Assembly (NCBI RefSeq): GCF_947486615.1
Contig: NZ_CANKUD010000001.1
Coordinates: 310,001 to 374,000 of the forward strand
Source: an uncultured Modestobacter sp.
Lineage (GTDB): Bacteria; Actinomycetota; Actinomycetes; Mycobacteriales; Geodermatophilaceae
Length of the DNA stretch: 64,000 bases
Reading direction: 5' to 3'
Made by a program: the position numbers and the translations under genes. Shown piece after piece: positions 1-64,000 of the stretch; within the stretch, counting starts at the first letter, position 1; the number at the start of each line of letters is the position of its first letter. Below the pieces are notes generated by a model that was not told the DNA's origin, ran no database searches, and saw nothing but the letters and a program-made list of their open reading frames with translations.

Positions 1-36
1 GAGGGCGTGCCCCGCCCACGGCCGGCGCCCGATGGC

Positions 37-1302
37 TCAGTTGTCCAGCTCGAACACCGTGGTGCTCTCGTACACCTCGCCCGGGCGCAGCTCGGTGGAC
101 GGGAAACCGGGCTGGTTCGGGGAGTCGGGGAAGTGCTGGGTCTCCAGCGCCAGCCCGTCGCTCTGCCGGTAGACGCTGCCGCCGGTGCCGACGATGGTGC
201 CGTCGAGGAAGTTGCCGGAGTAGAACTGCAGCCCGGGCTCCGTGGTCTCGATGGTCAGCGTGCGGCCGCTCTCCGGGTCGTGCAGCTCGGCGGCCTCCTC
301 CAGCTCGTCCTCGCCGTCCGAGCCCTCCCGGGCGCCGTCGTCGTCCCGGTCGAGCACCCAGTTGTGGTCGTAGCCCTGGCCGTAGAGCAGCTGCTGGTCG
401 GCGACCCGGATGCGGGCCCCGATGGCGGTGGCGTCCCGGAAGTCGAACGGGGTGCCCTCCACGGGTGCGATCTCGCCGGTCGGGATGAGCGTCTCGTCGA
501 CCGGGGTGTACGCGTCGGCGTCGATCTCCAGCTCGTGGTCGTAGATCGTCCCGGAGCCCTCGCCGCCGAGGTTCCAGTAGGTGTGCTGGGTCAGGTTGAC
601 CACGGTCGGCGCGTCGGTGGTGGCCTCGTAGTGGACGGTCAGCCGCTCCTGCCGGTCCACGCTGTAGGTGACGGTGGTGGTGAGCGTGCCGGGGAAGCCC
701 TGGTCGCCGTCCGGGCTGACCAGCTGCAACTGCAGGGCGGCGACCCGGCGGTCACCGACCGGGGTCGCGGCCCACACCCGGTCGTCGAAGCCCTCGGGTC
801 CGCCGTGCAGGGTGTTCGGCCCGTCGTTGAGCGGCAGCTGGTAGGTCTCGCCGTCGAGGTCGAAGGTGCCCCCGGCGATCCGGTTGCCGTAGCGGCCGAT
901 GAGCGAGCCGAAGTACGGGTCGGCGTCGGAGGCGTACCCGGCCACGTCCGGGAAGCCCAGGACGACGTTCTCCACCTGGCCGTGCCGGTCGGGCACCTCG
1001 AGGGTCTGGATCACCCCGCCGTAGGTCAGCACCCGCACCGTCATGTCCCCGTGGCGCAGCGTCCAGCGCTCGACCGGCGTGCCGTCGGGGGCGGTGCCGA
1101 AGGGCTCGACGGTGGTGCTCGCCTGCCCGCGGCCGTGGCCGCCGCCGCGGTCGGGGCGGTCCTCGGTGGCGCCGGCCGGTGCCGCGACGCTGCCGACGAG
1201 CAGGCCGGTGCTGAGCGCGGCGACCAGCGGCCAGGAGCGCCGTCGGCGGCGGCCGGCCACGGCGGTGGGGTGGGAAGAGGGCAGGGGCACACGTCCAGGC
1301 AT
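37..1302 (-). CDS. Secreted aldose 1-epimerase (galactose mutarotase)
   Basis: Predicted to interconvert alpha and beta anomers of hexoses such as galactose or glucose outside the membrane. The protein (about 421 aa) opens with an Arg-rich n-region (GRRRRRSW), a hydrophobic stretch and an AGA cleavage site near residue 45, so it looks exported; most family members are cytoplasmic. The mutarotase core shows NRIAGG, LHGGPEGFD with the first active-site His, NLTQHTYWNLGG with the second His, GYDHNW, and the C-terminal LETQHFPDSPNQ carrying the catalytic Glu. I chose the ATG at 1302 because GGAG lies 6 nt upstream and the signal peptide follows; a GTG at 1338 is an alternative. An acidic insert rich in Asp/Glu (about residues 325-345) interrupts the domain between GYDHNW and the C-terminal Glu. 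Monocistronic by appearance. Confidence 0.9.
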   Translation of the reverse strand: MPGRVPLPSSHPTAVAGRRRRRSWPLVAALSTGLLVGSVAAPAGATEDRPDRGGGHGRGQASTTVEPFGTAPDGTPVERWTLRHGDMTVRVLTYGGVIQTLEVPDRHGQVENVVLGFPDVAGYASDADPYFGSLIGRYGNRIAGGTFDLDGETYQLPLNDGPNTLHGGPEGFDDRVWAATPVGDRRVAALQLQLVSPDGDQGFPGTLTTTVTYSVDRQERLTVHYEATTDAPTVVNLTQHTYWNLGGEGSGTIYDHELEIDADAYTPVDETLIPTGEIAPVEGTPFDFRDATAIGARIRVADQQLLYGQGYDHNWVLDRDDDGAREGSDGEDELEEAAELHDPESGRTLTIETTEPGLQFYSGNFLDGTIVGTGGSVYRQSDGLALETQHFPDSPNQPGFPSTELRPGEVYESTTVFELDN

Positions 1303-1446
1303 GCGGGACTCCGTCGTCCGTCGCGGTGGCAGGTGCACGTGCCCCTCGACACCGGAACGGCGAACGGGGACGTGCCCTCGGTCGGTCCTGTGGAACGCAG
1401 TCGACGGTAGGGACGCCGCCGAGCGCCTGTCAATGGCGGGTCGGGG

Positions 1447-1761
1447 TCAGTCCCGGCCGACCGTGGCCGTGCTCCGCGACCGGTAGAGCAGGTCGCCGTG
1501 CTCAGCTTGGTGCCGAGCGATGTAGCCCTCGACGAAGGGGCACACGGCCAGCACCCGCAGTCCCTGGCGGCGGACGTCGTCCAGCGCCTGACGCACCAGG
1601 GCCGAGGCGACGCCCCGCCCCTCGTGCCCGGGGTACACCTCGGTGTGGGTGAACACGACGAGCTCCGCCGTCTTCAGGTACTCCGCGATCGCGGCCAGCT
1701 CACCGCCGACGCGCCCCTCGTAGCGGTGCTGCTCGCTCGCGTCGGTCATCTCGACCTGCAT
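1447..1761 (-). CDS. Small GNAT-fold N-acetyltransferase
   Basis: A 104-aa single-domain GNAT protein of the short YidJ/NATD1-like type. The acetyl-CoA loop is visible as GHEGRGVASALV, followed by the helix and the family signature CPFVEGYIARH near the C-terminus. Such proteins are presumed to transfer acetyl groups, but the substrate is unknown for nearly all of them. The ATG has a GAGGGGAC ribosome site just upstream. It is transcribed leftward, separate from the ligase gene that diverges from it by about 116 bp. Confidence 0.85.
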   Translation of the reverse strand: MQVEMTDASEQHRYEGRVGGELAAIAEYLKTAELVVFTHTEVYPGHEGRGVASALVRQALDDVRRQGLRVLAVCPFVEGYIARHQAEHGDLLYRSRSTATVGRD

Positions 1762-1877
1762 GGTCGTCCCCTCTCGCCGCCCGGGTGGTCGGCCACATCC
1801 TGGCCGGGCCGGGACCGTGCGAGGGCGCCGGGGTGCGGCCGCCCGCTGATCGCCGTCGTCGCTGCGACCATGGCGGC

Positions 1878-3425
1878 GTGCTGCTCGCCGACGTCCTCGC
1901 CACCTCTGCCACCGTCACCGCGACCAGGTCCCGGACGGCGAAGGCCACGGCGATCGCGGACCTGCTCCGCCGGGCTGCCACCGACGAGGTCGAGCCGGTG
2001 ACCGCGTGGCTGTCCGGTGAGGTGCGGCAGGGCCGGCTGGGCGTCGGGTGGCGCACCCTGTCGGCGCTGTCGGGCCCGGCTGCGCCCGAGCCGTCGCTGA
2101 CCGTGCTCGCCGTCGACTCGGCCCTCACCGAGCTGGCCGGCGTGGCCGGCCCCGGTTCGGCCGCCCGGCGGGACGCCGTGCTGCGCACCCTGCTGGATGC
2201 GGCCACCGCCGACGAGCAGCAGTTCCTGGTCCGGCTGCTCACCGGTGAGCTGCGCCAGGGAGCGCTGGAGGGCGTCGTGCTGGACGCGGTCGCCACCGCC
2301 GCCGACGTGCCGGCCACCGCCCTCCGGCGGGCGTTCATGCTCTCCGGGCGGCTCCCGGAGACCGCGGCCCTGGCGCTCACCGGCGGGGTCGAGGCGCTGG
2401 CCGCGGTGCGCCTGGAGGTCGGCCGGCCGGTGCGCCCGATGCTGGCCAGCCCGGGGTCGTCGCTGGACGCCGCGCTCGCCGACCTCGGCACCGACGTGAC
2501 CGTGGAGACCAAGCTGGACGGCGCCCGGATCCAGGTGCACCGGGACGGCGACGTCGTCCGGGTGTGGACCCGCACGCTGCGCGAGGTCACCGACGGGGTG
2601 CCGGAGCTGGTCGAGCGGATCCGGGCGCTGCCCTGCCGAACGGCCGTGCTGGACGGCGAGACCCTCGCGCTGGACGACGACGGCCGGCCGCGCGCGTTCC
2701 AGGACACGATGAGCCGGTTCGGCAGCGACGCCGCGGACGCCGGCGTGCTGCTCAGCCCGTTCCTGTTCGACGTGCTGCACCTGGACGGCCGCGACCTGCT
2801 GGACGAGCCGCTGTCGGTCCGGCTGGACGCGCTGGCCGGGCTGCTCGCCGCCGAGGAGCACGCCGCGCTCCGGATGCCCGGGGTGCGCCGGCCGACCCCG
2901 GAGCAGGCGGCCGGGGTGCTCGAGGACGCGCTCGCCGCCGGGCACGAGGGCGTGGTGGTCAAGGCACTGGACGCCCCGTACGCGGCCGGACGCCGCGGCC
3001 GGTCGTGGCAGAAGGTCAAGCCGGTGCACACCCTGGACCTGGTGGTGCTCGGCGCCGAGTGGGGCTACGGCCGGCGCAGCGGCCGGCTGTCCAACATCCA
3101 CCTGGGCGCCCGGGACCCCGATGGCGGCGAGCCGCTGATGGTCGGCAAGACCTTCAAGGGCATGACCGAAGAGCTGCTGGAGTGGCAGACCCGCACCTTC
3201 CCCGGGCTCGCCGCCGAGCAGGCCGAGTGGGGCCTGCGGCTGCGGCCGGAGCTGGTGGTGGAGATCGCCCTGGACGGCGCGCAGCGCAGCACCCGCTACC
3301 CCGGCGGGCTGGCGCTGCGCTTCGCCCGGGTGGTCCGCTACCGGCCGGACAAGACCGCTGCCGAGGCCGACACGCTGGACGCGGTGCGCGCCCTGCTCGC
3401 CGGCGGTGCGGCCGCGGCCGGCTGA
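1878..3425 (+). CDS. ligB: ATP-dependent DNA ligase, LigB type
   Basis: Seals nicks using ATP, forming an enzyme-AMP intermediate. At about 515 aa it matches the mycobacterial LigB (Rv3062) architecture end to end: an N-terminal DNA-binding domain (about 1-170, LLADVLATS start), the nucleotidyltransferase domain with the adenylated lysine in ETKLDGARIQ, GHEGVVVKA and KVKPVHTLDLVVL motifs, and the C-terminal OB domain with VGKTFKGMT and a STRYPGGLALRFARVVRYRPDK end. The GTG at 1878 is chosen because its first residues align with LigB; upstream in-frame sequence is low-complexity. Bacteria normally rely on NAD-dependent LigA for replication, so this is probably a repair or accessory ligase. It stands alone and converges on the next gene with a 10-bp gap. 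Confidence 0.93.
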   Translation: MLLADVLATSATVTATRSRTAKATAIADLLRRAATDEVEPVTAWLSGEVRQGRLGVGWRTLSALSGPAAPEPSLTVLAVDSALTELAGVAGPGSAARRDAVLRTLLDAATADEQQFLVRLLTGELRQGALEGVVLDAVATAADVPATALRRAFMLSGRLPETAALALTGGVEALAAVRLEVGRPVRPMLASPGSSLDAALADLGTDVTVETKLDGARIQVHRDGDVVRVWTRTLREVTDGVPELVERIRALPCRTAVLDGETLALDDDGRPRAFQDTMSRFGSDAADAGVLLSPFLFDVLHLDGRDLLDEPLSVRLDALAGLLAAEEHAALRMPGVRRPTPEQAAGVLEDALAAGHEGVVVKALDAPYAAGRRGRSWQKVKPVHTLDLVVLGAEWGYGRRSGRLSNIHLGARDPDGGEPLMVGKTFKGMTEELLEWQTRTFPGLAAEQAEWGLRLRPELVVEIALDGAQRSTRYPGGLALRFARVVRYRPDKTAAEADTLDAVRALLAGGAAAAG

Positions 3426-3435
3426 CCCGCGCCGG

Positions 3436-3813
3436 TCAGCGGCGGTGCCAGCGGACCGTGCCGGCCGCGGCGAGGGAGAGCACCGTGAGCGACAGCCCGG
3501 CGCTGCGACCGGCGACGTCCCCGCCACGGCGGCCGACCAGGACGGCGGCCGCGTCGAGTGCGGTGAGCAGCAGGGTGACCTCGGTGGTGCGCCGGGCCTG
3601 CGGTGCGGGGGTGACGAGCAGCGCGGCGCCCATCGCGATGTTGCGGGCGGCGATCAGCCGCACCAGCAGCGGCAGCGCCACGTCGGTGCGGGTGGCCTCC
3701 TCCCGCACGCCCAGCACCCGGGTGATCGCCCGTGGCGCGAACAGCGCCCCGGTGCCCAGCCAGATCGACAACGACCCGATCGTCTTACGGGTCCCGTCCC
3801 AGTCGCTCGTCAT
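3436..3813 (-). CDS. Small four-helix-like membrane protein, unknown function
   Basis: A 125-aa protein with several hydrophobic segments (GSLSIWLGTGALF, LLVRLIAARNIAMGAALLV, LLLTALDAAAVLV, LSLTVLSLAAAGTV), suggesting three to four membrane helices. It looks like a DUF4267-type small integral membrane protein, but I cannot give a function. Its ATG overlaps the stop of the upstream membrane-protein gene in an ATGA arrangement, so translation is probably coupled. A protein of the same general pattern (Pro-Arg, Leu-x-Ala-Arg, Ala-Leu-Asp-Ala spacing) occurs at 49853-50221, also as the last gene of an overlapping set. Confidence 0.75.
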   Translation of the reverse strand: MTSDWDGTRKTIGSLSIWLGTGALFAPRAITRVLGVREEATRTDVALPLLVRLIAARNIAMGAALLVTPAPQARRTTEVTLLLTALDAAAVLVGRRGGDVAGRSAGLSLTVLSLAAAGTVRWHRR

Positions 3814-4370
3814 GCTCGGCTGGTGCCCGGCGGCCGGGCCGGCCAACCGGAGGCGAGCACGACCACCACGGCCAGGAACGGCAGCGTCGCGGTGCTGGCC
3901 ACCAGGTCGCTGACCGTCGCCACGGTGAACGCGCCGACGCCCGGTGAGTCCAGCGGTCCGAGCACCCGGCCCGCGCCGAGCGCGGCGACCGAGGCGGGGA
4001 TGGTCAGCAACGCGGACACCGCGCCACCGGCAGCCACCCCGGCCAGCACCGTGCCCGGCGCCCGCCGCACCGCCCGGCCGGCCAGGACGACGCCGCGGCG
4101 CAGCGCGCCGGCGGTCTCCGCACCGCGGCCGGCGGGCAGCCCGGCGAGCGCGCCGGTGACCCACAGCTGGGCGATCAGGCCGGTGGTGAAGCCGACGGCG
4201 TCCACTGCCAGGGCGGCGGCCAGCCGGGGGTCGTCCCAGACCAGCACCTGGCGCGCCACGTCGGGCACCGTGTTCACCAGCGCGGCCGCCAGGGCGACCG
4301 ACCATGCGGCGGGGGCGTGCCGCCGCAGCACGTCCAGCGCCGCGCGGAGCGTGCCCAGCGGTGCGGGCAT
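3810..4370 (-). CDS. Integral membrane protein, unknown function
   Basis: A 186-aa hydrophobic protein with about five membrane-spanning stretches (for example WSVALAAALVNTV, VDAVGFTTGLIAQLWVTGALAGL, TVLAGVAAGGAVSALLTI, LPFLAVVVVLASG). No catalytic motif is recognisable. Its start codon overlaps the stop of the methyltransferase gene (TGATG) and its stop overlaps the start of the next small membrane protein (ATGA), so the three genes form a tightly coupled unit. The function may concern the membrane-associated substrate of the methyltransferase, but that is inference from context only. Confidence 0.75.
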   Translation of the reverse strand: MPAPLGTLRAALDVLRRHAPAAWSVALAAALVNTVPDVARQVLVWDDPRLAAALAVDAVGFTTGLIAQLWVTGALAGLPAGRGAETAGALRRGVVLAGRAVRRAPGTVLAGVAAGGAVSALLTIPASVAALGAGRVLGPLDSPGVGAFTVATVSDLVASTATLPFLAVVVVLASGWPARPPGTSRA

Positions 4371-5038
4371 CAGGCCCGGGTGGCGACGAGCGCCGTCCAG
4401 CAGCCGGCAAGCCGGGTCTCCTGGGCGGTGACGTCCAGCCCGGTGGCGCGGCAGGCGTCGGCCAGGCCGGCCGGGGTGGGGCGGTCGCCGTCGGCCGGGT
4501 GCCGGGAGACCGCGCGCAGCGGCCGGCTGTCGACGAACCGGGCGGTCATCTCGCAGGAGTAGAGCCGCCCGCCCGGGCGCAGCACCCGCGCGGCCTCGCC
4601 CAGCACCGCCCGCCAGTCGTCGGCGTGGTGCAGCACGTGGTAGCCGAAGACGGCGTCGTAGCCGCCGTCGGGAGCAGTCAGGTGGGTGGCGTCGCCGGCC
4701 GCGACGGTCACCCGGTCGCCCAGGTCCGCCACCGCCACGCGGCAGGCGTCCACGCTGGCGGGGAAGAGCTCGACGCCGTCGGCGTGGGCGGCGCCGAAGG
4801 TGTCCAGCGCCAGCCGCAGGCCGGTGCCGCGCCGGCCGGTGCCGAGTTCGAGCACCCGGCCGCCGGGGACCTGCCCACCCAGGCGCAGCAGCCGGCGGGC
4901 CTCCACCTGGCGCTGCACGCGGGCCCGCAGTGCGGCGTCCACCCAGAGCCGGTTCGCGTCGACCACGGTCGAGGGGACGGCGGGGCGCGCAGGTGTGTCG
5001 GGCACGGTCCGGTGGTGCCCCGTCACCGGTCGGCACAA
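4370..5038 (-). CDS. SAM-dependent methyltransferase, class I
   Basis: About 210-222 aa with a Rossmann methyltransferase core. Motif I is VLELGTGRRGTGLRLAL, followed by an acidic residue at the end of strand 2 (GVELFPAS), GDATHL, and the post-motif YDAVFGYHVLHH. VLRPGGRLYSCEMTARF matches the strand-5 region of Methyltransf_11-type enzymes. The acceptor is unknown. The first in-frame start is TTG at 5038; a GTG at 5005 is equally possible, since no clear ribosome site separates them. It is the first gene of a coupled operon with two membrane proteins. Confidence 0.85.
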   Translation of the reverse strand: MCRPVTGHHRTVPDTPARPAVPSTVVDANRLWVDAALRARVQRQVEARRLLRLGGQVPGGRVLELGTGRRGTGLRLALDTFGAAHADGVELFPASVDACRVAVADLGDRVTVAAGDATHLTAPDGGYDAVFGYHVLHHADDWRAVLGEAARVLRPGGRLYSCEMTARFVDSRPLRAVSRHPADGDRPTPAGLADACRATGLDVTAQETRLAGCWTALVATRA

Positions 5039-5083
5039 CCGTCAGCCCACCGGTCGCGGCCGTCGGAAAGGCGGGCTCGGCCG

Positions 5084-6202
5084 TCAGGTCGCCGAACGCC
5101 TCCCGCCGCGCGGACGGCGCACGGGTGAGCCCGGCGTGGCCAGCAGGAACACCGCGCCGAGGCCGATCAGCAGCCACTGGCTGACCAGCCGGTAGACCAG
5201 CACGGCCGGGACCGCCTGGCTGGCCGGCATCCCGGCGGCGACGAGCGCGGCGACCAGCGCGGCCTCGACCACGCCGATCCCGCCGGGGGTCAGCCGGGCG
5301 GAGGAGACCAGTGCCCCGGCCGCCCAGGCCAGCACGAGCCCCTGCCAGGGCACCGGGGCGCCGACGGCCACCAGCGCGAGGGCCAGGCAGCCGATGTCGA
5401 GCACCCAGTTGGCCAGCGCCAGGAGGAACGCCCGGCCGCCGGTGGCCGGGCTGAGCCGGAAGGCGCCGAGGGAGGTGAACAGGTCGTCGATCCGCTGGTC
5501 GACGTGCGCGGCGCGCAGCGCCGGGACCCAGCGCGCCAGCAGCACGGCGGTGCGGCCGACCAGCCGCACGACCACGGTGCGGCTGCGGGCGTGCCGCAGC
5601 ACCAGCAGCACGCCCGCGATCGGCACGACGCCGGCGACGGTGGCCAGGAAGGCGCCGAGGGCACCGACCAGCGACCCGGTCAGCGCCGAGCCGACGGCGA
5701 GCACCACGGCCAGCGTGGCGGTGGCCACGATCCCGGAGACTGCCAGCGCCCAGCCCACCAGGGCGGTGCTGTTGCCCAGCGCGTGCAGCCGCCGGTAGGT
5801 GTAGGCGGCACTGGCGGCCGCTCCGGCGACCGGCACCGTCGCGGAGATCGTGTTGCCGGCGTAGATGGTGGTGGTGGCGTGCAGCAGCGGTACGTGGCCA
5901 CCGCCGGCGCGCAGCAGCCATCGCTGCTGCAGCACCAGGCAGTGCATCGACACCAGTGCCACGCCGGCCGCCAGCAGCACCCACGACCAGCGGACGCCGA
6001 CCAGGCCGTCCCACCACTCGGCGATCCGGTCGTGGAAGACGACGACGAGCACCACCCCGGCGACCAGCAGGACGACCCGCAGCAGCACCCCGGCCAGGAC
6101 GGCCCGTCGGTGGCGCCCGACCGGTGGCTGGTCGGGCCGCGCGCTGGTGGCCCCGGCGACGGCGACCCGCTCCGGTGGTCCGCCGGCGTCTGCGGCGGTC
6201 AC
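5084..6202 (-). CDS. Lysylphosphatidylglycerol synthase-TM / UPF0104 family membrane protein
   Basis: A roughly 372-aa polytopic membrane protein with about eight helices. The middle of the protein shows family-like features: TTTIYAGNTISATVPVAG, then GGRAFLLALANWVLDIGCLALAL and RLTPGGIGVVEAALVAAL. The last is the characteristic TPGGIGxxE motif of the flippase-like half of MprF and its stand-alone relatives. In MprF this region moves aminoacyl-phosphatidylglycerol across the membrane; stand-alone members are thought to transport lipids or isoprenoid-linked sugars. The C-terminal aminoacyl-transferase domain of MprF is absent. The GTG at 6202 follows a GAGGGG site. Upstream in-frame sequence is Pro/Gly-rich and probably non-coding. 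Confidence 0.85.
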   Translation of the reverse strand: MTAADAGGPPERVAVAGATSARPDQPPVGRHRRAVLAGVLLRVVLLVAGVVLVVVFHDRIAEWWDGLVGVRWSWVLLAAGVALVSMHCLVLQQRWLLRAGGGHVPLLHATTTIYAGNTISATVPVAGAAASAAYTYRRLHALGNSTALVGWALAVSGIVATATLAVVLAVGSALTGSLVGALGAFLATVAGVVPIAGVLLVLRHARSRTVVVRLVGRTAVLLARWVPALRAAHVDQRIDDLFTSLGAFRLSPATGGRAFLLALANWVLDIGCLALALVAVGAPVPWQGLVLAWAAGALVSSARLTPGGIGVVEAALVAALVAAGMPASQAVPAVLVYRLVSQWLLIGLGAVFLLATPGSPVRRPRGGRRSAT

Positions 6203-6301
6203 CGGCCCGGCCCCTCGACCGGCGCCGGCCCGGGGACCACACGCCCCCGGCGGCGCCGCATCGGGACGGCGAGGGGGTGGGACATGCGCCCATCCTCCCA
6301 A

Positions 6302-6322
6302 GCCCCCGGCGGGACCGGGGGC
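6302..6322 (-). terminator. GC-rich hairpin after the luciferase-like gene
   Basis: Perfect 8-bp inverted repeat GCCCCCGG / CCGGGGGC with a 5-nt loop, located 67 bp downstream of the flavin oxidoreductase stop and upstream of the next leftward gene. No U-tract follows, which is common for actinobacterial intrinsic terminators. Confidence 0.5.
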
Positions 6323-6388
6323 ACCGCGCCCGCCACCGACGCCGCGTGGCGGGTGCAACGGGCCACCGGCGCGACGACGGGCCCCAGG

Positions 6389-7417
6389 TCAGGCGGCGGT
6401 GACCCGCGGGGCCACCTCGGTCCCGAGCAGCTCGATCCCGCGCAGCAGGTCGGCGTGTGCCAGCCGCGGGTTGGTCATCTGCAGCGAGATCCGGTCGACC
6501 CCGCCCAGCTGGCCGGAGATGCGCACCAGCTTCTCGGCCACGGTGTCCGGGTCGCCCATGAAGAAGGCGCCGTCCGGGCCGCTGGTGGCGTCGAACTGGG
6601 CCCGCGACGGCGGGGCGAAGCCGCGCTCCCGGGAGACCTTGGTGAACATCTCGTGCCAGCCCGGGTAGATGGTGTCCGCGGCGGCCTGGTTGCTCTCGGC
6701 GACGAAGCCGAACACGTGCAGGCCGACCTGCAGCGCCTCGGGCGCGTGCCCGGCCTGCGCCCCGGCCCGGCGGTAGAGGTCGACCAGCGGCGCGAACTGC
6801 CGCGGCTCACCGCCGATGATCGCCACCATCAGCGGCAGGCCGAGCAGCCCGGCCCGGGCGAAGGACTCCGGGCTGCCGCCCACGCCCACCCAGATCGGCA
6901 GCGGGCTCTGCAGCGGGCGGGGGTAGACGCCCTGCCCGGTGAGCGCCGGGCGGTGCCGGCCGGACCAGGTGACGTGCTCGGAGTCGCGGATCTGCAGCAG
7001 CAGGTCCAGCTTCTCGGTGAACAGGGTGTCGTAGTCGGCCAGGCTCAGCCCGAACAGCGGGAACGCCTCGGTGAACGAACCACGCCCGACGACCAGGTCG
7101 ATCCGGCCCTTGGAGATCAGGTCCAGGGTGGCGAACTCCTGGAACACCCGGACCGGGTCGGCGGCGCTGAGCACGTTGACCGCGCTGCCCAGCCGGATCC
7201 GCGAGGTGCGGGCGGCAGCGGCCGCCAGGATGACCGCCGGCGCCGAGTCGTAGTACTCCGGGCGGTGGTGCTCCCCGATGCCGAAGGAGTACAGGCCCAC
7301 CTGGTCGGCGAGCGCGATCTCCTCCAGCAGGTGCTCCATCCGCTCCTCGGGCCCGACGAGGCGCTCGGTCACGGGATCGGTCACTGCTGCGACGAAGCTG
7401 TCGACGCCGATGTGCAT
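6389..7417 (-). CDS. LLM-class (luciferase-like) flavin-dependent oxidoreductase
   Basis: A 342-aa bacterial-luciferase-fold enzyme (TIM barrel binding FMN or F420). Typical landmarks are FGIGEHHRPEYYDSAP near the N-terminus, RIRLGSAVNVLSAADPVRVFQEFATLD, GRIDLVVGRGS, YPRPLQSPLPIWVGVGGSPES, and the C-terminal FMGDPDTVAEKL. These proteins are usually FMNH2- or F420-dependent monooxygenases or dehydrogenases; this subgroup has no settled substrate. ATG at 7417 follows CCGGGAGG. It diverges from the alditol oxidase gene, with a short inverted repeat in the 142-bp space between them. Confidence 0.88.
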   Translation of the reverse strand: MHIGVDSFVAAVTDPVTERLVGPEERMEHLLEEIALADQVGLYSFGIGEHHRPEYYDSAPAVILAAAAARTSRIRLGSAVNVLSAADPVRVFQEFATLDLISKGRIDLVVGRGSFTEAFPLFGLSLADYDTLFTEKLDLLLQIRDSEHVTWSGRHRPALTGQGVYPRPLQSPLPIWVGVGGSPESFARAGLLGLPLMVAIIGGEPRQFAPLVDLYRRAGAQAGHAPEALQVGLHVFGFVAESNQAAADTIYPGWHEMFTKVSRERGFAPPSRAQFDATSGPDGAFFMGDPDTVAEKLVRISGQLGGVDRISLQMTNPRLAHADLLRGIELLGTEVAPRVTAA

Positions 7418-7462
7418 GGGGTCCTCCCGGAGCGGGACGTCGACGGCGGAGTCCGTCAAACG

Positions 7463-7479
7463 TTCAACCACATTGAACC
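7463..7479. promoter_or_regulatory. Candidate operator, 6-5-6 inverted repeat
   Basis: GTTCAA and TTGAAC arms with a 5-nt spacer lie in the divergent intergenic region between the LLM oxidoreductase and alditol oxidase genes, 46 bp upstream of the LLM start. The AT-rich character stands out from the surrounding GC-rich DNA. It resembles sites bound by dimeric MarR or TetR-type repressors, but no such regulator gene is adjacent, so the binding protein is unknown. Confidence 0.45.
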
Positions 7480-7559
7480 AGGGAGGGCGGTCCGGTGTTC
7501 CTCGCCGGGCCGGCCGGCCCTCGGCCGACGCTCGACGCCGAGCTGCGGGACACTGGGGT

Positions 7560-8831
7560 GTGACCGACGTGGCAGTGCAGTGGGCAGGGATCAACTGGGC
7601 CGGCAACTACGAGTACGGCGCGAGCGCGCTGCACCGGCCGGAGAGCCTGGGTGAGCTGCAGGAACTGGTGGCCGGTACCCCGCGGCTGCGCGCGCTGGGC
7701 TCCCGGCACTCCTTCACCGCGATCCCCGACTCCGCCGAGCTGGTCACCCTGGAGGCGATGACCGGCACGGACGTCGCCGTCGCCCCCGACCGCCGCAGCG
7801 TGACCGTCGACGCCGGCCTGCGCTACGGCGAGCTGGCCGCCGCGCTGCACCGCGAGGGCCTGGCGCTGCACAACCTCGCCTCGCTGCCGCACATCTCCGT
7901 CGCCGGCGCGGTGGCCACCGCCACCCACGGCTCCGGGGTCGGCAACCGGAACCTGGCCTCGACCGTGGCGGCGCTGGAGCTGGTCACCTCCGACGGGGAG
8001 CTGCTCCGCGCGGCCCGGGGCGACGCCGACTTCCCCGGCCTGGTCGTCGGCCTCGGCGCGCTCGGCGTGGTCACCCGGGTGACCCTCGACGTCGAGCCCG
8101 CCTTCCAGGTGCGCCAGCGGGTGTTCGAGCAGCTGCCGTGGGCGACCCTCTTCGAGCACGTCGACGAGGTGCTCTCCTGCGGCTACAGCGTCAGCCTCTT
8201 CACCCTCTTCGGCGACGCCGTCGACATGGTCTGGGTCAAGTCGCGCACCGACGCCGGGCCGGGCCCGGAGGGCGAGCTGTTCGGCGCCCGGGAGGCCGAC
8301 GGCGAGCGGCACCCCATCCCCGGGATCGACCCCGCGCCGACCACCGGGCAGCTGGGCGAGCCCGGGCTGTGGTCGGACCGGCTGCCGCACTTCCGGATGG
8401 GCTTCACCCCCAGCAACGGCGACGAGATCCAGTCCGAGTTCCTGCTGCCGCGGGGCAACGCCGTCCCGGCCCTGGAGGCGCTGCTGCGGCTCGGCCCGCG
8501 GATCCGGCCGCTGCTGCAGACCTGCGAGATCCGCACCGTCGCCGCCGACGACCTCTGGATGAGCACCGCCTCCGAGCAGGACTCGGTGGCGTTGCACTTC
8601 ACCTGGGTGCCGGCGCAGGCCGAGGTGGAGGCGCTGCTGGTCGACCTGGAGGCCGCGCTGCTGCCGCTGGGCGCCCGCCCGCACTGGGGCAAGCTCTTCC
8701 TCGCCGACGCCGCGACGCTGGCCCCCCGGTACGCCCACCACGCCGACTTCGTCGCGCTGGTGCAGCGGCTGGACCCGCGCGGCGCCTTCGGCAACGACTG
8801 GCTCGAGCGGTACGTCCTGGACGCCGGCTGA
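7560..8831 (+). CDS. Alditol oxidase (xylitol/sorbitol oxidase), FAD-linked
   Basis: Oxidises the terminal hydroxyl of sugar alcohols to aldehydes, producing hydrogen peroxide. The 423-aa protein aligns over its full length with Streptomyces coelicolor AldO. It has WAGN near the start, LGSRHSFTAI with the histidine (about residue 50) that covalently carries FAD in AldO, NLASLPHISVAGAVATATHGSG in the FAD domain, and the substrate domain with PHFRMGFTPS, LQTCEIRTVAAD and ARPHWGKLF, ending in DPRGAFGNDWLERYVL. The GTG at 7560 is set by the AldO N-terminus. No signal peptide is seen, so it should be cytoplasmic. It may supply aldoses from polyols. Confidence 0.92.
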   Translation: MTDVAVQWAGINWAGNYEYGASALHRPESLGELQELVAGTPRLRALGSRHSFTAIPDSAELVTLEAMTGTDVAVAPDRRSVTVDAGLRYGELAAALHREGLALHNLASLPHISVAGAVATATHGSGVGNRNLASTVAALELVTSDGELLRAARGDADFPGLVVGLGALGVVTRVTLDVEPAFQVRQRVFEQLPWATLFEHVDEVLSCGYSVSLFTLFGDAVDMVWVKSRTDAGPGPEGELFGAREADGERHPIPGIDPAPTTGQLGEPGLWSDRLPHFRMGFTPSNGDEIQSEFLLPRGNAVPALEALLRLGPRIRPLLQTCEIRTVAADDLWMSTASEQDSVALHFTWVPAQAEVEALLVDLEAALLPLGARPHWGKLFLADAATLAPRYAHHADFVALVQRLDPRGAFGNDWLERYVLDAG

Positions 8832-8835
8832 CGTG

Positions 8836-8870
8836 CCGGGCGCGGGAGCCCCCGTGGCTCCCGCGCCCGG
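8836..8870. terminator. Bidirectional terminator hairpin
   Basis: Perfect 15-bp inverted repeat (CCGGGCGCGGGAGCC and its complement) with a 5-nt loop. It fills the 42-bp gap between the convergent alditol oxidase and sugar isomerase genes. Its position and symmetry suit termination from both sides. Confidence 0.75.
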
Positions 8871-8873
8871 GGT

Positions 8874-9881
8874 TCAGTTGCCGCTGGCGAACGCGGCGTC
8901 GAAGGCCGCGGCCGGCGGGTCGAAGGCCAGCCGGCGGACGAAGGCCAGCGCCTCGGGCGCCCCCACCAGCCGGTCCATCCCGGCGTCCTCCCACTCCACG
9001 GAGATGGGGCCGGCGTAGCCGATGGTGTTGAGCATCCGGAAGCACGCCTCCCACGGGACGTCGCCGTGCCCGGTGGAGACGAAGTCCCAGCCGCGGCGCG
9101 GGTCGGCCCAGGGCAGGTGCGAGCCCATCCGGCCGTTCCGCCCGTTGCCGACCTGCTTCTTCGCGTCCTTGCAGTCGACGTGGTAGATCCGGTCCTTGAA
9201 GTCCCAGAGGAAGCCGACCGGGTCCAGGTCCTGCCAGACGAAGTGCGACGGGTCCCAGTTCAGCCCGAACGCCTCGCGGTGCCCGATCGCCTCCAGGGTG
9301 CGCACCGTCGTCCAGTAGTCGTAGGCGATCTCGCTCGGGTGCACCTCGTGCGCGAACTTCACGCCCACCTCGTCGAACACGTCCAGGATCGGGTTCCACC
9401 GCGCGGCGAAGTCGGCGTAGCCCTCGTCGACCATCGACTCGGGCACCGGCGGGAACATCGCCACGGTCTTCCAGATGCTCGACCCGGTGAACCCGACGAC
9501 GACGTCGACGCCCAGTGCCCGCGCCGCCCGGGCGGTCGCCTTCATCTCCTCCGCCGCCCGCTGCCGCACCCCCTCGGGGTCGCCGTCGCCCCACACCCGC
9601 GGGTGCACCATGCCGCGGTGCCGCTCGTCGATCGGGTCGTCGCAGACGGCCTGGCCGTTGAGGTGGTTGGAGATGGCGAACACCTGCAGCCCGTGGCGCT
9701 CCAGCTGGTCGAGCTTCTCCTTGACGTAGGACGGGTCCTCGGCGGCCCGGACGACGTCGAGGTGGTCGCCCCAGCAGGCGATCTCCAGGCCGTCGTAGCC
9801 CCACCCGGAGGCCAGCCGGCACACCTCCTCGAACGGCAGGTCGGCCCACTGGCCGGTGAACAGGGTGACGGGGCGGGGCAT
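8874..9881 (-). CDS. Sugar phosphate isomerase/epimerase-like TIM-barrel protein
   Basis: A 335-aa AP-endonuclease-2-type TIM barrel, the fold of xylose isomerase-like and inositol-pathway enzymes. Metal-ligand candidates are visible along the barrel: [58 protein letters not shown] and [12 protein letters not shown] near the C-terminus. It is the last gene of the sugar ABC transporter operon, 87 bp after the Gfo/Idh/MocA dehydrogenase, and the pair probably acts successively on the imported sugar. The substrate is not identifiable from sequence. ATG at 9881 follows GAGAGGAA. Confidence 0.85.
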
Positions 9882-9968
9882 GGCGTTCCTCTCGGTCGGG
9901 CGGCTCGTCCGGCCTCGTCCCGGGGCCCGCCGCGAGCTCGCGAGTGGTGGGGAGGACGAGGCCCTTCT

Positions 9969-11150
9969 TCAGGTGGGGATGTCGGTCCAGGTGGAGCGGG
10001 CGGCCGCGCTGCGTTCGACGGCTTCGAGCACCCGCTGCACCTGCAGGCCGTCGGCGAAGGACGGCGTGGGCTGCGAGCCCTCGGCCAGCGCGGTGACCAG
10101 GTCGACCACCTGGTGGGTGAAGCCGTGCTCGTAGCCCAGCCCGTGACCGGCCGGCCACCAGGCGCCGACGTAGGGGTGCTCGGGCTCGGTGACCACGATC
10201 CGGCGGAAGCCCGCGGTCGCGGCCGGCTCCGCGCCGTCGAAGAAGTGCAGGACGTTCATGTCCTCGAAGTCGAAGGCGAGACTGCCGGCCGAGCCGTTCA
10301 CCTCGATCCGGATGGCGTTCTTGCGGCCCAGGGCGAAGCGGGTCGCCTCGAACGTGGCCAGCGCGCCGCCGGTGAACCGGCCGAGGAAGACCGCGGCGTC
10401 GTCCACGGTGACCTCGCCCATCCCCTCTCCCCCGACGCCCCCGAGCTTCCCGCTGCTGGCCGGCAGCGGGCGCTTGCGCACGAAGGTCTCCAGCACGGCA
10501 CTGACGCCGGTGATCCGCTGGCCGGTGATGAACTGGGTGAGGTCGACGATGTGCGCGCCGATGTCGCCCAGCGCGCCGGAGCCGGCCTTCTCCTTCTGCA
10601 GCCGCCAGGACATCGGGGCGGCGGGGTCGGCGATCCAGTCCTGCAGGTACTGGGCCCGCACGTGCCGGATCTCCCCCAGCCGGCCGTCGGCGACCAGCCG
10701 GGCGGCGAGGGCGATCGCCGGCACCCGGCGGTAGGTGAAGCCGACCATCGCGCGGACGCCGGAGGCCGCCGCCCGCTCGGCGGCGGCGGCCATCGCCTCG
10801 GCCTCGGCCACCGTGTTGGCCAGCGGCTTCTCGCACAGCACGTGCTTGCCGGCCGCCAGGGCCGCGATCGCCATCTCGGCGTGGGTGTCGCCGGGGCTGC
10901 AGATGTCGACCAGGTCGACGTCGTCGCGCTCGAGGAGCCGGTGCCAGTCGGTCTCGGACGACGACCAGCCGAGCCTGCCGGCAGCGTCGGTGACCCGGGC
11001 GGCATCCCGGCCGGCGAGCACGGTCAGCTCGGGGACGAGCGGGAGGTCGAAGAAGCGGGGCGCGGTGCGCCACGCGTGGGAGTGGGCGGCGCCCATGAAG
11101 GCGTAGCCGATGAGGCCGACGCGCAGAGTCGGCCGGGACGGGCTGGTCAT
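9969..11150 (-). CDS. Gfo/Idh/MocA-family NAD(P)-dependent sugar dehydrogenase
   Basis: A 393-aa oxidoreductase with an N-terminal Rossmann domain (RVGLIGYAFMGAAHSHAW, DLVDICSPGDTHAEMA, HVLCEKPLANT, where the EKP lysine is the usual catalytic residue) and a C-terminal alpha/beta substrate domain (YLQDWIADPAAPMSWR, GSGALGDIGAHIVDL). The GDIGxHxxD motif supplies the catalytic Asp/His of this family. The YLQDW and DIGAH stretches resemble levoglucosan- and inositol-dehydrogenase relatives, but the family is too promiscuous to fix the sugar. It lies 66 bp downstream of the binding-protein gene and upstream of the TIM-barrel isomerase. ATG follows GGAG. Confidence 0.88.
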   Translation of the reverse strand: MTSPSRPTLRVGLIGYAFMGAAHSHAWRTAPRFFDLPLVPELTVLAGRDAARVTDAAGRLGWSSSETDWHRLLERDDVDLVDICSPGDTHAEMAIAALAAGKHVLCEKPLANTVAEAEAMAAAAERAAASGVRAMVGFTYRRVPAIALAARLVADGRLGEIRHVRAQYLQDWIADPAAPMSWRLQKEKAGSGALGDIGAHIVDLTQFITGQRITGVSAVLETFVRKRPLPASSGKLGGVGGEGMGEVTVDDAAVFLGRFTGGALATFEATRFALGRKNAIRIEVNGSAGSLAFDFEDMNVLHFFDGAEPAATAGFRRIVVTEPEHPYVGAWWPAGHGLGYEHGFTHQVVDLVTALAEGSQPTPSFADGLQVQRVLEAVERSAAARSTWTDIPT

Positions 11151-11216
11151 CAGTGCTCCAAGGGATCAGGAGGGCCGCCGGGGAGCGCGGAACGCACCCC
11201 GGCGGCCCTCACCGCG

Positions 11217-12275
11217 TCAGGACTCGAACGCGTCGTCGATGTACTGGTCGACGTTCTCCGCCGTGACCACCGGCGCGTTGAGCACGATCTCCCGCGGCAC
11301 CTCCTGGGACACCAGGTCGGACAGGCTCTTGCCCTGCGCGATCAGCCGGGCCAGCGCGATGCCGTCGGCGGCCTGGGTCGCCGGGTAGATGACGGTCGCC
11401 TCCAGCACCGAGTCACCGGACTGGATGTCCCGCATCGCGTTCGCCGAACCGGCGCCGCCGACCATGAAGAACTCGTCGCGGTCGGCATTGTTGATCGCGG
11501 CCAGCACACCGACGCCCTGGTCGTCGTCGTGGTTCCACAGCGCGTCGATCTCCGGTGCGGCCTGCAGCAGGTTGGCCGCCGCCTCCTCGCCGGACTCCGG
11601 GGTGAAGTCCGCGGCCACCCGGTTGTCGACGTCCAGGCCGCAGTCGGCGAGCGCGTCGGCGAAGCCCTGGCTGCGCTCCTGGGTCAGCGGCAGCGAGTCG
11701 ATGCCGGCGATCTCGGCGACCACGGCGTCGGGCTGGTCGCCCAGCCGGGAGCAGATGTAGGTGCCGGCGGAGACGCCCATGCCGTAGTTGTCGCCCAGGA
11801 TGGTGGCCCGGGCGGCGAACGGGCTGGAGAACTCCCGGTCGACGTTGATCACCGGGATGCCGGCCTCCATCGCCCGCAGCGCCACCGGGGTGAGCGCGGC
11901 GCCGTCGAAGGGCAGCAGCACGATCGCGTCGACGCCGTCGTTGATGAAGGTCTCGACCTGGGAGATCTGGGTGCTGGGGTCGTTGGTGCCCTCGGCGATG
12001 ATCAGGTCGACGTCCTCGTACCGCTCGGCCTCGGCCTGGGCGGCCGTGCTGATGCCGGCCATCCAGCCGTGGTCGGCGGCCGGCGCGGAGAAGCCGATCC
12101 GCACCGTCTCGCCGGTCTCGTCGTTGGAGCTGGCGACGACGTCGCCGCCGCCCTCGTCGGAGCCGGAGCTCTCCGGGGTGTTGCTGGTACAGCCGGCCAC
12201 CAGGGCACCGGCACCCACCAGGCAGACGGCGGTGGACAGCAGGCGACCGTACGGACGCTGCCTCGTTGCAGACAT
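11217..12275 (-). CDS. Sugar ABC transporter substrate-binding lipoprotein
   Basis: A 352-aa periplasmic-binding-protein-like lipoprotein of the ribose/galactose (Peripla_BP_4) class. The signal peptide ends in a lipobox GALVAGC (Cys about residue 29), followed by a Ser/Gly/Glu-rich tether. The ligand-binding fold shows RIGFSAPAADHGWMAG, VDAIVLLPFDGAALTPVALRA, GIPVINVDREF and IDALWNHDDDQGVGVLAAI, all typical for this class. It delivers the sugar to the permease and ATPase encoded upstream in the same operon. The 147-bp intercistronic space before it contains a hairpin and its own strong GAGGAGAG site, consistent with extra expression of the binding protein. Confidence 0.92.
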   Translation of the reverse strand: MSATRQRPYGRLLSTAVCLVGAGALVAGCTSNTPESSGSDEGGGDVVASSNDETGETVRIGFSAPAADHGWMAGISTAAQAEAERYEDVDLIIAEGTNDPSTQISQVETFINDGVDAIVLLPFDGAALTPVALRAMEAGIPVINVDREFSSPFAARATILGDNYGMGVSAGTYICSRLGDQPDAVVAEIAGIDSLPLTQERSQGFADALADCGLDVDNRVAADFTPESGEEAAANLLQAAPEIDALWNHDDDQGVGVLAAINNADRDEFFMVGGAGSANAMRDIQSGDSVLEATVIYPATQAADGIALARLIAQGKSLSDLVSQEVPREIVLNAPVVTAENVDQYIDDAFES

Positions 12276-12298
12276 GTTCTCTCCTCGCAGATCGCCGC

Positions 12299-12316
12299 CC
12301 TGGCTGCTCTGCCAGG
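12299..12316 (-). other. Small hairpin in the permease/binding-protein intercistronic space
   Basis: CCTGGC and GCCAGG arms with a 6-nt loop, in the 147-bp gap 12276-12422 that separates the permease stop from the binding-protein start. In sugar ABC operons such hairpins often stabilise or partly terminate the transcript. The role here is inferred. Confidence 0.35.
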
Positions 12317-12422
12317 AGTCGGGGGTGGATCGGGTGGTGCGCCGGTGGCCGGACGGGCCGGTCGCCGGTGGCTGGTCCCGCGCAACGGCTGGGAGCCGGG
12401 ACGGGATCAGGTCTGGGTGGGC

Positions 12423-13583
12423 TCAGGTCGGAGGCCGACCGCCGGAGTCACCAGGGCGTGCGCCGGCCGGGCCGCCCGGCGTCGCCGACCCGCCGGGCAG
12501 CGCGCCGGCCGGGCTGCCCGACGTGGCTGCGCCGCGGGCCTTCTTGCGGGGGCGGGCCCCGCCGGCGGCCAACCGCTGCTGCAGCAGGACGGCGAGCACG
12601 ATGATCACGCCGCGGGCGACGGCCTGTGCCGAGCTGGACAGGTTGTTCAGCGTGAAGACGTTGCCCAGCGTGGTGAAGATCAGCACGCCCAGCACGGTGC
12701 CGACGATGGTGCCGCGCCCACCGACCAGCAGCGTCCCGCCGATGACGACGGCGGCGATCGCGTCCAGCTCCAGCAAGGTGCCGTGGGTGGAGCTGCCGGT
12801 CGTCGTCCGGGCCATCAGCATCACCGCGGCGATGCCGCAGGTGACGCCGGACAGCACGTAGAGCCACACGGTGTGCCGCTGCACCCGGATGCCGGCCAGC
12901 CGGGCAGCCTCGGCGTTCCCTCCGACGGCGAAGGTGCGGCGGCCGAACGTGGTGCGGTTGAGCAGCACCCAGCCGGCCGCGGCGACCAGGGCGAAGATGA
13001 TCACCAGGGTCGGGATGCCGAGGACGTCGCCGCCGAAGAACTCGATGAACCCGCGGTCCTGCACGATCTGCGTCCGCCGGTTGGCGATGATCTCCGCCAG
13101 GCCCCGGGCAGCGGCCAGCATCGCCAGGGTGGCGATGAAGGCGACGAGTCTCCCGTACGCGATGACGATCCCGTTGATCAACCCCGCACCGGCGCCGACC
13201 GCGATCGCGGTGAACACCATGACGATCCAGTGGAAGTCCTGGGCCATCGCCTGGGTGGCCAGCGTCGTCGCCCAGACCGAGGAGAGCGCGACCAGCGCGC
13301 CCACCGACAGGTCGATCCCGCCGCCGATGATCACGAAGGTCATCCCGACGCTGACCACGCCGACGACGGCGGCCAGCCGCAGGATCGTCAGCACGTTGTC
13401 CACGTCGACGAAGCGTCCCGGTGCGGTGATGGCGCCGACGATGCAGAGCACGAGCAGGGCCACGACGAGGCCGAGGTTGCGCCCCAGCGGGCCGCCGAGC
13501 AGGCCCGGGCCCTTGGCGCGGGCGCCGTCCCCGGCGTCGGCCGCGCTGCCCGACGGCGGTGCCGCAGTGGTGGTCTCGCTCAT
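12423..13583 (-). CDS. Sugar ABC transporter permease (RbsC-like)
   Basis: A 386-aa BPD_transp_2 family permease with about ten membrane helices. It shows FVIIGGGIDLSVGALVALSSVWA, VAFIATLAMLAAARGLAEI, GGNAEAARLAGIRV (the EAA-like coupling region) and GGRGTIVGTVLGVLIFTTLGNVFTLN, all characteristic of RbsC/XylH-type permeases. The C-terminal 40 residues after the last helix form an unusual Gly/Pro/Ser-rich tail. The ATG overlaps the ATPase stop in TGATG. It forms the channel used by the ATPase and binding protein of this operon. Confidence 0.92.
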   Translation of the reverse strand: MSETTTAAPPSGSAADAGDGARAKGPGLLGGPLGRNLGLVVALLVLCIVGAITAPGRFVDVDNVLTILRLAAVVGVVSVGMTFVIIGGGIDLSVGALVALSSVWATTLATQAMAQDFHWIVMVFTAIAVGAGAGLINGIVIAYGRLVAFIATLAMLAAARGLAEIIANRRTQIVQDRGFIEFFGGDVLGIPTLVIIFALVAAAGWVLLNRTTFGRRTFAVGGNAEAARLAGIRVQRHTVWLYVLSGVTCGIAAVMLMARTTTGSSTHGTLLELDAIAAVVIGGTLLVGGRGTIVGTVLGVLIFTTLGNVFTLNNLSSSAQAVARGVIIVLAVLLQQRLAAGGARPRKKARGAATSGSPAGALPGGSATPGGPAGARPGDSGGRPPT

Positions 13584-15166
13584 CACGCCACATCCCCTTC
13601 GCGTGCGGCGCCGGGAACCGGGGCCGCTCCTTCCATGACCATGTCGAGCACCTGGTGCTCGTCGAGCTCGTCGGCCGGGCGGCGGGCGATGACGTCGCCG
13701 TCGGCCACCACCAGCACCTCGTCGGCCAGGCCGAGCACCTCCGGGATCTCGCTGGAGACGACGACCACGGCGACCCCGCGGTCGGCCAGCGCCCGGATCA
13801 GCGCGTAGATCTCCGAGCGCGCCCCGACGTCGACGCCGCGGGTGGGCTCGTCGAGCAGCAGCACCGTGCAGTCGCGCAGCAGCCAGCGGGCCAGCACGAC
13901 CTTCTGCTGGTTGCCCCCGGAGAGCGTGCGGACCTCGCGGTCGACGTCGACCGGCCGCAGGTCGAGCGCCTCGGCCTGCTCCCGGGCGGCCTGCTTCTCC
14001 GCTCCCCCGGACAGGTAGCCGCCGCGGGCGAACCGGGCGAGGCTGGCCAGGGTGATGTTGCGGTAGATCGGCTCGCCCAGCAGCAGGCCCTGGCTCTTGC
14101 GCTCCTCCGGCGCCAACCCGACCCCCGCGCCGACGGCGGCCGCGACGTCGCCGGGCCGCAGCCGTCGTCCGGCGACGTGCACCGTGCCGGTGGTGGCCCG
14201 GCGGGCGCCGTAGACGGTCTCCAGGATCTCCGACCGGCCCGAGCCGACCAGCCCGGCCAGGCCGAGCACCTCGCCCGGGCGGACATGGAAGGAGACGTCG
14301 CGGAACCGGCCGGCCAGCGACAGGTCCTGGACCTCGAGCACCGGCTCGGCGGCCTGGTCGCGGACCTCGCGGCGGGCCGGGAAGACGTACTCGATGGTGC
14401 GGCCGGTCATCAGCGTGATGACCTCGGCGGTCGAGGTCTCCCGGGCGGGCAGCCCGGTGGCCACCGTGCGGCCGTCCTTGAGCACGGTGATCCGGTCGCC
14501 GACCTCGCGGATCTCCTCCAGCCGGTGGGAGATGTAGACGACGGCGACGCCGTCGGCGGTGAGGTCGCGGACGACCTGGAAGAGGTGGTCGACCTCCTCG
14601 GCGTCGAGCACCGCCGACGGCTCGTCCATCACGATCAGCCGGGCGTCCTGGGACAGCGCGCGGGCCATGCTGACCATCTGCTGGGACGCCGCCGACAGCG
14701 AGCCGACCTCGGCGGTGGGCCGGATCTCCGGGTGCCCGAGGCGGGCGAGCAGTTCGCCGGCGGCCCGGTTCGCCTGGGCCGGCCGGGTGATGCCCAGCCG
14801 GGAGCGCTCCCGGCCGAGGAAGACGTTGTCGGCGACGGTCAGCCCGGCGACCAGGTCGAGCTCCTGGTAGATCGTCGCGATCCCCCGGGCCATCGCCGCC
14901 TGCGGGTCGCCCAGGGTGACCCGGTCGCCGTCCCAGCGGATCTCGCCCTCGTCGGGCTGGTGCGCTCCGGCCAGGACCTTGATCAGGGTCGACTTGCCGG
15001 CGCCGTTCTGGCCGAGCAGGCAGTGCACCTCACCGGCGCGGACGTCGAGGTCCACGCCGTCCAGGGCGCGGACGCCGGGGAACTGCTTGACGATGCCGCG
15101 CATCTCCAGCAGCGGCGTCGACAGCAGGGGCGATCCGCCGGACGGCGACGCGACGGACGTGCTCAC
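13583..15166 (-). CDS. Sugar ABC transporter ATP-binding protein, duplicated (RbsA/MglA-like)
   Basis: A 527-aa protein with two ABC domains in tandem. The first has Walker A GQNGAGKSTLIKVLAG, a signature LSAASQQMVSMARAL and Walker B RLIVMDEPSAVLD. The second has a degenerate Walker A GLVGSGRSEILETVYG and the signature LSGGNQQKVVLARWLL with LLLDEPTRGVDVGARSEIY. Degeneracy of one site is normal for this class. GTG at 15166 follows GGAGAG. It is the first gene of the leftward operon ATPase-permease-binding protein-dehydrogenase-isomerase. A palindrome 54 bp upstream is a likely ROK operator. Confidence 0.93.
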   Translation of the reverse strand: MSTSVASPSGGSPLLSTPLLEMRGIVKQFPGVRALDGVDLDVRAGEVHCLLGQNGAGKSTLIKVLAGAHQPDEGEIRWDGDRVTLGDPQAAMARGIATIYQELDLVAGLTVADNVFLGRERSRLGITRPAQANRAAGELLARLGHPEIRPTAEVGSLSAASQQMVSMARALSQDARLIVMDEPSAVLDAEEVDHLFQVVRDLTADGVAVVYISHRLEEIREVGDRITVLKDGRTVATGLPARETSTAEVITLMTGRTIEYVFPARREVRDQAAEPVLEVQDLSLAGRFRDVSFHVRPGEVLGLAGLVGSGRSEILETVYGARRATTGTVHVAGRRLRPGDVAAAVGAGVGLAPEERKSQGLLLGEPIYRNITLASLARFARGGYLSGGAEKQAAREQAEALDLRPVDVDREVRTLSGGNQQKVVLARWLLRDCTVLLLDEPTRGVDVGARSEIYALIRALADRGVAVVVVSSEIPEVLGLADEVLVVADGDVIARRPADELDEHQVLDMVMEGAAPVPGAAREGDVA

Positions 15167-15219
15167 GCGCGCTCTCCGCCGTCGGGACCGGGTGCGCCGG
15201 ACATCGGGACCATCTCCAG

Positions 15220-15245
15220 ACTTTTGCTCAACACTGAACAGAAGT
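15220..15245. promoter_or_regulatory. Imperfect palindrome upstream of the sugar ABC operon (likely ROK operator)
   Basis: A 26-bp AT-rich imperfect palindrome with nine of thirteen pairs matched. The half-sites read TTTTGCTCA and TGAACAGAA. It lies 54 bp upstream of the ABC ATPase start and about 180 bp downstream of the ROK regulator stop. ROK repressors bind AT-rich dyads of this size, so autologous control of the transport operon by the adjacent ROK protein is likely, though not demonstrated. Confidence 0.55.
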
Positions 15246-15424
15246 ACGTTGCGGGCAGACCATATGACCGCGCTCACAGGCGGGTCAAGGAGCAGCTGCG
15301 GCGTTACCGAACCGCAACCGGCGGACGCGTCACCGCTGAGCGGGCGAGGCCGACACGACCGTGCGCAGCGGTCGGCGGTGGGGGCAGCCAGGTCGCGTGC
15401 GCAGGACGCGCGGCGGTGCTGGGG

Positions 15425-16642
15425 TCAGCGCGTGGGCGAGCTGCCGCGCAGTGCGGCCCGGGCCGGACCGGGCTCGTCGGCGGGCAGCAGCCGGGTGACC
15501 GACTCCTCGTCCAGGAAGCCCTCGATGGCCATCAGGGCGGCACCGAGCCGGCCGGAGAGGTCGGGTGCGTCGCTGACGGTGATGTCCAGGGCCCGGGCGG
15601 CCAGCGGCAGCGAGCGGCCGTAGACCGCTTCCCGGATGCCGGCCAGCAGCGGGGCACCGGCCTGTGCCACCCCGCCGGTCATCACGATCCGGTGCGGGTT
15701 GAAGAAGTTGACCAGGCTGGCCAGCACGGTGCCGATGGTGCGGCCCGCGTCGCGGACCAGTTCCAGCGTGGGCCCGTCGCCGCGCGCCGCCAGCTCCACC
15801 AGCTCGCGGGTGGAGCCGACCGGCAGCCCGGCCGCCTGCGCGTCGCGCAGCAGCGCCCCACCGCCGGCGATCGCCTCCAGGCAGTTCTCGTTGCCGCAGC
15901 GGCAGACCACCGGCCGGCCCCCGGGCGCCGGCACCGAGATGTGCCCGATGTCCCCGGCGCTGCCCTGCGCCCCGCGGTACACCCGGCCGTCGACGACGAT
16001 CCCGCAGCCGATGCCGGTGCCGACCTTCACGACCAGCACGTCCTCGACCGAGCCGGCCACGCCCATCTCGCCCAGCGCCATCACGTTGACGTCGTTGTCG
16101 GCGTAGACCGGGCAGTCGTAGCGGGCGAACGCGCTGGGGATCGGGAAGTCGTGCCAGCCGGGCATGATCGGCGGGTGCACCGGCCGCCCGGTGGAGAACT
16201 CCACCGGTCCGGGCACGCCGATCCCCACGGCGCAGACGTCGGCCGGGGTACGGCCGGCCTCGGCCAGCACCAGCTGGGCCAGCCGGTCCACCTCGGCGAG
16301 CACCGGCCCGGGGCCCTCCGCGATGTCGATCGGGTGCCCGACCGTGGCCAGCACCTGGGCCGACAGGTCGGTCACCGCGACGTCGACGCTGGTGACGCCC
16401 AGGTCGACGGCGAGCACGCAGCCGGCCCGTGCGTTGAACTGCAGCAGGGTCGGCGGCCGCCCGCCGGTGCTCCAGCCGCGGCCGCCCTCCTCGAGCAGCC
16501 CGGCGGCGATCAGCTGGTCGACGCGCGCGCTGACCGTGTTCCGCGAGGCCCCGGTGAGCGCCACCAGCTCGGCCCGGCTGTGCGCCCGGCCGGTGCGCAC
16601 GTGGTGCAGCAGCGCGCCGGCCGAGGCGGAGGGGTGGACCAC
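15425..16642 (-). CDS. ROK-family transcriptional regulator
   Basis: A 405-aa repressor with an N-terminal winged helix-turn-helix (SRAELVALTGASRNTVSARVDQL, about 20-45) joined to a sugar-kinase-like ROK domain. The ROK part shows LAVDLGVTSVDVAVTDL, GIGVPGPVEF, YADNDVNVMALGE, KVGTGIGCGIVVDGRVYRG and the zinc-binding CRCGNENCLEAIAGG. It lies just upstream of and parallel to the sugar ABC operon and probably senses its substrate or a phosphorylated derivative. The GTG start is preceded by CCATGGCGGC without a Shine-Dalgarno sequence, the same context as the ligB start, so leaderless translation is possible. Confidence 0.9.
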   Translation of the reverse strand: MVHPSASAGALLHHVRTGRAHSRAELVALTGASRNTVSARVDQLIAAGLLEEGGRGWSTGGRPPTLLQFNARAGCVLAVDLGVTSVDVAVTDLSAQVLATVGHPIDIAEGPGPVLAEVDRLAQLVLAEAGRTPADVCAVGIGVPGPVEFSTGRPVHPPIMPGWHDFPIPSAFARYDCPVYADNDVNVMALGEMGVAGSVEDVLVVKVGTGIGCGIVVDGRVYRGAQGSAGDIGHISVPAPGGRPVVCRCGNENCLEAIAGGGALLRDAQAAGLPVGSTRELVELAARGDGPTLELVRDAGRTIGTVLASLVNFFNPHRIVMTGGVAQAGAPLLAGIREAVYGRSLPLAARALDITVSDAPDLSGRLGAALMAIEGFLDEESVTRLLPADEPGPARAALRGSSPTR

Positions 16643-16707
16643 GCCGCCATGGTGGCACGCGCAACGGTCACCCGGCGTCCGTGCGGGACCGCCGCCCCCG
16701 GCCGGGG

Positions 16708-17670
16708 TCAGCCGGTGAGATCGGCCGGGTCGGCGTTGGCACCGCAGACGACCACGCCGACCCGCTCCCCCGCCGCCGGCACGTACGCCCCGGCCAGCAG
16801 CCCGGCCAGCGCCGTCGCCCCGCCGGGCTCGGCAGCGACGTGCAGCTCATGCCAGAGCAGCCGGCGCGCGGCCCGGACGGCGTCCTCGTCGACCAGCACC
16901 GCCTGCACGCCGGTGGCCACCGCGGTGCTGAACCCGTGGTCGCCGACCCGGCGGGCACCCAGCGCGTCCGAGGCCAGCCCGCCGACCTCGACGTCCACCG
17001 GCCGGCCGGCGGCGAGTGCCGCGGACATCGCCGCGGTGCCGTGCGTCTCCACCGAGACGACGTGCGCGCCGTCGCCGTACCAGGCGGCGATGCCGCCGAT
17101 CAGCCCACCGCCGCCGGTGGCGACCAGCACGGTGTCCAGCCCGGGCGCCTGCTCGTCCAGCTCGGCGGCGACGGTGCCCTGCCCGGCGACGACGTCCCGG
17201 TCGTCGTAGGCGTGCACGGCCAGCGCACCGGGCGCCTGCGACCGCTCCCGGCTGGCGGCGGCCGCCTCGGCGTAGGAGGAGCCGGCGAGCACCGCGGTCG
17301 CCCCCAGCGCGCGGATGCCGGCGACCTTGACCGCCGGCGCCGTCTCGGGCACGTAGACCTCGGCGGGGAGGCCGAGCTGGCGGGCGGCGTGCGCCACCGC
17401 CAGGCCGTGGTTGCCGCCGGAGGCGGTCACCACCAGGTCGGGCAGCCGGGGCGCGGCCAGCAGCCGGTTGAGCGCGCCGCGGGCCTTGAACGAGCCGGTG
17501 TGCTGCAGGAACTCCAGCTTGAGCACCACCGGCACCTCTCCACCGGGCATCACCCACTCCACGGTCGGCGTCCGCCGCACCCGCCCGGTGATCCGCCGGC
17601 CGGCCGCCGCCACCTCCTCGCGGGTCACCGGCGCCGGCAGCGCCACGTCCAGGTCCTCCTGTGCCGTCAC
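16708..17670 (-). CDS. Pyridoxal-phosphate-dependent serine/threonine dehydratase
   Basis: A 320-aa fold-type II PLP enzyme. The Schiff-base lysine sits in TGSFKARGALNRLL, the phosphate-binding loop in ATGGGGLIGGIAAWYG, and the cofactor ring contact in TASGGNHGLAVAHAA. These match the threonine dehydratase/serine racemase group without an ACT regulatory domain, so it is more like a catabolic enzyme than biosynthetic IlvA. The expected reaction is deamination of threonine or serine to 2-ketobutyrate or pyruvate. The GTG at 17670 lacks a clear ribosome site. It diverges from the PnuC gene. Confidence 0.88.
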   Translation of the reverse strand: MTAQEDLDVALPAPVTREEVAAAGRRITGRVRRTPTVEWVMPGGEVPVVLKLEFLQHTGSFKARGALNRLLAAPRLPDLVVTASGGNHGLAVAHAARQLGLPAEVYVPETAPAVKVAGIRALGATAVLAGSSYAEAAAASRERSQAPGALAVHAYDDRDVVAGQGTVAAELDEQAPGLDTVLVATGGGGLIGGIAAWYGDGAHVVSVETHGTAAMSAALAAGRPVDVEVGGLASDALGARRVGDHGFSTAVATGVQAVLVDEDAVRAARRLLWHELHVAAEPGGATALAGLLAGAYVPAAGERVGVVVCGANADPADLTG

Positions 17671-17771
17671 ACGGTCGAGGTTAGGCACGGGAAGAACCGG
17701 GCGGCCGGGCGGCTTGTGGCTCCCGGACGTGACCGGTGGCCGCACCGGCCCTGACCTGCGGGAGGACGGCG

Positions 17772-18440
17772 ATGGGCTGGCTGCTCGACGCGCACGTGCA
17801 CGTCCTGGGCGCAGACGTCCTGTGGCGGGAGATCATCGGCAACGGGATCGGCCTGGCCAGCGCGGTGCTCGGCATGGGCCGGCGGACGGCGGCGTGGCCG
17901 GTCGGGATGATCGCCAACGTCCTCCTGTTCACCGTCTTCCTGGGCGGGGTGTTCGCCACGCCGCAGGACACCGACCTGTACGGGCAGGCCGGCCGCCAGG
18001 TGCTGTTCTTTGCCGTCAGCGCCTACGGCTGGTGGCGCTGGCACCGCAACCGGGGCACCGACGCGGTGGCGGTCAGCCCGCGCTGGGCCACCGGACGCGA
18101 ACGGCTGACCCTGGCGCTGGCCACCGCGGCCGGGGTCCTGGTGGCCTGGTGGGCGCTGACCCGGCTGGGCAGCTTCGGTCCGCTGGCCGACGCCTGGATC
18201 TTCGTCGGCAGCATGCTGGCCACCTACGGCATGGCCCGCGGCTACCTGGAGTTCTGGCTGGTCTGGGTGGCCGTCGACGCGGTCGGGGTGCCGCTGCTGC
18301 TGCGCGCCGGCTACTACCCCTCGGCGCTGCTCTACGTCGTCTACGGCGTGTTCTGCGTGTGGGGCTTCGTGACCTGGCTGCGGGTGCACCGGTCCGCGGT
18401 GCGCGGGCCGGCCGACCCGTCGCTGGAGGCGGTGGGCTGA
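17772..18440 (+). CDS. pnuC: Nicotinamide riboside/mononucleotide transporter PnuC-like
   Basis: A 222-aa membrane protein with about seven helices. The family signatures are LFFAVSAYGWWRWHRNRG and, near the end, EFWLVWVAVDAVGVPLLLRAGYY with ALLYVVYGVFCVWGFVTWLR. These carry the tryptophan-rich substrate pocket of PnuC transporters, which facilitate diffusion of NAD precursors. The ATG at 17772 is set by an ideal GGAGGA 5 nt upstream. No NAD-salvage kinase gene (NadR) is adjacent, so nicotinamide riboside is the likely but unproven substrate. Confidence 0.9.
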   Translation: MGWLLDAHVHVLGADVLWREIIGNGIGLASAVLGMGRRTAAWPVGMIANVLLFTVFLGGVFATPQDTDLYGQAGRQVLFFAVSAYGWWRWHRNRGTDAVAVSPRWATGRERLTLALATAAGVLVAWWALTRLGSFGPLADAWIFVGSMLATYGMARGYLEFWLVWVAVDAVGVPLLLRAGYYPSALLYVVYGVFCVWGFVTWLRVHRSAVRGPADPSLEAVG

Positions 18441-18444
18441 TCGT

Positions 18445-20142
18445 TCAGCCGCGGGCGGCGGTGGCCCGCTCGGCGAGCAGCCGCAGCAGCGGCGGGACGT
18501 CGTCCCGGCCCAGCTGCACGTGCACGAACACCAGCTCGTCGCGGTGCTCGGCGGCCTCGGCCAGCGCCGTCCCGAGCTCGTCGGTGGTGGCCGCGGAGCG
18601 GTACCGGCTCCGTCCACCGGTGAGGCCGGTGACGACGGCCTGCCAGTCCCAGGCGGGCACGTCGTTGTAGCCGGCGTCCGGGCTCTGCAGTGCGCGCTCG
18701 ATGGTGTAGCCGCGGTTGTCCAGCAGCACGACCACCGGCGCCAGGCCGGCGGCGGCGATGGTGCCGAGCTCCTGCACGGTCATCTGCGCGGCGCCGTCGC
18801 CGATGAGCAGCACCGGGCGGCGGTCGGGGTCGGCCAGGCCCTGGCCGAGCACCGCCGGCAGCGCGTACCCGATGGAGTTCCAGATGGGCTGGCCGCCCCA
18901 GACGGTGTCGGTCGGCAGGCGCAGGCTCAGCGCACCCCAGAACGCGGTGCCGGTGTCGGCCAGCAGCGCGGTGTGCGCCGGCAGCCAGGCCTGCAGCACC
19001 TGCCAGAAGGAGCGCTGGGTGAGCGGGCCGGCCTCGGCCGGCTCGTCGGTCCAGCCGCGCGCCGGGGTGCCGGGCGCGACCGGCTCCCAGGAGGAGCCGG
19101 CGACCGCACGGCCCAGCGCGCCGAGGGCGTCGGGGAACAGCACGTCGCCCAGCCGCTCGGCGCCGAGGGTGACCTCGGTGGCGTGCAGCGCGACCGTCCG
19201 CTCGTCGGGCCGCCGGGCGGTGCCGAAGCCGGTGAGCTCGGCGGTGAGCACGGTGCCGACGTGCAGCACCACGTCGGCCCGGTCGACCAGGGCGGTGGTC
19301 GCCGGGGCCAGCATGTTCCCGCAGCTGTCCCCGGCGAACGGCGCGTCGATGCCGACCACCCCGCGGGCGGAGATCTGGGTGACCACCGGGATGCCCGACC
19401 GCCGGCAGATCCGGGCCAGCTCGGCCCCCAGGCCGAACCGGGCCACCAGGTGGCCGGCGACGACGACCGGGCGGCGGGCCTCGGCCAGCAGCTCCCGGAC
19501 CAGCCGCTCGAACCGGCACACGGCCGCAGCGTCGGAGTGGGCGCGCAGCGGCACCTCCAGCGGCGTGGCGTCGACCCGGGCGGTGGCGAGATCCTGCGGG
19601 ACGCTCAGATAGGCCGGCTTGCGATGGGTGACCGCGGCCAGCACGACGGCGTCGATCTGCTCGGCCGCCCGGTGCCGGGTCAGTGTCTCGGTGCGGACGC
19701 TGACCTCCGCGGCGGCGCGGGTGAAGTGGCCGAAGTCGCCGTCGGCCAGCGTGTGGTGCACCAGCGCGCCGGCCGCCACGCTCGCCGTCCGCGGGGAGCC
19801 GACCACGTGCAGCACCGGCACGTCCTCGGCGGCGCTGCCGGCCACGGCGTTGAGCGCGCTCAGCTCGCCGACCCCGTAGGTGGTGACCAGCACGCCCAGG
19901 CCCCGGCGGCGGGCGTAGGCGTCCGCGGCGTACCCGGCGCCCAGCTCGTTGGGCGAGCCGACCCAGCCCAGCCCCTCGACGGTGGCCAGCCCGTCGAGCA
20001 GGTCGAGGTTGAAGTCACCGGGGACGCCGAACAGGTGCTCGACCCCGGCCTGCCGCAGCCGGCGCCCCAGGTACTCGGCGACCGAGACGGTGGTGGTGCC
20101 CGGCCGGTCGCTCACGGTGGGCAGGGCGTCGAGGACGGACAT
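18445..20142 (-). CDS. Thiamine-diphosphate 2-keto acid decarboxylase (indolepyruvate/pyruvate decarboxylase family)
   Basis: About 565 aa with the three domains of pyruvate decarboxylase-type enzymes. The catalytic Glu is in GSPNELGAGYAADAYAR, the ThDP-binding motif runs from GDGAAQMTVQELG to LDNRGYTIE, and VHHTLADGDFGHF matches the active-site His-His region of IPDC/PDC enzymes. It should release CO2 from an aromatic or branched 2-keto acid to give an aldehyde. The Lrp/AsnC gene that diverges from it suggests control by an amino acid, in line with an Ehrlich-type pathway. Two ATGs (20154, 20142) are possible; neither has a good ribosome site. Confidence 0.88.
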   Translation of the reverse strand: MSVLDALPTVSDRPGTTTVSVAEYLGRRLRQAGVEHLFGVPGDFNLDLLDGLATVEGLGWVGSPNELGAGYAADAYARRRGLGVLVTTYGVGELSALNAVAGSAAEDVPVLHVVGSPRTASVAAGALVHHTLADGDFGHFTRAAAEVSVRTETLTRHRAAEQIDAVVLAAVTHRKPAYLSVPQDLATARVDATPLEVPLRAHSDAAAVCRFERLVRELLAEARRPVVVAGHLVARFGLGAELARICRRSGIPVVTQISARGVVGIDAPFAGDSCGNMLAPATTALVDRADVVLHVGTVLTAELTGFGTARRPDERTVALHATEVTLGAERLGDVLFPDALGALGRAVAGSSWEPVAPGTPARGWTDEPAEAGPLTQRSFWQVLQAWLPAHTALLADTGTAFWGALSLRLPTDTVWGGQPIWNSIGYALPAVLGQGLADPDRRPVLLIGDGAAQMTVQELGTIAAAGLAPVVVLLDNRGYTIERALQSPDAGYNDVPAWDWQAVVTGLTGGRSRYRSAATTDELGTALAEAAEHRDELVFVHVQLGRDDVPPLLRLLAERATAARG

Positions 20143-20235
20143 GGCCGTGAGCATGATCGGGCTGCGAGGATGCGCAAGGAACGGCCGACACGTTGAGCGA
20201 TCTGCCCAGCCCAACGACGACAGGGAGGGCGACCG

Positions 20236-20727
20236 GTGAGCAGAGTGCCCGGCCTCGACGCAACCGACGCACGGATCCTGCTGGCGCTGGACGACGACCC
20301 GCAGGCCTCGGTCATGGCCCTGGCCACCCGGCTGGGGCTGGCCCGCAACACGGTGCACACCCGGCTGCGCCGGCTGGAGGACAGCGGCGCGCTCGGCGCG
20401 CACAGCCGGCGGGTCGACCCGGCCGCGCTGGGCCGGGGGCTGCTGGCCTTCCTCACCCTGTCGATCAGCCAGAGCGAGGGCGACCGGGCCGGTGAGGAGC
20501 TGGCCCGGATCCCCGAGGTCGTCGAGATCCTCGCCGTCACCGGGGACGGCGACCTGCTGGCCCGGGTGGTCGCCCGGGACACCGCCGACCTCTACCGGGT
20601 CACCGAGCTGATCCTGCAGGCGCCGGGAGTGGTGCGGGCCAGCACCTCCATCGCCCTGCTGGAGGTGCAGCCGATGCGGATCGCCCCACTGCTGCAGCAG
20701 CACGCCGCCGACCCCCGCCCGTCCTGA
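20236..20727 (+). CDS. Lrp/AsnC-family transcriptional regulator
   Basis: A 163-aa regulator with an N-terminal HTH (LDATDARILLALDDDPQAS, then VMALATRLGLARNTVHTRLRRLE) and a C-terminal RAM/AsnC ligand domain (LAFLTLSIS, VVEILAVTGDGDLLARVVARDT, GVVRASTSIALLEV). Such proteins sense amino acids and often control the divergent neighbour, here the 2-keto acid decarboxylase. The GTG at 20236 is preceded by GGGAGGG. The 93-bp intergenic region shows no obvious long palindrome. An M20 amidohydrolase gene follows 38 bp later on the same strand and could be co-transcribed. Confidence 0.92.
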   Translation: MSRVPGLDATDARILLALDDDPQASVMALATRLGLARNTVHTRLRRLEDSGALGAHSRRVDPAALGRGLLAFLTLSISQSEGDRAGEELARIPEVVEILAVTGDGDLLARVVARDTADLYRVTELILQAPGVVRASTSIALLEVQPMRIAPLLQQHAADPRPS

Positions 20728-20765
20728 GAGCTGCGCCACCGGCCCAGCAGCGGTAGACACGACCC

Positions 20766-22097
20766 GTGACCGAGGCTCCCCGCACCCCCGTCCCCGCGGA
20801 CACCGCGCACCTCGACCAGCTGCGCGCGGCCACCGAGCGCGCCGCGGCGACGGCCGAGCCGCTCGGCTCGGCGCACGCCGGCGCCCCGGCCGGACTGCTG
20901 GACCGCACCGAGCAGGCGATCGAGGCGATCGGGCCGGAGCTGCTGGCCCTGAGCCACGACCTGCACGCCCACCCCGAGGAGGGCTATGCCGAGCACCGCT
21001 CGGCGCGGGCAGTCGCCGACCTGCTCGGCCGGCACGGCGTCGAGGCCGAGGTCGGGGTGCACGGGCTGCCCACCGCGCTGCGGGCCCGGACCGGCAGCGG
21101 CGGGCCGACGGTCGCGGTGCTCGCCGAGTACGACGCGCTGCCCGGCATCGGCCACGGCTGCGGGCACAACATCATCTGCTCCACCGCGGTCGGCGCCTTC
21201 CTCGGCCTGCACGCCACCCTCGCCGCGGGCGACCTGCCCGGCACCGTGCTGCTGCTGGGCACCCCGGCCGAGGAGGGCGGTGGCGGCAAGGAGGTGATGG
21301 CCCGCGACGGCGCCTTCGAGGGCGTCGACGCGGTGGTGATGCTGCACCCGTTCTCCTACGACGCGGCCGTGCAGCCGTTCCTGGGCCGCCGCCAGCTGCG
21401 GGCCCGGTTCACCGGCATCGCCGCGCACGCCTCCGCCCAGCCGTTCATGGGCCGCAACGCCCTGGACGCCGTGGTCGCCGGCTACAACGGCGTGGCGATG
21501 CTCCGCCAGCACGTCCCGGACACCGACCGGGTGCACGGGGTGATCACCGACGGCGGGCAGCGGCCCAACGTCGTCCCGGAGACCGCCGAGGCGCGGTACT
21601 ACGTGCGCTCGGCGCGCCCGGAGACGCTGGCCGACCTCAGCCGCCGGATGGAGGCGGTGATGGTCGGCGCGGCGGCGATGACCGGCTGCGGGGTCGAGCT
21701 GTCCTGGGACGAGCTGCCGGCCTACCTGCCGATCCGGGCCAACCTGGAGCTCGCCGCCCGGTGGACGCAGCACCAGGCCCGCCGCGGGCGTACCGCGCTG
21801 CCGCCCGGGGTCACCCCGGCGTCGCTGGCCGGCTCCACCGACCTGGGCAACGTCAGCGTCCGGGTGCCCTCGATCCACCCGATGATCGCCATCGCCGACC
21901 CGGACACCTCGATGCACACCACCGAGTTCGCCGCCGCGGCCGCCTCCCCCGCCGGCGACGCCGCCGTGCTGGACGGCGCGGTCGGGCTGGCGCTCACCGC
22001 GCTGGACGTGCTCGCCGACCCGGCGGTGCTGGCCGCCGCGCGGGCCGAGTTCGAGGCCGACGGCGGCGTGCTGGACGTGGCGGCCGCGCTGGGCTGA
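20766..22097 (+). CDS. M20D-family amidohydrolase (AbgB/aminoacylase-like)
   Basis: A 443-aa metallo-amidohydrolase. Metal-site motifs are AVLAEYDALPGIGHGCGHN and LLGTPAEEGGGGK, with HASAQPFMGRNALDAVVAGYN in the dimerisation domain and DTSMHTTEF near the C-terminus. These match the M20D group, which includes p-aminobenzoyl-glutamate hydrolase subunits and N-acyl-amino-acid hydrolases. An AbgT-family transporter gene lies 630 bp downstream, which supports hydrolysis of an imported aminobenzoyl- or acyl-amino acid. The first 55 residues are an Ala-rich extension and the true start could be further in. Confidence 0.88.
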   Translation: MTEAPRTPVPADTAHLDQLRAATERAAATAEPLGSAHAGAPAGLLDRTEQAIEAIGPELLALSHDLHAHPEEGYAEHRSARAVADLLGRHGVEAEVGVHGLPTALRARTGSGGPTVAVLAEYDALPGIGHGCGHNIICSTAVGAFLGLHATLAAGDLPGTVLLLGTPAEEGGGGKEVMARDGAFEGVDAVVMLHPFSYDAAVQPFLGRRQLRARFTGIAAHASAQPFMGRNALDAVVAGYNGVAMLRQHVPDTDRVHGVITDGGQRPNVVPETAEARYYVRSARPETLADLSRRMEAVMVGAAAMTGCGVELSWDELPAYLPIRANLELAARWTQHQARRGRTALPPGVTPASLAGSTDLGNVSVRVPSIHPMIAIADPDTSMHTTEFAAAAASPAGDAAVLDGAVGLALTALDVLADPAVLAAARAEFEADGGVLDVAAALG

Positions 22098-22105
22098 CCG
22101 CCGCC

Positions 22106-22636
22106 TCAGGCCGGGCGCAGCTCGCGGTAGAGCCGGGCCAGGTCGGGCAGCTGGTGGTGGGCGTTGAGCCCGCTGGGGTTGGGCGCCACCCAGGTGGTCA
22201 CCCCGCCGATCCGCTCCGGCTGCTCCCCCAGCGTGGCCTTCGGCCGGCCGAAGGCGTGCCGCCAGGCGGTCACCCCGAGGACGGCGAGCCGCCGCGGCCG
22301 GTACCGGGCCACCAGCAGCTCCAGCGCCTGTGCGCCCTCGCGCAGCTCGTCGGGGGTCAGCTCGGCCGCCGTCCGGGTGGGCCGGTCGACCATGTTGGTC
22401 ACGCCCAGCCCGTGGTCGAGCAGCTGCAGGTCCTCGTCGGGGCTCAGCAGCCGCGGCGTGAGCCCGGCCAGGTGGAGAGCCGGCCAGAACCGGTTGCCCG
22501 GGCGGGCGAAGTGGTGCCCGCGCGCGGCGGAGACCGGCGAGGGGTTGATCCCGCAGAACAACACGTCCAGCCCCGGTGCGATGACGTCGCGCAGCGGCTT
22601 GGCCGCCCCGCCCGGCTGCCCGTCGGCCTCGTCCAC
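22106..22636 (-). CDS. mug: G/U mismatch-specific DNA glycosylase
   Basis: A 176-aa uracil-DNA glycosylase-fold protein of the Mug/TDG family. The family active-site motif is VLFCGINPSPVSAARGHHFARPGNRFW, with the Asn of GINP positioning water, and the C-terminal insertion loop motif reads APNPSGLNAHHQ. It removes uracil or ethenocytosine opposite G. It is transcribed leftward between two rightward genes (amidohydrolase and AbgT transporter), so it looks inserted in that pair. GTG start at 22636. Confidence 0.92.
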   Translation of the reverse strand: MDEADGQPGGAAKPLRDVIAPGLDVLFCGINPSPVSAARGHHFARPGNRFWPALHLAGLTPRLLSPDEDLQLLDHGLGVTNMVDRPTRTAAELTPDELREGAQALELLVARYRPRRLAVLGVTAWRHAFGRPKATLGEQPERIGGVTTWVAPNPSGLNAHHQLPDLARLYRELRPA

Positions 22637-22727
22637 GCCGTCCAGTCTGGGTCAGCCGGTGCGCCGACGGCGCGGGGCCGGTAGACATTCCGCACTGACC
22701 GCGGTCCGCACCCCAGGAGCTGCTGCG

Positions 22728-24311
22728 ATGGCCACACCGGGCACCACCACGCCGGGCCCCACCTCCCGCACCGACCGGCTGCTCGGCGGCATCGAGCGGG
22801 TCGGCAACAAGATCCCCGAGCCGTTCGTGCTGTTCGTCGGCCTGTTCACGGTGCTCGCGGTGGTCTCCACCGGCATGGCGATGGCCGGCGTGCAGGCGCA
22901 GATCGAGGGCACCGAGGAGCCCACCGTCGTCCGGGGGTTCTTCACCGTCGAGGGGCTGCGCTGGTTCGCCACCACCCTGGTGGACAACTTCGTCGGCTTC
23001 CCGCCGCTGGGCACCGTGGTGGTCATCCTGCTGGCGGTCGGGATCGCGCAGAGCAGCGGGCTGCTGTCCACGCTGATCAAGAAGTCCTTCGCCGGGGCGC
23101 CGTCCTGGGCGCTGCCCTACGCGGTGGCGCTGGTCGGCACCATCGGCAGCGTCATGGCCGACTCGGTGATGATCGTGCTGCCGCCGCTGGCCGCCATGGT
23201 GTTCGCCGCGGCCGGCCGGCACCCGGTCGCCGGCCTGCTCGGCGCCTTCGCCGCCGCCGGGGCCGGCTACTCGACGTCCATGGTGGTGACCAGCCTGGAC
23301 GCGCTGTTCGCCGGCATCACCTCCGCGGTCACCGAGTCGCTGCCCGACCCGGGCACCCCGGTCACCCCGGTGTCCAACTGGTACTTCAACATCGCCAGCT
23401 CACTGGTGCTCACCGTCGTCTGCGGGCTGCTGATCACCAAGGTCCTGGAGCCCCGGTTGGCCCGGCTGGACGTGCCCCGGCACCAGACCGAGAGCGAGGA
23501 CGGCGACACCCTCGGTGCGGTCGAGGACGTCGACGACCTGACCATCGACGCCACCGCCCGCCGTGGGTTGCGGCTGGCCGGGCTCGCCGCGCTGGTCACC
23601 GCGGTCGCCCTGGCGCTGCTGACCGTGCTGCCCGGAGCGCCGCTGCGGAACGAGACCGGCGGCTACCTGCCGGAGTCGCCGCTGCTCGACTCGGTCGTCT
23701 TCATCGTGGTCGCGATGCTCGCCGTCCCCGGGCTCGTGTACGGCTTCACCACCGGCACCTTCAGCTCGGTGAAGGACGTGCCGCGGGCGATGGCCGACGC
23801 GGTCAAGGACATGAGCTCGTTCATCGTGCTGGCCTTCGTGCTGGGCCAGTTCATCGCGCTGTTCAACTGGTCCGGCGTCGGCACCTGGCTGGCCGTCACC
23901 GGGGCGAGCGCACTGTCGTCACTCAACTTCACCGGGTTCGGTGCGGTGCTGGCGTTCATCCTGCTGTGCTCGCTGCTGAACCTGTTCATCGTCTCCGGGT
24001 CGTCGATGTGGACGATCATGGGCGCGGTCTTCGTGCCGCTGTTCGCCCTGCTCGGCTACGAGCCCGGCTTCACCCAGGCCGCCTTCCGGATCGGTGACTC
24101 CGCCACCCAGATCCTCACCCCGCTCAACCCCTACCTGGTGATCGTGCTGGCGATGCTGCGCCGCTACGAGCCCCGCGCCGGGTTCGGCACGCTGATCTCC
24201 CGGTTCCTGCCGTTCACCATCTGCTTCTGGCTGGCCTGGGCCGTCGTGCTGACGATCTGGTTCAACGCCGGCCTGCCCTTCGGCCCGGGCCAGTACGCCC
24301 GGCTGGAGTGA
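22728..24311 (+). CDS. AbgT-family transporter
   Basis: A 527-aa membrane protein with about 11-13 helices, matching p-aminobenzoyl-glutamate transporter AbgT and MtrF: IERVGNKIPEPFVLFVG at the start, GTIGSVMADSVMIVLPPLAAMVF, AGAGYSTSMVVTSLDALFAGI, MSSFIVLAFVLGQFIALFNWS, LLNLFIVSGSSMWTIMGAVFVPLF and QILTPLNPYLVIVLA. The SGS-S-W motif and the paired hairpin helices are typical. Family members import p-aminobenzoyl-glutamate or export sulfonamides by proton motive force. ATG at 22728 follows AGGAG. The M20D amidohydrolase upstream is the natural partner. Confidence 0.92.
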   Translation: MATPGTTTPGPTSRTDRLLGGIERVGNKIPEPFVLFVGLFTVLAVVSTGMAMAGVQAQIEGTEEPTVVRGFFTVEGLRWFATTLVDNFVGFPPLGTVVVILLAVGIAQSSGLLSTLIKKSFAGAPSWALPYAVALVGTIGSVMADSVMIVLPPLAAMVFAAAGRHPVAGLLGAFAAAGAGYSTSMVVTSLDALFAGITSAVTESLPDPGTPVTPVSNWYFNIASSLVLTVVCGLLITKVLEPRLARLDVPRHQTESEDGDTLGAVEDVDDLTIDATARRGLRLAGLAALVTAVALALLTVLPGAPLRNETGGYLPESPLLDSVVFIVVAMLAVPGLVYGFTTGTFSSVKDVPRAMADAVKDMSSFIVLAFVLGQFIALFNWSGVGTWLAVTGASALSSLNFTGFGAVLAFILLCSLLNLFIVSGSSMWTIMGAVFVPLFALLGYEPGFTQAAFRIGDSATQILTPLNPYLVIVLAMLRRYEPRAGFGTLISRFLPFTICFWLAWAVVLTIWFNAGLPFGPGQYARLE

Positions 24312-24390
24312 TCCGCGCCGTCCGGGGTGCGGGGCGGCCGGGCACGGGGAACGCTGTCCCGGGCACACCGGACGACTACCAGGAGGAACG

Positions 24391-25251
24391 ATGGCGCGGG
24401 CAGCGGTCACCGGCACGAGCGGCAAGCTGGGCAGGGCGGTGGTCACCCACCTGCTGGAGCACGGCTGGGACGTCCTCGCCCTGGACCGGGTGCCCAGCCC
24501 CCGGTCCGACGTGGAGTCCGCGGTGGTCGACCTGACCGACGCCGGCCAGGCGATCGAGGCCCTCGGCGGCTTCGACGAGCACCGGGCGCCGATCGACGCG
24601 CTGGTGCACCTGGCCGCCGTCCCGGCGCCGGGGCTGATGCCGAACGCGGCCACCTTCGCCAACAACGTCACCGCCTCCTACAACATCTACACCGCGGCGT
24701 TGCGGTCCGGCGTCCGCAAGATCGTCTGGGCCTCCAGCGAGACGGTGCTGGGGCTGCCCTTCGACGAGGACCCGCCCTACGTGCCGGTCGACGAGGAGTA
24801 CGCGCCCCGGCCGACGACCACCTACTCGCTGGTCAAGACGCTGGAGGAGGAGCTGGCCCGCCAGCTCTGCCGCTGGCACCCGGACCTGTCGATGACCGGG
24901 CTGCGGTTCAGCAACGTGATGTACCCCGAGGACTACGCCGCCTTCCCCGGATACGACGCCGACCCGGCGCTGCGCCGGTGGAACCTGTGGGGCTACATCG
25001 ACGCCCGGGACGGCGCCCAGGCGGTGCGCCGCGGGCTGGAGCACACCGCGCCCGGCGCCGACGTGTTCATCGTCGCCAACGCCGACACGGTCTCGGCCCG
25101 GCCCACCGCCGAGCTGCTGGCCGCCCAGTTCCCCGACGTCCCGGTCAACCGCGAGCTCGCTGAGCACGAGACGCTGCTGTCGATCGACAAGGCCCGCCGG
25201 GTGCTGGGCTTCGAGCCGGCCCACTCCTGGCGGGACGAGCCGCGCGGGTGA
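24391..25251 (+). CDS. NAD(P)-dependent epimerase/dehydratase (extended SDR)
   Basis: A 286-aa Rossmann protein with TGTSGKLGRAVVTHLLEHGW at the N-terminus, an adenine-pocket Asp after LALDR, LVHLAAVPAP, the catalytic Ser in IVWASSETVLG, and the YxxxK pair in TTYSLVKTLEEE. The fold and length resemble uronate dehydrogenase and small epimerases, but the substrate cannot be fixed. ATG follows AGGAGGA. Its stop overlaps the start of the glucose-6-phosphate-dehydrogenase-like gene (GTGA), so the two are translated together and probably act in one pathway. Confidence 0.85.
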   Translation: MARAAVTGTSGKLGRAVVTHLLEHGWDVLALDRVPSPRSDVESAVVDLTDAGQAIEALGGFDEHRAPIDALVHLAAVPAPGLMPNAATFANNVTASYNIYTAALRSGVRKIVWASSETVLGLPFDEDPPYVPVDEEYAPRPTTTYSLVKTLEEELARQLCRWHPDLSMTGLRFSNVMYPEDYAAFPGYDADPALRRWNLWGYIDARDGAQAVRRGLEHTAPGADVFIVANADTVSARPTAELLAAQFPDVPVNRELAEHETLLSIDKARRVLGFEPAHSWRDEPRG

Positions 25252-26546
25252 TCGACCGGCTGCTGCTGCTCGGCGCGACCGGCGACCTCGCCGGCCGGTT
25301 CCTGCTGCCGGCGCTGGCCGAGCTGACCGCCGCCGGCCGGCTGCCCACCGGCCTGCAGCTGGTGGGCGCGGCCGAGCAGGACTGGGACGACGCCCGGTTC
25401 GCCGCCCACGTCGCCGCCGGGCTGGACGAGCACGCCGGTGACGTGCCGCCCGCCGCCCGGCAGCAGCTGGTCTCGGCGGCCCGCTACCGCCGGGTCGACC
25501 TGACCGACCCGGCCACCGTCAACGCGGCGGTGGGCGCCCTCGCCGGCGCCGGGCCCGTCGCGGCCTACCTGGCGCTGCCCCCGGTCCTGTTCCCCGCAGC
25601 CGTGCGCGCCCTGGGCGCCGCGGGCCTCGCGCCGGGCAGCCGGATCGCGGTGGAGAAGCCGTTCGGCCGTGACCTGGCCAGTGCGCGGTCGCTCAACGCA
25701 CTGCTGGCGGAGGCGACCGGGGGCCAGGAGCAGGCGGCGTACCGGGTCGACCACTTCCTGGGCATGCCCGCCGTGGCCGGCCTGCTCCAGCTGCGCGCGC
25801 CGCTGGCGGCACGGTGGGACGACGTGCACGTCGCGCAGGTGGACGTGGTCTGGGAGGAGACCCTGGACGCCGGCGGCCGCGCCGGGTTCTACGACCGCAC
25901 CGGCGCGCTGCGCGACGTGCTGCAGAACCACCTGGTGCAGGTGCTCACCCTGCTGGCGATGGAGCCGCCTACGACGCCGGCCGAGGCCGACCTGCACCGG
26001 GCGCGGCTGGCGCTGCTCCGGTCGGTGCGGGTACCCGACCCGGCCGACACCCGGCGGGCCCGCTACACCGCCGGGCCGGCCGGCCCGGCCTACACCGACG
26101 CGGACGGCGTCGACCCGGCGCGCGGCACCGAGACCCTGGCCGAGCTGACGCTCACCGTCGACGCCCCGCGCTGGGCCGGCACCCGGTTCGTGCTGCGCAC
26201 CGGCAAGGCGCTGGCCGCCGACCGCAAGCAGGTCGTGCTGCACCTGCGCTCCCCCACCCCGCTGGAGTGCCCGCCCGGTGTCGAGCGGCTGGACGACACC
26301 CGGCTGGCGATCGCCCTGGACGATGCAGCAACGGCGCCCGGCGGCGTCCGGGCGCCGGGTGAGCGGACCGCCTACGCCGCCGTGCTCGCCGACGTGCTGT
26401 CCGGCGGCAGCCGCACCGCGGTCAGCGCCGCCGAGGCCGAGGAGGCCTGGCGGTTCACCGACCCGGTGTCGCGGGCCTGGGCCGCCGGTGCCGTGCCGCT
26501 GCTGGAGTACCCCGCCGGCTCGGCCGGGCCGGCCCCTCGTCGCTGA
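25248..26546 (+). CDS. Divergent glucose-6-phosphate dehydrogenase-like protein
   Basis: A 432-aa member of the Zwf family, shorter than the usual 480-510. The Rossmann start is LLLLGATGDLAGRFLLPAL. EKPFG (136-140), the phosphate-site VDHFLG (167-172) and the catalytic-base region VLQNHLVQ with His228 are all present, as is LRTGKAL. However, the lysine-glutamate that normally follows DHxLG (DHYLGKE) is replaced by Met173-Pro174. That lysine contacts the substrate phosphate in characterised enzymes, so the substrate may be a different or non-phosphorylated sugar. It is coupled by a 4-bp overlap to the preceding epimerase gene. Confidence 0.85.
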   Translation: MIDRLLLLGATGDLAGRFLLPALAELTAAGRLPTGLQLVGAAEQDWDDARFAAHVAAGLDEHAGDVPPAARQQLVSAARYRRVDLTDPATVNAAVGALAGAGPVAAYLALPPVLFPAAVRALGAAGLAPGSRIAVEKPFGRDLASARSLNALLAEATGGQEQAAYRVDHFLGMPAVAGLLQLRAPLAARWDDVHVAQVDVVWEETLDAGGRAGFYDRTGALRDVLQNHLVQVLTLLAMEPPTTPAEADLHRARLALLRSVRVPDPADTRRARYTAGPAGPAYTDADGVDPARGTETLAELTLTVDAPRWAGTRFVLRTGKALAADRKQVVLHLRSPTPLECPPGVERLDDTRLAIALDDAATAPGGVRAPGERTAYAAVLADVLSGGSRTAVSAAEAEEAWRFTDPVSRAWAAGAVPLLEYPAGSAGPAPRR

Positions 26547-26552
26547 CCGCGA

Positions 26553-26587
26553 CCCCGCCGGCCGGCTCCGGCAGCCGGCCGACGGGG
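26553..26587. terminator. Terminator hairpin after the Zwf-like gene
   Basis: Fifteen-base arms (CCCCGCCGGCCGGCT and a partner with one mismatch) around a 5-nt loop, starting 7 bp after the stop. It lies in the 54-bp gap between convergent genes and can serve both. Confidence 0.65.
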
Positions 26588-26600
26588 CCGCGGGCGACTG

Positions 26601-26825
26601 TCAGCTCCACGGCGACCGGCCCTGCCGCTCCCGCCGGGCGGCGTCCAGCCGGGTGAGGGTGGCCACCCCGCGGCCGACGTCCGTGGCCAGCCGGACCGGC
26701 CCCTCGACCACCACGTCGACCCAGGTGTCGGTCCGCGGTCCGGCCGGCCGCACCTCCGACCGGCTGCCTCGCCCCAGGGTGCGGAAGACCAGGACCAGCA
26801 GGACGAGGAAGGCGAACAGCTCCAC
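26601..26825 (-). CDS. Small single-pass membrane protein, unknown
   Basis: A predicted 74-aa protein beginning VELFAFLVLLVLVFRTLGRG, which is one membrane helix followed by a basic residue. The cytoplasmic tail is predicted to be amphipathic and ends in RLDAARRERQGRSPWS. The GTG at 26825 has GGGAGC 5 nt upstream. I recognise no family. It diverges from the YciI-like gene. The reading frame is open further upstream, but that sequence is low in hydrophobicity and not convincing. Confidence 0.55.
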   Translation of the reverse strand: MELFAFLVLLVLVFRTLGRGSRSEVRPAGPRTDTWVDVVVEGPVRLATDVGRGVATLTRLDAARRERQGRSPWS

Positions 26826-27033
26826 CGGGCGCTCCCGTCGACAGGACGACGACCCCGGACGGGGCGCCGTGCCCCCAGCGTCTCTGCGCCGGAGGGCACC
26901 GGCCAGTGGCAGGCGGGACAGCGACCGCAGGAGGACTGCCATCGAGATGCGTGTGTCCTGGGAACAGCTCGTCGGCCGGAGCCGCCCGGGTCGGACGGCG
27001 ACCGCGCCCTGCGGGTGTGTGAGGGTGGCGGAC

Positions 27034-27318
27034 ATGCACCTGCTGCTGGAGTACACGCTGGCCGAGGACTACCTGGAGCGCCGGACGGCCCTGCGGTCCG
27101 ACCACCTGGCGCTGGTCCGGGCGGCGCACGAGCGGGGCGAGCTGCTGCTGGCCGGTGCCCTGCCCGACCCGTTCGACCGCGCACTGCTGGTCTGGACCGC
27201 GCCCCGCGAGGTCGTCGAGCGCTTCGTCGAGGCCGACCCCTACGTCGTCCAGGGCCTGGTCACCGGCTGGACCATCCGCCCCTGGAACGTCGTCGTGGGC
27301 GACACCCCCACCGCCTGA
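27034..27318 (+). CDS. YciI-family protein
   Basis: A 94-aa dimeric alpha/beta protein. Conserved features are HLLLEYTLAEDYLERRTALRSDHLALV with the family His-Leu near 24-25, GELLLAGALPDP, the Asp of FDRALLVWTA, and VEADPYVVQGLVTGWTIRPWNVVVG. YciI-like proteins are ferredoxin-fold and related to muconolactone isomerases, but their role is mostly unknown. I chose the ATG at 27034 because GAGGG lies 8 nt upstream; in-frame starts at 27025 and 26947 also exist. Confidence 0.85.
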   Translation: MHLLLEYTLAEDYLERRTALRSDHLALVRAAHERGELLLAGALPDPFDRALLVWTAPREVVERFVEADPYVVQGLVTGWTIRPWNVVVGDTPTA

Positions 27319-27333
27319 CCCGCCCGCCCACGC

Positions 27334-27398
27334 GGCCATGGTGGCCAACATGGCCGCCCAGGCGGGCCGGCTGCCCGGCCATGTTGGCGAACATGGCC
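27334..27398. repeat. Pair of 22-bp palindromes with a GGCCATG/CATGGCC core
   Basis: Two near-perfect palindromes, 27334-27355 and 27377-27398, with centres 43 bp apart. Each has GGCCATG at one end and CATGGCC at the other. They sit in the 95-bp gap between convergent genes, so they could terminate both, but their strong sequence similarity suggests a repeated protein-binding or mobile short element. On the minus strand the left copy includes GCCACCATGGC, which recurs before the ROK regulator and, with one change, before ligB. Confidence 0.6.
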
Positions 27399-27413
27399 GG
27401 CGGGTGAGCGGGG

Positions 27414-28019
27414 TCAGGGCAGGTGGACGGTGGTGGTGACCCGGACGACCGAGGGGTCCGGGGGGACCGAGCCGAAGCCGAAGGTGACCGGGGGCTGCAC
27501 CGGGGCCAGGCCGCCCAGCGGCTCGTCGTCCCAGGTCGCCTCGACGGCGGTGAGCCGGTGCAGGTCCTGGACGCCGTAGGACTCGCGGCGCCCGTTGCCG
27601 GCCGAGCCGGTGGTGTGCAGGCCGGTGAGCAGCTGGGCCGGCCGGTCCAGCAGCCCGACCCATGCCGGCGTCCGGGCCAGCGGGGCCGGGACGGCGCGCA
27701 GCAGCAGGCCGAGCGCGGGACGGCGGCCGACCCGGGCGGACAGCCGCAGGGGCCCGGCGCACAACGTCCAGGTCGTCCTGTCCGGGCGGGTGACCTCGAC
27801 GTCGACCAGCCGCACCTCGTCGAAGGTGTAGGTCGAGCCGACGAAGTCCGCGACCTCCTCGCTCGGGGCCAGCAGCACGCGGTGCCCCTCGGGCCGCTGC
27901 ACCATCACGTCGGAGAACGGGCCCAGCGGGGAATCCGGCCAGTGCCCGAGCACCAGCCGGGTGCCCGACGTCGTGCCGGTGCCCAGGATCCAGCCGTCGA
28001 AGCGCAGCCGCGTCGTCAC
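27414..28019 (-). CDS. Conserved hypothetical protein, acetoacetate-decarboxylase-like size
   Basis: A 201-aa soluble protein that I do not recognise with certainty. It starts VTTRLRFDGWILGTG and continues with RLVLGHWPDSPLGPFSDVM and GHRVLLAPSEEVADFVGSTY. The strand-rich pattern, length and final TFGFGSVP region suggest an all-beta lipocalin-like or decarboxylase-like fold. There is no signal peptide or membrane helix. It diverges from the secreted phytase-like gene, so the PHO-box-like repeats between them might affect both. GTG at 28019; the upstream open frame is Gly/Pro-rich and discounted. Confidence 0.65.
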   Translation of the reverse strand: MTTRLRFDGWILGTGTTSGTRLVLGHWPDSPLGPFSDVMVQRPEGHRVLLAPSEEVADFVGSTYTFDEVRLVDVEVTRPDRTTWTLCAGPLRLSARVGRRPALGLLLRAVPAPLARTPAWVGLLDRPAQLLTGLHTTGSAGNGRRESYGVQDLHRLTAVEATWDDEPLGGLAPVQPPVTFGFGSVPPDPSVVRVTTTVHLP

Positions 28020-28082
28020 CGGCCTGCAGTAGCCAGGACGGCGCCCGGCCAACCCGCCGCCGCCCGGGCGGTGACCCGGCAC

Positions 28083-28115
28083 GTTCACGGCGGCATCACA
28101 GAACGGTCACAGGGA
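28083..28115 (+). promoter_or_regulatory. PHO-box-like element: three contiguous 11-nt direct repeats
   Basis: Units GTTCACGGCGG, CATCACAGAAC and GGTCACAGGGA follow each other with exact 11-nt spacing, 73-105 bp upstream of the secreted phytase-like gene. The actinobacterial PhoP site is built from 11-nt direct repeats with a conserved GTTCA/GGTCA head, which two of the three units match well. Phosphate-starvation control of a secreted phosphoesterase-like protein would make sense. Confidence 0.55.
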
Positions 28116-28187
28116 CGCCGACCGGCGGCTGCCTCACCGCGACACGGTCAGCCGATCCGCTCCAGCGCCCGACCCAGGGAGAACCCC

Positions 28188-29429
28188 GTGCGCCGACCGT
28201 CCCGCCGTACCGCCCTGACCCTCACCGCCGCCGGTCTCCTGACCGCCGTCGCCGTCCCGGCGCTCGCCGTCCCCGCCTCCACGGTGCCCCAGGGCAACGG
28301 CACGCAGCAGGCCCAGCTGGTGGGCCGCTCCGTGCTGCCCTCGGCCACGTTCGGCGAGCAGGTGCCCTCCGGTGCCCTCGCCAGCCCCGCGAACGGCGTG
28401 ACGCCTCCGTTCGCCGCCCAGCCGATCCAGGGCTTCTCCGGCCTGCTGCGCGACGGCGAGGACTGGCTGGTGCTGGAGGACAACGGCTTCGGCACCAAGG
28501 CCAACAGCGGTGACTTCCTGCTGCGCGTGGTCAAGCTGCGGATCGACACGACCACGCAGCAGACGACGGTCCTCGACGGCGGCTTCAGCCTCTCCGACCC
28601 CGACCGGAAGCTGCCGTTCGAGCTGACCCGCAGCGACCGCCGGCTCACCGGCGCGGACCTCGACCCCGAGTCGTTCCAGCGGATGCCCGACGGCACATTC
28701 TGGATCGGCGAGGAGTTCGGCCCGAGCCTGGTGCACGTGGACGCGCAGGGCCGGGTGCTCTCGGCCCCGGTCCAGCCCGACGGCGTCCGCTCCCCCGACG
28801 CCTGGGACCTGGACGGTGCCGCCCCGACGCTCGGGTCGAGCAAGGGCTTCGAGGGCATGGCGCTCGGCGTCGACGGCCACACCCTCTACCCGATGCTCGA
28901 GGGCGCCGTCGCCGGCGACGACCCGGCCACCCGCCGGATCTACTCCTTCGACACCAACCGCGGGAAGTACACCGGCCTCAAGGCCAAGGTGAGGTTCGAG
29001 GTCCCGAACAACGCCCTGGGCGACATGGTCGCGCTGGACCAGAACCGCTTCCTGATCCTGGAGCGGGACGGCGGCCAGGGCCCGACCGCCCAGCTCAAGG
29101 CCGTGTACCTGGTCGACACCCGGGACATCGACCGGGACGGCTACGCTGACAAGCGGCTGATCGCCAACCTGATGGCCATCCCGGACCCGCAGGGCGTCGG
29201 CGGCACCGCGGGCGGGTACTTCACCTTCCCGTTCGTCACCATCGAGCAGATCGCCGTGCTCGACGACCACCACATCATCGTCGGCAACGACAACAACTAC
29301 CCGGGCTCGGCCGGGCGCACCGCCGGCGTGCCCGACGACAACGAGTACGTCGTGATCCAGCTCGACGAGGACCTCCAGGTCGACCCGGCCCTGGCCTCGA
29401 TCACCGCGCGCGGCAGCCGCACCCGCTGA
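28188..29429 (+). CDS. Secreted phytase-like (esterase-like activity of phytase) protein
   Basis: A 413-aa exported protein. The signal region RRPSRRTALTLTAAGLLTAVAVPALA has paired arginines and could use Tat or Sec, with cleavage near residue 27. The mature part is a Phytase-like beta-propeller domain, with GFSGLLRDGEDWLVLEDNGFG, DLDPESFQRMPDGTFWIGEEFGPSLVHV, KGFEGMALGVDGHTLYPMLEG and ILERDGGQGP. These acidic loops could hold calcium. It is expected to release phosphate or act as an esterase outside the cell. The GTG at 28188 follows AGGGAGA. The upstream PHO-box-like element suggests induction at low phosphate. Confidence 0.85.
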   Translation: MRRPSRRTALTLTAAGLLTAVAVPALAVPASTVPQGNGTQQAQLVGRSVLPSATFGEQVPSGALASPANGVTPPFAAQPIQGFSGLLRDGEDWLVLEDNGFGTKANSGDFLLRVVKLRIDTTTQQTTVLDGGFSLSDPDRKLPFELTRSDRRLTGADLDPESFQRMPDGTFWIGEEFGPSLVHVDAQGRVLSAPVQPDGVRSPDAWDLDGAAPTLGSSKGFEGMALGVDGHTLYPMLEGAVAGDDPATRRIYSFDTNRGKYTGLKAKVRFEVPNNALGDMVALDQNRFLILERDGGQGPTAQLKAVYLVDTRDIDRDGYADKRLIANLMAIPDPQGVGGTAGGYFTFPFVTIEQIAVLDDHHIIVGNDNNYPGSAGRTAGVPDDNEYVVIQLDEDLQVDPALASITARGSRTR

Positions 29430-29435
29430 CCCTCC

Positions 29436-29469
29436 GCCGTCCGGTCCCGGGCTCCCGGGACCGGACGGC
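29436..29469. terminator. Bidirectional terminator hairpin
   Basis: Perfect 16-base arms (GCCGTCCGGTCCCGGG and its complement) with a minimal loop. It lies 7 bp after the phytase-like stop and 7 bp before the stop of the convergent FAD oxidase gene. Confidence 0.8.
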
Positions 29470-29475
29470 GCCGGC

Positions 29476-30900
29476 TCATCCCGCCGGGAGCACCTTGCCG
29501 GGGTTCATCAGCCCGGCCGGGTCGAGCAGGGCCTTCACCCCGCGCATCAGCTCCAGCTCCAGCGGGTCCTCGTAGTCGGCGAGCAGGTCGCGCTTGGCCA
29601 CCCCGATGCCGTGCTCGGCGCTGATGCTGCCGGCGAACGACGCCGTGGAGTCGTAGACGACCCGGGCCAGCTCGTCGGCGCGGGCCCGGAAGGCGTCGTC
29701 GTCGGAGCCCACCGGCTTGCTCAGGTTGTAGTGCAGGTTGCCGTCGCCGACATGCCCGTAGGCGACCACCCGGATGCCGGGGACGGCGGCCGCCAGCGCC
29801 CGGTCGGTCCGCTCGACGAAGTCGGGGATGGAGCTGACCGGCACGGTGACGTCGTGCTTGAGGCTCGGCCCCTCGGAGTTCTGCGCCTCCGAGATCCCCT
29901 CCCGCAGCGCCCACAGCGCCGCGACCTGCGCCGAGCCGGAGGCGATCACCGCGTCCAGGGCGAGGTCCCGCTCGAACGCCTCCCCCAGCCCGGTCTCCAG
30001 CACCTCGGCGAGGCCGGCGTCGGGCAGGGTGTCGCTGAGCTCGACCAGGGCGTACCAGGGGTGCGGCTGCGCGAACGGGTCACGCACCCCGGCCGCGTGC
30101 GCGAGCACGAACTCCACGCTCTGCCGGCTCATCACCTCGAACCCGGTCAGCCGGTCGCCGGCCAGGGCGCGCACCACCTCGATCAGCTCGACGGCGGCCG
30201 CCGGCCCGGGCAGCGCCACCCAGGCGGTGGCCCGGCTCCGGACGGCGGGGAACAGCTTCAGCACCGCGGCGGTGATCACCCCGAGGGTGCCCTCGGCGCC
30301 GACGAACAGGTGCTTGAGGTCGTAGCCGGTGTTGTCCTTGCGCAGGCCGCGCAGCCCGTGCCACACCCGGCCGTCGGGCAGCACGACCTCCAGGCCCAGC
30401 ACCAGGTCGCGCATGGTGCCGTAGCGGAGCACCGCGGTGCCGCCGGCGTTGGTGGCCAACGTGCCGCCGATCGTGGCGCTGCCCTCCGAGCCCAGCGACA
30501 GCGGGAACAGCCGGCCGGCCGCGGCCGCCGCCTCCTGCACCGTCTGCAGCACTGCGCCGGCCTCCACGGTGATCGTCTGGTTCGCGGCGTCGAGCTCGTG
30601 CACCCGCCGCATCCGGCCGAGCGAGAGCACCACCTGCCGGCCCGAGGCGTCGGGCACCGCACCGCCGCAGAGGCCGGTGTTGCCGCCCTGCGGGACGACG
30701 GCGACCCCGGCGTCCCGGCAGAGCCGCAGCACCTCGGCCACCTCCTCGGTGCTGCCCGGTCGCACCACGGCGGCCGCCGCACCGCGGTAGGCGCCCCGCC
30801 AGTCGACGAGGTAGCTGCGCAGCTGGTCGGCGTCGGTGACCAGCCCGGCCGGTCCGACGGCCGCGCGCAGCGCCGGGAGCAGGGACTCGGTGGCGGTCAT
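29476..30900 (-). CDS. FAD-linked D-2-hydroxyacid dehydrogenase (GlcD/D-lactate/D-2-hydroxyglutarate type)
   Basis: A 474-aa protein with an N-terminal FAD_binding_4 domain (VVPQGGNTGLCGGAVP, PLSLGSEGSATIGGTLATNAGG, VGAEGTLGVITAAVLKLFP) and a C-terminal FAD-oxidase domain with the metal-binding histidines in VVAYGHVGDGNLHYNLS and SISAEHGIGVAKRDLL. This class oxidises D-lactate, glycolate or D-2-hydroxyglutarate to the keto acid with electrons to quinone or a carrier. Its ATG overlaps the stop of mqo (ATGA), so the two are coupled and probably feed electrons from 2-hydroxy acids to the respiratory chain. Confidence 0.9.
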   Translation of the reverse strand: MTATESLLPALRAAVGPAGLVTDADQLRSYLVDWRGAYRGAAAAVVRPGSTEEVAEVLRLCRDAGVAVVPQGGNTGLCGGAVPDASGRQVVLSLGRMRRVHELDAANQTITVEAGAVLQTVQEAAAAAGRLFPLSLGSEGSATIGGTLATNAGGTAVLRYGTMRDLVLGLEVVLPDGRVWHGLRGLRKDNTGYDLKHLFVGAEGTLGVITAAVLKLFPAVRSRATAWVALPGPAAAVELIEVVRALAGDRLTGFEVMSRQSVEFVLAHAAGVRDPFAQPHPWYALVELSDTLPDAGLAEVLETGLGEAFERDLALDAVIASGSAQVAALWALREGISEAQNSEGPSLKHDVTVPVSSIPDFVERTDRALAAAVPGIRVVAYGHVGDGNLHYNLSKPVGSDDDAFRARADELARVVYDSTASFAGSISAEHGIGVAKRDLLADYEDPLELELMRGVKALLDPAGLMNPGKVLPAG

Positions 30901-32402
30901 GCGGGTTCCTCTCCGGGGACGGCGGGGGTCAGCTGCAGCACCGTGCGGGCGTGCGCCACGGTGGCGGCGAGCCGTCCGGCGTCCCAGCCGCGGACGGTGC
31001 CGGCCGCAGGGGCGAGCTGCTCCAGCCGCGGTGCCCACCCCGCCATCCGCCCCGGGAAGCTGGCCGCCAGCACGTCGACCATCGTCGCCGCGGCGGTCGA
31101 GGCACCCGGCGAGGCACCGAGCAGCGCGGCCAGCGAGCCGCCGGCCGAGGTCAGCAGCTCGGTGCCGAAGCCGACCATGCTGCCGCGGCCGTCGGCGGTC
31201 TTGAGCACCTGGACCCGCTGGCCGGCGGTGATCAGCTCCCAGTCCTCGGCGCGCACCGAGGGCACGAACTCCGCGAGTGCGGCGATCTTGTCCTCACCTG
31301 TCTGCCGCAGCTGGCGCACCAGGTAGGCCATCAGGCTGCGGTTGTCCCGGGCCGCGGCCAGCAGGGTGGGCAGGTTGCCCCGCCGCACCGAGCGCACCAG
31401 GTCGGTGAGCCGGCCCTGGGTGAGGAACCGCGGGGAGAACGCGGCGAACGGGCCGAAGAGCAGGTGCTCCCGGCCGTCGACCACCCGGCGGTCCAGGTGC
31501 GGCACCGAGATCGGCGGCGCGCCCGGTGCGGCGTGGCCGTAGAGCTTGGCGTCGTGCGCGGCCACCAGCTCCGGGCGGTCGGTGCGCAGGAACTGGCCGC
31601 TGATCGGGAAGACGCCGTGGCTGCGCACCTCGGGCACCCGGGCCGACTGCAGCAGCGGCAGCGTGCCACCACCGGCGCCGACGAAGACGTAGGGCGTGCG
31701 CAGCCGGCGGCGCGCCCCGGTGGCCCGGTCCCGGACGTCGACGTGCCACCGGTCGCCGTGCCGGCGCAGCGCCCGCACCTCCTGGCCGAACCGCACGTCG
31801 GCGCCGCGGCCGGCCAGCACCTCCAGCAGCCGGCGGGTGAGCACCCCGAAGTCGACGTCGGTGCCCTGCGCCGAGCGGGTGGCGGCCACCGGCTCACCGG
31901 CCGGCCGCTGGTCGAACACCAGCGGCAGCCACCGGGCGAGCACCGCGGGGTCGTCGGAGAACTCCTGGCCGGCGAAGAGCGGATGGTCTCGCAGCGCCTC
32001 CCAGCGGGCCCGCAGGTAGGCCACCCCATCGGCACCCCGACCGAAGCCCATGTGCGGCACCGAGCGGATGAAGTCCCCCGGTGCCCCGAGCAGTCCGCGC
32101 TCGACCAGCTGCGCCCACAGGTGCAGCGAGGTCAGCCACTGCTCGCCGATCTGGACGGCGCTGGTCGGGTCGACGCTGCCGTCGGGGCGGCGCGGGGTGT
32201 AGTTGAACTCGCAGAGCCCGGCGTGCCCGGTGCCGGCGTTGTTCCAGGCGCTGGAGCTCTCCAGCCCGGCGGCGTCCAGCCGCTCGACGACGGTGATCGT
32301 CCAGCCGGGCTCCAGCTCGCTGAGCAGCACCCCCAGGGTCGCGCTCATCACCCCGCCGCCGATCAGGACGACGTCCCGCTCCTCCGTGCTCGTGCCGCTC
32401 AC
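30897..32402 (-). CDS. mqo: Malate:quinone oxidoreductase
   Basis: A 501-aa FAD enzyme that oxidises L-malate to oxaloacetate and reduces quinone at the inner membrane face. Landmarks are DVVLIGGGVMSATLGVLLSEL, SSAWNNAGTGHAGLCEFNYTP, DVDFGVLTRRLLEVLAGRGADV, VFVGAGGGTLPLLQSARVPE, FPISGQFLRT, HLLFGPFAAFSPRFL and GTELLTSAGGSLAALLGASPGAS. All are characteristic and the length matches. The GTG at 32402 has GGTGGAG upstream; further upstream starts are weaker. It is coupled to the D-2-hydroxyacid dehydrogenase and follows an AEC carrier that could import malate. Confidence 0.95.
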   Translation of the reverse strand: MSGTSTEERDVVLIGGGVMSATLGVLLSELEPGWTITVVERLDAAGLESSSAWNNAGTGHAGLCEFNYTPRRPDGSVDPTSAVQIGEQWLTSLHLWAQLVERGLLGAPGDFIRSVPHMGFGRGADGVAYLRARWEALRDHPLFAGQEFSDDPAVLARWLPLVFDQRPAGEPVAATRSAQGTDVDFGVLTRRLLEVLAGRGADVRFGQEVRALRRHGDRWHVDVRDRATGARRRLRTPYVFVGAGGGTLPLLQSARVPEVRSHGVFPISGQFLRTDRPELVAAHDAKLYGHAAPGAPPISVPHLDRRVVDGREHLLFGPFAAFSPRFLTQGRLTDLVRSVRRGNLPTLLAAARDNRSLMAYLVRQLRQTGEDKIAALAEFVPSVRAEDWELITAGQRVQVLKTADGRGSMVGFGTELLTSAGGSLAALLGASPGASTAAATMVDVLAASFPGRMAGWAPRLEQLAPAAGTVRGWDAGRLAATVAHARTVLQLTPAVPGEEPA

Positions 32403-32460
32403 CGCTCCACCTCTCGTCTCGCTGCCCGTCACCTGCGTTCCCGTCACCCCAGGACCACCG

Positions 32461-33390
32461 TCACCCCAGGACCACCGCCACCCCGACCAGCACCGGGACC
32501 GACAGCACCGTGGTCAGCAGGACGACGTCCCGGGCCAGCGCGGTGCCGCGGTCGTAGGCGGTGGCGTAGACGAACACGTTCTGCGCGGTGGGCAGCGCGG
32601 AGGTGAGGGTGACCGCGAGCAGCGGCACCCCCGACAGGTCGACCACCCACCGGCCCAGCAGGTAGGCCAGCGCGGGCTGGCCGAGGGTCTTCAGCGCGAC
32701 CGCCAGCCACACCTGACCGCGCCCGTCCCCGGTGGCCGGCCGCGGCGCACCGCGCAGGCCGGAGCCGAAGGCCAGCAGCGCGGCCGGGACGGCGAGGGCG
32801 GCGAGCAGCTCGACCGGCCGCAGCACCAGCGCCGGCAGCCGCAGTCCGGTCTCGGCCAGCAGCAGCCCGAGCACGCAGCCGAGCACCACCGGGGTGCGCA
32901 CCGGCTGGGTGAGCACCCGCCATCGCGACGGCGCGTCCTCGGCCGGCCCGCGGGACCCGGCCAGCACCGACAGCCCGACCGGGGCCATCACCAGCACCTG
33001 GAACAGCAGCACCGGGGCGACGTAGGAGGCGTCGCCCAGCACGTACACCGCGATCGGGATGCCGAGGTTGCCGGCGTTGACGTAGCCCGACGCCAGCGCG
33101 CCGGTGGCCAGCTGTGCCGGGCGCAGCCGCCACCACCAGCGGGCCAGCCCGGCGAAGAGCAGCCCGGTGAGCAGCGCGCTGCCGCCGGTGGCCACCAGGG
33201 CCGCGGTGAGCAGGGTGGCCGGGTCCGCGTCGGCCAGGGTGAGCAGCAGCAGCGCCGGGGTGGCGACGTAGTAGGACAGCCGGGAGAGCACCCCGGTGGC
33301 GCCCTCGCCCAGCACGCCGGTGCGGGCGGTGACCCAGCCGACGGCGATGACCGCGGCGAGGGCGGCGAACCCGCCCAGCACCGCGCTCAC
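32461..33390 (-). CDS. AEC-family transporter (malate/auxin-efflux-type permease)
   Basis: A 309-aa membrane protein with about ten helices in two inverted halves. It starts SAVLGGFAALAAVIAVGWVTARTG and has SRLSYYVATPALLLLTLA and ASGYVNAGNLGIPIAVYVLGD. The NxxNxGIP-type crossover motif (YVNAGNLGIP) and a second one near the C-terminus (SALPTAQNVFVYATAYD) define the family. Bacterial AEC carriers move malate, malonate or lactate. Its place upstream of mqo on the same strand supports a C4-dicarboxylate role. GTG at 33390. Confidence 0.88.
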   Translation of the reverse strand: MSAVLGGFAALAAVIAVGWVTARTGVLGEGATGVLSRLSYYVATPALLLLTLADADPATLLTAALVATGGSALLTGLLFAGLARWWWRLRPAQLATGALASGYVNAGNLGIPIAVYVLGDASYVAPVLLFQVLVMAPVGLSVLAGSRGPAEDAPSRWRVLTQPVRTPVVLGCVLGLLLAETGLRLPALVLRPVELLAALAVPAALLAFGSGLRGAPRPATGDGRGQVWLAVALKTLGQPALAYLLGRWVVDLSGVPLLAVTLTSALPTAQNVFVYATAYDRGTALARDVVLLTTVLSVPVLVGVAVVLG

Positions 33391-33403
33391 GCGGTCCCGG
33401 CCG

Positions 33404-34267
33404 TCACCGGGTCGCGGCCGTCACCGCGGTCACCCACTGCGCCAGCGCCGCCTCCGGGGCCTGCGGCAGGAAGAGGCTGGGCTCGGTCAGCTCCAGCTCG
33501 AGCAGCACCGGGCGGCCGGCGTCGTCGGCGACCAGGTCGATCCGGGCGTACAGCGGCGGCTCGGTGCCCGGCACCAGGTCGGGGACGGCGTCGAACACCG
33601 CCTGCGCGACCGCCCGCTGGGCCGGCGTCGGGTCGACCGCGCGCAGGTCGCCGCGGCTGTCCCGGTCCTGGCGCACGCCCTCGCCGCGCCGCAGCAGCGG
33701 GCCCTTGCGCACGGCGTGGGAGAACCGGCCGCCGAGGAACAGCATCGCGGTCTCCCCGGCGTCGTCCACGCTGGCCAGGTAGGGCTGCACCATCGCCGTC
33801 CGGCCGGCGGCGGTGAGCTCGGCGACGTGCCCGAGCACCGCCGCCGGCTCGGTCCAGCGGGCGGTGTCCCGGGAGCCGGCCGAGACCGACGGCTTGACCA
33901 CCCATTCCCCCGCGTCCGGCAGGTCGCCGACCTCGGTGGGGTCCCAGACGGTCGGCACGACGGGGAGCCCCGCGGCCGCGACGTCGCGCAGGTGCGCCTT
34001 GTCGGTGTTCCAGGCCAGCACGGGTGCGGTGTTCCGCAACCGGGGCACGCGCTGCGCCCAGGCCAGGAACTCGGCTCGGCGCCAGGCGTAGTCCCAGCAC
34101 GACCGGACGACGGCCAGGTCGAGGCCGGTCCAGTCGACGTCCGGGTCGTCCCACCGCACCAGGTCGACGGTCAGCCCGGCGCCGCGCAGGGCAGACGCCG
34201 CGAGCGGCAGGTCCGGGTCGACCCGCAGCCCCCGCTCGCTGCTGACCAGCGCGACCCGGGCGCTCAC
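33404..34267 (-). CDS. ATP-grasp family protein (glutathione synthetase-like), unknown substrate
   Basis: A 287-aa ATP-grasp protein. The N-terminal domain has ARVALVSSERGLRVDPDLPLA and VVRSCWDYAWRRAEFLAW. The ATP-grasp region is seen in WVVKPSVSAGSRDTARW, VQPYLASVDDAGETAMLF, SHAVRKGPLLRRGEG and the metal-binding YARIDLVADDAGRPVLLELELTEPSLFL. The family couples a carboxylate to an amine or thiol nucleophile. The start GTG overlaps the stop of the semialdehyde dehydrogenase gene (GTGA), so it belongs to the glucarate operon, although no known step of that pathway needs a ligase. Confidence 0.85.
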   Translation of the reverse strand: MSARVALVSSERGLRVDPDLPLAASALRGAGLTVDLVRWDDPDVDWTGLDLAVVRSCWDYAWRRAEFLAWAQRVPRLRNTAPVLAWNTDKAHLRDVAAAGLPVVPTVWDPTEVGDLPDAGEWVVKPSVSAGSRDTARWTEPAAVLGHVAELTAAGRTAMVQPYLASVDDAGETAMLFLGGRFSHAVRKGPLLRRGEGVRQDRDSRGDLRAVDPTPAQRAVAQAVFDAVPDLVPGTEPPLYARIDLVADDAGRPVLLELELTEPSLFLPQAPEAALAQWVTAVTAATR

Positions 34268-35778
34268 GCCGGCAGCTGGAGGACGCCGTCCACCCGGCGC
34301 GGGATGCCGGTGAAGTCGTCGGTGAGCTCGGCGGGGAGCACGTCGGCCGGGGCGCCCTGCCAGGTGACCGGGCGCAGGAACCGGCGGATCGCCGAGGTGC
34401 CGACCGAGGTGTGCTGGGAGTTGGTCGACGGCCACGGGCCACCGTGGTGCTGGGCCCAGGACACGGCGACCCCGGTCGGGTAGGCGTCGTACACGATCCG
34501 GCCGGCCCGGGTGCGCAGCTCCTGGGAGACGGTCAGCGGCAGCTGGGTCTCCCCCGCGCCGCGCAGCACCGTGGCGGTGAGCGAGGAGGGCATCTTCGCC
34601 AGCGCGGCGAAGAGCTCGGGCTCGCCGTCGTAGCGGGCCACCACGGTGACCGGCCCGAAGACCTCCTCGGTGACCTGCTCGGGCAGCTCCGCGGCCGAGG
34701 TGGTGAGCAGCAGCGGCGTGGCGGTGAAGCCGGGGCCGTCGCCCTCGGTGCCGCGGGCGACGGGGCTGACCCCCGGGGCACCGGCGATGGCGGTGGACAG
34801 CTTCCCGAAGGACGCCGCGATGCCCTCGTTGAGCAGCACCTGCGGGCTGCTGCCGCGGACCGCCTCGGCCATCGCGTCCACGACCTGGTCGCCCTCGGCA
34901 CCGGCGGGCACGAGCACCAGGCCGGGCTTGGTGCAGAACTGCCCGGCGCCCAGGGTGAACGAGCCGACCAGCTCGGTGCCCAGCTGGGTGCCGCGCTCGG
35001 CGGCGGCCTGCGGGGTGACCACGACCGGGTTGAGGCTGCTCAGCTCGCCGAAGAACGGGATCGGGTCGGGGCGCTGCTCGATGATCTGCAGCAGCGCGCG
35101 GCCGCCGTTCACCGACCCGGTGAAGCCGACCGCGCGGATCGCCGGGTGGGCGACCAGGTCGGCGCCGGCCTGCAGGCCGTGCACCAGGCCGAGCGTGCCC
35201 TCCGGGGCGCCGGCCGCGCGGGCCGCCTCGACCAGCACCTCGAACACCAGCTGCGAGGTCGCCGGGTGCGAACCGTGGGCCTTGACGACGACCGGGCAGC
35301 CGGCGGCCAGCGCGGAGGCGGTGTCGCCACCGGGCACGGAGAACGCCAGCGGGAAGTTGCTCGCCCCGAACACCGCGACCGGGCCGATCGGCAGCAGCAT
35401 CCGGCGCAGGTCCGGGCGGGGGCCCATCGGGGTGTCGCCGGGGTGGTCGATCGTGGCCTCGAGGTAGCTGCCCTCCTCCAGCACCTCGGCGAACAGCCGC
35501 AGCTGGTAGGCGGTGCGGGTCAGCTCGCCGCCCAGCCGGGTGGTGCCCAGGCCGGTCTCCCGGTCGGAGACGGCGACGACGTCCTCCCGCCGGGCCTCCA
35601 GGGCGTCGGCCAGGGCGCGCAGCAGCGCGGCCCGGCCGTCCCGGCCGAGCTCCTCCAGCGCGGGGGCGGCGGCGAGCGCCGCCTCGCAGAGCCGGGCCAC
35701 CTCCGCGGAGCTGGTCTCCTGGGCGACGACCTCGGCCGTCTGTCCGGTGCGGGGGTCGATGCTGACGACGTCGCTCAT
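34264..35778 (-). CDS. 2-oxoglutarate semialdehyde (2,5-dioxovalerate) dehydrogenase
   Basis: A 504-aa aldehyde dehydrogenase that should oxidise 2,5-dioxopentanoate to 2-oxoglutarate with NADP. The catalytic Glu is in FFGELSSLNPVVV and the nucleophile Cys in TLGAGQFCTKPGLVLV. NADP-site motifs are PIGPVAVFGASNFPLAFS and GFTGSVNGG, and the C-terminus PRRVDGVLQLPA is typical of the dioxovalerate group. It completes glucarate catabolism after KdgD, encoded in the same operon. ATG at 35778 is the first codon of the MSDVVSIDPRTGQ start. Confidence 0.93.
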   Translation of the reverse strand: MSDVVSIDPRTGQTAEVVAQETSSAEVARLCEAALAAAPALEELGRDGRAALLRALADALEARREDVVAVSDRETGLGTTRLGGELTRTAYQLRLFAEVLEEGSYLEATIDHPGDTPMGPRPDLRRMLLPIGPVAVFGASNFPLAFSVPGGDTASALAAGCPVVVKAHGSHPATSQLVFEVLVEAARAAGAPEGTLGLVHGLQAGADLVAHPAIRAVGFTGSVNGGRALLQIIEQRPDPIPFFGELSSLNPVVVTPQAAAERGTQLGTELVGSFTLGAGQFCTKPGLVLVPAGAEGDQVVDAMAEAVRGSSPQVLLNEGIAASFGKLSTAIAGAPGVSPVARGTEGDGPGFTATPLLLTTSAAELPEQVTEEVFGPVTVVARYDGEPELFAALAKMPSSLTATVLRGAGETQLPLTVSQELRTRAGRIVYDAYPTGVAVSWAQHHGGPWPSTNSQHTSVGTSAIRRFLRPVTWQGAPADVLPAELTDDFTGIPRRVDGVLQLPA

Positions 35779-35831
35779 GGCATGGCTCCTTCTCGCGGGG
35801 CGGGTCGGGCAGGTCTGGTCGGGCGGGCGGG

Positions 35832-36998
35832 TCAGCGGGGCGCGTCGACGTGCACGCGGTCCACGGTCCAGGCGCGCGCCTGCTCGGTCAGCGTGACACC
35901 GAGGCCGGGGCGGTCGGACAGGTGCATCCGGCCGTCGCGGGTCTCCAGCCGCTCGTTGAACAGCGGGTGCAGCCAGTCGAAGTGCTCGACCCACGGCTCG
36001 TGCGGGTAGGCCGCGGCCAGGTGGACGTGGATCTCCATGGCGAAGTGCGGCGCGATCTGCAGGTTCGCGTCGTCCGCGAGCGCGGCCAGCTTCAGGAACT
36101 GGGTGATGCCGCCGATCCGCGGGGCGTCGGGCTGCAGGATGTCCACCGAGCCGGCCCGGATGAGCTCACGGTGCTCGGCGACGGAGGTGAGCATCTCGCC
36201 GGTGGCGATCGCGGTGTCCAGCGACCGGGCGAGCTGGGCGTGCCCCTCGGCGTCGTAGGCGTCCAGCGGCTCCTCGATCCAGACCAGGTCGAACTCCTCC
36301 AGCCGGCGGCTGACCCGCATGGCCGTGGGCCGGTCCCACTGCTGGTTGGCGTCGACCATGAACGGGACGCCGTCCCCGAGGTGCTCGCGCACGGCGCGCA
36401 CCCGGCGCAGGTCCTCCGCGGAGTCGGGCAGCCCGACCTTGATCTTGATGCCGCCGACGCCGCTCTCCAGCGTGCGGGTGGCGTTGTCCTTGACCTGCTC
36501 GACCGTCTCGTGCAGGAAGCCGCCGGAGGTGTTGTAGCAGCGCACCGAGTCCCGGTGGGCGCCCAGCAGCTTGGCCAGCGGCAGCCCGGCGCGCTTGGCC
36601 TTGAGGTCCCACAGCGCGACGTCGAACGCGGCGAGGGCCTGGGTCGAGGCACCGCTGCGGCCGACGGAGGCACCGGCCCAGACCAGCTTGGTCCACAGCC
36701 GGGCGATGTCGCTGGGGTCCTCGCCGATCAGGTCGGGGGCGATCTCCCGGGCGTGGGCGAACTGCGCCGGCCCGCCGGCCCGCTTGGAGTAGCTGAACCC
36801 GACCCCCTCGAACCCGCCCTCGGTGCGGATCTCGGCGAAGAGGAAGGCGACCTCGGTCATCGGCCGCTGGCGGCCGGTGAACACCTTGGCGTCGCTGATC
36901 GGGTTGGGCAGCGGCAGGGTGACCGAGGAGAGGGTGACCTCCGAGATCCGGTCGAGCACGGCCGGGGCCGGCGTCGGGGCGAGAGCGGTCGTGGTCAT
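35832..36998 (-). CDS. L-talarate/galactarate dehydratase
   Basis: A 388-aa enolase-superfamily acid-sugar dehydratase. It follows the Salmonella TalrD/GalrD sequence closely: GRSGASTQALAAFDVALWDLKAKRAGLPLAKLL, CYNTSGGFLHETVEQV, KIKVG with the KxK base, FMVDANQQWDR and WIEEPLDAYDAEGHAQLA as metal ligands, ATGEMLTS, and APHFAMEIHVHLAAAYPHEPWVEHFDWL with the catalytic His. It dehydrates galactarate or epimerises and dehydrates talarate to 5-keto-4-deoxyglucarate. It is the third gene of the kdgD-gudD operon, 16 bp from gudD, so galactarate joins the same pathway. Confidence 0.92.
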   Translation of the reverse strand: MTTTALAPTPAPAVLDRISEVTLSSVTLPLPNPISDAKVFTGRQRPMTEVAFLFAEIRTEGGFEGVGFSYSKRAGGPAQFAHAREIAPDLIGEDPSDIARLWTKLVWAGASVGRSGASTQALAAFDVALWDLKAKRAGLPLAKLLGAHRDSVRCYNTSGGFLHETVEQVKDNATRTLESGVGGIKIKVGLPDSAEDLRRVRAVREHLGDGVPFMVDANQQWDRPTAMRVSRRLEEFDLVWIEEPLDAYDAEGHAQLARSLDTAIATGEMLTSVAEHRELIRAGSVDILQPDAPRIGGITQFLKLAALADDANLQIAPHFAMEIHVHLAAAYPHEPWVEHFDWLHPLFNERLETRDGRMHLSDRPGLGVTLTEQARAWTVDRVHVDAPR

Positions 36999-37014
36999 CA
37001 GGAGCTCCAGGGGG

Positions 37015-38346
37015 TCAGCGGACCAGGCAGGGGCGCTTGGGGTCGAAGCGCCACTCGGGCAGGAGGTACTGCATGGCGACCGCGTCGTCCCGGGCGCCGA
37101 GGCCGTGCTCGCGGTAGAGCTCGTGCGCCGCGGCCAGGGCGTCCCGGTCCAGCTCGACGCCGAGCCCGGGTGCGGTCGGGACGGCGATCTGCCCGTCCCG
37201 GATCTGCAGCGGCGACCGGGTCAGCGCCTGCCCGTCCTGCCAGATCCAGTGGGTGTCCAGCGCGGTGATCTCCCCCGGTGCCGCGGCCCCGACCTGGGTG
37301 AACATCGCCAGCGAGATGTCGAAGTGGTTGTTGGAGTGCGAGCCCCAGGTCAGGCCGAAGTCGGCGCACAGCTGGGCCACCCGCACCGAACCACGCATGG
37401 TCCAGAAGTGCGGGTCGGCCAGCGGGATGTCCACGGCGTTGGTGCGCACCGCGTGGGCCATCTGCCGCCAGTCGGTGGCGATCATGTTCGTCGCGGTCGG
37501 CAGCCCGGTCCGGCGGCGGAACTCGGCCATCACCTCACGGCCGGAGAAGCCGCCCTCCGCCCCGACCGGGTCCTCGGCGTAGGCGAGCACCCCGTGCAGG
37601 TCGCCGAGCAGCGCGACGGCGTCGTCGAGCAGCCAGCCCCCGTTGGGGTCCAGCGTCACCCGGGCGTCGGGGAACCGCTGCGCCAGCGCCCGGACGGCGG
37701 CGACCTCCTGCTCGCCGGACAGCACGCCGCCCTTGAGCTTGAAGTCGGCGAACCCGTACCGGGCCTGCGCGGCCTCGGCGAGGGCGACGACCGCCTCGGG
37801 GGTGAGCGCGGGCTCCCGGCGCAGCCGCTCCCAGTCGTCGGCCGGGGCGTCCTCGGCCACGTAGGGCAGGTCGGTGGCCGCGCGGTCCCCGACGTAGAAC
37901 AGGTAGCCCAGCATCGGCACGGTGTCGCGCTGCTGCCCGTCGCCCAGCAGCTCGGCCACCGGCACCCCGAGGTGCTGGCCGAGCAGGTCCAGCAGCGCCG
38001 ACTCCAACCCGGTCACCGCGTGCACCGTCGTCCGGAGGTCGAAGGTCTGCAGCCCGCGGCCGCCGGCGTCCCGATCGGCGAAGGTGTCGGCGACCGAGCG
38101 CAGCAGCCGCCCGTACGCCGCCACCGGCTGCCCGACGAGCAGCGGGGCCGCGTCCTCGACCGTCCGGCGGATCTCCTCCCCGCCGGGCACCTCACCGACG
38201 CCCTCCCGCCCCGCACTGTCGGTGACGATGACGACGTTGCGGGTGAAGAAGGGCCCGTGCGCACCGCTGAGGTTCAGCAGCATGCTGTCGTGCCCGGCGA
38301 CCGGCACGACCTCGACGCGGGCGACAGTGGGCGCAGTGGCGGTCAT
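37015..38346 (-). CDS. gudD: Glucarate dehydratase
   Basis: A 443-aa enolase-superfamily enzyme close in length to E. coli GudD (446 aa). Signatures include [31 protein letters not shown] with the base lysine, [46 protein letters not shown] and [22 protein letters not shown] with the catalytic His. It dehydrates D-glucarate to 5-keto-4-deoxyglucarate. ATG at 38346. It is the second gene of the operon, 33 bp after kdgD, which uses its product. Confidence 0.95.
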
Positions 38347-38379
38347 CGGGTTCCTCTCATCAGACGGCGGGCAGCGGGT

Positions 38380-39294
38380 TCAGGAGACCTTCGAGACCAG
38401 CGCGGTCAGCTCGGCGAGCTCGGCCTCGGTCAGGTCGGTCAGCGGCGGGCGCACCCGGCCGCCGTCCCGGCCCACGGCGGTGAGCCCGGCCTTCACGATC
38501 GACACCGCGTAGCCACGGGCGCGGTCCCGGACGTCGAGGTAGGGGATGACGAAGTCGTTGAGCATCGCGTAGACCGCCTCGCGGTCCTGCGCGCGGACGG
38601 CGGCGTAGAACCGCAGCGCGAACTCGGGCAGGAAGTTGTACAGCGCCGAGGAGTAGGTGCTCACCCCCAGCTGGAGCAGCGGCAGGGCGAACGTCTCCGC
38701 GGTGGGCAGGCCACCGACGTAGATGAGCCGGTCGCCCACCCGGGCGAAGGTGCGGGTCATCTGCTCGATGTCCCCCACGCCGTCCTTGAGGCCGATCAGG
38801 TTGGGGTTGCGGTCGGCGACCTCGGCGACGGTCGCGTCGGTGAGCACCGCGTTGGCCCGGCTGTAGACGATCACGCCGAGGTCGGTGGCCCGGCAGACGG
38901 CGCTGATGTGCTCGACCAGACCGGCCTGGCTGGCCTCGGTGAGGTAGGGCGGGAAGAGCAGGAGCCCGGCGGCACCGGCGGCCTGGGCGGCCTGCGCCTG
39001 GGCGACCGAGACGGCGGTGCCACCGGTGGCGGGCGCGATCACCGGCACCGCCCCGGCCACCTCGTCGACGGCGACCCGGACGACGCGGTCGATCTCGGCG
39101 GGGGTGAGCGAGAAGCCCTCCCCCGTGCCGCCGGCGGCGAAGAGGCCGGCCACGTCGAAGCTGGACTGCCAGGCCAGGTGCTCGCGGTAGCGCGGCTCGT
39201 CGAACTGCAGGTCGGCGTCGAAGTGGGTGACCGGGAACGAGAGCAGACCGGACTTCAGCCGGTCAGCGAGGGCGTCCGGGGGCAGCAACGTCAC
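38380..39294 (-). CDS. kdgD: 5-dehydro-4-deoxyglucarate dehydratase (KdgD)
   Basis: A 304-aa DapA-type TIM-barrel lyase. It decarboxylates and dehydrates 5-keto-4-deoxyglucarate to 2-oxoglutarate semialdehyde. Landmarks are [45 protein letters not shown] with the active-site Tyr, [15 protein letters not shown] with the Schiff-base Lys, [12 protein letters not shown] and [21 protein letters not shown], all specific to KdgD. The GTG at 39294 is preceded by AAGGA. First gene of the leftward acid-sugar operon, with a conserved 21-bp site about 87 bp upstream. Confidence 0.95.
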
Positions 39295-39380
39295 GGGTCG
39301 TGTCCTTGGGTCCGGCGGGTCCGCGCACTGGCCGACCGGAGGTCGGGGGCGGTGGTCGAGGTCACCCTAGGAACGGCTCA

Positions 39381-39401
39381 CGATGCCTGTCCAAGAGCAA
39401 T
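39381..39401 (+). promoter_or_regulatory. LysR-type operator candidate, copy 1 (before kdgD)
   Basis: A 21-bp sequence beginning CGATGCCTGT and ending AGAGCAAT, found again without mismatch, in reverse orientation, at 40349-40369. It contains a TGC-N10-GCA dyad, fitting a LysR-type binding box. This copy lies 87 bp upstream of the kdgD start and just past the regulator stop codon, the right place to activate the acid-sugar operon. Confidence 0.7.
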
Positions 39402-39428
39402 TCCGCATCGCGCGATGCCCGACGTGCA

Positions 39429-40322
39429 TCATGAAAGCGCTTGCCCACCGTGCAGGGCCGCCAGCGACCGCCACAGCGCCGGGTTCTTGGCGTCCCGGCT
39501 CCACAGCAGGTGGAGCTCGACCGGCTGGGGCACCGGGGTCTCCAGCCGCACCAGCGCGACGCCTGCGATGGTCAGCCCGGTGGCCGACTCCGGCACGAAC
39601 GCGATGCCCCGGCCGGCCGCCACCAGCCACAGCATGGTGAGCACCTGGCTGACCGTGTGCACGGTGTTCTCCGAGGCCGCCGGCACGAACCCGACCACCA
39701 GGTCGTAGAAGTACCGGGCCTTCGTCGGCGAGTGCATCACCACCGGCTCACCGGCCAGGTCCTCCGCCGTCACCGGCCGGTCCAGACCGAGCAGTCGGTG
39801 CCCCAGCGGCACGGCGACGAACAGCGACTCCCGGTGCAGCAGCCGGGAACCGAACCGCTCCGCGTCGAAGGGCGGGCGGGCCAGCCCCAGGTCGATCTCC
39901 TCGGCCAGCAGGCCGGCCACCTGCTCCCGGGTGACCATCTCGGCCAGGTCGACGTCGACGTCGGGCAGGTCGCGGGCCAGGTCGTCGAGCAACCGGCCGA
40001 GCACGCCGTAGGTGGAGGCGGCGGTGAAGCCGATCCGCAGCACGCCGGTGGACCCGGAGGAGACCCGGCGGGCCAGCTCAGGCGCCCCGTCGGCCAGGGT
40101 GAGCAGCCGGCGGGCCTCGACGAGGAAGACCTCACCGGCGGCGGTGAGGGTGACCCGCCGGTTGTCGCGTTCGAGCAACTGGGCCCCGACGGCCCGCTCG
40201 AGCTTCTGGATCTGCCGGCTGAGCGGGGGCTGGGTCATCGCCAGCCGGGCCGCGGCCCGGCCGAAGTGCAGCTCGTCGGCGACCGCGACGAAACCCCGCA
40301 GCTGCTCCAGCGTGAAGGCCAT
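39429..40322 (-). CDS. LysR-family regulator of acid-sugar catabolism
   Basis: A 297-aa LysR protein. The HTH is MAFTLEQLRGFVAVADELHFGRAAARLAMTQPPLSRQIQKLERAVG and the effector domain runs from about 90 to the end (VLRIGFTAASTYGVL, EIDLGLARPPFD, FVAVPLGHRLLG, LVAAGRGIAFVPESAT). It is located between the glucarate operon (same strand, downstream) and the divergent tripartite transporter genes. Identical 21-bp sites occur in both of the flanking intergenic regions, including its own promoter. It probably senses glucarate, galactarate or a keto-intermediate and activates both units. Confidence 0.9.
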   Translation of the reverse strand: MAFTLEQLRGFVAVADELHFGRAAARLAMTQPPLSRQIQKLERAVGAQLLERDNRRVTLTAAGEVFLVEARRLLTLADGAPELARRVSSGSTGVLRIGFTAASTYGVLGRLLDDLARDLPDVDVDLAEMVTREQVAGLLAEEIDLGLARPPFDAERFGSRLLHRESLFVAVPLGHRLLGLDRPVTAEDLAGEPVVMHSPTKARYFYDLVVGFVPAASENTVHTVSQVLTMLWLVAAGRGIAFVPESATGLTIAGVALVRLETPVPQPVELHLLWSRDAKNPALWRSLAALHGGQALS

Positions 40323-40348
40323 GCTGGCAAGGTATCAATCCATGCCCT

Positions 40349-40369
40349 ATTGCTCTTGGACAGGCATCG
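40349..40369 (-). promoter_or_regulatory. LysR-type operator candidate, copy 2 (divergent promoter)
   Basis: Exact 21-bp inverted copy of the site at 39381-39401, located 27 bp upstream of the LysR start and 93 bp upstream of the transporter binding-protein gene. The flanking bases outside the 21 bp differ, so the identity is specific to the element. It suits autoregulation and activation of the divergent transporter. Confidence 0.7.
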
Positions 40370-40461
40370 CCACGTCTCCCTACGCTCCTCACCGTCCCGG
40401 TGCGTGACCCCCCTCACAGCACTGCCAGCCGGAACGCCGGCTTCTCGAAGAGGAGAACCAC

Positions 40462-41478
40462 ATGACCCAGCACCTCGGCGCGCGCCGCTGGACGGTGACC
40501 GGCCTCGGCCTGGCGCTGACCTTCTCGGTCGCGGCCTGCGGCGGCAACGTCGGCGGCGGCGACTCGGACGCCGACGCGGCGGACTTCCCCGGCGGCGACC
40601 CGATCACCATCCTGGTCGGCCAGGACCCGGGCGGCAGCACCGACCTCATCGCCCGGGCGCTGGCCGACGGGGCCACCGAGGACCTCGGCGTCCCGGTCAC
40701 CGTGGAGAACCGGCCCGGGGCCAACGGCGCGCTCGCCGCCCAGGAGCTGGCCGGCGAGGACCCCGATGGCCACACCCTGATGATCTACAACGGCAGCCTG
40801 GCCTACATCACCCCGCTGGCCGTGCCGGAGGACGAGGCGGTGTCGATCGACGACTACGAGATCGTCACCGGGATCAGCCAGGACGACTACGTGCTCGTCA
40901 CCGCGCCGGACTCCGGCTTCAGCACGGTCGAGGACCTGGCCGCCGCCGGCCGGCCGGTCACCTTCGGCACCACCGGCGTGGGCACCGGCAGCCAGCTCTC
41001 CCAGGAGCTGCTCTTCGCCCAGGCCGGCATCGACGCCACCGGGGTGCCCTTCGACGGCGGCTCGCCCACCCTCACCGCCGTCCTCGGCGGACAGGTCGAC
41101 GTCGGCTCGATCCAGCTCGGCGAGGCGATCGAGCAGATCGAGGCCGGCGAGCTGACCCCGATCGTCACCTTCGCCGAGGAGCGCCCCTCCTACCTCCCGG
41201 ACACCCCCACCGCCGTGGAGGCCGGCTACGACGTCCCGGTCCAGCAGTCCCGCGCCGTCTTCGCGCCGCAGGGCACCCCGGACGAGGTGCTGGAGACGCT
41301 CCGCTCGGCCTTCCAGACCGCGTTCGACTCCGAGAGCTACCAGCAGTTCAACGAGGACAACCAGCTCACCCCGAACGAGATCGAGGGCGAGGAGCTGCGC
41401 GAGCGCTGGAACACCAACCTGGAGGAGTACCAGGCGGTGGTCGACGAGTACGGCATCGACCTCGGCGGCGACGCGTGA
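40462..41478 (+). CDS. Tripartite tricarboxylate transporter substrate-binding protein (TctC)
   Basis: A 338-aa exported binding protein of the Bug/TctC family. A lipobox SVAAC (Cys about residue 29) follows the hydrophobic segment, so it is a lipoprotein. The mature part shows ITILVGQDPGGSTDLIARALA and TVENRPGANGALAAQELA. GTTGVGTGSQLSQELLF and VPFDGGSPTLTAVLGGQVDVG complete the ligand fold. The gene is first in the transporter operon and divergent from the LysR gene. Acid sugars are the likely ligand by context. Confidence 0.92.
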   Translation: MTQHLGARRWTVTGLGLALTFSVAACGGNVGGGDSDADAADFPGGDPITILVGQDPGGSTDLIARALADGATEDLGVPVTVENRPGANGALAAQELAGEDPDGHTLMIYNGSLAYITPLAVPEDEAVSIDDYEIVTGISQDDYVLVTAPDSGFSTVEDLAAAGRPVTFGTTGVGTGSQLSQELLFAQAGIDATGVPFDGGSPTLTAVLGGQVDVGSIQLGEAIEQIEAGELTPIVTFAEERPSYLPDTPTAVEAGYDVPVQQSRAVFAPQGTPDEVLETLRSAFQTAFDSESYQQFNEDNQLTPNEIEGEELRERWNTNLEEYQAVVDEYGIDLGGDA

Positions 41479-42104
41479 CCTCTCCGCACCACGGGGCGCA
41501 CGCCCTGGGCAGCCCCGGCGGTCGCGAGACCGCCGGGGCCGGCCCGGCCGGGGACCCGGCACCGCCCCCCTCGACCGACACCGGGATGACCGACGCCGGG
41601 GTGACCGACACCGGCGTGACCGACGCCGTCCACGAGGTGGAGGTCGAGGCCGAGGACCGTCCACCGGCCGCCGGCACGACGAGCAACCTGGTGATCGCCG
41701 TCGTCGTCCTCGCCTTCGGCGTCGCCGCGTTCGCCGGCTCGTGGGCCCTGGGCGCCGGCACGGCGCAGCGCCCCGCCGCCGGCACCTTCCCGCTGCTGGT
41801 CAGCGGTGTGCTGGTGCTCCTGGGCCTCGGGCTGCTCGCCGGCGTCCGGCGGACCAGTGACGCCGAGCGCTTCACCGCCGGCAGCTGGCAGGTGCTCGCG
41901 GGCCTGGCCACGATGGTCGTCTTCGTGGCGCTGATCAGCGTCATCGGCTTCGAGATCCCCGCCGCGCTGCTGGCCTTCGTCTGGCTGCGCGTGCTGGGGC
42001 ACGAGAGCTGGCGCCTGTCGATCATCACGAGCCTGGCCGTGGTGGTCGCCTTCTACCTCCTGTTCGTGGCGGCGCTGTCCGTCCCGATCCCGCACCTCTT
42101 CTAG
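41475..42104 (+). CDS. Tripartite tricarboxylate transporter small membrane subunit (TctB)
   Basis: A 209-aa protein. The last about 140 residues carry four hydrophobic helices typical of TctB (NLVIAVVVLAFGVAAFAGSWALG, FPLLVSGVLVLLGLGLLAG, VLAGLATMVVFVALISVIGF, IITSLAVVVAFYLLFVAAL). The first 65 residues form an unusual hydrophilic extension rich in Gly, Pro, Thr and Asp with short TDAG/TDTG-type repeats. Start GTG overlaps the TctC stop (GTGA). Confidence 0.88.
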   Translation: MTSPHHGAHALGSPGGRETAGAGPAGDPAPPPSTDTGMTDAGVTDTGVTDAVHEVEVEAEDRPPAAGTTSNLVIAVVVLAFGVAAFAGSWALGAGTAQRPAAGTFPLLVSGVLVLLGLGLLAGVRRTSDAERFTAGSWQVLAGLATMVVFVALISVIGFEIPAALLAFVWLRVLGHESWRLSIITSLAVVVAFYLLFVAALSVPIPHLF

Positions 42105-42112
42105 GAGGCTCC

Positions 42113-43642
42113 GTGGACCTGGCCCCGGTGATCGACGGCTTCGGCGTCGTCCTGGAACCGACCAACCTGCTCTACTGCCTGTTCGGCGTGGTCATCGGCA
42201 TGCTGATCGGGGTGCTGCCCGGGCTCGGCCCGGCGGCGACCATCGCGATCCTGCTGCCGCTCACCATCGGCGTCGAGCCGGTGACCGCGATCATCATGCT
42301 GGCCGGCATCTTCTACGGCGCCCAGTACGGCGGCACGATCACCTCTGTGCTGCTGCGGCTGCCCGGTGAGGCCTCCTCGGTGGTCACCGTCTTCGACGGC
42401 CACGCGCTCGCCCGGCAGGGCAAGGCCGGAACCGCGCTGGGCATCGCCGCGATCGGCTCCTTCGTCGGCGGCACCGTCTCGATCGTCGCGCTCTCCCTGG
42501 TCGCGCCACTGGTCGCCGGCTTCGCGCTGGACTTCGGCCCGCCGGAGTACACCGCGCTGGCCCTGCTGGGCATCCTGCTGGTCTCCACGGTCAGCAGCGG
42601 CGACCGGCTCAAGGCCGTCATCGCCGCCTGCGTCGGCCTGCTGCTGGCCACCGTGGGCCGGGACGGGTTCACCAGCGCCGAGCGGTTCACCTTCGACAAC
42701 CTGCAGCTGGCCGACGGCCTGGACTTCGTGCCGATCGCGATGGGCCTGTTCGGCCTCGGCGAGATCCTCTACAACCTGGAGGAGCGGCACCGGAAGGTGC
42801 AGGCCCCGGCCGCGGTGGCCAACGTCTGGCCCTCCCGCACCGACCTGCGCCAGTCCTCCGGCGCGATCGGCCGCGGCTCGGTGATCGGCTTCGTGCTCGG
42901 CATCCTCCCCGGCGGCGGCGCGGTGCTGTCGTCGCTGGCCGCCTACGCGGTGGAGAAGCGCCGGGCCAAGGACCCCTCCCGGTTCGGCCAGGGCGCGGTC
43001 GAGGGAGTCGCGGCACCGGAGACGGCGAACAACGCCGCGGCCACGTCGTCCTTCATCCCGCTGCTCACCCTCGGCATCCCGGCCAACGCGACGATGGCGG
43101 TGATCTTCGGCGCCCTGCTCATCCAGGGCGTCAGCCCCGGTCCGCAGCTGGTCACCCAGGAACCCGAGCTGTTCTGGGGCGTGATCAACTCGATGTACAT
43201 CGGCAACATCCTGTTGCTGATCATGAGCATCCCGCTGGTGGGGCTCTTCGTCCGGATCCTCCGGGTCCGCGCCACGGTGCTGGCCCCGATCACCGTGCTG
43301 ATCACCCTCGTCGGCGTCTACACCGTCAACAACAGCGTCTTCGACATCGGACTGGTGATCGTCTTCGGGGTGCTGGGCTACCTGATGAAGAAGCTCGGCT
43401 TCGACCCCGGGCCGCTGGTGCTCGCCTTCGTCCTCGGCTCGCTGCTGGAGGACTCGCTCCGCCGGTCGCTGCTGATCTTCGAGGGTGACGCCACCGGCTT
43501 CTTCACCCGGCCGATCTCGGGCACACTGCTGGTCGTCTTCCTGGTCGTGGCCCTGCTGCCGCTGGTCCGTGGTGCCCTTGCCCGGCGCCGGAACCGCTCC
43601 GACGACCGCACCGACACCACCACCCCCAAGGAGCTCGTGTGA
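42113..43642 (+). CDS. Tripartite tricarboxylate transporter large permease (TctA)
   Basis: A 509-aa membrane protein with about 11-12 helices. It has the TctA landmarks NLLYCLFGVVIGMLIGVLPGLGPAATIAILLPL, GIFYGAQYGGTITSVLLRLPGEASSVVT, FVLGILPGGGAVLSSLAAYAVEK, APETANNAAATSSFIPLLTLGIPANATMAV and VLGSLLEDSLRRSLL. The two glycine-rich repeats form the substrate site. It transports a carboxylic acid with proton or sodium, together with TctB and TctC encoded upstream. GTG at 42113 follows AGGAGG. Confidence 0.95.
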   Translation: MDLAPVIDGFGVVLEPTNLLYCLFGVVIGMLIGVLPGLGPAATIAILLPLTIGVEPVTAIIMLAGIFYGAQYGGTITSVLLRLPGEASSVVTVFDGHALARQGKAGTALGIAAIGSFVGGTVSIVALSLVAPLVAGFALDFGPPEYTALALLGILLVSTVSSGDRLKAVIAACVGLLLATVGRDGFTSAERFTFDNLQLADGLDFVPIAMGLFGLGEILYNLEERHRKVQAPAAVANVWPSRTDLRQSSGAIGRGSVIGFVLGILPGGGAVLSSLAAYAVEKRRAKDPSRFGQGAVEGVAAPETANNAAATSSFIPLLTLGIPANATMAVIFGALLIQGVSPGPQLVTQEPELFWGVINSMYIGNILLLIMSIPLVGLFVRILRVRATVLAPITVLITLVGVYTVNNSVFDIGLVIVFGVLGYLMKKLGFDPGPLVLAFVLGSLLEDSLRRSLLIFEGDATGFFTRPISGTLLVVFLVVALLPLVRGALARRRNRSDDRTDTTTPKELV

Positions 43643-44037
43643 CCGTCCTCGTCGGTTTCGTCCCCACCCCCGAGGGCGAGGCGGCCTTCACCGCCGGTCT
43701 CGCCGAGGCCCGCCGCCGCGGCGAGGACCTGCTGGTGCTCAACACCCCGCGGGGCGGCGCCCCGGTCAGCGCCGACCTGGCCCCGCCGGAGCTGGTGCAG
43801 CAGCAGACCACCCGGGCCCAGGCCGACGGGGTCGCCCTGGAGGTGCGGCAGACCCCGCACAGCGGCGACCTCGCCGACGAGGTGCTCCGGGTCGCCGAGG
43901 AGGTGGCCGCGTCGGTCATCGTCATCGGCATCCGCCGCCGCTCCCCCGTCGGCAAGCTCCTGATGGGCAGCAGTGCCCAGCGGATCCTGCTGGACGCCGA
44001 CCGTCCGGTGCTGGCGGTCAAGCCGCAGCACGACTGA
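43639..44037 (+). CDS. Universal stress protein family
   Basis: A 132-aa UspA-fold protein. It starts TVLVGFVPTPEGEAAFTAGLAEARRRGEDLLVLN, has VIVIGIRRRSPVGKLLMGSSAQRIL with the G2xG9xGS ATP-binding motif, and ends RPVLAVKPQH. The start GTG overlaps the tctA stop (GTGA), so it is translated with the transporter. USP subunits encoded with transporters are known to bind and regulate some carriers, and a regulatory role here is plausible. Confidence 0.88.
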   Translation: MTVLVGFVPTPEGEAAFTAGLAEARRRGEDLLVLNTPRGGAPVSADLAPPELVQQQTTRAQADGVALEVRQTPHSGDLADEVLRVAEEVAASVIVIGIRRRSPVGKLLMGSSAQRILLDADRPVLAVKPQHD

Positions 44038-44050
44038 CCCGCCCCGTACC

Positions 44051-44096
44051 CACGACGAGGCCCGCCGGGGAACTCCCCCGGCGGGCCTTCGTCGTG
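44051..44096. terminator. Strong bidirectional terminator
   Basis: Stem of about 20 bp with a single bulged base (CACGACGA-GGCCCGCCGGGG and its partner) and a 5-nt loop. It sits between the convergent universal stress protein and desaturase genes. Confidence 0.85.
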
Positions 44097-44113
44097 TCTG
44101 CGCTGCGCCTGGC

Positions 44114-45316
44114 TCAGGCGGCGACCAGCTCCTGCTGGAGCCGCCGGCGGACCTTCGCGCCACCGGTGGTCATCTTGTAGAGCTTGACGACCTGGGCCGG
44201 GGCATTGGCCGGGGTGGTCTGGGCCAGCCAGCCGTTGGGCAGCGAGAGCCGGATGACCTTGTGCCAGGCCGAGCCGACCTGCCGCGGCAGCGACGCGGAG
44301 TGGTACCGCAGGCCGTAGCGGCGGAACAGGTCCTCGATCTTCGGGGCGATCTCGGCGTACCGGTTGCTCGGCAGGTCCGGGAACAGGTGGTGCTCGACCT
44401 GGTGGCTCAGGTTGCCGGTCATGACGTGCATGGCCTTGCTGCCGGAGATGTTGGCCGAGCCGAGCATCTGGCGCAGGTACCACTCACCGCGGGTCTCCCC
44501 GTCGATGGACTTCTTCTCGAAGGTCTCCACACCCTCGGGGAAGTGCCCGCACATGATCACCGAGTGCGACCACAGGTTGCGCACCACGTTGGCGGTGAAG
44601 TTCGCTGCCAGGGTGGGCAGGAACGAGGGCCCGGACAGCAGCGGGTGCACCAGGTAGTCCTTGGTGGCCTGCTTGCGGATCTTCTTCAGCACCTGCTTGC
44701 CGCGGGCCCGGAAGCCCGGGTCGGCGCGCCGCTCCTTGGTGGCCAGGTTCTTGCCCAGCTCCAGGTCGTAGGCGGCGATGCCGTACTCGAAGAAGATGGC
44801 GTTGACGAAGTTCCACACCGGCTGCAACAGGTACAGCGGCACCCACTTCTGGTCCTCGTCGACGCGCATGATGCCGTAGCCCAGGTCGTTGTCCTTGCCG
44901 ATCACGTTCGTGTACGTGTGGTGCAGCTCGTTGTGCGAGTGCTTCCACTGCTCGGCCGGGCTGGCCATGTCCCACTCCCAGGTCGTGGAGTGGATCTTCG
45001 GGTCGCGCATCCAGTCCCACTGCCCGTGCAGGATGTTGTGCCCGATCTCCATGTTCTCCAGGATCTTGGCGACCGAGAGCCCGGCGGTGCCCAGCACCCA
45101 GGCCGGCGGGAACTTGGAGAACAGCAGGACGGCGCGGCTGCCCAGCTCGAGCTTGCGCTGCACGTCGATGACCTTGCGGATGTAGGCCGCGTCGGCCTCA
45201 CCCCGGCTGTCCACCACGCTCTGCCGGATGGCGTCGAGCTCGAAGCCGATGGCCTCGATGTCCTCGGGGCTGAGGTGGGCGATCGGGTTGTCGGACTTCT
45301 TCTGCAGGACGGTCAT
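44114..45316 (-). CDS. Membrane acyl-CoA/fatty acid desaturase (DesA3-like)
   Basis: A 400-aa di-iron membrane desaturase. The three histidine boxes are HNILH (93-97), HSHNELHH (126-133) and HQVEHHLFPDLP near residue 310-320. LENMEIGHNILHGQWDWM and TYTNVIGKDNDLGYG match the mycobacterial stearoyl-CoA delta-9 desaturase DesA3. It should introduce a double bond into acyl chains with O2 and reduced ferredoxin. The ferredoxin reductase gene is 56 bp upstream in the same operon, as in the DesA3/Rv3230c pair. ATG at 45316 follows AAGGAG. Confidence 0.93.
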   Translation of the reverse strand: MTVLQKKSDNPIAHLSPEDIEAIGFELDAIRQSVVDSRGEADAAYIRKVIDVQRKLELGSRAVLLFSKFPPAWVLGTAGLSVAKILENMEIGHNILHGQWDWMRDPKIHSTTWEWDMASPAEQWKHSHNELHHTYTNVIGKDNDLGYGIMRVDEDQKWVPLYLLQPVWNFVNAIFFEYGIAAYDLELGKNLATKERRADPGFRARGKQVLKKIRKQATKDYLVHPLLSGPSFLPTLAANFTANVVRNLWSHSVIMCGHFPEGVETFEKKSIDGETRGEWYLRQMLGSANISGSKAMHVMTGNLSHQVEHHLFPDLPSNRYAEIAPKIEDLFRRYGLRYHSASLPRQVGSAWHKVIRLSLPNGWLAQTTPANAPAQVVKLYKMTTGGAKVRRRLQQELVAA

Positions 45317-45372
45317 GTGCTGCTCCTTCTCTGGGGCGGCGGGTGGCGCGGGATCAGGTCGTACGGGAGAGG

Positions 45373-46479
45373 TCAGTGGTCGATGTCGCAGGCGCCGGCG
45401 GCGGCGCTGATGCAGGTCTGCACGAGGACCCCGTCGCCGGGGGCGGCGGTGGTCACCTCGCCGGTGCGCAGGTCGCGGACGGCGCCCTCGCGCAGCGGCA
45501 GCACACAGCCGTAGCAGATGCCCATCCGGCAGCCGCTGGGCATGAGCAGCCCGGCGTCCTCGGCGGCGTCCAGGATCGGGGTGGCGCCGTCGACCTCGAG
45601 GGTCTTCTCGGACGCGGTGAACTTCACCGTGCCGCCGGCCGCGTCGGCGACGAGCACCCGCGGGCGGAACCGCTCGGTGTAGAGCTGGTCGGCGATGCCG
45701 GCGTCGGCCCAGTACTGCTCGAGCGCCTCGAGCAGGCCGATCGGCCCGCACGCCCAGGTCGACCGCTCGGCGAGGTCGGGGACCATCCCGGCGAGCACGG
45801 CGGTGTCCAGCAGACCGTCGGTCGCGGTGTGCCGCTCGACCAGCCGGATCGCACCCGTGCGGTCCAGCTCGCGCAGCTCGGCGCCGAAGATGACGTCGTC
45901 GGCGGTGGGCGCGGAGTGCACCAGGACGACGTCCTCGTGCTCGTGCACGTGGTTGCGCAGGATGCCCATCACCGGGGTGATGCCGGAGCCGGCGGTGACG
46001 AACAGCGCCTTGGCCGGCCGCTGCTCGGGGAGCACGAAGTCGCCGGTGGCCTGGTCCAGCTGTACGACCGTGCCCGGCTGCACGCGGTGCACCAGGTGGT
46101 TGCTGACCTTGCCGTCCGGGATCGCCTTGACGGTGATGGTGAAGCGGCCGTCGGCCCGGCCGAGCACCGAGGTGATCGAGTAGGCGCGCCACAGCCGCAC
46201 ACCCTCGACGTCGATGCCGATGCGCACGTACTGGCCGGGGGTGTGCGGCAGCCAGTCGCGGCCGGGCCGGATCACGATGGTCGCGGCGTCGCGGGTCTCG
46301 TGCCGGACCTCCTCGATCCGGCCGCGCAGCGCGGCACCGGAGCGCAGCGGGTCGATCAGGTCGAGGTAGTCGACCGGGAGCAGCGGCGTGGTGACCAGTT
46401 CGGCGGCCTTGAGCACCCGGTCGCGCAGCGCACGCAGGGCCGGGCGACCCGGACTCGGGCGCGGGACGGTGGTGGTCAT
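45373..46479 (-). CDS. Ferredoxin-dependent NAD(P)H reductase for the desaturase
   Basis: A 368-aa electron-transfer flavoprotein fused to a plant-type ferredoxin. FAD binding is at WRAYSITS (RxYS motif), the NAD(P) site at VTAGSGITPVMGIL and TWACGPIGLLEALEQY, and the C-terminal [2Fe-2S] domain has CRMGICYGCVLPL and a fourth Cys in VQTCISAAAG. It matches Rv3230c-type reductases that supply electrons to DesA3. The ATG at 46479 is the likeliest start; an upstream in-frame ATG is also available. First gene of the desaturase operon and divergent from a PucR-type regulator. Confidence 0.92.
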   Translation of the reverse strand: MTTTVPRPSPGRPALRALRDRVLKAAELVTTPLLPVDYLDLIDPLRSGAALRGRIEEVRHETRDAATIVIRPGRDWLPHTPGQYVRIGIDVEGVRLWRAYSITSVLGRADGRFTITVKAIPDGKVSNHLVHRVQPGTVVQLDQATGDFVLPEQRPAKALFVTAGSGITPVMGILRNHVHEHEDVVLVHSAPTADDVIFGAELRELDRTGAIRLVERHTATDGLLDTAVLAGMVPDLAERSTWACGPIGLLEALEQYWADAGIADQLYTERFRPRVLVADAAGGTVKFTASEKTLEVDGATPILDAAEDAGLLMPSGCRMGICYGCVLPLREGAVRDLRTGEVTTAAPGDGVLVQTCISAAAGACDIDH

Positions 46480-46576
46480 GACCTGAGTCTTCCCCACCGC
46501 AGGGATGAACACCTGTGCTCATGACGTGAATCGGGCGGTACCTTCTGTTCCCTGCGAACAACCGGATGGAGGAGCT

Positions 46577-47761
46577 GTGGGCGTCGAGGTGATCTTCCCG
46601 CCGACCGTGGTCGCCGCGATGCGCGCTCAGCTGCCTGCCGTCGCCGAGCAGACCGTGGCCAGCATCGTCGTGGAGGTCACCGACTACGCCGGTGCCTTCT
46701 CCGGTGAGATGGGCCGGGCGATCACCAACGCGGTGCAGCTGGCGCTCGGGGGCTTCCTGGAGCTGGCCACCACGACCGACGGCGCCGACGCCAGCCGGCC
46801 GATCGGCCCGGCGCTGGAGGGGGCCTACGCCCTGGGCCGGGGCGAGGCCCGCAGCGGGCGGTCGATGGACGCCCTGCTGGCCGCCTACCGGGTCGGCGCC
46901 CGGGTGTCCTGGCGACACATGAGCGACACCGCGGTGGCCGCCGGGCTGTCCGTGGCGTCGCTGGCCCGGTTCGCCGAGCTGGTGTTCGCCTACATCGACC
47001 AGCTGTCGGCCGCCAGCGTCGCCGGGCACACCGACGAGCTGGAGACCACCGGCCGGGTGCGCCGCCACCACCGCGAGCGGCTGGGTGCCCTGCTGCTGGC
47101 CGCCCGGCCGCTGCACGACCTGACCGCGGCCGCCGAACGGGCCGGCTGGCCCCCGCCCCGGACGCTCACCGCCGTGCTCCTCCCCCAGGCCCGGGCCCGC
47201 GGCGCACTCGCGCTGCTGGACGCCCGCACCCTGCAGGTGGACGACGACCCGCCGGGCCTGGACCCCGCGACCGGGTTGACCGTGCTGCTGGTGCCCGACG
47301 CCGGGGGCGGCGCCCGGCCGGGGCTGCTGCGTGCGCTGGACGGGCGCGCCGCCGTGGTCGGCCCGCCCCGTCCGTGGTCGGCGGTGGCGGTCTCCTACGC
47401 CCGGGCGCTGCGGGTGCTCGAGCTCGGCTTCACCGCCGAGGAGCCGGCCCCGCTGGACACCGAGCAGCGGCTGCCCGACCTGGTGCTGCGCGCCGACGAG
47501 GAGGCGCTGGCCGACCTGCGGGCCGCCGTCCTGGCGCCGCTGGACGAGGTGAGCCCCGCCGTGCGGGAGAAGCTCACCGCGACGCTGCGTTCCTGGCTGC
47601 TGCACCACGGCCGACGCGAGCAGGTGGCCGCCGAGCTGTTCGTGCACCCGCAGACCGTGCGGTACCGGATGGGCCAGCTGCGCGACCTCTACGGCGAGCG
47701 GCTGGACGACCCGCAGACCGTGCTGGCGCTCACCGTCGCGCTCGGCGCACGCACCGGCTGA
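46577..47761 (+). CDS. PucR-type helix-turn-helix regulator
   Basis: A 394-aa regulator. The N-terminal half (SGEMGRAITNAVQLALGGFLEL, GRSMDALLAAYRVGARVSWRHM) resembles the RsbRD-N domain, followed by a central region and a C-terminal PucR HTH (LHHGRREQVAAELFVHPQTVRYRMGQLRDLYG). It diverges from the ferredoxin reductase-desaturase operon across 97 bp and is the obvious candidate to control membrane unsaturation. The GTG at 46577 is chosen from the GGAGGAGC site. Confidence 0.88.
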   Translation: MGVEVIFPPTVVAAMRAQLPAVAEQTVASIVVEVTDYAGAFSGEMGRAITNAVQLALGGFLELATTTDGADASRPIGPALEGAYALGRGEARSGRSMDALLAAYRVGARVSWRHMSDTAVAAGLSVASLARFAELVFAYIDQLSAASVAGHTDELETTGRVRRHHRERLGALLLAARPLHDLTAAAERAGWPPPRTLTAVLLPQARARGALALLDARTLQVDDDPPGLDPATGLTVLLVPDAGGGARPGLLRALDGRAAVVGPPRPWSAVAVSYARALRVLELGFTAEEPAPLDTEQRLPDLVLRADEEALADLRAAVLAPLDEVSPAVREKLTATLRSWLLHHGRREQVAAELFVHPQTVRYRMGQLRDLYGERLDDPQTVLALTVALGARTG

Positions 47762-47790
47762 GCGCCCCGGCAGCCAGGGACCCGGCCTGC

Positions 47791-49353
47791 TCAGGAGCCG
47801 TAGCGCATCGCCCGGGCCTCGACGTCGAACAGGACGTCGTCGGCGGCGGCGGGGCTGGCCTCGCCGCGGCGGCGGGCGTCCAGCACCGCCTCCCGTTCGG
47901 CCTCGGTGGCGCGGGCGAGCAGGTCCCGCAGCGCAGGCCCCCGTCCCGCGCCCGAGCCGCCGTCGACCAGGCTCTCGACGTCGTTCCGGTAGCCCAGCCG
48001 CGCCTCGTACTGGCGCAGCACGGCGGCCCGGACGTCGTCGGGCACGTCCTCGGCACCGCGGATCGAGTCCAATGCCGCCTCGGTGACCACCCGGTGCAGC
48101 CGCCGCACGTCGGCCGGGACGTCGGAGTCGGTGGCCACGCCGAGCCGGCGGATCAGCGGGGCGAGGGTCAGGCCCTGCAGCACCAGGGTCACCACGACCA
48201 CGAGCAGCGACACCAGCACCACCTCCTCCCGCGCCGGGAAGGCGTCCCCGGTGTCGATGGTCGCCGGCAGCGCCAGCGCGGTGGCGACGGTGACCACACC
48301 GCGCATCCCGGCCCACGACGCGACGGCCGACTCGCGCCAGCCGTACGGGGTGGCCGAGTCGGCCCGGCGGGCCCGGCGCCCGGCCAGCCCGGAGGCCAGG
48401 AACATCGCTGCGGCCCGCACCCCGATCAGCACCCCGGTCACCGCGGCGGCCACCAGCAGGGTCTGGCCGTCGTCGAAGAGCTCGGTGGTGCCCAGGACGC
48501 TGATCAGCTCGACCCCGAGGAAGCCGAACAGCAGGCCGCTGACGGCGAACTCGACGTACTGCCACACCTGCCGGCCGAGCACCCAGCCCGCCGAGGTGAT
48601 CTCGCTGGTGGCCGTGGTCCGCAGGTACAGGCCGGCGGCGAGCACGGCCAGCACGCCGGAGGCACCGACGTGCTCGGCGAGCAGGTACATGGCGAACGGG
48701 ACGGAGAGGGTCACCGTGGTCTCGGTGGCCGCGTCGTCCAGCCACCCCAGGGCCTTGCGGGCGAGCCAGCCGCCGGCCAGGCCCAGCGCGGTGCCACCGA
48801 GCACCGCCGTCGCCAGACCCCAGCCGATCTCGGCCACCGAGACGCCGCCGGCCACGACCGCCATCACGGAGAGCTGGTAGATCACCAGCGCCGTGGCGTC
48901 GTTGAACAACCCCTCGCCCTCGAGGATGGTGACCAGCCGCGGTGGCAGGTTGAGCCGCTTCGCGACGGCCGTGGCCGCCACCGGGTCGGGCGGGGCGACG
49001 ATGCCGCCGAGCACGATCGCCACCGCCCACGGCAGACCGAGGGCGTGCCCGACGACGGCGACGACGGCCGCCGTCACCACGGTCAGCGCCACGGCCAGAC
49101 CGAGGATGGGGCGGGCCGCCTCGCGCAGCTCGCGCAACGACGTCGACTGCGTCGTGGCGAACAGCAACGGCGGCAGGACCAGCGGCAGGATGAGGTCCGG
49201 CGGCAGGTCGGGGGCCGGCACCACCGGCAGGGCGCCCAGGGCCAGCCCGTAGACGGTCAGCAGGACCGGCTGCGGGACGCCGATCCGGTCGGCGACCGGG
49301 GTGAGCACCACGACCCCCAGCAGCAGGAGCCCGAAGAGCACGAGGGCGTCCAC
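47791..49353 (-). CDS. Na+/H+ antiporter, CPA1 (NhaP-like)
   Basis: A 520-aa membrane protein with about 12 helices and a soluble tail of about 110 residues. The CPA1 features are LVLPPLLFATTQSTSLRELR, APPDPVAATAVAKRLNLPPRLVTILEGEGLFNDATALVIYQL with the ND pair, GFLGVELISVL and SWAGMRGVVTVATALALP with the conserved arginine. It exchanges monovalent cations for protons. The tail beginning DVRRLHRVVTEAALDSI is predicted helical and is normal for actinobacterial members. GTG at 49353. Confidence 0.92.
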   Translation of the reverse strand: MDALVLFGLLLLGVVVLTPVADRIGVPQPVLLTVYGLALGALPVVPAPDLPPDLILPLVLPPLLFATTQSTSLRELREAARPILGLAVALTVVTAAVVAVVGHALGLPWAVAIVLGGIVAPPDPVAATAVAKRLNLPPRLVTILEGEGLFNDATALVIYQLSVMAVVAGGVSVAEIGWGLATAVLGGTALGLAGGWLARKALGWLDDAATETTVTLSVPFAMYLLAEHVGASGVLAVLAAGLYLRTTATSEITSAGWVLGRQVWQYVEFAVSGLLFGFLGVELISVLGTTELFDDGQTLLVAAAVTGVLIGVRAAAMFLASGLAGRRARRADSATPYGWRESAVASWAGMRGVVTVATALALPATIDTGDAFPAREEVVLVSLLVVVVTLVLQGLTLAPLIRRLGVATDSDVPADVRRLHRVVTEAALDSIRGAEDVPDDVRAAVLRQYEARLGYRNDVESLVDGGSGAGRGPALRDLLARATEAEREAVLDARRRGEASPAAADDVLFDVEARAMRYGS

Positions 49354-49513
49354 CGCTCAGCCCCGCACGCGTGGTGCGTCGGCGGTCCGCGCCGGACGCG
49401 GACACTGGTCGGCTGCTGCGGGCATGAGGGGACTCCGGGTGCTCGGTCGGGCGCGGTGACCGCGCACCCCTACCCGGGCATCGCCCGAGATCACCTCCCG
49501 CTCCGTGTCCCGG

Positions 49514-49723
49514 TCAGGCGCGGTCCTCCTCACCCTGCGGGCGGCGCAGCGCCGGGACCCCGCCCTGCGCCCGCTCCCCCGGTTCGATGCCGAGGTCGCG
49601 CAGCAGCTCGGCGTCGGCGACCGTGTCCACCGAACTGCCCAGCACCTGACGGGCGCGGGCCGCGTCCTCGGAGCGGCCACCCCCGTCGAGCGCCCGGATC
49701 ACGTTGTCCCTGTCGATCCGCAT
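49514..49723 (-). CDS. Small conserved actinobacterial protein, unknown
   Basis: A 69-aa soluble protein. It starts MRIDRDNVIRALDGGGRSEDAARARQVLGSSVDT and continues DAELLRDLGIEP, a pattern I have seen in many short hypothetical proteins of high-GC actinobacteria. No motif gives a function. The ATG has GGAGGA close upstream, so it is probably translated. It stands between the antiporter and the SDR operon. Confidence 0.7.
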   Translation of the reverse strand: MRIDRDNVIRALDGGGRSEDAARARQVLGSSVDTVADAELLRDLGIEPGERAQGGVPALRRPQGEEDRA

Positions 49724-49852
49724 GTCTCGTCCTCCTCCACGGGCCGTCCGGCCCGGTCTGTGGGTGCCTCTCTGCGTCGACCACGGCGGTGCCCGGCGGG
49801 GCACACGAGACCCCGGGCAGCGGCCACCCGGGGGCGCGTGCCCCGCCCGCGC

Positions 49853-50221
49853 TCACCGGCCGGCCGGGGGCGCAGCCAGTACGGACAGCACCGCAGCGGC
49901 CACCGACGCCCCGCCGCTGACCACCGCCACCCGCCGGTACGCCGGCCACCGGCGCACCACCGCCACCATGCTGAGCGCGTGCAGGGCGTCGAGCGCCGCG
50001 CCGGCGACCACCGGCCGGCGGGTCGGCCGGACGAGGACGACGGCCTGCTGCAGCAGCAGCCGCGCACCCAGCACCCGCACCACCCAGGACGGCGGTGCCC
50101 CGTCGCCGCCGACCGCCCGGGTGACCGCGGCCGGGCGGCTGACCAGCGCGGCCCCCCAGCCGGCGGACACCACGGCGACGCCCCGGGTCAGCGCCCGGCG
50201 CCGGGTCCGGTCGGTGGTCAC
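49853..50221 (-). CDS. Small membrane protein, unknown function
   Basis: A 122-aa protein with three to four hydrophobic stretches (RGVAVVSAGWGAALV, LGARLLLQQAVVLV, AALDALHALSMVAVV, SVAAAVLSVLAA). No function is recognisable. Its start GTG overlaps the stop of the SDR gene (GTGA). The order of residues recalls the small membrane protein at 3436-3813, and both are last genes of coupled operons. Confidence 0.72.
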   Translation of the reverse strand: MTTDRTRRRALTRGVAVVSAGWGAALVSRPAAVTRAVGGDGAPPSWVVRVLGARLLLQQAVVLVRPTRRPVVAGAALDALHALSMVAVVRRWPAYRRVAVVSGGASVAAAVLSVLAAPPAGR

Positions 50222-51228
50222 CGCCGGCGGAGCAGTGTCGCGGCACCGGCGAGGGCTGCGGCGCCGAGCGCGGCGACCGCGCCGTGGTGGCGGCCGGCCC
50301 AGAGCTGCGGGTCCCGGGTCCACGCCTGGTCGTCGAAGCGGCCGTGGGCCCCGAAGTCCTGCCCGTCGGGTCCGTCGGCCGGCTCCCAGAGGTCGACCGG
50401 GTCGTCGGGGCGGGTTTCCCGGCTGGTGAGCTGCCCCTGCACCCCGCTGCGGGCGAGGTACCAGTCCATGAACTGCGGCCAGACCTTCTCGCCCAGGATC
50501 GTGTAGACGGTGGGGGTGCCCACGTACCAGGCCCGGCGTCGCGGGTGCTCGGCAGCGTGCACCATCGCCCCGGCGACGACCTCCGGCTGGTAGATCGGCG
50601 CGACCGGCTGCGGGCGGGTGGGCAGCCGGTTGAGCACCCAGTCGAACTGCGGGGTGTTCACCCCGGGTGCGTTGACCATCGTGACGTGCACGCTGCTGCC
50701 CTCGTCCCGCAGCTCGGTGAGCAGCGACTCGGTGAACCCCTTGATGGCGTGCTTGGCCCCGCAGTACACGCTCTGCAGCGGGATGCCGCGGTAGGCCAGT
50801 GCCGACCCGGTCTGCACGACGACCCCGCGGTCACGGGGCTTCATCCGGGTGAGCGCCGACCGGGTGCCGTTGACGAAGCCGAGGTAGGTGACGGCGGTGG
50901 CCCGCTCGTACTCCGCCGGGGTGATGTCGGTGAACCGGGCGAACACCGTGGTGAAGGCGCAGTTGCACCACACGTCGATCGGCCCGAGCTCGGCCTCCAC
51001 CCGGTCGGCGGCGGCGTCCACGGCGGCGGCGTCGGCGACGTCCACCGGCACCACGAGCGGGGTGCCCCCGGCCGCCCGTACCTCCTCGGCGGCGGCGGCG
51101 AGCCCCTTCTCGCCCCGGGCCAGCAGCGCGACCCGATCGCCCCGCCGGGCGAAGGCGACCGCGGTGGCGCGGCCGATCCCCGCGCTCGCCCCGGTCACGA
51201 CGACGACCGAGCTCGTCCGGACGCTCAT
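50218..51228 (-). CDS. Short-chain dehydrogenase/reductase with C-terminal extension
   Basis: A 336-aa classical SDR. The cofactor motif is VVVTGASAGIGRATAVAFARRG, the catalytic Ser/Tyr/Lys are seen in VVQTGSALAYRGIPLQSVYCGAKHAIKGF, and the core ends near residue 255. The extra 80 residues end in a hydrophobic helix (GAVAALGAAALAGAATLLRRR), which could anchor the enzyme to the membrane. The residue at the NNAG site is WCNCAF instead of NNAG, a change sometimes seen in SDR relatives of actinobacteria. It overlaps the PoxB-like gene (ATGA). Confidence 0.88.
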   Translation of the reverse strand: MSVRTSSVVVVTGASAGIGRATAVAFARRGDRVALLARGEKGLAAAAEEVRAAGGTPLVVPVDVADAAAVDAAADRVEAELGPIDVWCNCAFTTVFARFTDITPAEYERATAVTYLGFVNGTRSALTRMKPRDRGVVVQTGSALAYRGIPLQSVYCGAKHAIKGFTESLLTELRDEGSSVHVTMVNAPGVNTPQFDWVLNRLPTRPQPVAPIYQPEVVAGAMVHAAEHPRRRAWYVGTPTVYTILGEKVWPQFMDWYLARSGVQGQLTSRETRPDDPVDLWEPADGPDGQDFGAHGRFDDQAWTRDPQLWAGRHHGAVAALGAAALAGAATLLRRR

Positions 51229-52994
51229 GAGCGGAACTGCTGGATCTTGTCCCTGGCCACCGTGGCGATCGTGGCCACCTTGTTCGGCTGGCCGCGCAGG
51301 AACGCCTCGGTGAAGTGCTTCGCCTGCTCGTACTGGATCTTGCCGGGCATCGGCGGCTCGTCCGGGTTGACCGAGACGTCCAACAACGCCGGCCCGTCGG
51401 CGGCGAGGAACTCCCGCACCGCGTCGCGCAGCCGGGCCGGGTCGGTCACCTTCTCCCCGTGCCCGCCGCAGGCCCGGGCCCAGGCCGAGTAGTCCGGCTC
51501 CGGTGCCGGGTAGCGGACGGCGAACTCCGGGTCGCCCAGGATGATCTGCTCCCACAGGATCTGGCCCAGCGAGTTGTTGTTGTTGATCACCATCTTGATC
51601 GGCAGCCCGTTGCGGGTGGCGGTGAGGAAGTCGGCCATCAGCATGGCGAACCCCCCGTCGCCGACGAAGCCGATCACCTGCCGGTCGCGGGATGCGTACT
51701 GCATGGCGATGGCGTAGGGCAGCCCCGGAGCCATGGTGGCGAGGTTGCCCGAGAGGTAGAACTCCCGGCCGCCCCGGATCGTCCAGTGCCGGGCCGCCCA
51801 GGTGGCGATGGTCCCGGAGTCGCAGGTGAGGATGGCGTCATCGCTGGCCAGCTCGTCGATGACGTGCATCAGGTACTGCGGGGCGATCGGCTCCCGGGCC
51901 GGTGTCTCCAGCGCCGCCATGTCCTCCCGCCACTTCCGCATCGCCGACTGTGCCTGCTCCAGGAAGGAGCGGTCGGTCTTGCGGGTGACCATGCCCAGCA
52001 GCGCGGCGGCGCCCTCCTTGGCGTCCCCGACGACCGGGGCCTCGGTGGGCATCCGGGAGCCGATCCGGCCGCCGTCGAGGTCGATCTGCACCGTGCGCAC
52101 CCCGCGCTCGGTGGGCAGGTACTTGGTGTAGGGGTAGTTGCTGCCCAGCAGCAGCAGGGTGTCGCAGCCGTCCATCACGTCCTCGGACGGGCCGGTGCCC
52201 AGCAGCCCCAGCCCGCCGGTGGTGAACTCCGAGTCGTCGGGGACGACGGCCTTGCCCGGCAGCGACTTGACGATCGGCGCAGCCAGCGCGTCGGCCAGCG
52301 CCAGCACCTCGTCCCGGGCGTGCAACGCACCGGCACCGGCCAGGATCGCCACCTTGCTCCCCGCGTTCAGCACGTCCGCGGCGCGCTGCAGGTCCGCGGT
52401 ACGCGGCGCGGTGGGCGCCGGGTGGTGGACGGGCAGGGTCACCGCGGGCTCGCCCGGGCTGGGGCTGGCGTAGGGCGAGGAGACCTCGGCGATCTGGATG
52501 TCGTTGGGCACGCTGAGGTGTGCGACGCCCCTGGTCGACAGCGCGTTGCGCACGGCGAGGTCGACCGCTGCCGGCACCTGCGCCGGGTTGGCGATCAGCA
52601 GGTTGTAGGCCGTCGCCACATCGGCGAAGGGCTTGGTGAGGTCGACCTCCTGCTGGTAGGCCGTGCCCATGATCGAGGTCTCCTGCGAACCGGTGATCGC
52701 CAGCACCGGCATGTGGTCCAGCTTGGCGTCGTACAGGCCGTTGAGCAGGTGGATGCCGCCCGGCCCGCTGGTGGACAGGCACACGCCGAGCTTGCCGGTG
52801 GACTTGGCGTAGCCGCAGGCCATGAACGCCGCGGCCTCCTCGTGGTGCACCAGGAGGAACTCGATCTCGCCGGCGTGCCGGCGGAACCCCTCCATGATCC
52901 CGTTGATGCCGTCTCCGGGGAGGCCGAAGACGACCTCGACGCCCCAGTCGATCAGCCGCTTGACGAGCGCTTCCCCGACGGTCTCCTTGGCCAT
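51225..52994 (-). CDS. Thiamine-diphosphate enzyme, pyruvate oxidase/dehydrogenase (PoxB)-like
   Basis: A 589-aa three-domain ThDP/FAD-type enzyme. The catalytic Glu is in FLLVHHEEAAAFMACGYAKSTG, the FAD/central domain has AILAGAGAL and LGLLGTGPSEDVMDGCDTLLLLGSNYPYTKYLP, and the ThDP motif runs from GFVGDGGFAML to NNNNSLGQI. These match PoxB or pyruvate oxidase-like proteins, which oxidise pyruvate to acetate or acetyl phosphate. The C-terminal 20 residues may be a peripheral membrane peptide. First gene of a coupled operon with the SDR and small membrane protein. ATG follows GAGGA. Confidence 0.9.
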   Translation of the reverse strand: MAKETVGEALVKRLIDWGVEVVFGLPGDGINGIMEGFRRHAGEIEFLLVHHEEAAAFMACGYAKSTGKLGVCLSTSGPGGIHLLNGLYDAKLDHMPVLAITGSQETSIMGTAYQQEVDLTKPFADVATAYNLLIANPAQVPAAVDLAVRNALSTRGVAHLSVPNDIQIAEVSSPYASPSPGEPAVTLPVHHPAPTAPRTADLQRAADVLNAGSKVAILAGAGALHARDEVLALADALAAPIVKSLPGKAVVPDDSEFTTGGLGLLGTGPSEDVMDGCDTLLLLGSNYPYTKYLPTERGVRTVQIDLDGGRIGSRMPTEAPVVGDAKEGAAALLGMVTRKTDRSFLEQAQSAMRKWREDMAALETPAREPIAPQYLMHVIDELASDDAILTCDSGTIATWAARHWTIRGGREFYLSGNLATMAPGLPYAIAMQYASRDRQVIGFVGDGGFAMLMADFLTATRNGLPIKMVINNNNSLGQILWEQIILGDPEFAVRYPAPEPDYSAWARACGGHGEKVTDPARLRDAVREFLAADGPALLDVSVNPDEPPMPGKIQYEQAKHFTEAFLRGQPNKVATIATVARDKIQQFRS

Positions 52995-53470
<476 letters not shown>

Positions 53471-54391
53471 TCAGGGCAGCAGCACGATCTTGCCCCGGGT
53501 GTGCCGCTGCTCCAGCTCGGTGAACGCCGCGCGCACCTGCTCCAGCGGGTAGCTGGCGGCGATCGGGACGGCCACCTGGCCGGCGACGATGGCCTGCGCC
53601 AGCTCGTCGAGCACTGCCGGGCTGGCCACCTCCCCGCCGCCCTTCGCCTGCACCCCCAGCTCCTGCGCCGCGCCGAAGTCGATGATCGTGTCGATCCGCT
53701 CGCGGCTGACCCCGAGGTCGACCGCGAGCTGCACGTACCCGCCGCCGAAGGTGTCGATGAAGGCGTCGATGCCCCCGGGGGCAGCGTCCTGCAGCCGGTC
53801 GGCGAGGCCGTCCCCGTACGCCACCGGGGTGACCCCCAGGCCGCGGAGCCAGTCGGCGTTGGCCTCCGACGCGATGCCGACGACCTGCGCCCCCCGGGCC
53901 CGCAGCAGCTGGACGGTGATCGAGCCGACCCCGCCCGTGGCACCGCTGACCGCGACGGTGTCCCCGGCCTCCGCCCCGACCGCCTGGATCGTCGCCCAGG
54001 CGGTGACCCCGGCGACGTAGAGCGAGCCGGCCGCCTCCCAGGAGACTGCTGCCGGCTTGTGCGTCAGTTGGCCGGCCGGCACCACGACGTACTCCGCGTG
54101 GCTGGCCCGCTGCTCGGTCCAGCCGAACACCTCGTCCCCGACGGCGAACCCCTCGACGCCGGTGCCGGCCTCGACGACCACGCCGGCGAGGTCGCTGCCC
54201 TGCCCCGAGGGGAACGTCGCCGGGTAGACCGACTCCATCGCCCCCTGCCGGATCGCCGCCTCACCGGGGTTGATCGCGGCCGCCCGGACGGCGACGAGCA
54301 CTTCCCCCGAGGTCGGGTGCGGCATCGGGACGTCGACGACCTGCAGGACGTCGCGGTCTCCGTAGTGGTCGAACTGCACTGCCTGGGGCAC
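53471..54391 (-). CDS. Zinc-independent quinone oxidoreductase (MDR family)
   Basis: A 306-aa NADP-dependent medium-chain reductase without zinc ligands. It starts VPQAVQFDHYGDRDVLQVVDVPMPHP, has AINPGEAAIRQGAM, GSDLAGVVVEAGTGVEGFAVGDEVFGW and GDTVAVSGATGGVGSITVQLLRARGAQVVG, and ends RAAFTELEQRHTRGKIVLLP. It probably reduces quinones or enones. The GTG at 54391 follows GGAG. It is transcribed alone, divergent from the phosphoribosyltransferase. Confidence 0.9.
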   Translation of the reverse strand: MPQAVQFDHYGDRDVLQVVDVPMPHPTSGEVLVAVRAAAINPGEAAIRQGAMESVYPATFPSGQGSDLAGVVVEAGTGVEGFAVGDEVFGWTEQRASHAEYVVVPAGQLTHKPAAVSWEAAGSLYVAGVTAWATIQAVGAEAGDTVAVSGATGGVGSITVQLLRARGAQVVGIASEANADWLRGLGVTPVAYGDGLADRLQDAAPGGIDAFIDTFGGGYVQLAVDLGVSRERIDTIIDFGAAQELGVQAKGGGEVASPAVLDELAQAIVAGQVAVPIAASYPLEQVRAAFTELEQRHTRGKIVLLP

Positions 54392-54788
54392 GGTGGGGCT
54401 CCTTCTCCGGTGGGTGGGCTCTCCGGTGCCGAGTGGTCCGGTGCCGAGTGGTCCGGTGCACCGACGTCCGGTGTCCCCGGCGGGGTGGAGGACGTCGGGG
54501 GGCGACTCGCCTCCGTGACCGCCACGCAGGCTCTGTGCTGCGTCCTGACAGCCGGCCCGGCCGCGACGGGGACGCCTCCGAGGACGTCTTCGGGCGCCGG
54601 TGCTGGGCGCCGGGAGCGAGCCGGTCGATGCGACCCGCACCCACCCCGTCATCGTGGGCCCGCAACGGCGGGCACCGCAACGCGGCGCCGGGCGCACACC
54701 GGTCTGCGGGTGAGACCGCGCCGCGATGCATCACGGGCCGACCCGTCCGGGTACTCCCGGTTCGAGGCAGCACGAGCAGGGAGGGCCG
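54392..54788. other. 397-bp divergent intergenic region
   Basis: Contains two and a half tandem copies of a 15-bp unit (GGTGCCGAGTGGTCC at 54425-54460) close to the oxidoreductase start. The remainder is GC-rich with no frame resembling a known protein. Promoters for both flanking genes should be here, but no clear -35/-10 pair was picked out. Confidence 0.5.
54425..54460. repeat. 15-bp tandem repeat, 2.4 copies
   Basis: Unit GGTGCCGAGTGGTCC, two identical copies and a partial third, 34 bp upstream of the quinone oxidoreductase start. Confidence 0.8.
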
Positions 54789-55451
54789 ATGTCCGCGACC
54801 ACCGAACCGTTCGCCGACCGCAGCGAGGCAGGCCGTGCGCTCGCTGACCGACTCGCCGGGCACACCGGTCCCGGGCTGGTGGTGCTCGGCCTCCCCCGGG
54901 GCGGGGTGGTGGTCGCCGCCGAGGTCGCCCGGGCGCTCGGGGCAGCCCTCGACGTCGTCGTCGTCCGCAAGGTCGGGGTGCCGTGGCGACCCGAGCTCGC
55001 CATGGGCGCGATCGCCGCGGTCGACGCCGACGTCGAGACGGTGCACGAAGAGCGGGTGCTGGACCAACTCGGCGTCGACGACGAGGCCTTCGCCCGTGCC
55101 CGCGACCGGGAGGTGACCGAGCTGCGCCGCCGGGAGGCCGCCTACCGGCAGGGGCGCCCGGTCACCCCGCTGGCCGGGCGGGCGGTGCTGGTGGTCGACG
55201 ACGGCCTGGCCACCGGATCGACGATGCGTGCCGCGCTGGCCGCGGTTCGCCGGCAGGCGCCCCGCCGGCTCACCGTGGCCGTACCGGTGGCCTCGCCCAC
55301 GGTGTGCGGCCGGCTGGCCACCGAGGTCGACGAGGTCGTCTGCCTGTGGGCGCCGGCGTCGTTCTCCTCGGTCGGGCAGGGATACCGGGACTTCCGCGCG
55401 ACCAGCGACGACGAGGTCCGGGCTGCCCTGGCCGGGCCCCCCACCGGCTGA
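54789..55451 (+). CDS. Phosphoribosyltransferase-domain protein
   Basis: A 220-aa type I PRTase-fold protein. The PRPP-binding loop is AVLVVDDGLATGSTMRAAL, with GLPRGGVVVAAEVARAL and VVVRKVGVPWRPELAMGAIA before it. This is the family often encoded near stress or dienelactone-hydrolase genes, with no known base substrate. ATG at 54789 follows AGGGAGG. The neighbours do not point to a nucleotide pathway. Confidence 0.88.
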   Translation: MSATTEPFADRSEAGRALADRLAGHTGPGLVVLGLPRGGVVVAAEVARALGAALDVVVVRKVGVPWRPELAMGAIAAVDADVETVHEERVLDQLGVDDEAFARARDREVTELRRREAAYRQGRPVTPLAGRAVLVVDDGLATGSTMRAALAAVRRQAPRRLTVAVPVASPTVCGRLATEVDEVVCLWAPASFSSVGQGYRDFRATSDDEVRAALAGPPTG

Positions 55452-55641
55452 CCGGTCCGCCGTCCCGACGGATGGCATGCGCCTGTCTGCATACCGGCCC
55501 GGTGACCGGGTAGGTGGGCGGAGTCGCGCCACCGATCCCGGGCTGCTCAGCAGCGGCCGCCCCGCACCGGCGCCGACTCCCACCGCCACACCCGGACGCC
55601 GCGCGTCCCGGTGCCGGCCGTCCCCCAGCGAGAGGAACCCG

Positions 55642-56784
55642 ATGAAGGCCGTCGTCTACCGCGGACCGAAGAACGTCGCCGTCGAGGAGCGCCCCGACCC
55701 GACCATCCAGGCGCCCACCGACGCTGTCATCCGGCTCACCACCACCAACATCTGCGGCTCGGACCTGCACATGTACGAGGGCCGCACCTCCGTCGAGGAG
55801 GGCAAGGTCCTCGGCCACGAGAACATGGGCATCGTCGAGGCCGTCGGCGAGGGCGTCGACCGGGTCAAGGTCGGCGACCGCGTCTCGGTGCCCTTCAACA
55901 TCGGCTGCGGCTCCTGCCGCAACTGCACCGACGGGTGGACGTCGTTCTGCCTGCGCGCCAACCCCACCGAGGGCATGGACGGCGCGGCCTACGGCTACGC
56001 CAACATGGGCCCCTACGACGGCGGGCAGGCCGAGTTCCTGCGCGTGCCGTGGGCCGACTTCAACCTGCTCGAGCTGCCCGAGGGCACCGAGCACGAGAAC
56101 GACTTCACCATGCTGTCGGACATCTTCCCGACCGGCTGGCACGGCGTGGAGCTGTCCGGGTTCCAGGTCGGTGACCGGGTGGCGGTCTTCGGCGGTGGCC
56201 CGGTCGGGCTGATGGCCGCGCACAGCGCGATGATCCGCGGCGCCTCCCAGGTGTTCGTCGTCGACAAGGAGAACGACCGGCTCGCGTTGGCCGGGAAGTA
56301 CGGCGCCACCCCGATCGACTTCAGCGCCGGCGACCCGGTGCAGCAGATCCTCGACGCCACCGGCGGGCGCGGCGTCGACCGCGGCGTGGAGGCCGTGGGC
56401 TACCAGGCGCACGACCACTCCGGGCAGGAGCACCCCGAGCTGGTGCTGGACAACCTGGCCCAGGTGGTGCGCTCCACCGGCGGGATCGGTGTGGTCGGCG
56501 TCTACATGCCCTCCGACCCCGGCGCGAACAGCGACCTGGCCAAGGAGGGGCGCATCCCCTGGCAGTTCGGCACGTTCTTCACCAAGGGCCAGTCGATGGG
56601 CACCGGCCAGGCGCCGGTCAAGCGCTACAACCGGCAGCTGCGCGACCTGATCATCGAGGGCAAGGCCAACCCCGGTCTGATCACCAGCCACGAGCTCGGC
56701 CTGGACCAGGCGGTCGAGGGATACCGCAACTTCGACGACCGGGTCGACGGCTGGACCAAGGTGCTGCTCAAGCCCGGCGCCTGA
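55642..56784 (+). CDS. Zinc alcohol dehydrogenase, formaldehyde-dehydrogenase-like
   Basis: A 380-aa zinc MDR. Catalytic zinc ligands are in NICGSDLHMYEGR and VLGHENMGIVEAVG. The structural zinc cysteines are in IGCGSCRNCTDGWTSFCLRANPTEG, and the NAD domain has VAVFGGGPVGLMAAHSAM. The sequence VYMPSDPGANSDLAKEG and FTKGQSMGTGQAPVKRYNRQL are typical of glutathione-independent formaldehyde dehydrogenases of the FdhA type. Oxidation of formaldehyde or another small aldehyde or alcohol is expected. ATG follows GAGAGG. A second paralogue follows after a hairpin. Confidence 0.9.
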   Translation: MKAVVYRGPKNVAVEERPDPTIQAPTDAVIRLTTTNICGSDLHMYEGRTSVEEGKVLGHENMGIVEAVGEGVDRVKVGDRVSVPFNIGCGSCRNCTDGWTSFCLRANPTEGMDGAAYGYANMGPYDGGQAEFLRVPWADFNLLELPEGTEHENDFTMLSDIFPTGWHGVELSGFQVGDRVAVFGGGPVGLMAAHSAMIRGASQVFVVDKENDRLALAGKYGATPIDFSAGDPVQQILDATGGRGVDRGVEAVGYQAHDHSGQEHPELVLDNLAQVVRSTGGIGVVGVYMPSDPGANSDLAKEGRIPWQFGTFFTKGQSMGTGQAPVKRYNRQLRDLIIEGKANPGLITSHELGLDQAVEGYRNFDDRVDGWTKVLLKPGA

Positions 56785-56791
56785 CGCACGA

Positions 56792-56833
56792 CCCGCCGTC
56801 GCGTCCCGCCGACCCCGGGACGGCGACGGCGGG
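56792..56833. terminator. Hairpin between the two alcohol dehydrogenase genes
   Basis: Seventeen- to 18-base arms beginning CCCGCCGTCG and ending CGACGGCGGG with one bulge. It lies 8 bp after the first dehydrogenase stop. Confidence 0.6.
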
Positions 56834-56904
56834 CCCGAGGCACACCCGTCCGGCCCACGACCCGCAGGCCGGCCGGACGGCACACCGACCCAGGAGGAGA
56901 AGAC

Positions 56905-58113
56905 ATGAAGGCAGTGGTGTGGCACGGCGTCGGGGACATCCGGCTCGACGACGTCCCCGACCCCCAGATCCAGGACCCCACGGACGCGATCATCGAGGTG
57001 ACCGCCAGCGGCATCTGCGGCACCGACCTGCACTTCGTCCGCGGCACGATGCCCGGCATGGTCGAGGGCACGATCCTCGGCCACGAGGCCGTCGGCGTGG
57101 TGCGCGAGACCGGCTCCGGGGTGCGCAACCTGCGCCCCGGTGACCGGGTGGTCATCCCCTCGACCATCGGCTGCGGGTACTGCTCCTACTGCCGCGCCGG
57201 GTACTACGCCCAGTGCGACAACGCCAACCCCAACGGCGGCGCGGCCGGCACCTGCTTCTTCGGCGGCCCGCAGACCACCGGCCCGGTGAACGGCCTGCAG
57301 GCGCAGTACGCCCGCATCCCGTACGCCAACGTCGGCCCGGTGTGGCTGCCCGAGGAGGTCAGCGACGACGCGGCGATCCTGCTGTCGGACATCTACCCCA
57401 CCGCCTGGTTCGGCGCGCGGCTGGCCGACGTCTCCGACGGCGACACCGTGCTGGTGCTCGGCGCCGGCCCGGTGGGCCTGTTCGCGGTGACCAGCGCCTT
57501 CCAGCAGGGCGCCGGCCGCGTGCTGGTCGTCGACGGCATCGCCAGCCGGCTGGACCAGGCGCGGGCCCGCGGTGCCGAGGCGATCGACTTCAACGCCGAG
57601 GACCCGGTCGAGGTCGTCAAGGAGCTCACCGGCGGGATCGGCGTGGACCGGGTGATCGACGCCGTCGGCGTGGACGCCCAGCGCCCGAAGTCCGGCCCGG
57701 CGGCGGAGCAGGCCGCGCAGCAGGCGGAGCAGTTCGACGCCGAGCGTTCCCAGGTGGCCCCGGAGCAGAACCCGCACGGGCAGACCTACGTCGCCGGGGA
57801 CGCACCCAGCCAGTCGCTGGAGTGGGCCGTGCAGGCCGTCGCCAAGGCAGGCAGCATCGGCGTGATCGGTGTCTACCCGCCGCAGATGACCGCGTTCCCG
57901 ACCGGCGCGGCGATGAACAAGAACCTGAGCATCAAGATGGGCAACTGCAACCACCGGCGGTACATCCCGCACCTGCTCGACCTGGTGCGCACCGGTGCGA
58001 TCGACCCCTCGACGGTGCTCACCCAGGTCGAGGACATGCCGACGGTGCTGGCGGCCTACGAGACCTTCGACCAGCGGCAGAGCGGCTGGACCAAGGCCGT
58101 CATCGCGCCCTGA
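56905..58113 (+). CDS. Zinc alcohol dehydrogenase paralogue with an inserted Gln-rich segment
   Basis: A 402-aa zinc MDR. Catalytic site in GICGTDLHFVRG and ILGHEAVGVVRETG, structural zinc cysteines in IGCGYCSYCRAGYYAQCDNANPNGG, cofactor site in VLVLGAGPVGLFAVTSAF. An extra stretch around residues 255-300 (SGPAAEQAAQQAEQFDAERS and following) is polar, Gln/Glu-rich and not in the first copy. IKMGNCNHRRYIPHLLDLV at the end keeps the family pattern. Substrate unknown; a small aldehyde or alcohol is likely. ATG follows AGGAGGAG. Confidence 0.9.
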   Translation: MKAVVWHGVGDIRLDDVPDPQIQDPTDAIIEVTASGICGTDLHFVRGTMPGMVEGTILGHEAVGVVRETGSGVRNLRPGDRVVIPSTIGCGYCSYCRAGYYAQCDNANPNGGAAGTCFFGGPQTTGPVNGLQAQYARIPYANVGPVWLPEEVSDDAAILLSDIYPTAWFGARLADVSDGDTVLVLGAGPVGLFAVTSAFQQGAGRVLVVDGIASRLDQARARGAEAIDFNAEDPVEVVKELTGGIGVDRVIDAVGVDAQRPKSGPAAEQAAQQAEQFDAERSQVAPEQNPHGQTYVAGDAPSQSLEWAVQAVAKAGSIGVIGVYPPQMTAFPTGAAMNKNLSIKMGNCNHRRYIPHLLDLVRTGAIDPSTVLTQVEDMPTVLAAYETFDQRQSGWTKAVIAP

Positions 58114-58125
58114 CCCGCAGGGGGC

Positions 58126-58158
58126 GGGGGCTCGCCGGTCGTCGACCGGCGGGCCCCC
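58126..58158. terminator. Bidirectional terminator hairpin
   Basis: Fifteen-base arms (GGGGGCTCGCCGGTC with a partner carrying one bulge/mismatch) with a 3-nt loop, between the convergent dehydrogenase and ArsR genes. Confidence 0.7.
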
Positions 58159-58165
58159 GTCGCGG

Positions 58166-58537
58166 TCAGCCGTCCGCGGCCGGACGACGGGTGAGCTCGA
58201 CCAGGCTGCGCAGGCAGTGCTCGCGCAGCGGCTCGGGGAAGCCGTCGGCCAGCCGGTAGTAGACGACCCGGCCCTCCTTGCGGCTGACCACGAAGCCCGC
58301 GGTGCGCAGCAGCCGGAGCGCGTAGCCGACGGCGTCCTCGGTGGCGTCGAGGGCCAGGGCGAGGTCGCCGACGCAGAGCTCCTCGACCAGGTCGAGGGCG
58401 TACAGCACCCGGGCCCGCGTGGGGTCGGCGAGCAGGCTGAGCGCGGCGGTGAGCTGACCGGCGTCGTCCCGGCTGGGCACCCGGGCCCGGGCGGCGGCGA
58501 CCCGGGCCGGGTCCACGGGGTGGGTGTGATCGGACAC
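58166..58537 (-). CDS. ArsR/SmtB-family metal- or redox-responsive repressor
   Basis: A 123-aa winged-helix regulator. The core is LTAALSLLADPTRARVLYALDLVEELCVGDLALALDATEDAVGYALRLLRTAGFVVSRKEGRVVYYRLADG (about 29-99). Candidate sensing residues are Cys55 in ELCVGDL, His107-Cys108 in REHCLRSL, and His4/His6 in SDHTHP. It is divergent from the complex-I-like operon and a 22-bp palindrome lies 31 bp upstream of its GTG. Repression of both genes, relieved by metal or oxidation, is a reasonable hypothesis. The cognate signal cannot be read from sequence. Confidence 0.88.
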   Translation of the reverse strand: MSDHTHPVDPARVAAARARVPSRDDAGQLTAALSLLADPTRARVLYALDLVEELCVGDLALALDATEDAVGYALRLLRTAGFVVSRKEGRVVYYRLADGFPEPLREHCLRSLVELTRRPAADG

Positions 58538-58567
58538 CGCCGCGGGATGCCCACCCGTGGCTACGGT

Positions 58568-58589
58568 TACCCGCACGATCGCACGGGTA
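58568..58589. promoter_or_regulatory. 22-bp palindrome, likely ArsR operator
   Basis: Outer arms TACCCG and CGGGTA surround a self-complementary centre CGATCG, with a CA dinucleotide on each side (the only unpaired positions). It lies between the divergent ArsR and nuoA-like genes, 31 bp from the ArsR start and 52 bp from the nuoA start, where binding would block both promoters. Confidence 0.65.
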
Positions 58590-58640
58590 TGCGGCTGCCC
58601 GGCCCAGCCACCGGCCGCACCGCCACGAGGGGAGGTCCAC

Positions 58641-58991
58641 GTGACGGCCCACCTCAGCCTCGCGCTCATGCTCGCCGTGGCGGTGGGCGGGGTGCTCGCC
58701 GCGTACCTGGTGCACCGCCGGACGTCGGTGGCAGTGCGACCGCTCCCCACGCTGCCGTTCCTGTCCGGCTGGCGGCCCGCCGAGCACGCGCTCTCCCGGT
58801 TCGAGGCGCGGTGGTACCCGCTCACCCTGCTCTTCCTCGCCTTCGACGTGGAGATGCTCTACATGTACCCGTGGGCGACGGTGGTCGCCCAGATCGGCGT
58901 CTCGGCGGTGGTCGAGATGTTCGTCTTCCTCGGCGTCCTGATGGCCGGGGTGCTGTGGGCCTGGCGCGAGGGGGCCCTGGAATGGGTCTGA
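58641..58991 (+). CDS. NuoA-like membrane subunit
   Basis: A 116-aa protein with three membrane helices, matching complex I subunit A in layout. The second and third helices (LTLLFLAFDVEMLYMYPWATVVAQ, VEMFVFLGVLMAGVLWAWREGALEWV) keep the conserved acidic residue in FDVE and the PWA turn. The loop motif YECG of ordinary NuoA, whose Cys and Glu line the quinone site, is replaced by FLSG (in LPFLSGWRP). GTG follows GGAGG. First gene of the rightward operon. Confidence 0.88.
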   Translation: MTAHLSLALMLAVAVGGVLAAYLVHRRTSVAVRPLPTLPFLSGWRPAEHALSRFEARWYPLTLLFLAFDVEMLYMYPWATVVAQIGVSAVVEMFVFLGVLMAGVLWAWREGALEWV

Positions 58992-60253
58992 TCGGGCGGC
59001 TGGCCGCGCGCCGCACCGCCGTGCTGGTCGCCGAGGTGCCGGGCTGGGCACGCACCCGGTGCGCCGTGGAGCAGCAGGTGCGGTCGCGGGGCTGGCGCCT
59101 GGCCGACTCCCCCGCCGACGCCGACCTGCTCGTCGTCTGCGGCGACCCCGGACCCCGGTTCGCCGCCGCCCTCGACCTGGTCTGGGCGCAACTGCCCGGC
59201 CCGCGCGCCCGCGCGCAGGTGCTCGACCCGGCCGGCGTGGCAGCGGCGCTGGACGACGCCGCCGCCCAGCTCGCCGACGAGGCCGCCCAGCGCCACGACG
59301 CCGGTGCCCGCCCGGACGAGCCTCCGCAGGGCGTGCCGGCCACCGACACCTCGATCGGCGCGGACGCCGCCGACGCGCCTGACGACGACGCGCCTGACGA
59401 CGACGCGCCCGACGACGACGCGCCCGACGACGACGCGGACGGGGCGGCCCCGCCGGCTTGGGACGACCCGCACCCCGGCTCGACCGATCAGGACGAGACC
59501 GACCAGGACGACGGGGAGGCCCCCGGGGCTGACGAGGCCACGGGCGACAGCGACCACGACGGCGACACGGACGACGACAGCATGGGCGACGGCGACATGA
59601 GCCACGGCGACATGGGCGACGGCGACATGGGCGGCATGGACATGCCGATGCCCGGTGGCATCCCGCTGGCCGGCGGCGCCGGTGACGAGGAGCTCCCCGA
59701 CCCCGACGGCCTCGACCTGGACGTGCTCCACCTGCCGCTCGGCCCGGTGCTCCCCCACTGGCCGGCCGGCCTGCTGCTGCACACCACCGTGCAGGGTGAA
59801 CGCATCGTCGCCGCCCGCGCCGAGGTGCTCGAGCCCGCCGCTGATGCGCCGGCCGGCGGCTCGCTGCACGGCACCCCCGCCGGCCGCTGGGACGCGGTGG
59901 CCACCCTGCTCGCGCTCGCCGGCTGGGCGGACACCGCCGCCGCGGCTGCCCGGCTCCGGGACGCCGCGCTCACCGACGCCGTCCCTGAGCGCGAGTCAGA
60001 GCGGCTGGCCCGCCGGGTGCGCCGCTCCCGGCTGCTGCGCTGGTCGCTGCGCGGGGTCGGCGTGCTGCCGGAGGGTGACGCTGCCGACCGGCTGGCGCAC
60101 TGGCTGGCCGGCACCGCCCACGGGCAGCCGATCACCCTCCAGCAGGTGGCCGACCTGGTGACCGGCCTGGACCTGGCCACCGCCCGGCTGGTGGTGGCCA
60201 GCCTCGACCTGGACACCACCGCTCGCGAGCCGGTCCCGGTGGAGGGGGCGTGA
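58982..60253 (+). CDS. Chimeric protein: degenerate NuoB-like and NuoD-like ends joined by an acidic, Met/His-rich linker
   Basis: A 423-aa protein in the position of NuoB-NuoC-NuoD. Residues 1-90 resemble the NuoB fold (GWARTRCAVEQQV, DADLLVVCGDPGPRFAAALDLVWAQLPGPRARAQVLDP) but lack the cysteines that bind cluster N2; only Cys27 and Cys53 occur. Residues 130-200 are extremely acidic with four APDDD repeats. Residues 200-226 are rich in Met, His, Asp and Gly (GDGDMSHGDMGDGDMGGMDM). Residues 245-285 (DVLHLPLGPVLPHWPAGLLLHTTVQGERIVAARAEV) recall the start of the NuoD 49-kDa subunit, again without its active-site motif. The rest is helical and unrecognised. It overlaps nuoA by 10 bp and nuoH by 4 bp. 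Metal binding by the linker is inference. Confidence 0.75.
   Translation: MGLIGRLAARRTAVLVAEVPGWARTRCAVEQQVRSRGWRLADSPADADLLVVCGDPGPRFAAALDLVWAQLPGPRARAQVLDPAGVAAALDDAAAQLADEAAQRHDAGARPDEPPQGVPATDTSIGADAADAPDDDAPDDDAPDDDAPDDDADGAAPPAWDDPHPGSTDQDETDQDDGEAPGADEATGDSDHDGDTDDDSMGDGDMSHGDMGDGDMGGMDMPMPGGIPLAGGAGDEELPDPDGLDLDVLHLPLGPVLPHWPAGLLLHTTVQGERIVAARAEVLEPAADAPAGGSLHGTPAGRWDAVATLLALAGWADTAAAAARLRDAALTDAVPERESERLARRVRRSRLLRWSLRGVGVLPEGDAADRLAHWLAGTAHGQPITLQQVADLVTGLDLATARLVVASLDLDTTAREPVPVEGA
59375..59434 (+). repeat. 15-bp in-frame tandem repeat encoding APDDD
   Basis: Four copies of a GCGCCYGACGACGAC unit with only silent differences (C/T at one position), inside the chimeric subunit. Silent variation between copies suggests some age. 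Unit number may vary between strains. Confidence 0.9.
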
Positions 60254-61182
60254 CCGTCGTCCAGGTGTCCGCCGGCTGGGTGCCGTTGGCCGCCGCACTG
60301 CTGCTCACCGTGGCCACCGCCGCGGCGGCGCTGGACGGCGTGCTGGCGGCCCGGGCAGGCGGCCGCCCGCTGGGCGAGGGGCTGCTCACCCCGGCCGCGG
60401 AGACCGCCCGGCTGTTCCGGCAGCGCCGGCGGACCACGGTCGCCGCCGACCTGCCGCTGCAGCGGATCGGCGGCGCCGGCCTGCTGACCGCGGCGCTGCT
60501 GATGGTCACCGTCGTCCCGTTCGGCCGGTGGACCGTGGCGGACCTGTCCGTCGGCGTCGTCTGGTTCAACGCCATGGACGTGCTGCTCTGGGCGGCGCTG
60601 TGGCTGGCCGGGTGGGGGCCGAACAGCGTGCACCCGCTGGTCGCCGGGCATCGTTTCCTGGCCCAGGCGCTGTCCTACGAGCTGCCGCTGATGTTCGCCC
60701 TCACCACCCCGGCGGTGGCGGCCGGCAGCCTGCGGCTGGGCGACCTGGTGGCCGCCCAGTCCGGCCTGTGGTTCGTGGTCTGGATGCCGGTCGCCTTCGT
60801 CGTCTTCTGCGCCGGGGTGCTCGCCTTCTCCGCGTGGGGCCCCTTCAGCGCCGCCCTCGGCGGCGGGGCGACCGGTGGGGTGCTGGCCGAGTCGGCCGGG
60901 GTGGACCGGTGGCTGGTCACCGCCGGCCGGTACGCGCTGCTGACCGCCGGGGCGGCCTTCGGCGCGACCGCCTTCCTGGGTGGTGGGCACGGCCCGCTGC
61001 TGCCGGCCTGGCTGTGGGTGCTGGTGAAGACCGCGCTGCTGCTGGCCGTGCTGGTCGCGCTGCGCCGCCGGCTGCCGGTCGTGCGGCCCGAGCGGTTGAC
61101 GGTGCCGGCCTGGCTGGTCGTGCTACCGCTGGTGCTCGTGCAGCTGCTGGTCGTGTCCGTCGTCGTCGTGGTGCGGGGGTGA
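60250..61182 (+). CDS. NuoH-like membrane subunit
   Basis: A 310-aa protein with about eight helices, matching complex I NuoH in order (HRFLAQALSYELPLMFALTTPAVAAG is the conserved SYE helix). The loops that build the quinone chamber are altered. The RRGPN-type motif of loop 1 is absent (ARAGGRPLGEGLLTPAAETARLF) and the acidic EREAELVAGFNTEYSG-type region of loop 3 is replaced by GPFSAALGGGATGGVLAESAG. It is expected to sit at the junction with the chimeric subunit. GTG start overlaps the preceding stop. Confidence 0.85.
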   Translation: MTVVQVSAGWVPLAAALLLTVATAAAALDGVLAARAGGRPLGEGLLTPAAETARLFRQRRRTTVAADLPLQRIGGAGLLTAALLMVTVVPFGRWTVADLSVGVVWFNAMDVLLWAALWLAGWGPNSVHPLVAGHRFLAQALSYELPLMFALTTPAVAAGSLRLGDLVAAQSGLWFVVWMPVAFVVFCAGVLAFSAWGPFSAALGGGATGGVLAESAGVDRWLVTAGRYALLTAGAAFGATAFLGGGHGPLLPAWLWVLVKTALLLAVLVALRRRLPVVRPERLTVPAWLVVLPLVLVQLLVVSVVVVVRG

Positions 61183-61186
61183 GGCA

Positions 61187-61723
61187 GTGCTGAGCGGGAT
61201 CGTCTTCTGGGTGCTGGCGGTGGTGGCGGTCGCCGCCGGGGTCGCCGTCTTCCGGGTCGACTCGATGGCCCGGGCCACCTACGCGCTGGCCGCCTCGTTC
61301 GTCGCCGTCGGCCTGTCGCTGCTGCTGCTGGACCTGCAGTTCCTCGGCGTCATGACGGTGCTGATGATGGTGATGGAGATGGCGATCATGGCCATCTACA
61401 TGATCATGTTCATGGGGATGAACCCCGCGCTCATGCCGATGAGCATGGTGCACGGCAAGCGCCCGGCCCTGCTGATCTCGGTCGGCACCTTCGCGGTGCT
61501 GGCCACCGGTGCGCTCCTCGTTCCCTGGCCCACCCGGCGGGGCGCACCGGCCGCGGACCTGGTCACCTCGCTCGGTGAGGCCGTCATGGAGTCGAAGATG
61601 CTGGTGATGCTGACCGTCTCCCCGGTCCTCTTCGCCACGATCGTCGCCGCCCTGGTGCTCGCGCTGCCGCGCAGCCGCTACGACCGGCTGGGTGCCGACC
61701 TGCGTGGGAGGGCCGACCGGTGA
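61187..61723 (+). CDS. NuoJ-like membrane subunit
   Basis: A 178-aa protein with five membrane helices as in complex I subunit J: GIVFWVLAVVAVAAGVAVFRVDSM, ALAASFVAVGLSLLLLDLQFLGVMTVLMMV, MEMAIMAIYMIMFMGM, LLISVGTFAVLATGALL, and LVMLTVSPVLFATIVAALVLAL. The conserved central motif is present with one acidic residue in VMEMAIM. The Met-rich helix 3 is notable. GTG follows NuoH by 4 bp; the stop overlaps nuoK (GTGA). Confidence 0.85.
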   Translation: MLSGIVFWVLAVVAVAAGVAVFRVDSMARATYALAASFVAVGLSLLLLDLQFLGVMTVLMMVMEMAIMAIYMIMFMGMNPALMPMSMVHGKRPALLISVGTFAVLATGALLVPWPTRRGAPAADLVTSLGEAVMESKMLVMLTVSPVLFATIVAALVLALPRSRYDRLGADLRGRADR

Positions 61724-62022
61724 CGTTGCAGACCGTCCTGCTCGTGGCCGCGGCGCTGTTCAGCATCGGCCTCTACGGCGCCATCTCCCAGCAGGTCGTG
61801 GTGATGGTGATGATGGGCCTGGAGCTGATGCTCAACGGCGTCATCCTGGCCGCCGCCGGCTTCTGGTGGTTCCTCTCCCCCGCCCCCGACGGGCAGGTGC
61901 TGCTGCTGGTCGTCATCACCGCGATGACCGTGGAGATGGCGATGGGCTTCGCCGTGGCCACCCTGCTGCACCGGTCGAAGCAGTCGGACATGACCGACAT
62001 GGCCACGGACCTCGCGCAGTGA
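61720..62022 (+). CDS. NuoK-like membrane subunit
   Basis: A 100-aa three-helix subunit. Both proton-path glutamates are kept, Glu35 in VMMGLELMLNGV and Glu72 in AMTVEMAMGFAVA. The C-terminal tail SDMTDMATDLAQ is short. It is read from GTG overlapping the nuoJ stop. Its intact glutamates suggest the membrane arm still translocates ions. Confidence 0.92.
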   Translation: MTLQTVLLVAAALFSIGLYGAISQQVVVMVMMGLELMLNGVILAAAGFWWFLSPAPDGQVLLLVVITAMTVEMAMGFAVATLLHRSKQSDMTDMATDLAQ

Positions 62023-63950
62023 CCGGCCTGCTCTGGACGGCGGCCGCGCTGCCCGCCGCCGTCGGCGCGCTGCTGTGCGTCCTGGGCCGGCGGGCCGACC
62101 GGGTCGCGCCCGGCGTCGGCGTCGGGACGGCGGCGGTGGTGCTCGCCGTGTCGGTGCTCGTCGCGCTGGACCGACCGGTCACCGAGGTCCCCTTCCTGCC
62201 CGGCGCCGTGTTCGGGCTGGCCGTCGACCCGCTCGCGGCCGTGGTGCTGCCGGCGGTGGCCGCGGTGACCCTGCTGGTGCTGGTCTTCTCCGCCGGCGAC
62301 GTCTCCGGCGCCCGGGCCCGGTTCACCGGGCTGATGCTGCTGTTCGCCGCAGCGGTCGTCGTCACCGTCACGGCCAGCACGCTGCCCGCGCTGCTGTTCG
62401 CCTGGGAGGTGATGGGCGCGACCTCCTATGCGCTGATCGGCTTCCGGTGGCAGCAGGAACACCGGGTCGGCGCCGGGCTGAACGCGTTCCTGACCACCCG
62501 CACCGCCGACCTCGGCCTGTACCTGGCCGCCGGCGCCGCGCTGGCCGGCGGCGCGGGGCTGGCGCTGGACGAGCTCGCGGCGGCCGGCGGGCCGTGGCTG
62601 CACGTTGCCGCGGCCGGGGTGCTCGTCGCCGCGCTGGGCAAGGCCGCGCAGCTTCCGTTCACCGCGTGGCTGTCCGCCGCGATGCAGGGTCCGAGCCCGG
62701 TCAGCGCGCTGCTGCACTCGGCGGCGATGGTGGCGATGGGCGGGTACCTGCTGCTGCGGATGGCACCGCTGCTGGCCGCCACCGGCTGGGCCGCGACGAC
62801 GGCGGCCTGGGTCGGTGCGCTGACCGCGCTGCTGCTCGGCGCGGTGGCCGTCGCCCAGCGCGACCTCAAGCAGCTGCTCGCTGCCTCCACCGCCGCCCAG
62901 CTGGGTTTCGTGGTGCTCGGCGCCGGGGTCGGCTCGGTCGCCGGCGGCACTGCGCACCTGGTCGCGCACGCCTCGACCAAGGCGCTGCTGTTCCTGGTGG
63001 CCGGTGCGTGGCTGAGCGCACTGGGCACCAAGCAGCTGGCCGCGCTGCGCGGTGCCGCCCGGCGCTGGCCGCTGGTCGGGGTCTGCGCCGCGGTCGGTGC
63101 GCTGGCGCTGGCCGGCGTGGTCCCGCTGTCGCTGTGGGCGACCAAGGACGCGGTGCTCGCCGGTGCCCGGCACGAGTCCCTGGCGCTTTACGTCGTCGGG
63201 CTGGCGGGTGCGGCGCTCTCCGCGGCGTACGCGGGCAAGGTGCTCTGGCTGGTCTGGCAGCAGCTGCCCGCCGACCCCGGCTACGACACCGAGGAGCAGG
63301 GCACCCGGCGGGTCGGCGTCCTGGAGCAGGCGCCGCTGGTGGTCCTCGCCGCCGGCGCCGCCGTCCTCGGCCTGCTGGCCCTGCCCCCGGTCGGCGACGC
63401 GCTGCGCCGTCTCCTCGGTGAGAGCGGTGCCGCCAGCCCGGCGGTGTGGGAGATGGCCCTCTCCGCGGCGCTGGCCGTCGCCGGGGTCGCGCTGCTGGCG
63501 TCGGGGCGGGTGCGCGGCCTGTCCTGGGGGCCGCTGGGCCGCTGGCTGTCCGGCTGGCTCGGGCTCCCCCGGCTCACCACCGTGCTCGTCGTCCGGCCGG
63601 TGCTCGGGCTCGCCGAGGGGCTGGCCCGGTTCGACGACGCGGTGCTGGCCCGGGTCGTGCGCGGCGCCGGCCGCGGCGCACTGCGCACGGCCGGGACCGC
63701 CGCCCGGTTCGACGACTCCGTGCTCGACCGCGTGGTCCGCGGCTCGGCCAGCACCGGGGTCCGGCTGGCGAACGCGGCCGGCCGGGCTGACGAGGCCGGG
63801 CCGGACGCCGCCGTCCGGTCGCTGGCCGCGGGCACCCGCCGGCTGGGGGCGCTCGCCCGCCGCACCCAGACCGGCTGGGTGCACCAGTACTACGTCCAGG
63901 CCGCCGTGGTGCTCGCCGCCGCGCTGGCCCTCCTGCTGGCCGTGAGGTGA
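62019..63950 (+). CDS. NuoL-like antiporter subunit with an altered C-terminus
   Basis: A 643-aa Mrp/NuoL-type antiporter. Key residues are kept: Glu130 in WEVMGATSYALIGF, Lys208 in ALGKAAQLPF, His233 in LLHSAAMVAMGG, His317 and Lys321 in AHLVAHASTKALLFLVAGA, and Lys376-Asp377 in WATKDAVL. After helix 14 the last about 160 residues contain two direct copies of a RFDD-VL-RVVRG pattern and a final helix, in place of the long lateral helix typical of NuoL. Translationally coupled to nuoK. Confidence 0.92.
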   Translation: MTGLLWTAAALPAAVGALLCVLGRRADRVAPGVGVGTAAVVLAVSVLVALDRPVTEVPFLPGAVFGLAVDPLAAVVLPAVAAVTLLVLVFSAGDVSGARARFTGLMLLFAAAVVVTVTASTLPALLFAWEVMGATSYALIGFRWQQEHRVGAGLNAFLTTRTADLGLYLAAGAALAGGAGLALDELAAAGGPWLHVAAAGVLVAALGKAAQLPFTAWLSAAMQGPSPVSALLHSAAMVAMGGYLLLRMAPLLAATGWAATTAAWVGALTALLLGAVAVAQRDLKQLLAASTAAQLGFVVLGAGVGSVAGGTAHLVAHASTKALLFLVAGAWLSALGTKQLAALRGAARRWPLVGVCAAVGALALAGVVPLSLWATKDAVLAGARHESLALYVVGLAGAALSAAYAGKVLWLVWQQLPADPGYDTEEQGTRRVGVLEQAPLVVLAAGAAVLGLLALPPVGDALRRLLGESGAASPAVWEMALSAALAVAGVALLASGRVRGLSWGPLGRWLSGWLGLPRLTTVLVVRPVLGLAEGLARFDDAVLARVVRGAGRGALRTAGTAARFDDSVLDRVVRGSASTGVRLANAAGRADEAGPDAAVRSLAAGTRRLGALARRTQTGWVHQYYVQAAVVLAAALALLLAVR

Positions 63951-63954
63951 GCCC

Positions 63955-64000
63955 GTGCTCAGTCTGATCATCTTCCTGCCCCTGGCGGTGGCGGCCGTGC
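63955..64000 (+). CDS. Start of the next operon gene (NuoM-like), truncated by the window
   Basis: A GTG at 63955, 4 bp after the nuoL stop, begins a frame VLSLIIFLPLAVAAV that resembles the first membrane helix of NuoM. Only 46 bp are available. Confidence 0.6.
   Translation, partial: MLSLIIFLPLAVAAV

Follow-up and report, generated by a model that had tools for sequence, protein, structure and literature searches.

The window analysed here is a stretch of 64,000 nucleotides from an uncultured Modestobacter sp. (contig NZ_CANKUD010000001.1, positions 310,001 to 374,000). At its end lies an operon of eight genes on the forward strand, A2-X-H2-J2-K2-L2-M2-N2, which continues with M2 and N2 past position 64000. 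The genes encode the NuoA-like A2 (58641..58991, GTG start; PF00507, 2.6e-24), the 423-aa NuoB-linker-NuoD fusion X (58982..60253), the NuoH-like H2 (60250..61182; PF00146, 4.4e-39), the Met-rich NuoJ-like J2 (61187..61723; PF00499, 8.4e-11), the NuoK-like K2 (61720..62022; PF00420, 7.4e-14), the NuoL-like antiporter subunit L2 (62019..63950; PF00361, 6.8e-45, above the cut-off), M2 (63955..65442, of which the window holds only the start, 63955..64000; PF00361) and N2 (65456-66865, beyond the window; PF00361). All seven membrane subunits, A, H, J, K, L, M and N, score above the Pfam cut-offs, and L, M and N have PF00361 in common. The order A, chimeric protein, H, J, K, L and possibly M, as read in the initial annotation, was found at these positions, and M2 was confirmed past position 64000. 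An ArsR/SmtB-type metalloregulator gene on the reverse strand (58166..58516; NCBIfam HTH_metalloreg, 5.4e-19, and PF01022, both above the cut-offs) is divergent from the operon.

Downstream of N2 are a convergent formate dehydrogenase gene and then COX1. Genes for B, C, D, E, F, G and I were not found among the called genes after N2 up to contig position 387000; the absence of C, E, F, G and I, initially noted for the window, extends beyond it. Several checks had been suggested with that annotation. Examination of the sequence past position 64000 gave M2 and N2 and no NuoE, F, G or I gene, and a search for a canonical nuo operon showed that canonical nuo genes (A, B, D, F, G, H, L and others) are grouped on another contig of the same genome. 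The possibility that the remaining subunits lie just past the window edge was rejected, as the next genes are M2 and N2, followed by those for formate dehydrogenase and COX1. A formate-hydrogenlyase-like unit with the adjoining formate dehydrogenase was also rejected, the gene being convergent and an FdhA homologue being present near only 3/80 relatives. The adjoining alcohol dehydrogenase was rejected as a partner as well, since such a gene lies near 11/86 clusters and 3/40 controls (p 0.29).

The called genes follow an identical order in all 80 related loci kept, and the operon is therefore conserved far beyond chance. All eight genes were called in at least 63 of the 80, a lower bound because the in-house gene caller misses genes in lower-GC loci; gene starts in the relatives are approximate. 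No NuoF or NuoG homologue was found in the 80 loci using a reference set that did not include NuoE, C and I. J2 is matched by 14 plasmids, and the gene order is also the same in the three plasmid regions inspected. The 80 loci and 14 plasmids all belong to Actinomycetota, other phyla having had no separate search.

X includes a degenerate NuoB-like domain that lacks the Fe-S Cys-Cys motif (residues ~12-110, 59015..59311, forward strand), a low-confidence Asp/Met/His-rich linker (residues ~111-241, 59312..59704, forward strand; DGDMSHGDMGDGDMGGMDMPM; pLDDT about 50), which is of a metal-binding type in the family, and a NuoD-like domain that has lost the quinone-site GPQHP motif (residues 242-423, 59705..60250, forward strand). 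The X protein of the window gave no match against Pfam and NCBIfam. An HMM for X (A4) matched NuoB at 6.5e-7, the AF2 model of X contains two confident domains, and NuoB-type chains occupied the top ranks in a Foldseek search with X. The five basal X relatives scanned with Pfam, chosen out of about 16, match PF00346 above the cut-off, and three of the five carry a heavy-metal-binding domain, HMBD (PF19335, 1e-11 to 1e-13), between the NuoB and NuoD domains. X joins a B part to a D part through a metal-binding-type linker, and a C part is absent. The earlier description of a chimera filling the B-C-D space is thus correct for B and D and not for C.

Motifs were counted in 54 X sequences, namely that of the window and those of 53 of the 57 readable relatives (L058, L063, L068 and L108 were excluded, as 11 loci had been earlier). 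The Cys-Cys motif is present in 14/14 canonical NuoB proteins, as compared with 1/54 X, the window X being without it, and the GPQHP motif in 15/15 canonical NuoD proteins, as compared with 0/54 X. The only Cys residues of the window X are C27 and C53; there is no CxxC and hence no CxxC pair of the group 4 [NiFe] type. DHxxM occurs in 27/54 X. At least six His plus Met per 30 aa are found in 49/54, as compared with 4-5 in canonical NuoB and 5-7 in canonical NuoD. With eight, the linker of the window X is modest in this respect, and 5/54 X lie below six. Neither HMBD nor ArsR is specific to copper.

Residues of the membrane subunits were compared with those encoded by 10-11 canonical operons from the same class. 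For the counts, 16 near-duplicate loci and odd-length sequences were dropped (65/77 H and 68/74 L were used), and L179, L181, L185-L187 and L196 were left out of the basal set. In L2, Glu130, Lys208, His233, His317, Lys321 and Lys376 are 100% kept in the 68 sequences. M2 keeps its proton residues, except that the TM5 Glu is changed to Asp. In N2, the TM5 Glu is lost in 97% and K219 is Glu in 27%. K2 retains E35 and E72. A2 has lost the ECG loop and keeps D69 and E71. H2 has lost the Q-site loops (RxGPN and acidic) and in the window copy keeps E144, E214 and K260; only 25% of the basal copies have Glu144. Retention of NuoK Glu35/Glu72 and of the NuoL Lys/His/Glu set, and loss of the NuoA ECG motif and of the NuoH acidic loop and RxGPN, all of which had been noted from the window, therefore hold against the canonical reference. 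The reading of the locus as an ion-translocating, complex-I-derived assembly without NADH or quinone chemistry is likewise supported, as the Cys-Cys motif, GPQHP and the acidic loop of NuoH have disappeared while the proton residues of L2 are invariant.

In complex I, A, J and K together with a portion of ND1 build the E-channel, and there is communication between the TM3-4 loop of J and the TM1-2 loop of A (PMC10212512). In the family studied here, Met accounts for 19/58 of the family-specific conserved columns of A, J and K, as compared with 5/153 in H, L, M and N (p 2.6e-8); among the conserved columns of canonical proteins, 21/703 are Met. A general Met bias was rejected as the cause, since H2, L2, M2 and N2 show no Met enrichment. 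J2 has 14 family-specific conserved Met residues, and its TM3 and TM3-4 loop carry a Met ladder (residues 60-89, 61364..61453, forward strand; MMxxEMxxMxxxMxxxM...MxMxH). M60, M61, M65, M68, M72, M76, M85, M87 and H89 are invariant in 22 aligned J2 proteins, which share 34-91% identity with that of the window, and occur in 0% of 11 canonical NuoJ proteins. In the J TM3 gate region, the canonical Tyr and Val positions are now Met. The one-sidedness of all eight Met residues of the J2 TM3 region on the helix was not significant (p 0.17); five chosen Met residues gave R 0.88. In A2, M72 and the loop His49 are family-specific and M75 is invariant, this position being Met in 20% of canonical NuoA, and in K2 M29, M31, M69 and M73 are family-specific.

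The operon shares with the membrane arm of complex I (NDH-1) seven homologous membrane subunits in the same order, together with the key Lys/Glu residues of L and K and most of those of M. It differs in the absence of E, F, G, C and I, in the fusion of B and D, which has neither the Fe-S Cys-Cys nor the quinone motif, in the loss of the A and H loops, and in the Met-rich A, J and K. Ehr complexes and group 4 membrane-bound hydrogenases are also complex-I-like; the D-type subunit of group 4 [NiFe] hydrogenases has two CxxC NiFe motifs, and Ehr also lacks the NiFe ligands. In contrast to these, X has fused B and D parts on either side of a metal-binding-type linker, and A-H-J-K-L-M-N is the complex I composition. 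Mrp antiporters are non-redox users of complex-I antiporter subunits and have MrpE, F and G subunits, and the partner in DAB/MpsAB is the carbonic-anhydrase-like DabA. Unlike Mrp and DAB, the operon keeps the entire membrane arm, including NuoH. It includes no MrpE, F or G-type gene, all of its genes being those for the seven Nuo-type subunits and X, and no DabA-type gene. A precedent for an antiporter-type subunit coupled to a non-redox task is DAB2 (PMC13144422).

The link of the family to copper is well supported, though not at the window itself. Copper-resistance-type genes, i.e. any family of a copper set that also takes in the BNR-repeat family and TM-DUF305, adjoin 50/86 clusters and 0/40 control 20-kb regions; the set was picked after the recurrent neighbour families had been seen, and the controls, scored with the same families, are hand-picked positions in 18 genomes and not a random draw. 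By the stricter count of DUF305 or a CPC-type ATPase alone, 35/86 clusters are linked. DUF305 genes lie near 31 of the 86 clusters, P-type ATPase/HMA genes near 24 (small CopZ-like HMA proteins included), CsoR-like genes near 14, multicopper oxidase genes near 11 and genes for a DUF326 protein near 9. Full-length ATPase genes at most 250 bp from the cluster were found for eight clusters, and 8/8 are upstream, on the same strand and of the CPC type; the 15 long ATPases in the neighbourhoods comprise 12 of the CPC type, two CPH and one that is neither. A copper-linked copy is present in 26/34 genus labels. No oxidoreductase family lies near more than 11/86 clusters.

For 36/86 clusters, no copper-set gene was found within the flank examined, and there is no copper-family gene in the window or in the annotated 13 kb after N2. 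Copper linkage is seen in 1/6 Modestobacter loci, close relatives of the window copy also being without copper genes, and in 4/5 further copies from the same genus, all more divergent. One of the three plasmid regions inspected (Gordonia) has no copper gene. On plasmid 1 of Arthrobacter sp. FB24, in contrast, the cluster adjoins multicopper oxidase and DUF305 genes; D11, a derivative with plasmid loss, has been described in PMC2751784.

Given the loss of the electron-handling parts and the copper-type sites in the family, the complex is therefore probably an unrecognised proton-powered machine for coping with copper. There is a slight preference here for a non-redox, eight-subunit, Cu(I)-handling relative of complex I, probably acting as an outward Cu(I)/H+ pump beside CopA. 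X would occupy the NuoB/NuoD position at the mouth of H2 on the cytoplasmic side, and its His/Met linker would collect Cu(I). The ion would be handed to the TM3-4 loop of J2, rich in Met and His, and to the loop of A2, and would then follow the Met ladder of the onetime E-channel (A2, J2 and K2). Proton influx via L2, M2 and N2 would be the driver, and the complex would therefore probably work as an outward Cu(I)/H+ pump. Copper as the ion, its actual transport, the outward direction and the coupling to protons are all suggested from sequence comparison, and the window copy presumably acts like its copper-linked relatives. The proposal that something other than NADH or quinone drives the assembly is in part supported, and that something may be specified as copper, the driving force probably being the proton gradient. 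A broader statement, for which confidence is evenly balanced, is that this is a complex-I-derived PMF-driven Cu(I) pump whose former quinone module is now a subunit that collects copper and whose E-channel has turned into a Met-lined copper path. It would represent a type of metal transporter with no relation to P1B ATPases or RND pumps, carried on Actinomycetota chromosomes and plasmids and labelled as NADH-quinone oxidoreductase.

The same copper-type sites and neighbours would also be expected of a copper-gated proton channel or pump, in which Cu bound to X and to the Met set switches proton flow on or off to defend the pH or membrane potential during copper stress, and no Cu crosses the membrane. 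In the J TM3 gate region, Met has replaced the canonical Tyr and Val, and Cu could therefore act as a gate. However, a ladder over TM3, the loop, A2 and K2 exceeds the needs of a gate, and efflux- and storage-type genes are among the neighbours; gating is considered rather unlikely. Multicopper oxidases near 11/86 clusters would fit a PMF-driven Cu(I) importer supplying cuproenzymes, but linkage to CopA-, CsoR-, DUF305- and DUF326-type genes and the presence on plasmids point to resistance and make import improbable.

These oxidases, and the location of the Cu-type sites of the X linker near the expected place of cluster N2 and the quinone, could indicate a redox machine with Cu(I)/Cu(II) in place of Fe-S clusters and quinone. 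This is very improbable given that GPQHP is lost in 54/54 X, that the acids of the H Q-loop are lost, and that oxidoreductase families recur near at most 11/86 clusters. Least credible is a decaying complex I duplicate, or an ordinary backup dehydrogenase that shares subunits of the canonical operon. Canonical nuo genes are indeed present in the same genome, but the called-gene order is the same in 80/80 loci and three plasmid regions, the J2 Met residues are invariant across 34-91% identity, as are the Lys/Glu residues of L2, and X has no Fe-S Cys-Cys motif.

The outward Cu(I)/H+ pump favoured here would resemble the RND-type Cu(I)/Ag(I) exporter CusA, in which Cu(I) is described as travelling along a ladder of methionines (PMC7558416), in its proton drive and in the use of such a ladder; it would differ in belonging to an unrelated protein family, with the ladder in NuoJ, K and A homologues. 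Islands of CopA P1B-type ATPase, CopZ, CsoR, DUF305 and multicopper oxidase genes are neighbourhoods common to many clusters, whereas their known members are ATP-driven or soluble and the complex would be an additional component. PMC6305408 describes a copper module made up of CopZ, CopA and a metal-binding protein, and its available text does not contain 'nuo'. In a genome-mining paper on complex I (PMC12361115), copper occurs 0 times in the available main text. No earlier description of a copper-linked complex I was found in the open literature, which was searched without preprints and with few subscription journals.

A central and still unanswered question about complex I is how its quinone site is coupled to distant antiporters via the E-channel. 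If the proposed function is correct, the complex would be a natural relative with the same membrane arm and a metal site in place of quinone chemistry, in which ion coupling is separated from redox, and it would provide a new route of copper handling. Many Actinomycetota 'NADH dehydrogenase' genes, some of them plasmid-borne, would then be misannotated.

The metal-binding-type linker, the loss of the N2 TM5 Glu, the Met set of A, J and K and the copper neighbourhoods of the family, which the window does not share, had not been foreseen in the initial annotation. ArsR-family genes lie near 17/86 relatives, and 13/18 such genes are closely similar to that at 58166..58516 in the window.

The operon comprises eight genes in the order A2, X, H2, J2, K2, L2, M2 and N2, where X is a NuoB-linker-NuoD fusion and the others are products resembling the Nuo subunits of the same letter. 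A2 to L2 lie within the window (58641–63950), M2 starts at 63955 and continues outside it, and N2 ends at 66865. Adjacent genes overlap or are separated by at most 13 bases, and a divergent gene for an ArsR/SmtB-type regulator (58166–58516) precedes the operon. The order A-chimera-H-J-K-L-(M) of the initial annotation holds, M2 and N2 being added by reading past 64000. It had reported C, E, F, G and I as missing, and none of NuoB, C, D, E, F, G and I was found among the genes called up to position 387000 of contig C1. As to the search for a canonical operon in the genome that it proposed, contig C2 carries the nuo genes of ordinary complex I (A, B, D, F, G, H, L and others) grouped together.

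X of the window (423 aa) had no match in Pfam or NCBIfam. A profile of 54 X proteins matched NuoB chains in PDB (best E 6.5e-7). When the profile was restricted to the C-terminal part, 25 of 30 matches were NuoD chains (E 0.28–1.4), two were JAC1, and the top three were XPA (E 0.07–0.18), presumably by chance. As these matches are weak, the link to NuoD by sequence is weak for the window's own clade. In the five basal (early-branching) X proteins scanned, PF00346 (NuoD) was above the Pfam cut-off in all, PF01058 (NuoB) gave weak, sub-cut-off matches in four, and PF19335, a heavy-metal-binding domain (E 1e-11 to 1e-13), lies between the NuoB and NuoD parts in three. Judged by their sequences, the basal relatives make it clear that X is of the NuoB-NuoD type. 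AlphaFold2 modelled the window X as two confident domains with a low-confidence linker (~residues 111–240). The best Foldseek E value was 2.2e-3, short of the 1e-3 level; by chain name and length, matches 1–39 of the 50 shown fit NuoB-type subunits, and matches 40, 45 and 48 fit NuoD or NuoCD. The single chimeric gene placed earlier in the B-C-D space is hence better described as having B and D parts; a C part was not found in X. The basal actinobacterial X proteins of loci L191, L193 and L194, with a more complete NuoD-like part and the heavy-metal-binding domain, are intermediates by which the fusion might be dated.

The Cys-Cys motif is present in 14/14 canonical NuoB (those of ordinary complex I) versus 1/54 X, and GPQHP in 15/15 canonical NuoD versus 0/54 X. 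The X linker reaches a peak of at least 6 His+Met per 30 residues in 49/54 proteins; canonical values are 4–5 for NuoB and 5–7 for NuoD. DHxxM occurs in 27/54 X versus 0/29 canonical B and D. The window linker is on the weak side, with 8 His+Met per 30 residues and an Asp-rich repeat. This repeat consists of four near-identical 15-bp units (APDDD) at 59375–59434, and the length of the repeat part is very variable among relatives.

Retention of NuoK Glu35/Glu72 and of the NuoL residue set, as initially annotated, was borne out across the family: K2 Glu35 is conserved in 100% and Glu72 in 97%, and L2 Glu130, Lys208, His233, His317, Lys321 and Lys376 in 100% of 68 sequences. M2 has Asp for Glu in TM5, and its Lys221, Lys252, His309, His344 and Glu403 are invariant (74 sequences). 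In N2, the TM5 Glu is replaced by Leu in 97%, position 219 is Lys (73%) or Glu (27%), and Lys249 and Lys389 are at 100%, as are A2 Asp69 and Glu71. H2 Glu214 is conserved in 95% and Glu144 in 100%, but the latter in 25% of basal copies. The reported losses of the NuoH acidic quinone loop and the NuoA ECG motif were likewise seen in H2 and A2. The TM1-2 loop of A2 has gained two His, one present in 99% of the family and the other in 97%; in place of the latter the window has Glu55.

Eleven canonical operons of the same class (10 for A) served as the reference for methionine content. The family exceeds them in J (9.6% against 2.8%), K (9.6 against 5.1) and A (5.0 against 2.7) but shows no excess in H (2.4 against 2.5), L (1.6 against 3.8), M (2.1 against 2.5) or N (1.6 against 2.5). 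Among family-specific columns (conserved in at least 95% of the family and at most 10% of canonical proteins), Met accounts for 14/30 in J, 4/14 in K and 1/14 in A, versus 5/153 in H, L, M and N. Ten of the 20 columns invariant in 22 diverse J2 are Met (M27, M60, M61, M65, M68, M72, M76, M85, M87 and M138); E64 and H89 are likewise invariant. AF2 modelled J2 (mean pLDDT 74.7) with residues 51–75 in one helix, the third, and M61, 65, 68, 72 and 76 share one stripe if it is extended; for all eight Met of the TM3 region together, helix one-sidedness was no different from chance (p 0.17). The E-channel of complex I is built from A, J, K and part of ND1, with TM3 of J acting as a gate, and there is communication between the TM3-4 loop of J and the TM1-2 loop of A (PMC10212512). 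Some basal J2 carry a His/Gly-rich C-terminal tail, a further metal-binding-type feature (L190 10440–11165, L183 8470–9075, L192 10659–11315), which is absent from the window J2.

X was present in 16/59 genomes searched, its own included, and in 4/34 genera. A genome-wide search with the H2 alignment identified 403 sites encoding an H2 relative (tblastn E ≤1e-3). The best 80 of the 403 are all Actinomycetota by title; the called genes showed no deviation from the order A-X-H-J-K-L-M-N, and 63 of these 80 have the full set (in-house gene caller). When canonical subunits (A, B, D, F, G, H and L) were used for labelling, the sole canonical label in the 80 was one spurious low-complexity match to D. 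Of 18 further places in other genomes of the phylum, 12 have all eight genes with the fusion second, in one no J was called, four are truncated by contig ends, and the remaining one, L196, is a cluster of the ordinary complex I type. J2 was matched over 49–56% of its length by 14 of 72,556 plasmid records, all from actinobacterial genera, and 13 of these annotate the gene as NADH-quinone oxidoreductase subunit J. The whole cluster is present in all three plasmid regions examined, X being a hypothetical protein.

For the neighbourhood, 825 genes flanking 86 loci were grouped by sequence and the families named afterwards, the most recurrent four being DUF305, CopA/CopZ-type, ArsR and CsoR-like. 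Pfam supported the naming of the DUF305, ATPase, CsoR-like, multicopper oxidase, BNR, DUF326, DsbD-type and thioredoxin-like representatives and gave no match for that of a tenth family. Compared with 40 control regions of 20 kb, holding about twice as many genes per region as the cluster flanks, DUF305 was near 31/86 clusters versus 0/40, ATPase/HMA 24/86 versus 0/40, ArsR 17/86 versus 1/40, CsoR-like 14/86 versus 0/40, multicopper oxidase 11/86 versus 0/40 and DUF326 9/86 versus 0/40. At least one copper-type (copper-resistance-type) family was near 50/86 clusters versus 0/40 controls; DUF305 or a CPC-type ATPase alone, a stricter criterion, gave 35/86. A copper-linked copy occurs in 26 of 34 labels (the 34 include five MAGs that lack a genus name). 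Where a long ATPase lies within 250 bp of a cluster (eight cases), it is always upstream on the same strand. On an Arthrobacter FB24 plasmid, DUF305, F510_1955 and multicopper oxidase genes are followed by the cluster, and on a Pseudonocardia plasmid it adjoins a heavy-metal ATPase, an HMA protein, a metal-sensitive regulator and DUF305; a Gordonia plasmid region showed no copper-type gene.

The proton machinery is largely retained, the redox and quinone motifs are gone, and putative soft-metal ligands occupy the former junction of quinone module and membrane arm. Given these features and the frequent copper-type neighbours, the simplest reading is a family of Cu(I) (or Ag(I)) transporters driven by the proton gradient, both transport and metal identity being what we infer from them. 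The proton gradient would drive Cu(I) (or Ag(I)) across the membrane, probably outward, as the context is one of resistance genes. The main rival is a copper-gated proton valve. A methionine ladder for Cu(I) has been described in CusA (PMC7558416), and DAB2 (PMC13144422) and Mrp (PMC7419157) already show antiporter-type subunits in non-redox roles. Full-text searches of published, mostly open-access papers listed no account of such a complex.

The window is an exception to the family's copper context, none of the copper families being present in its 64 kb, yet the regulator is retained: its ArsR is ~67–84% identical to those beside copper-linked L033, L034, L036, L079 and L087. Among named Modestobacter loci, one of six is copper-linked. 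Of five other same-genus copies examined, four are copper-linked (L032, L035, L036 and L037), all more divergent (~55% identical); L031, a close copy, is not. Window genes at 50284–51192 and 56905–58113 adjoin the cluster in relatives too. The alcohol dehydrogenase next to the cluster is ~92% identical in L049 and L050, and the short-chain-dehydrogenase-like gene ~91% identical in L049. Since flanking genes recur beside the cluster in relatives, the wider Modestobacter neighbourhood is partly syntenic.

On the 3' side, N2 is followed by a short tandem repeat and then by convergent formate dehydrogenase and COX1 genes. The repeat has ~15-bp units of the type GGTGACCCCACCGGC (~9886–9983 of L002, the stretch past the window; window ~66886–66983). 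UAG-encoded selenocysteine has been described in formate dehydrogenase of Geodermatophilaceae. The fdhA gene here has an in-frame TAG (R-I-TAG-H-S-S-T; L002 14861–14863, minus strand, ~71861–71863 in window numbering, past its end), which looks to be at the Cys/Sec molybdenum-ligand position.
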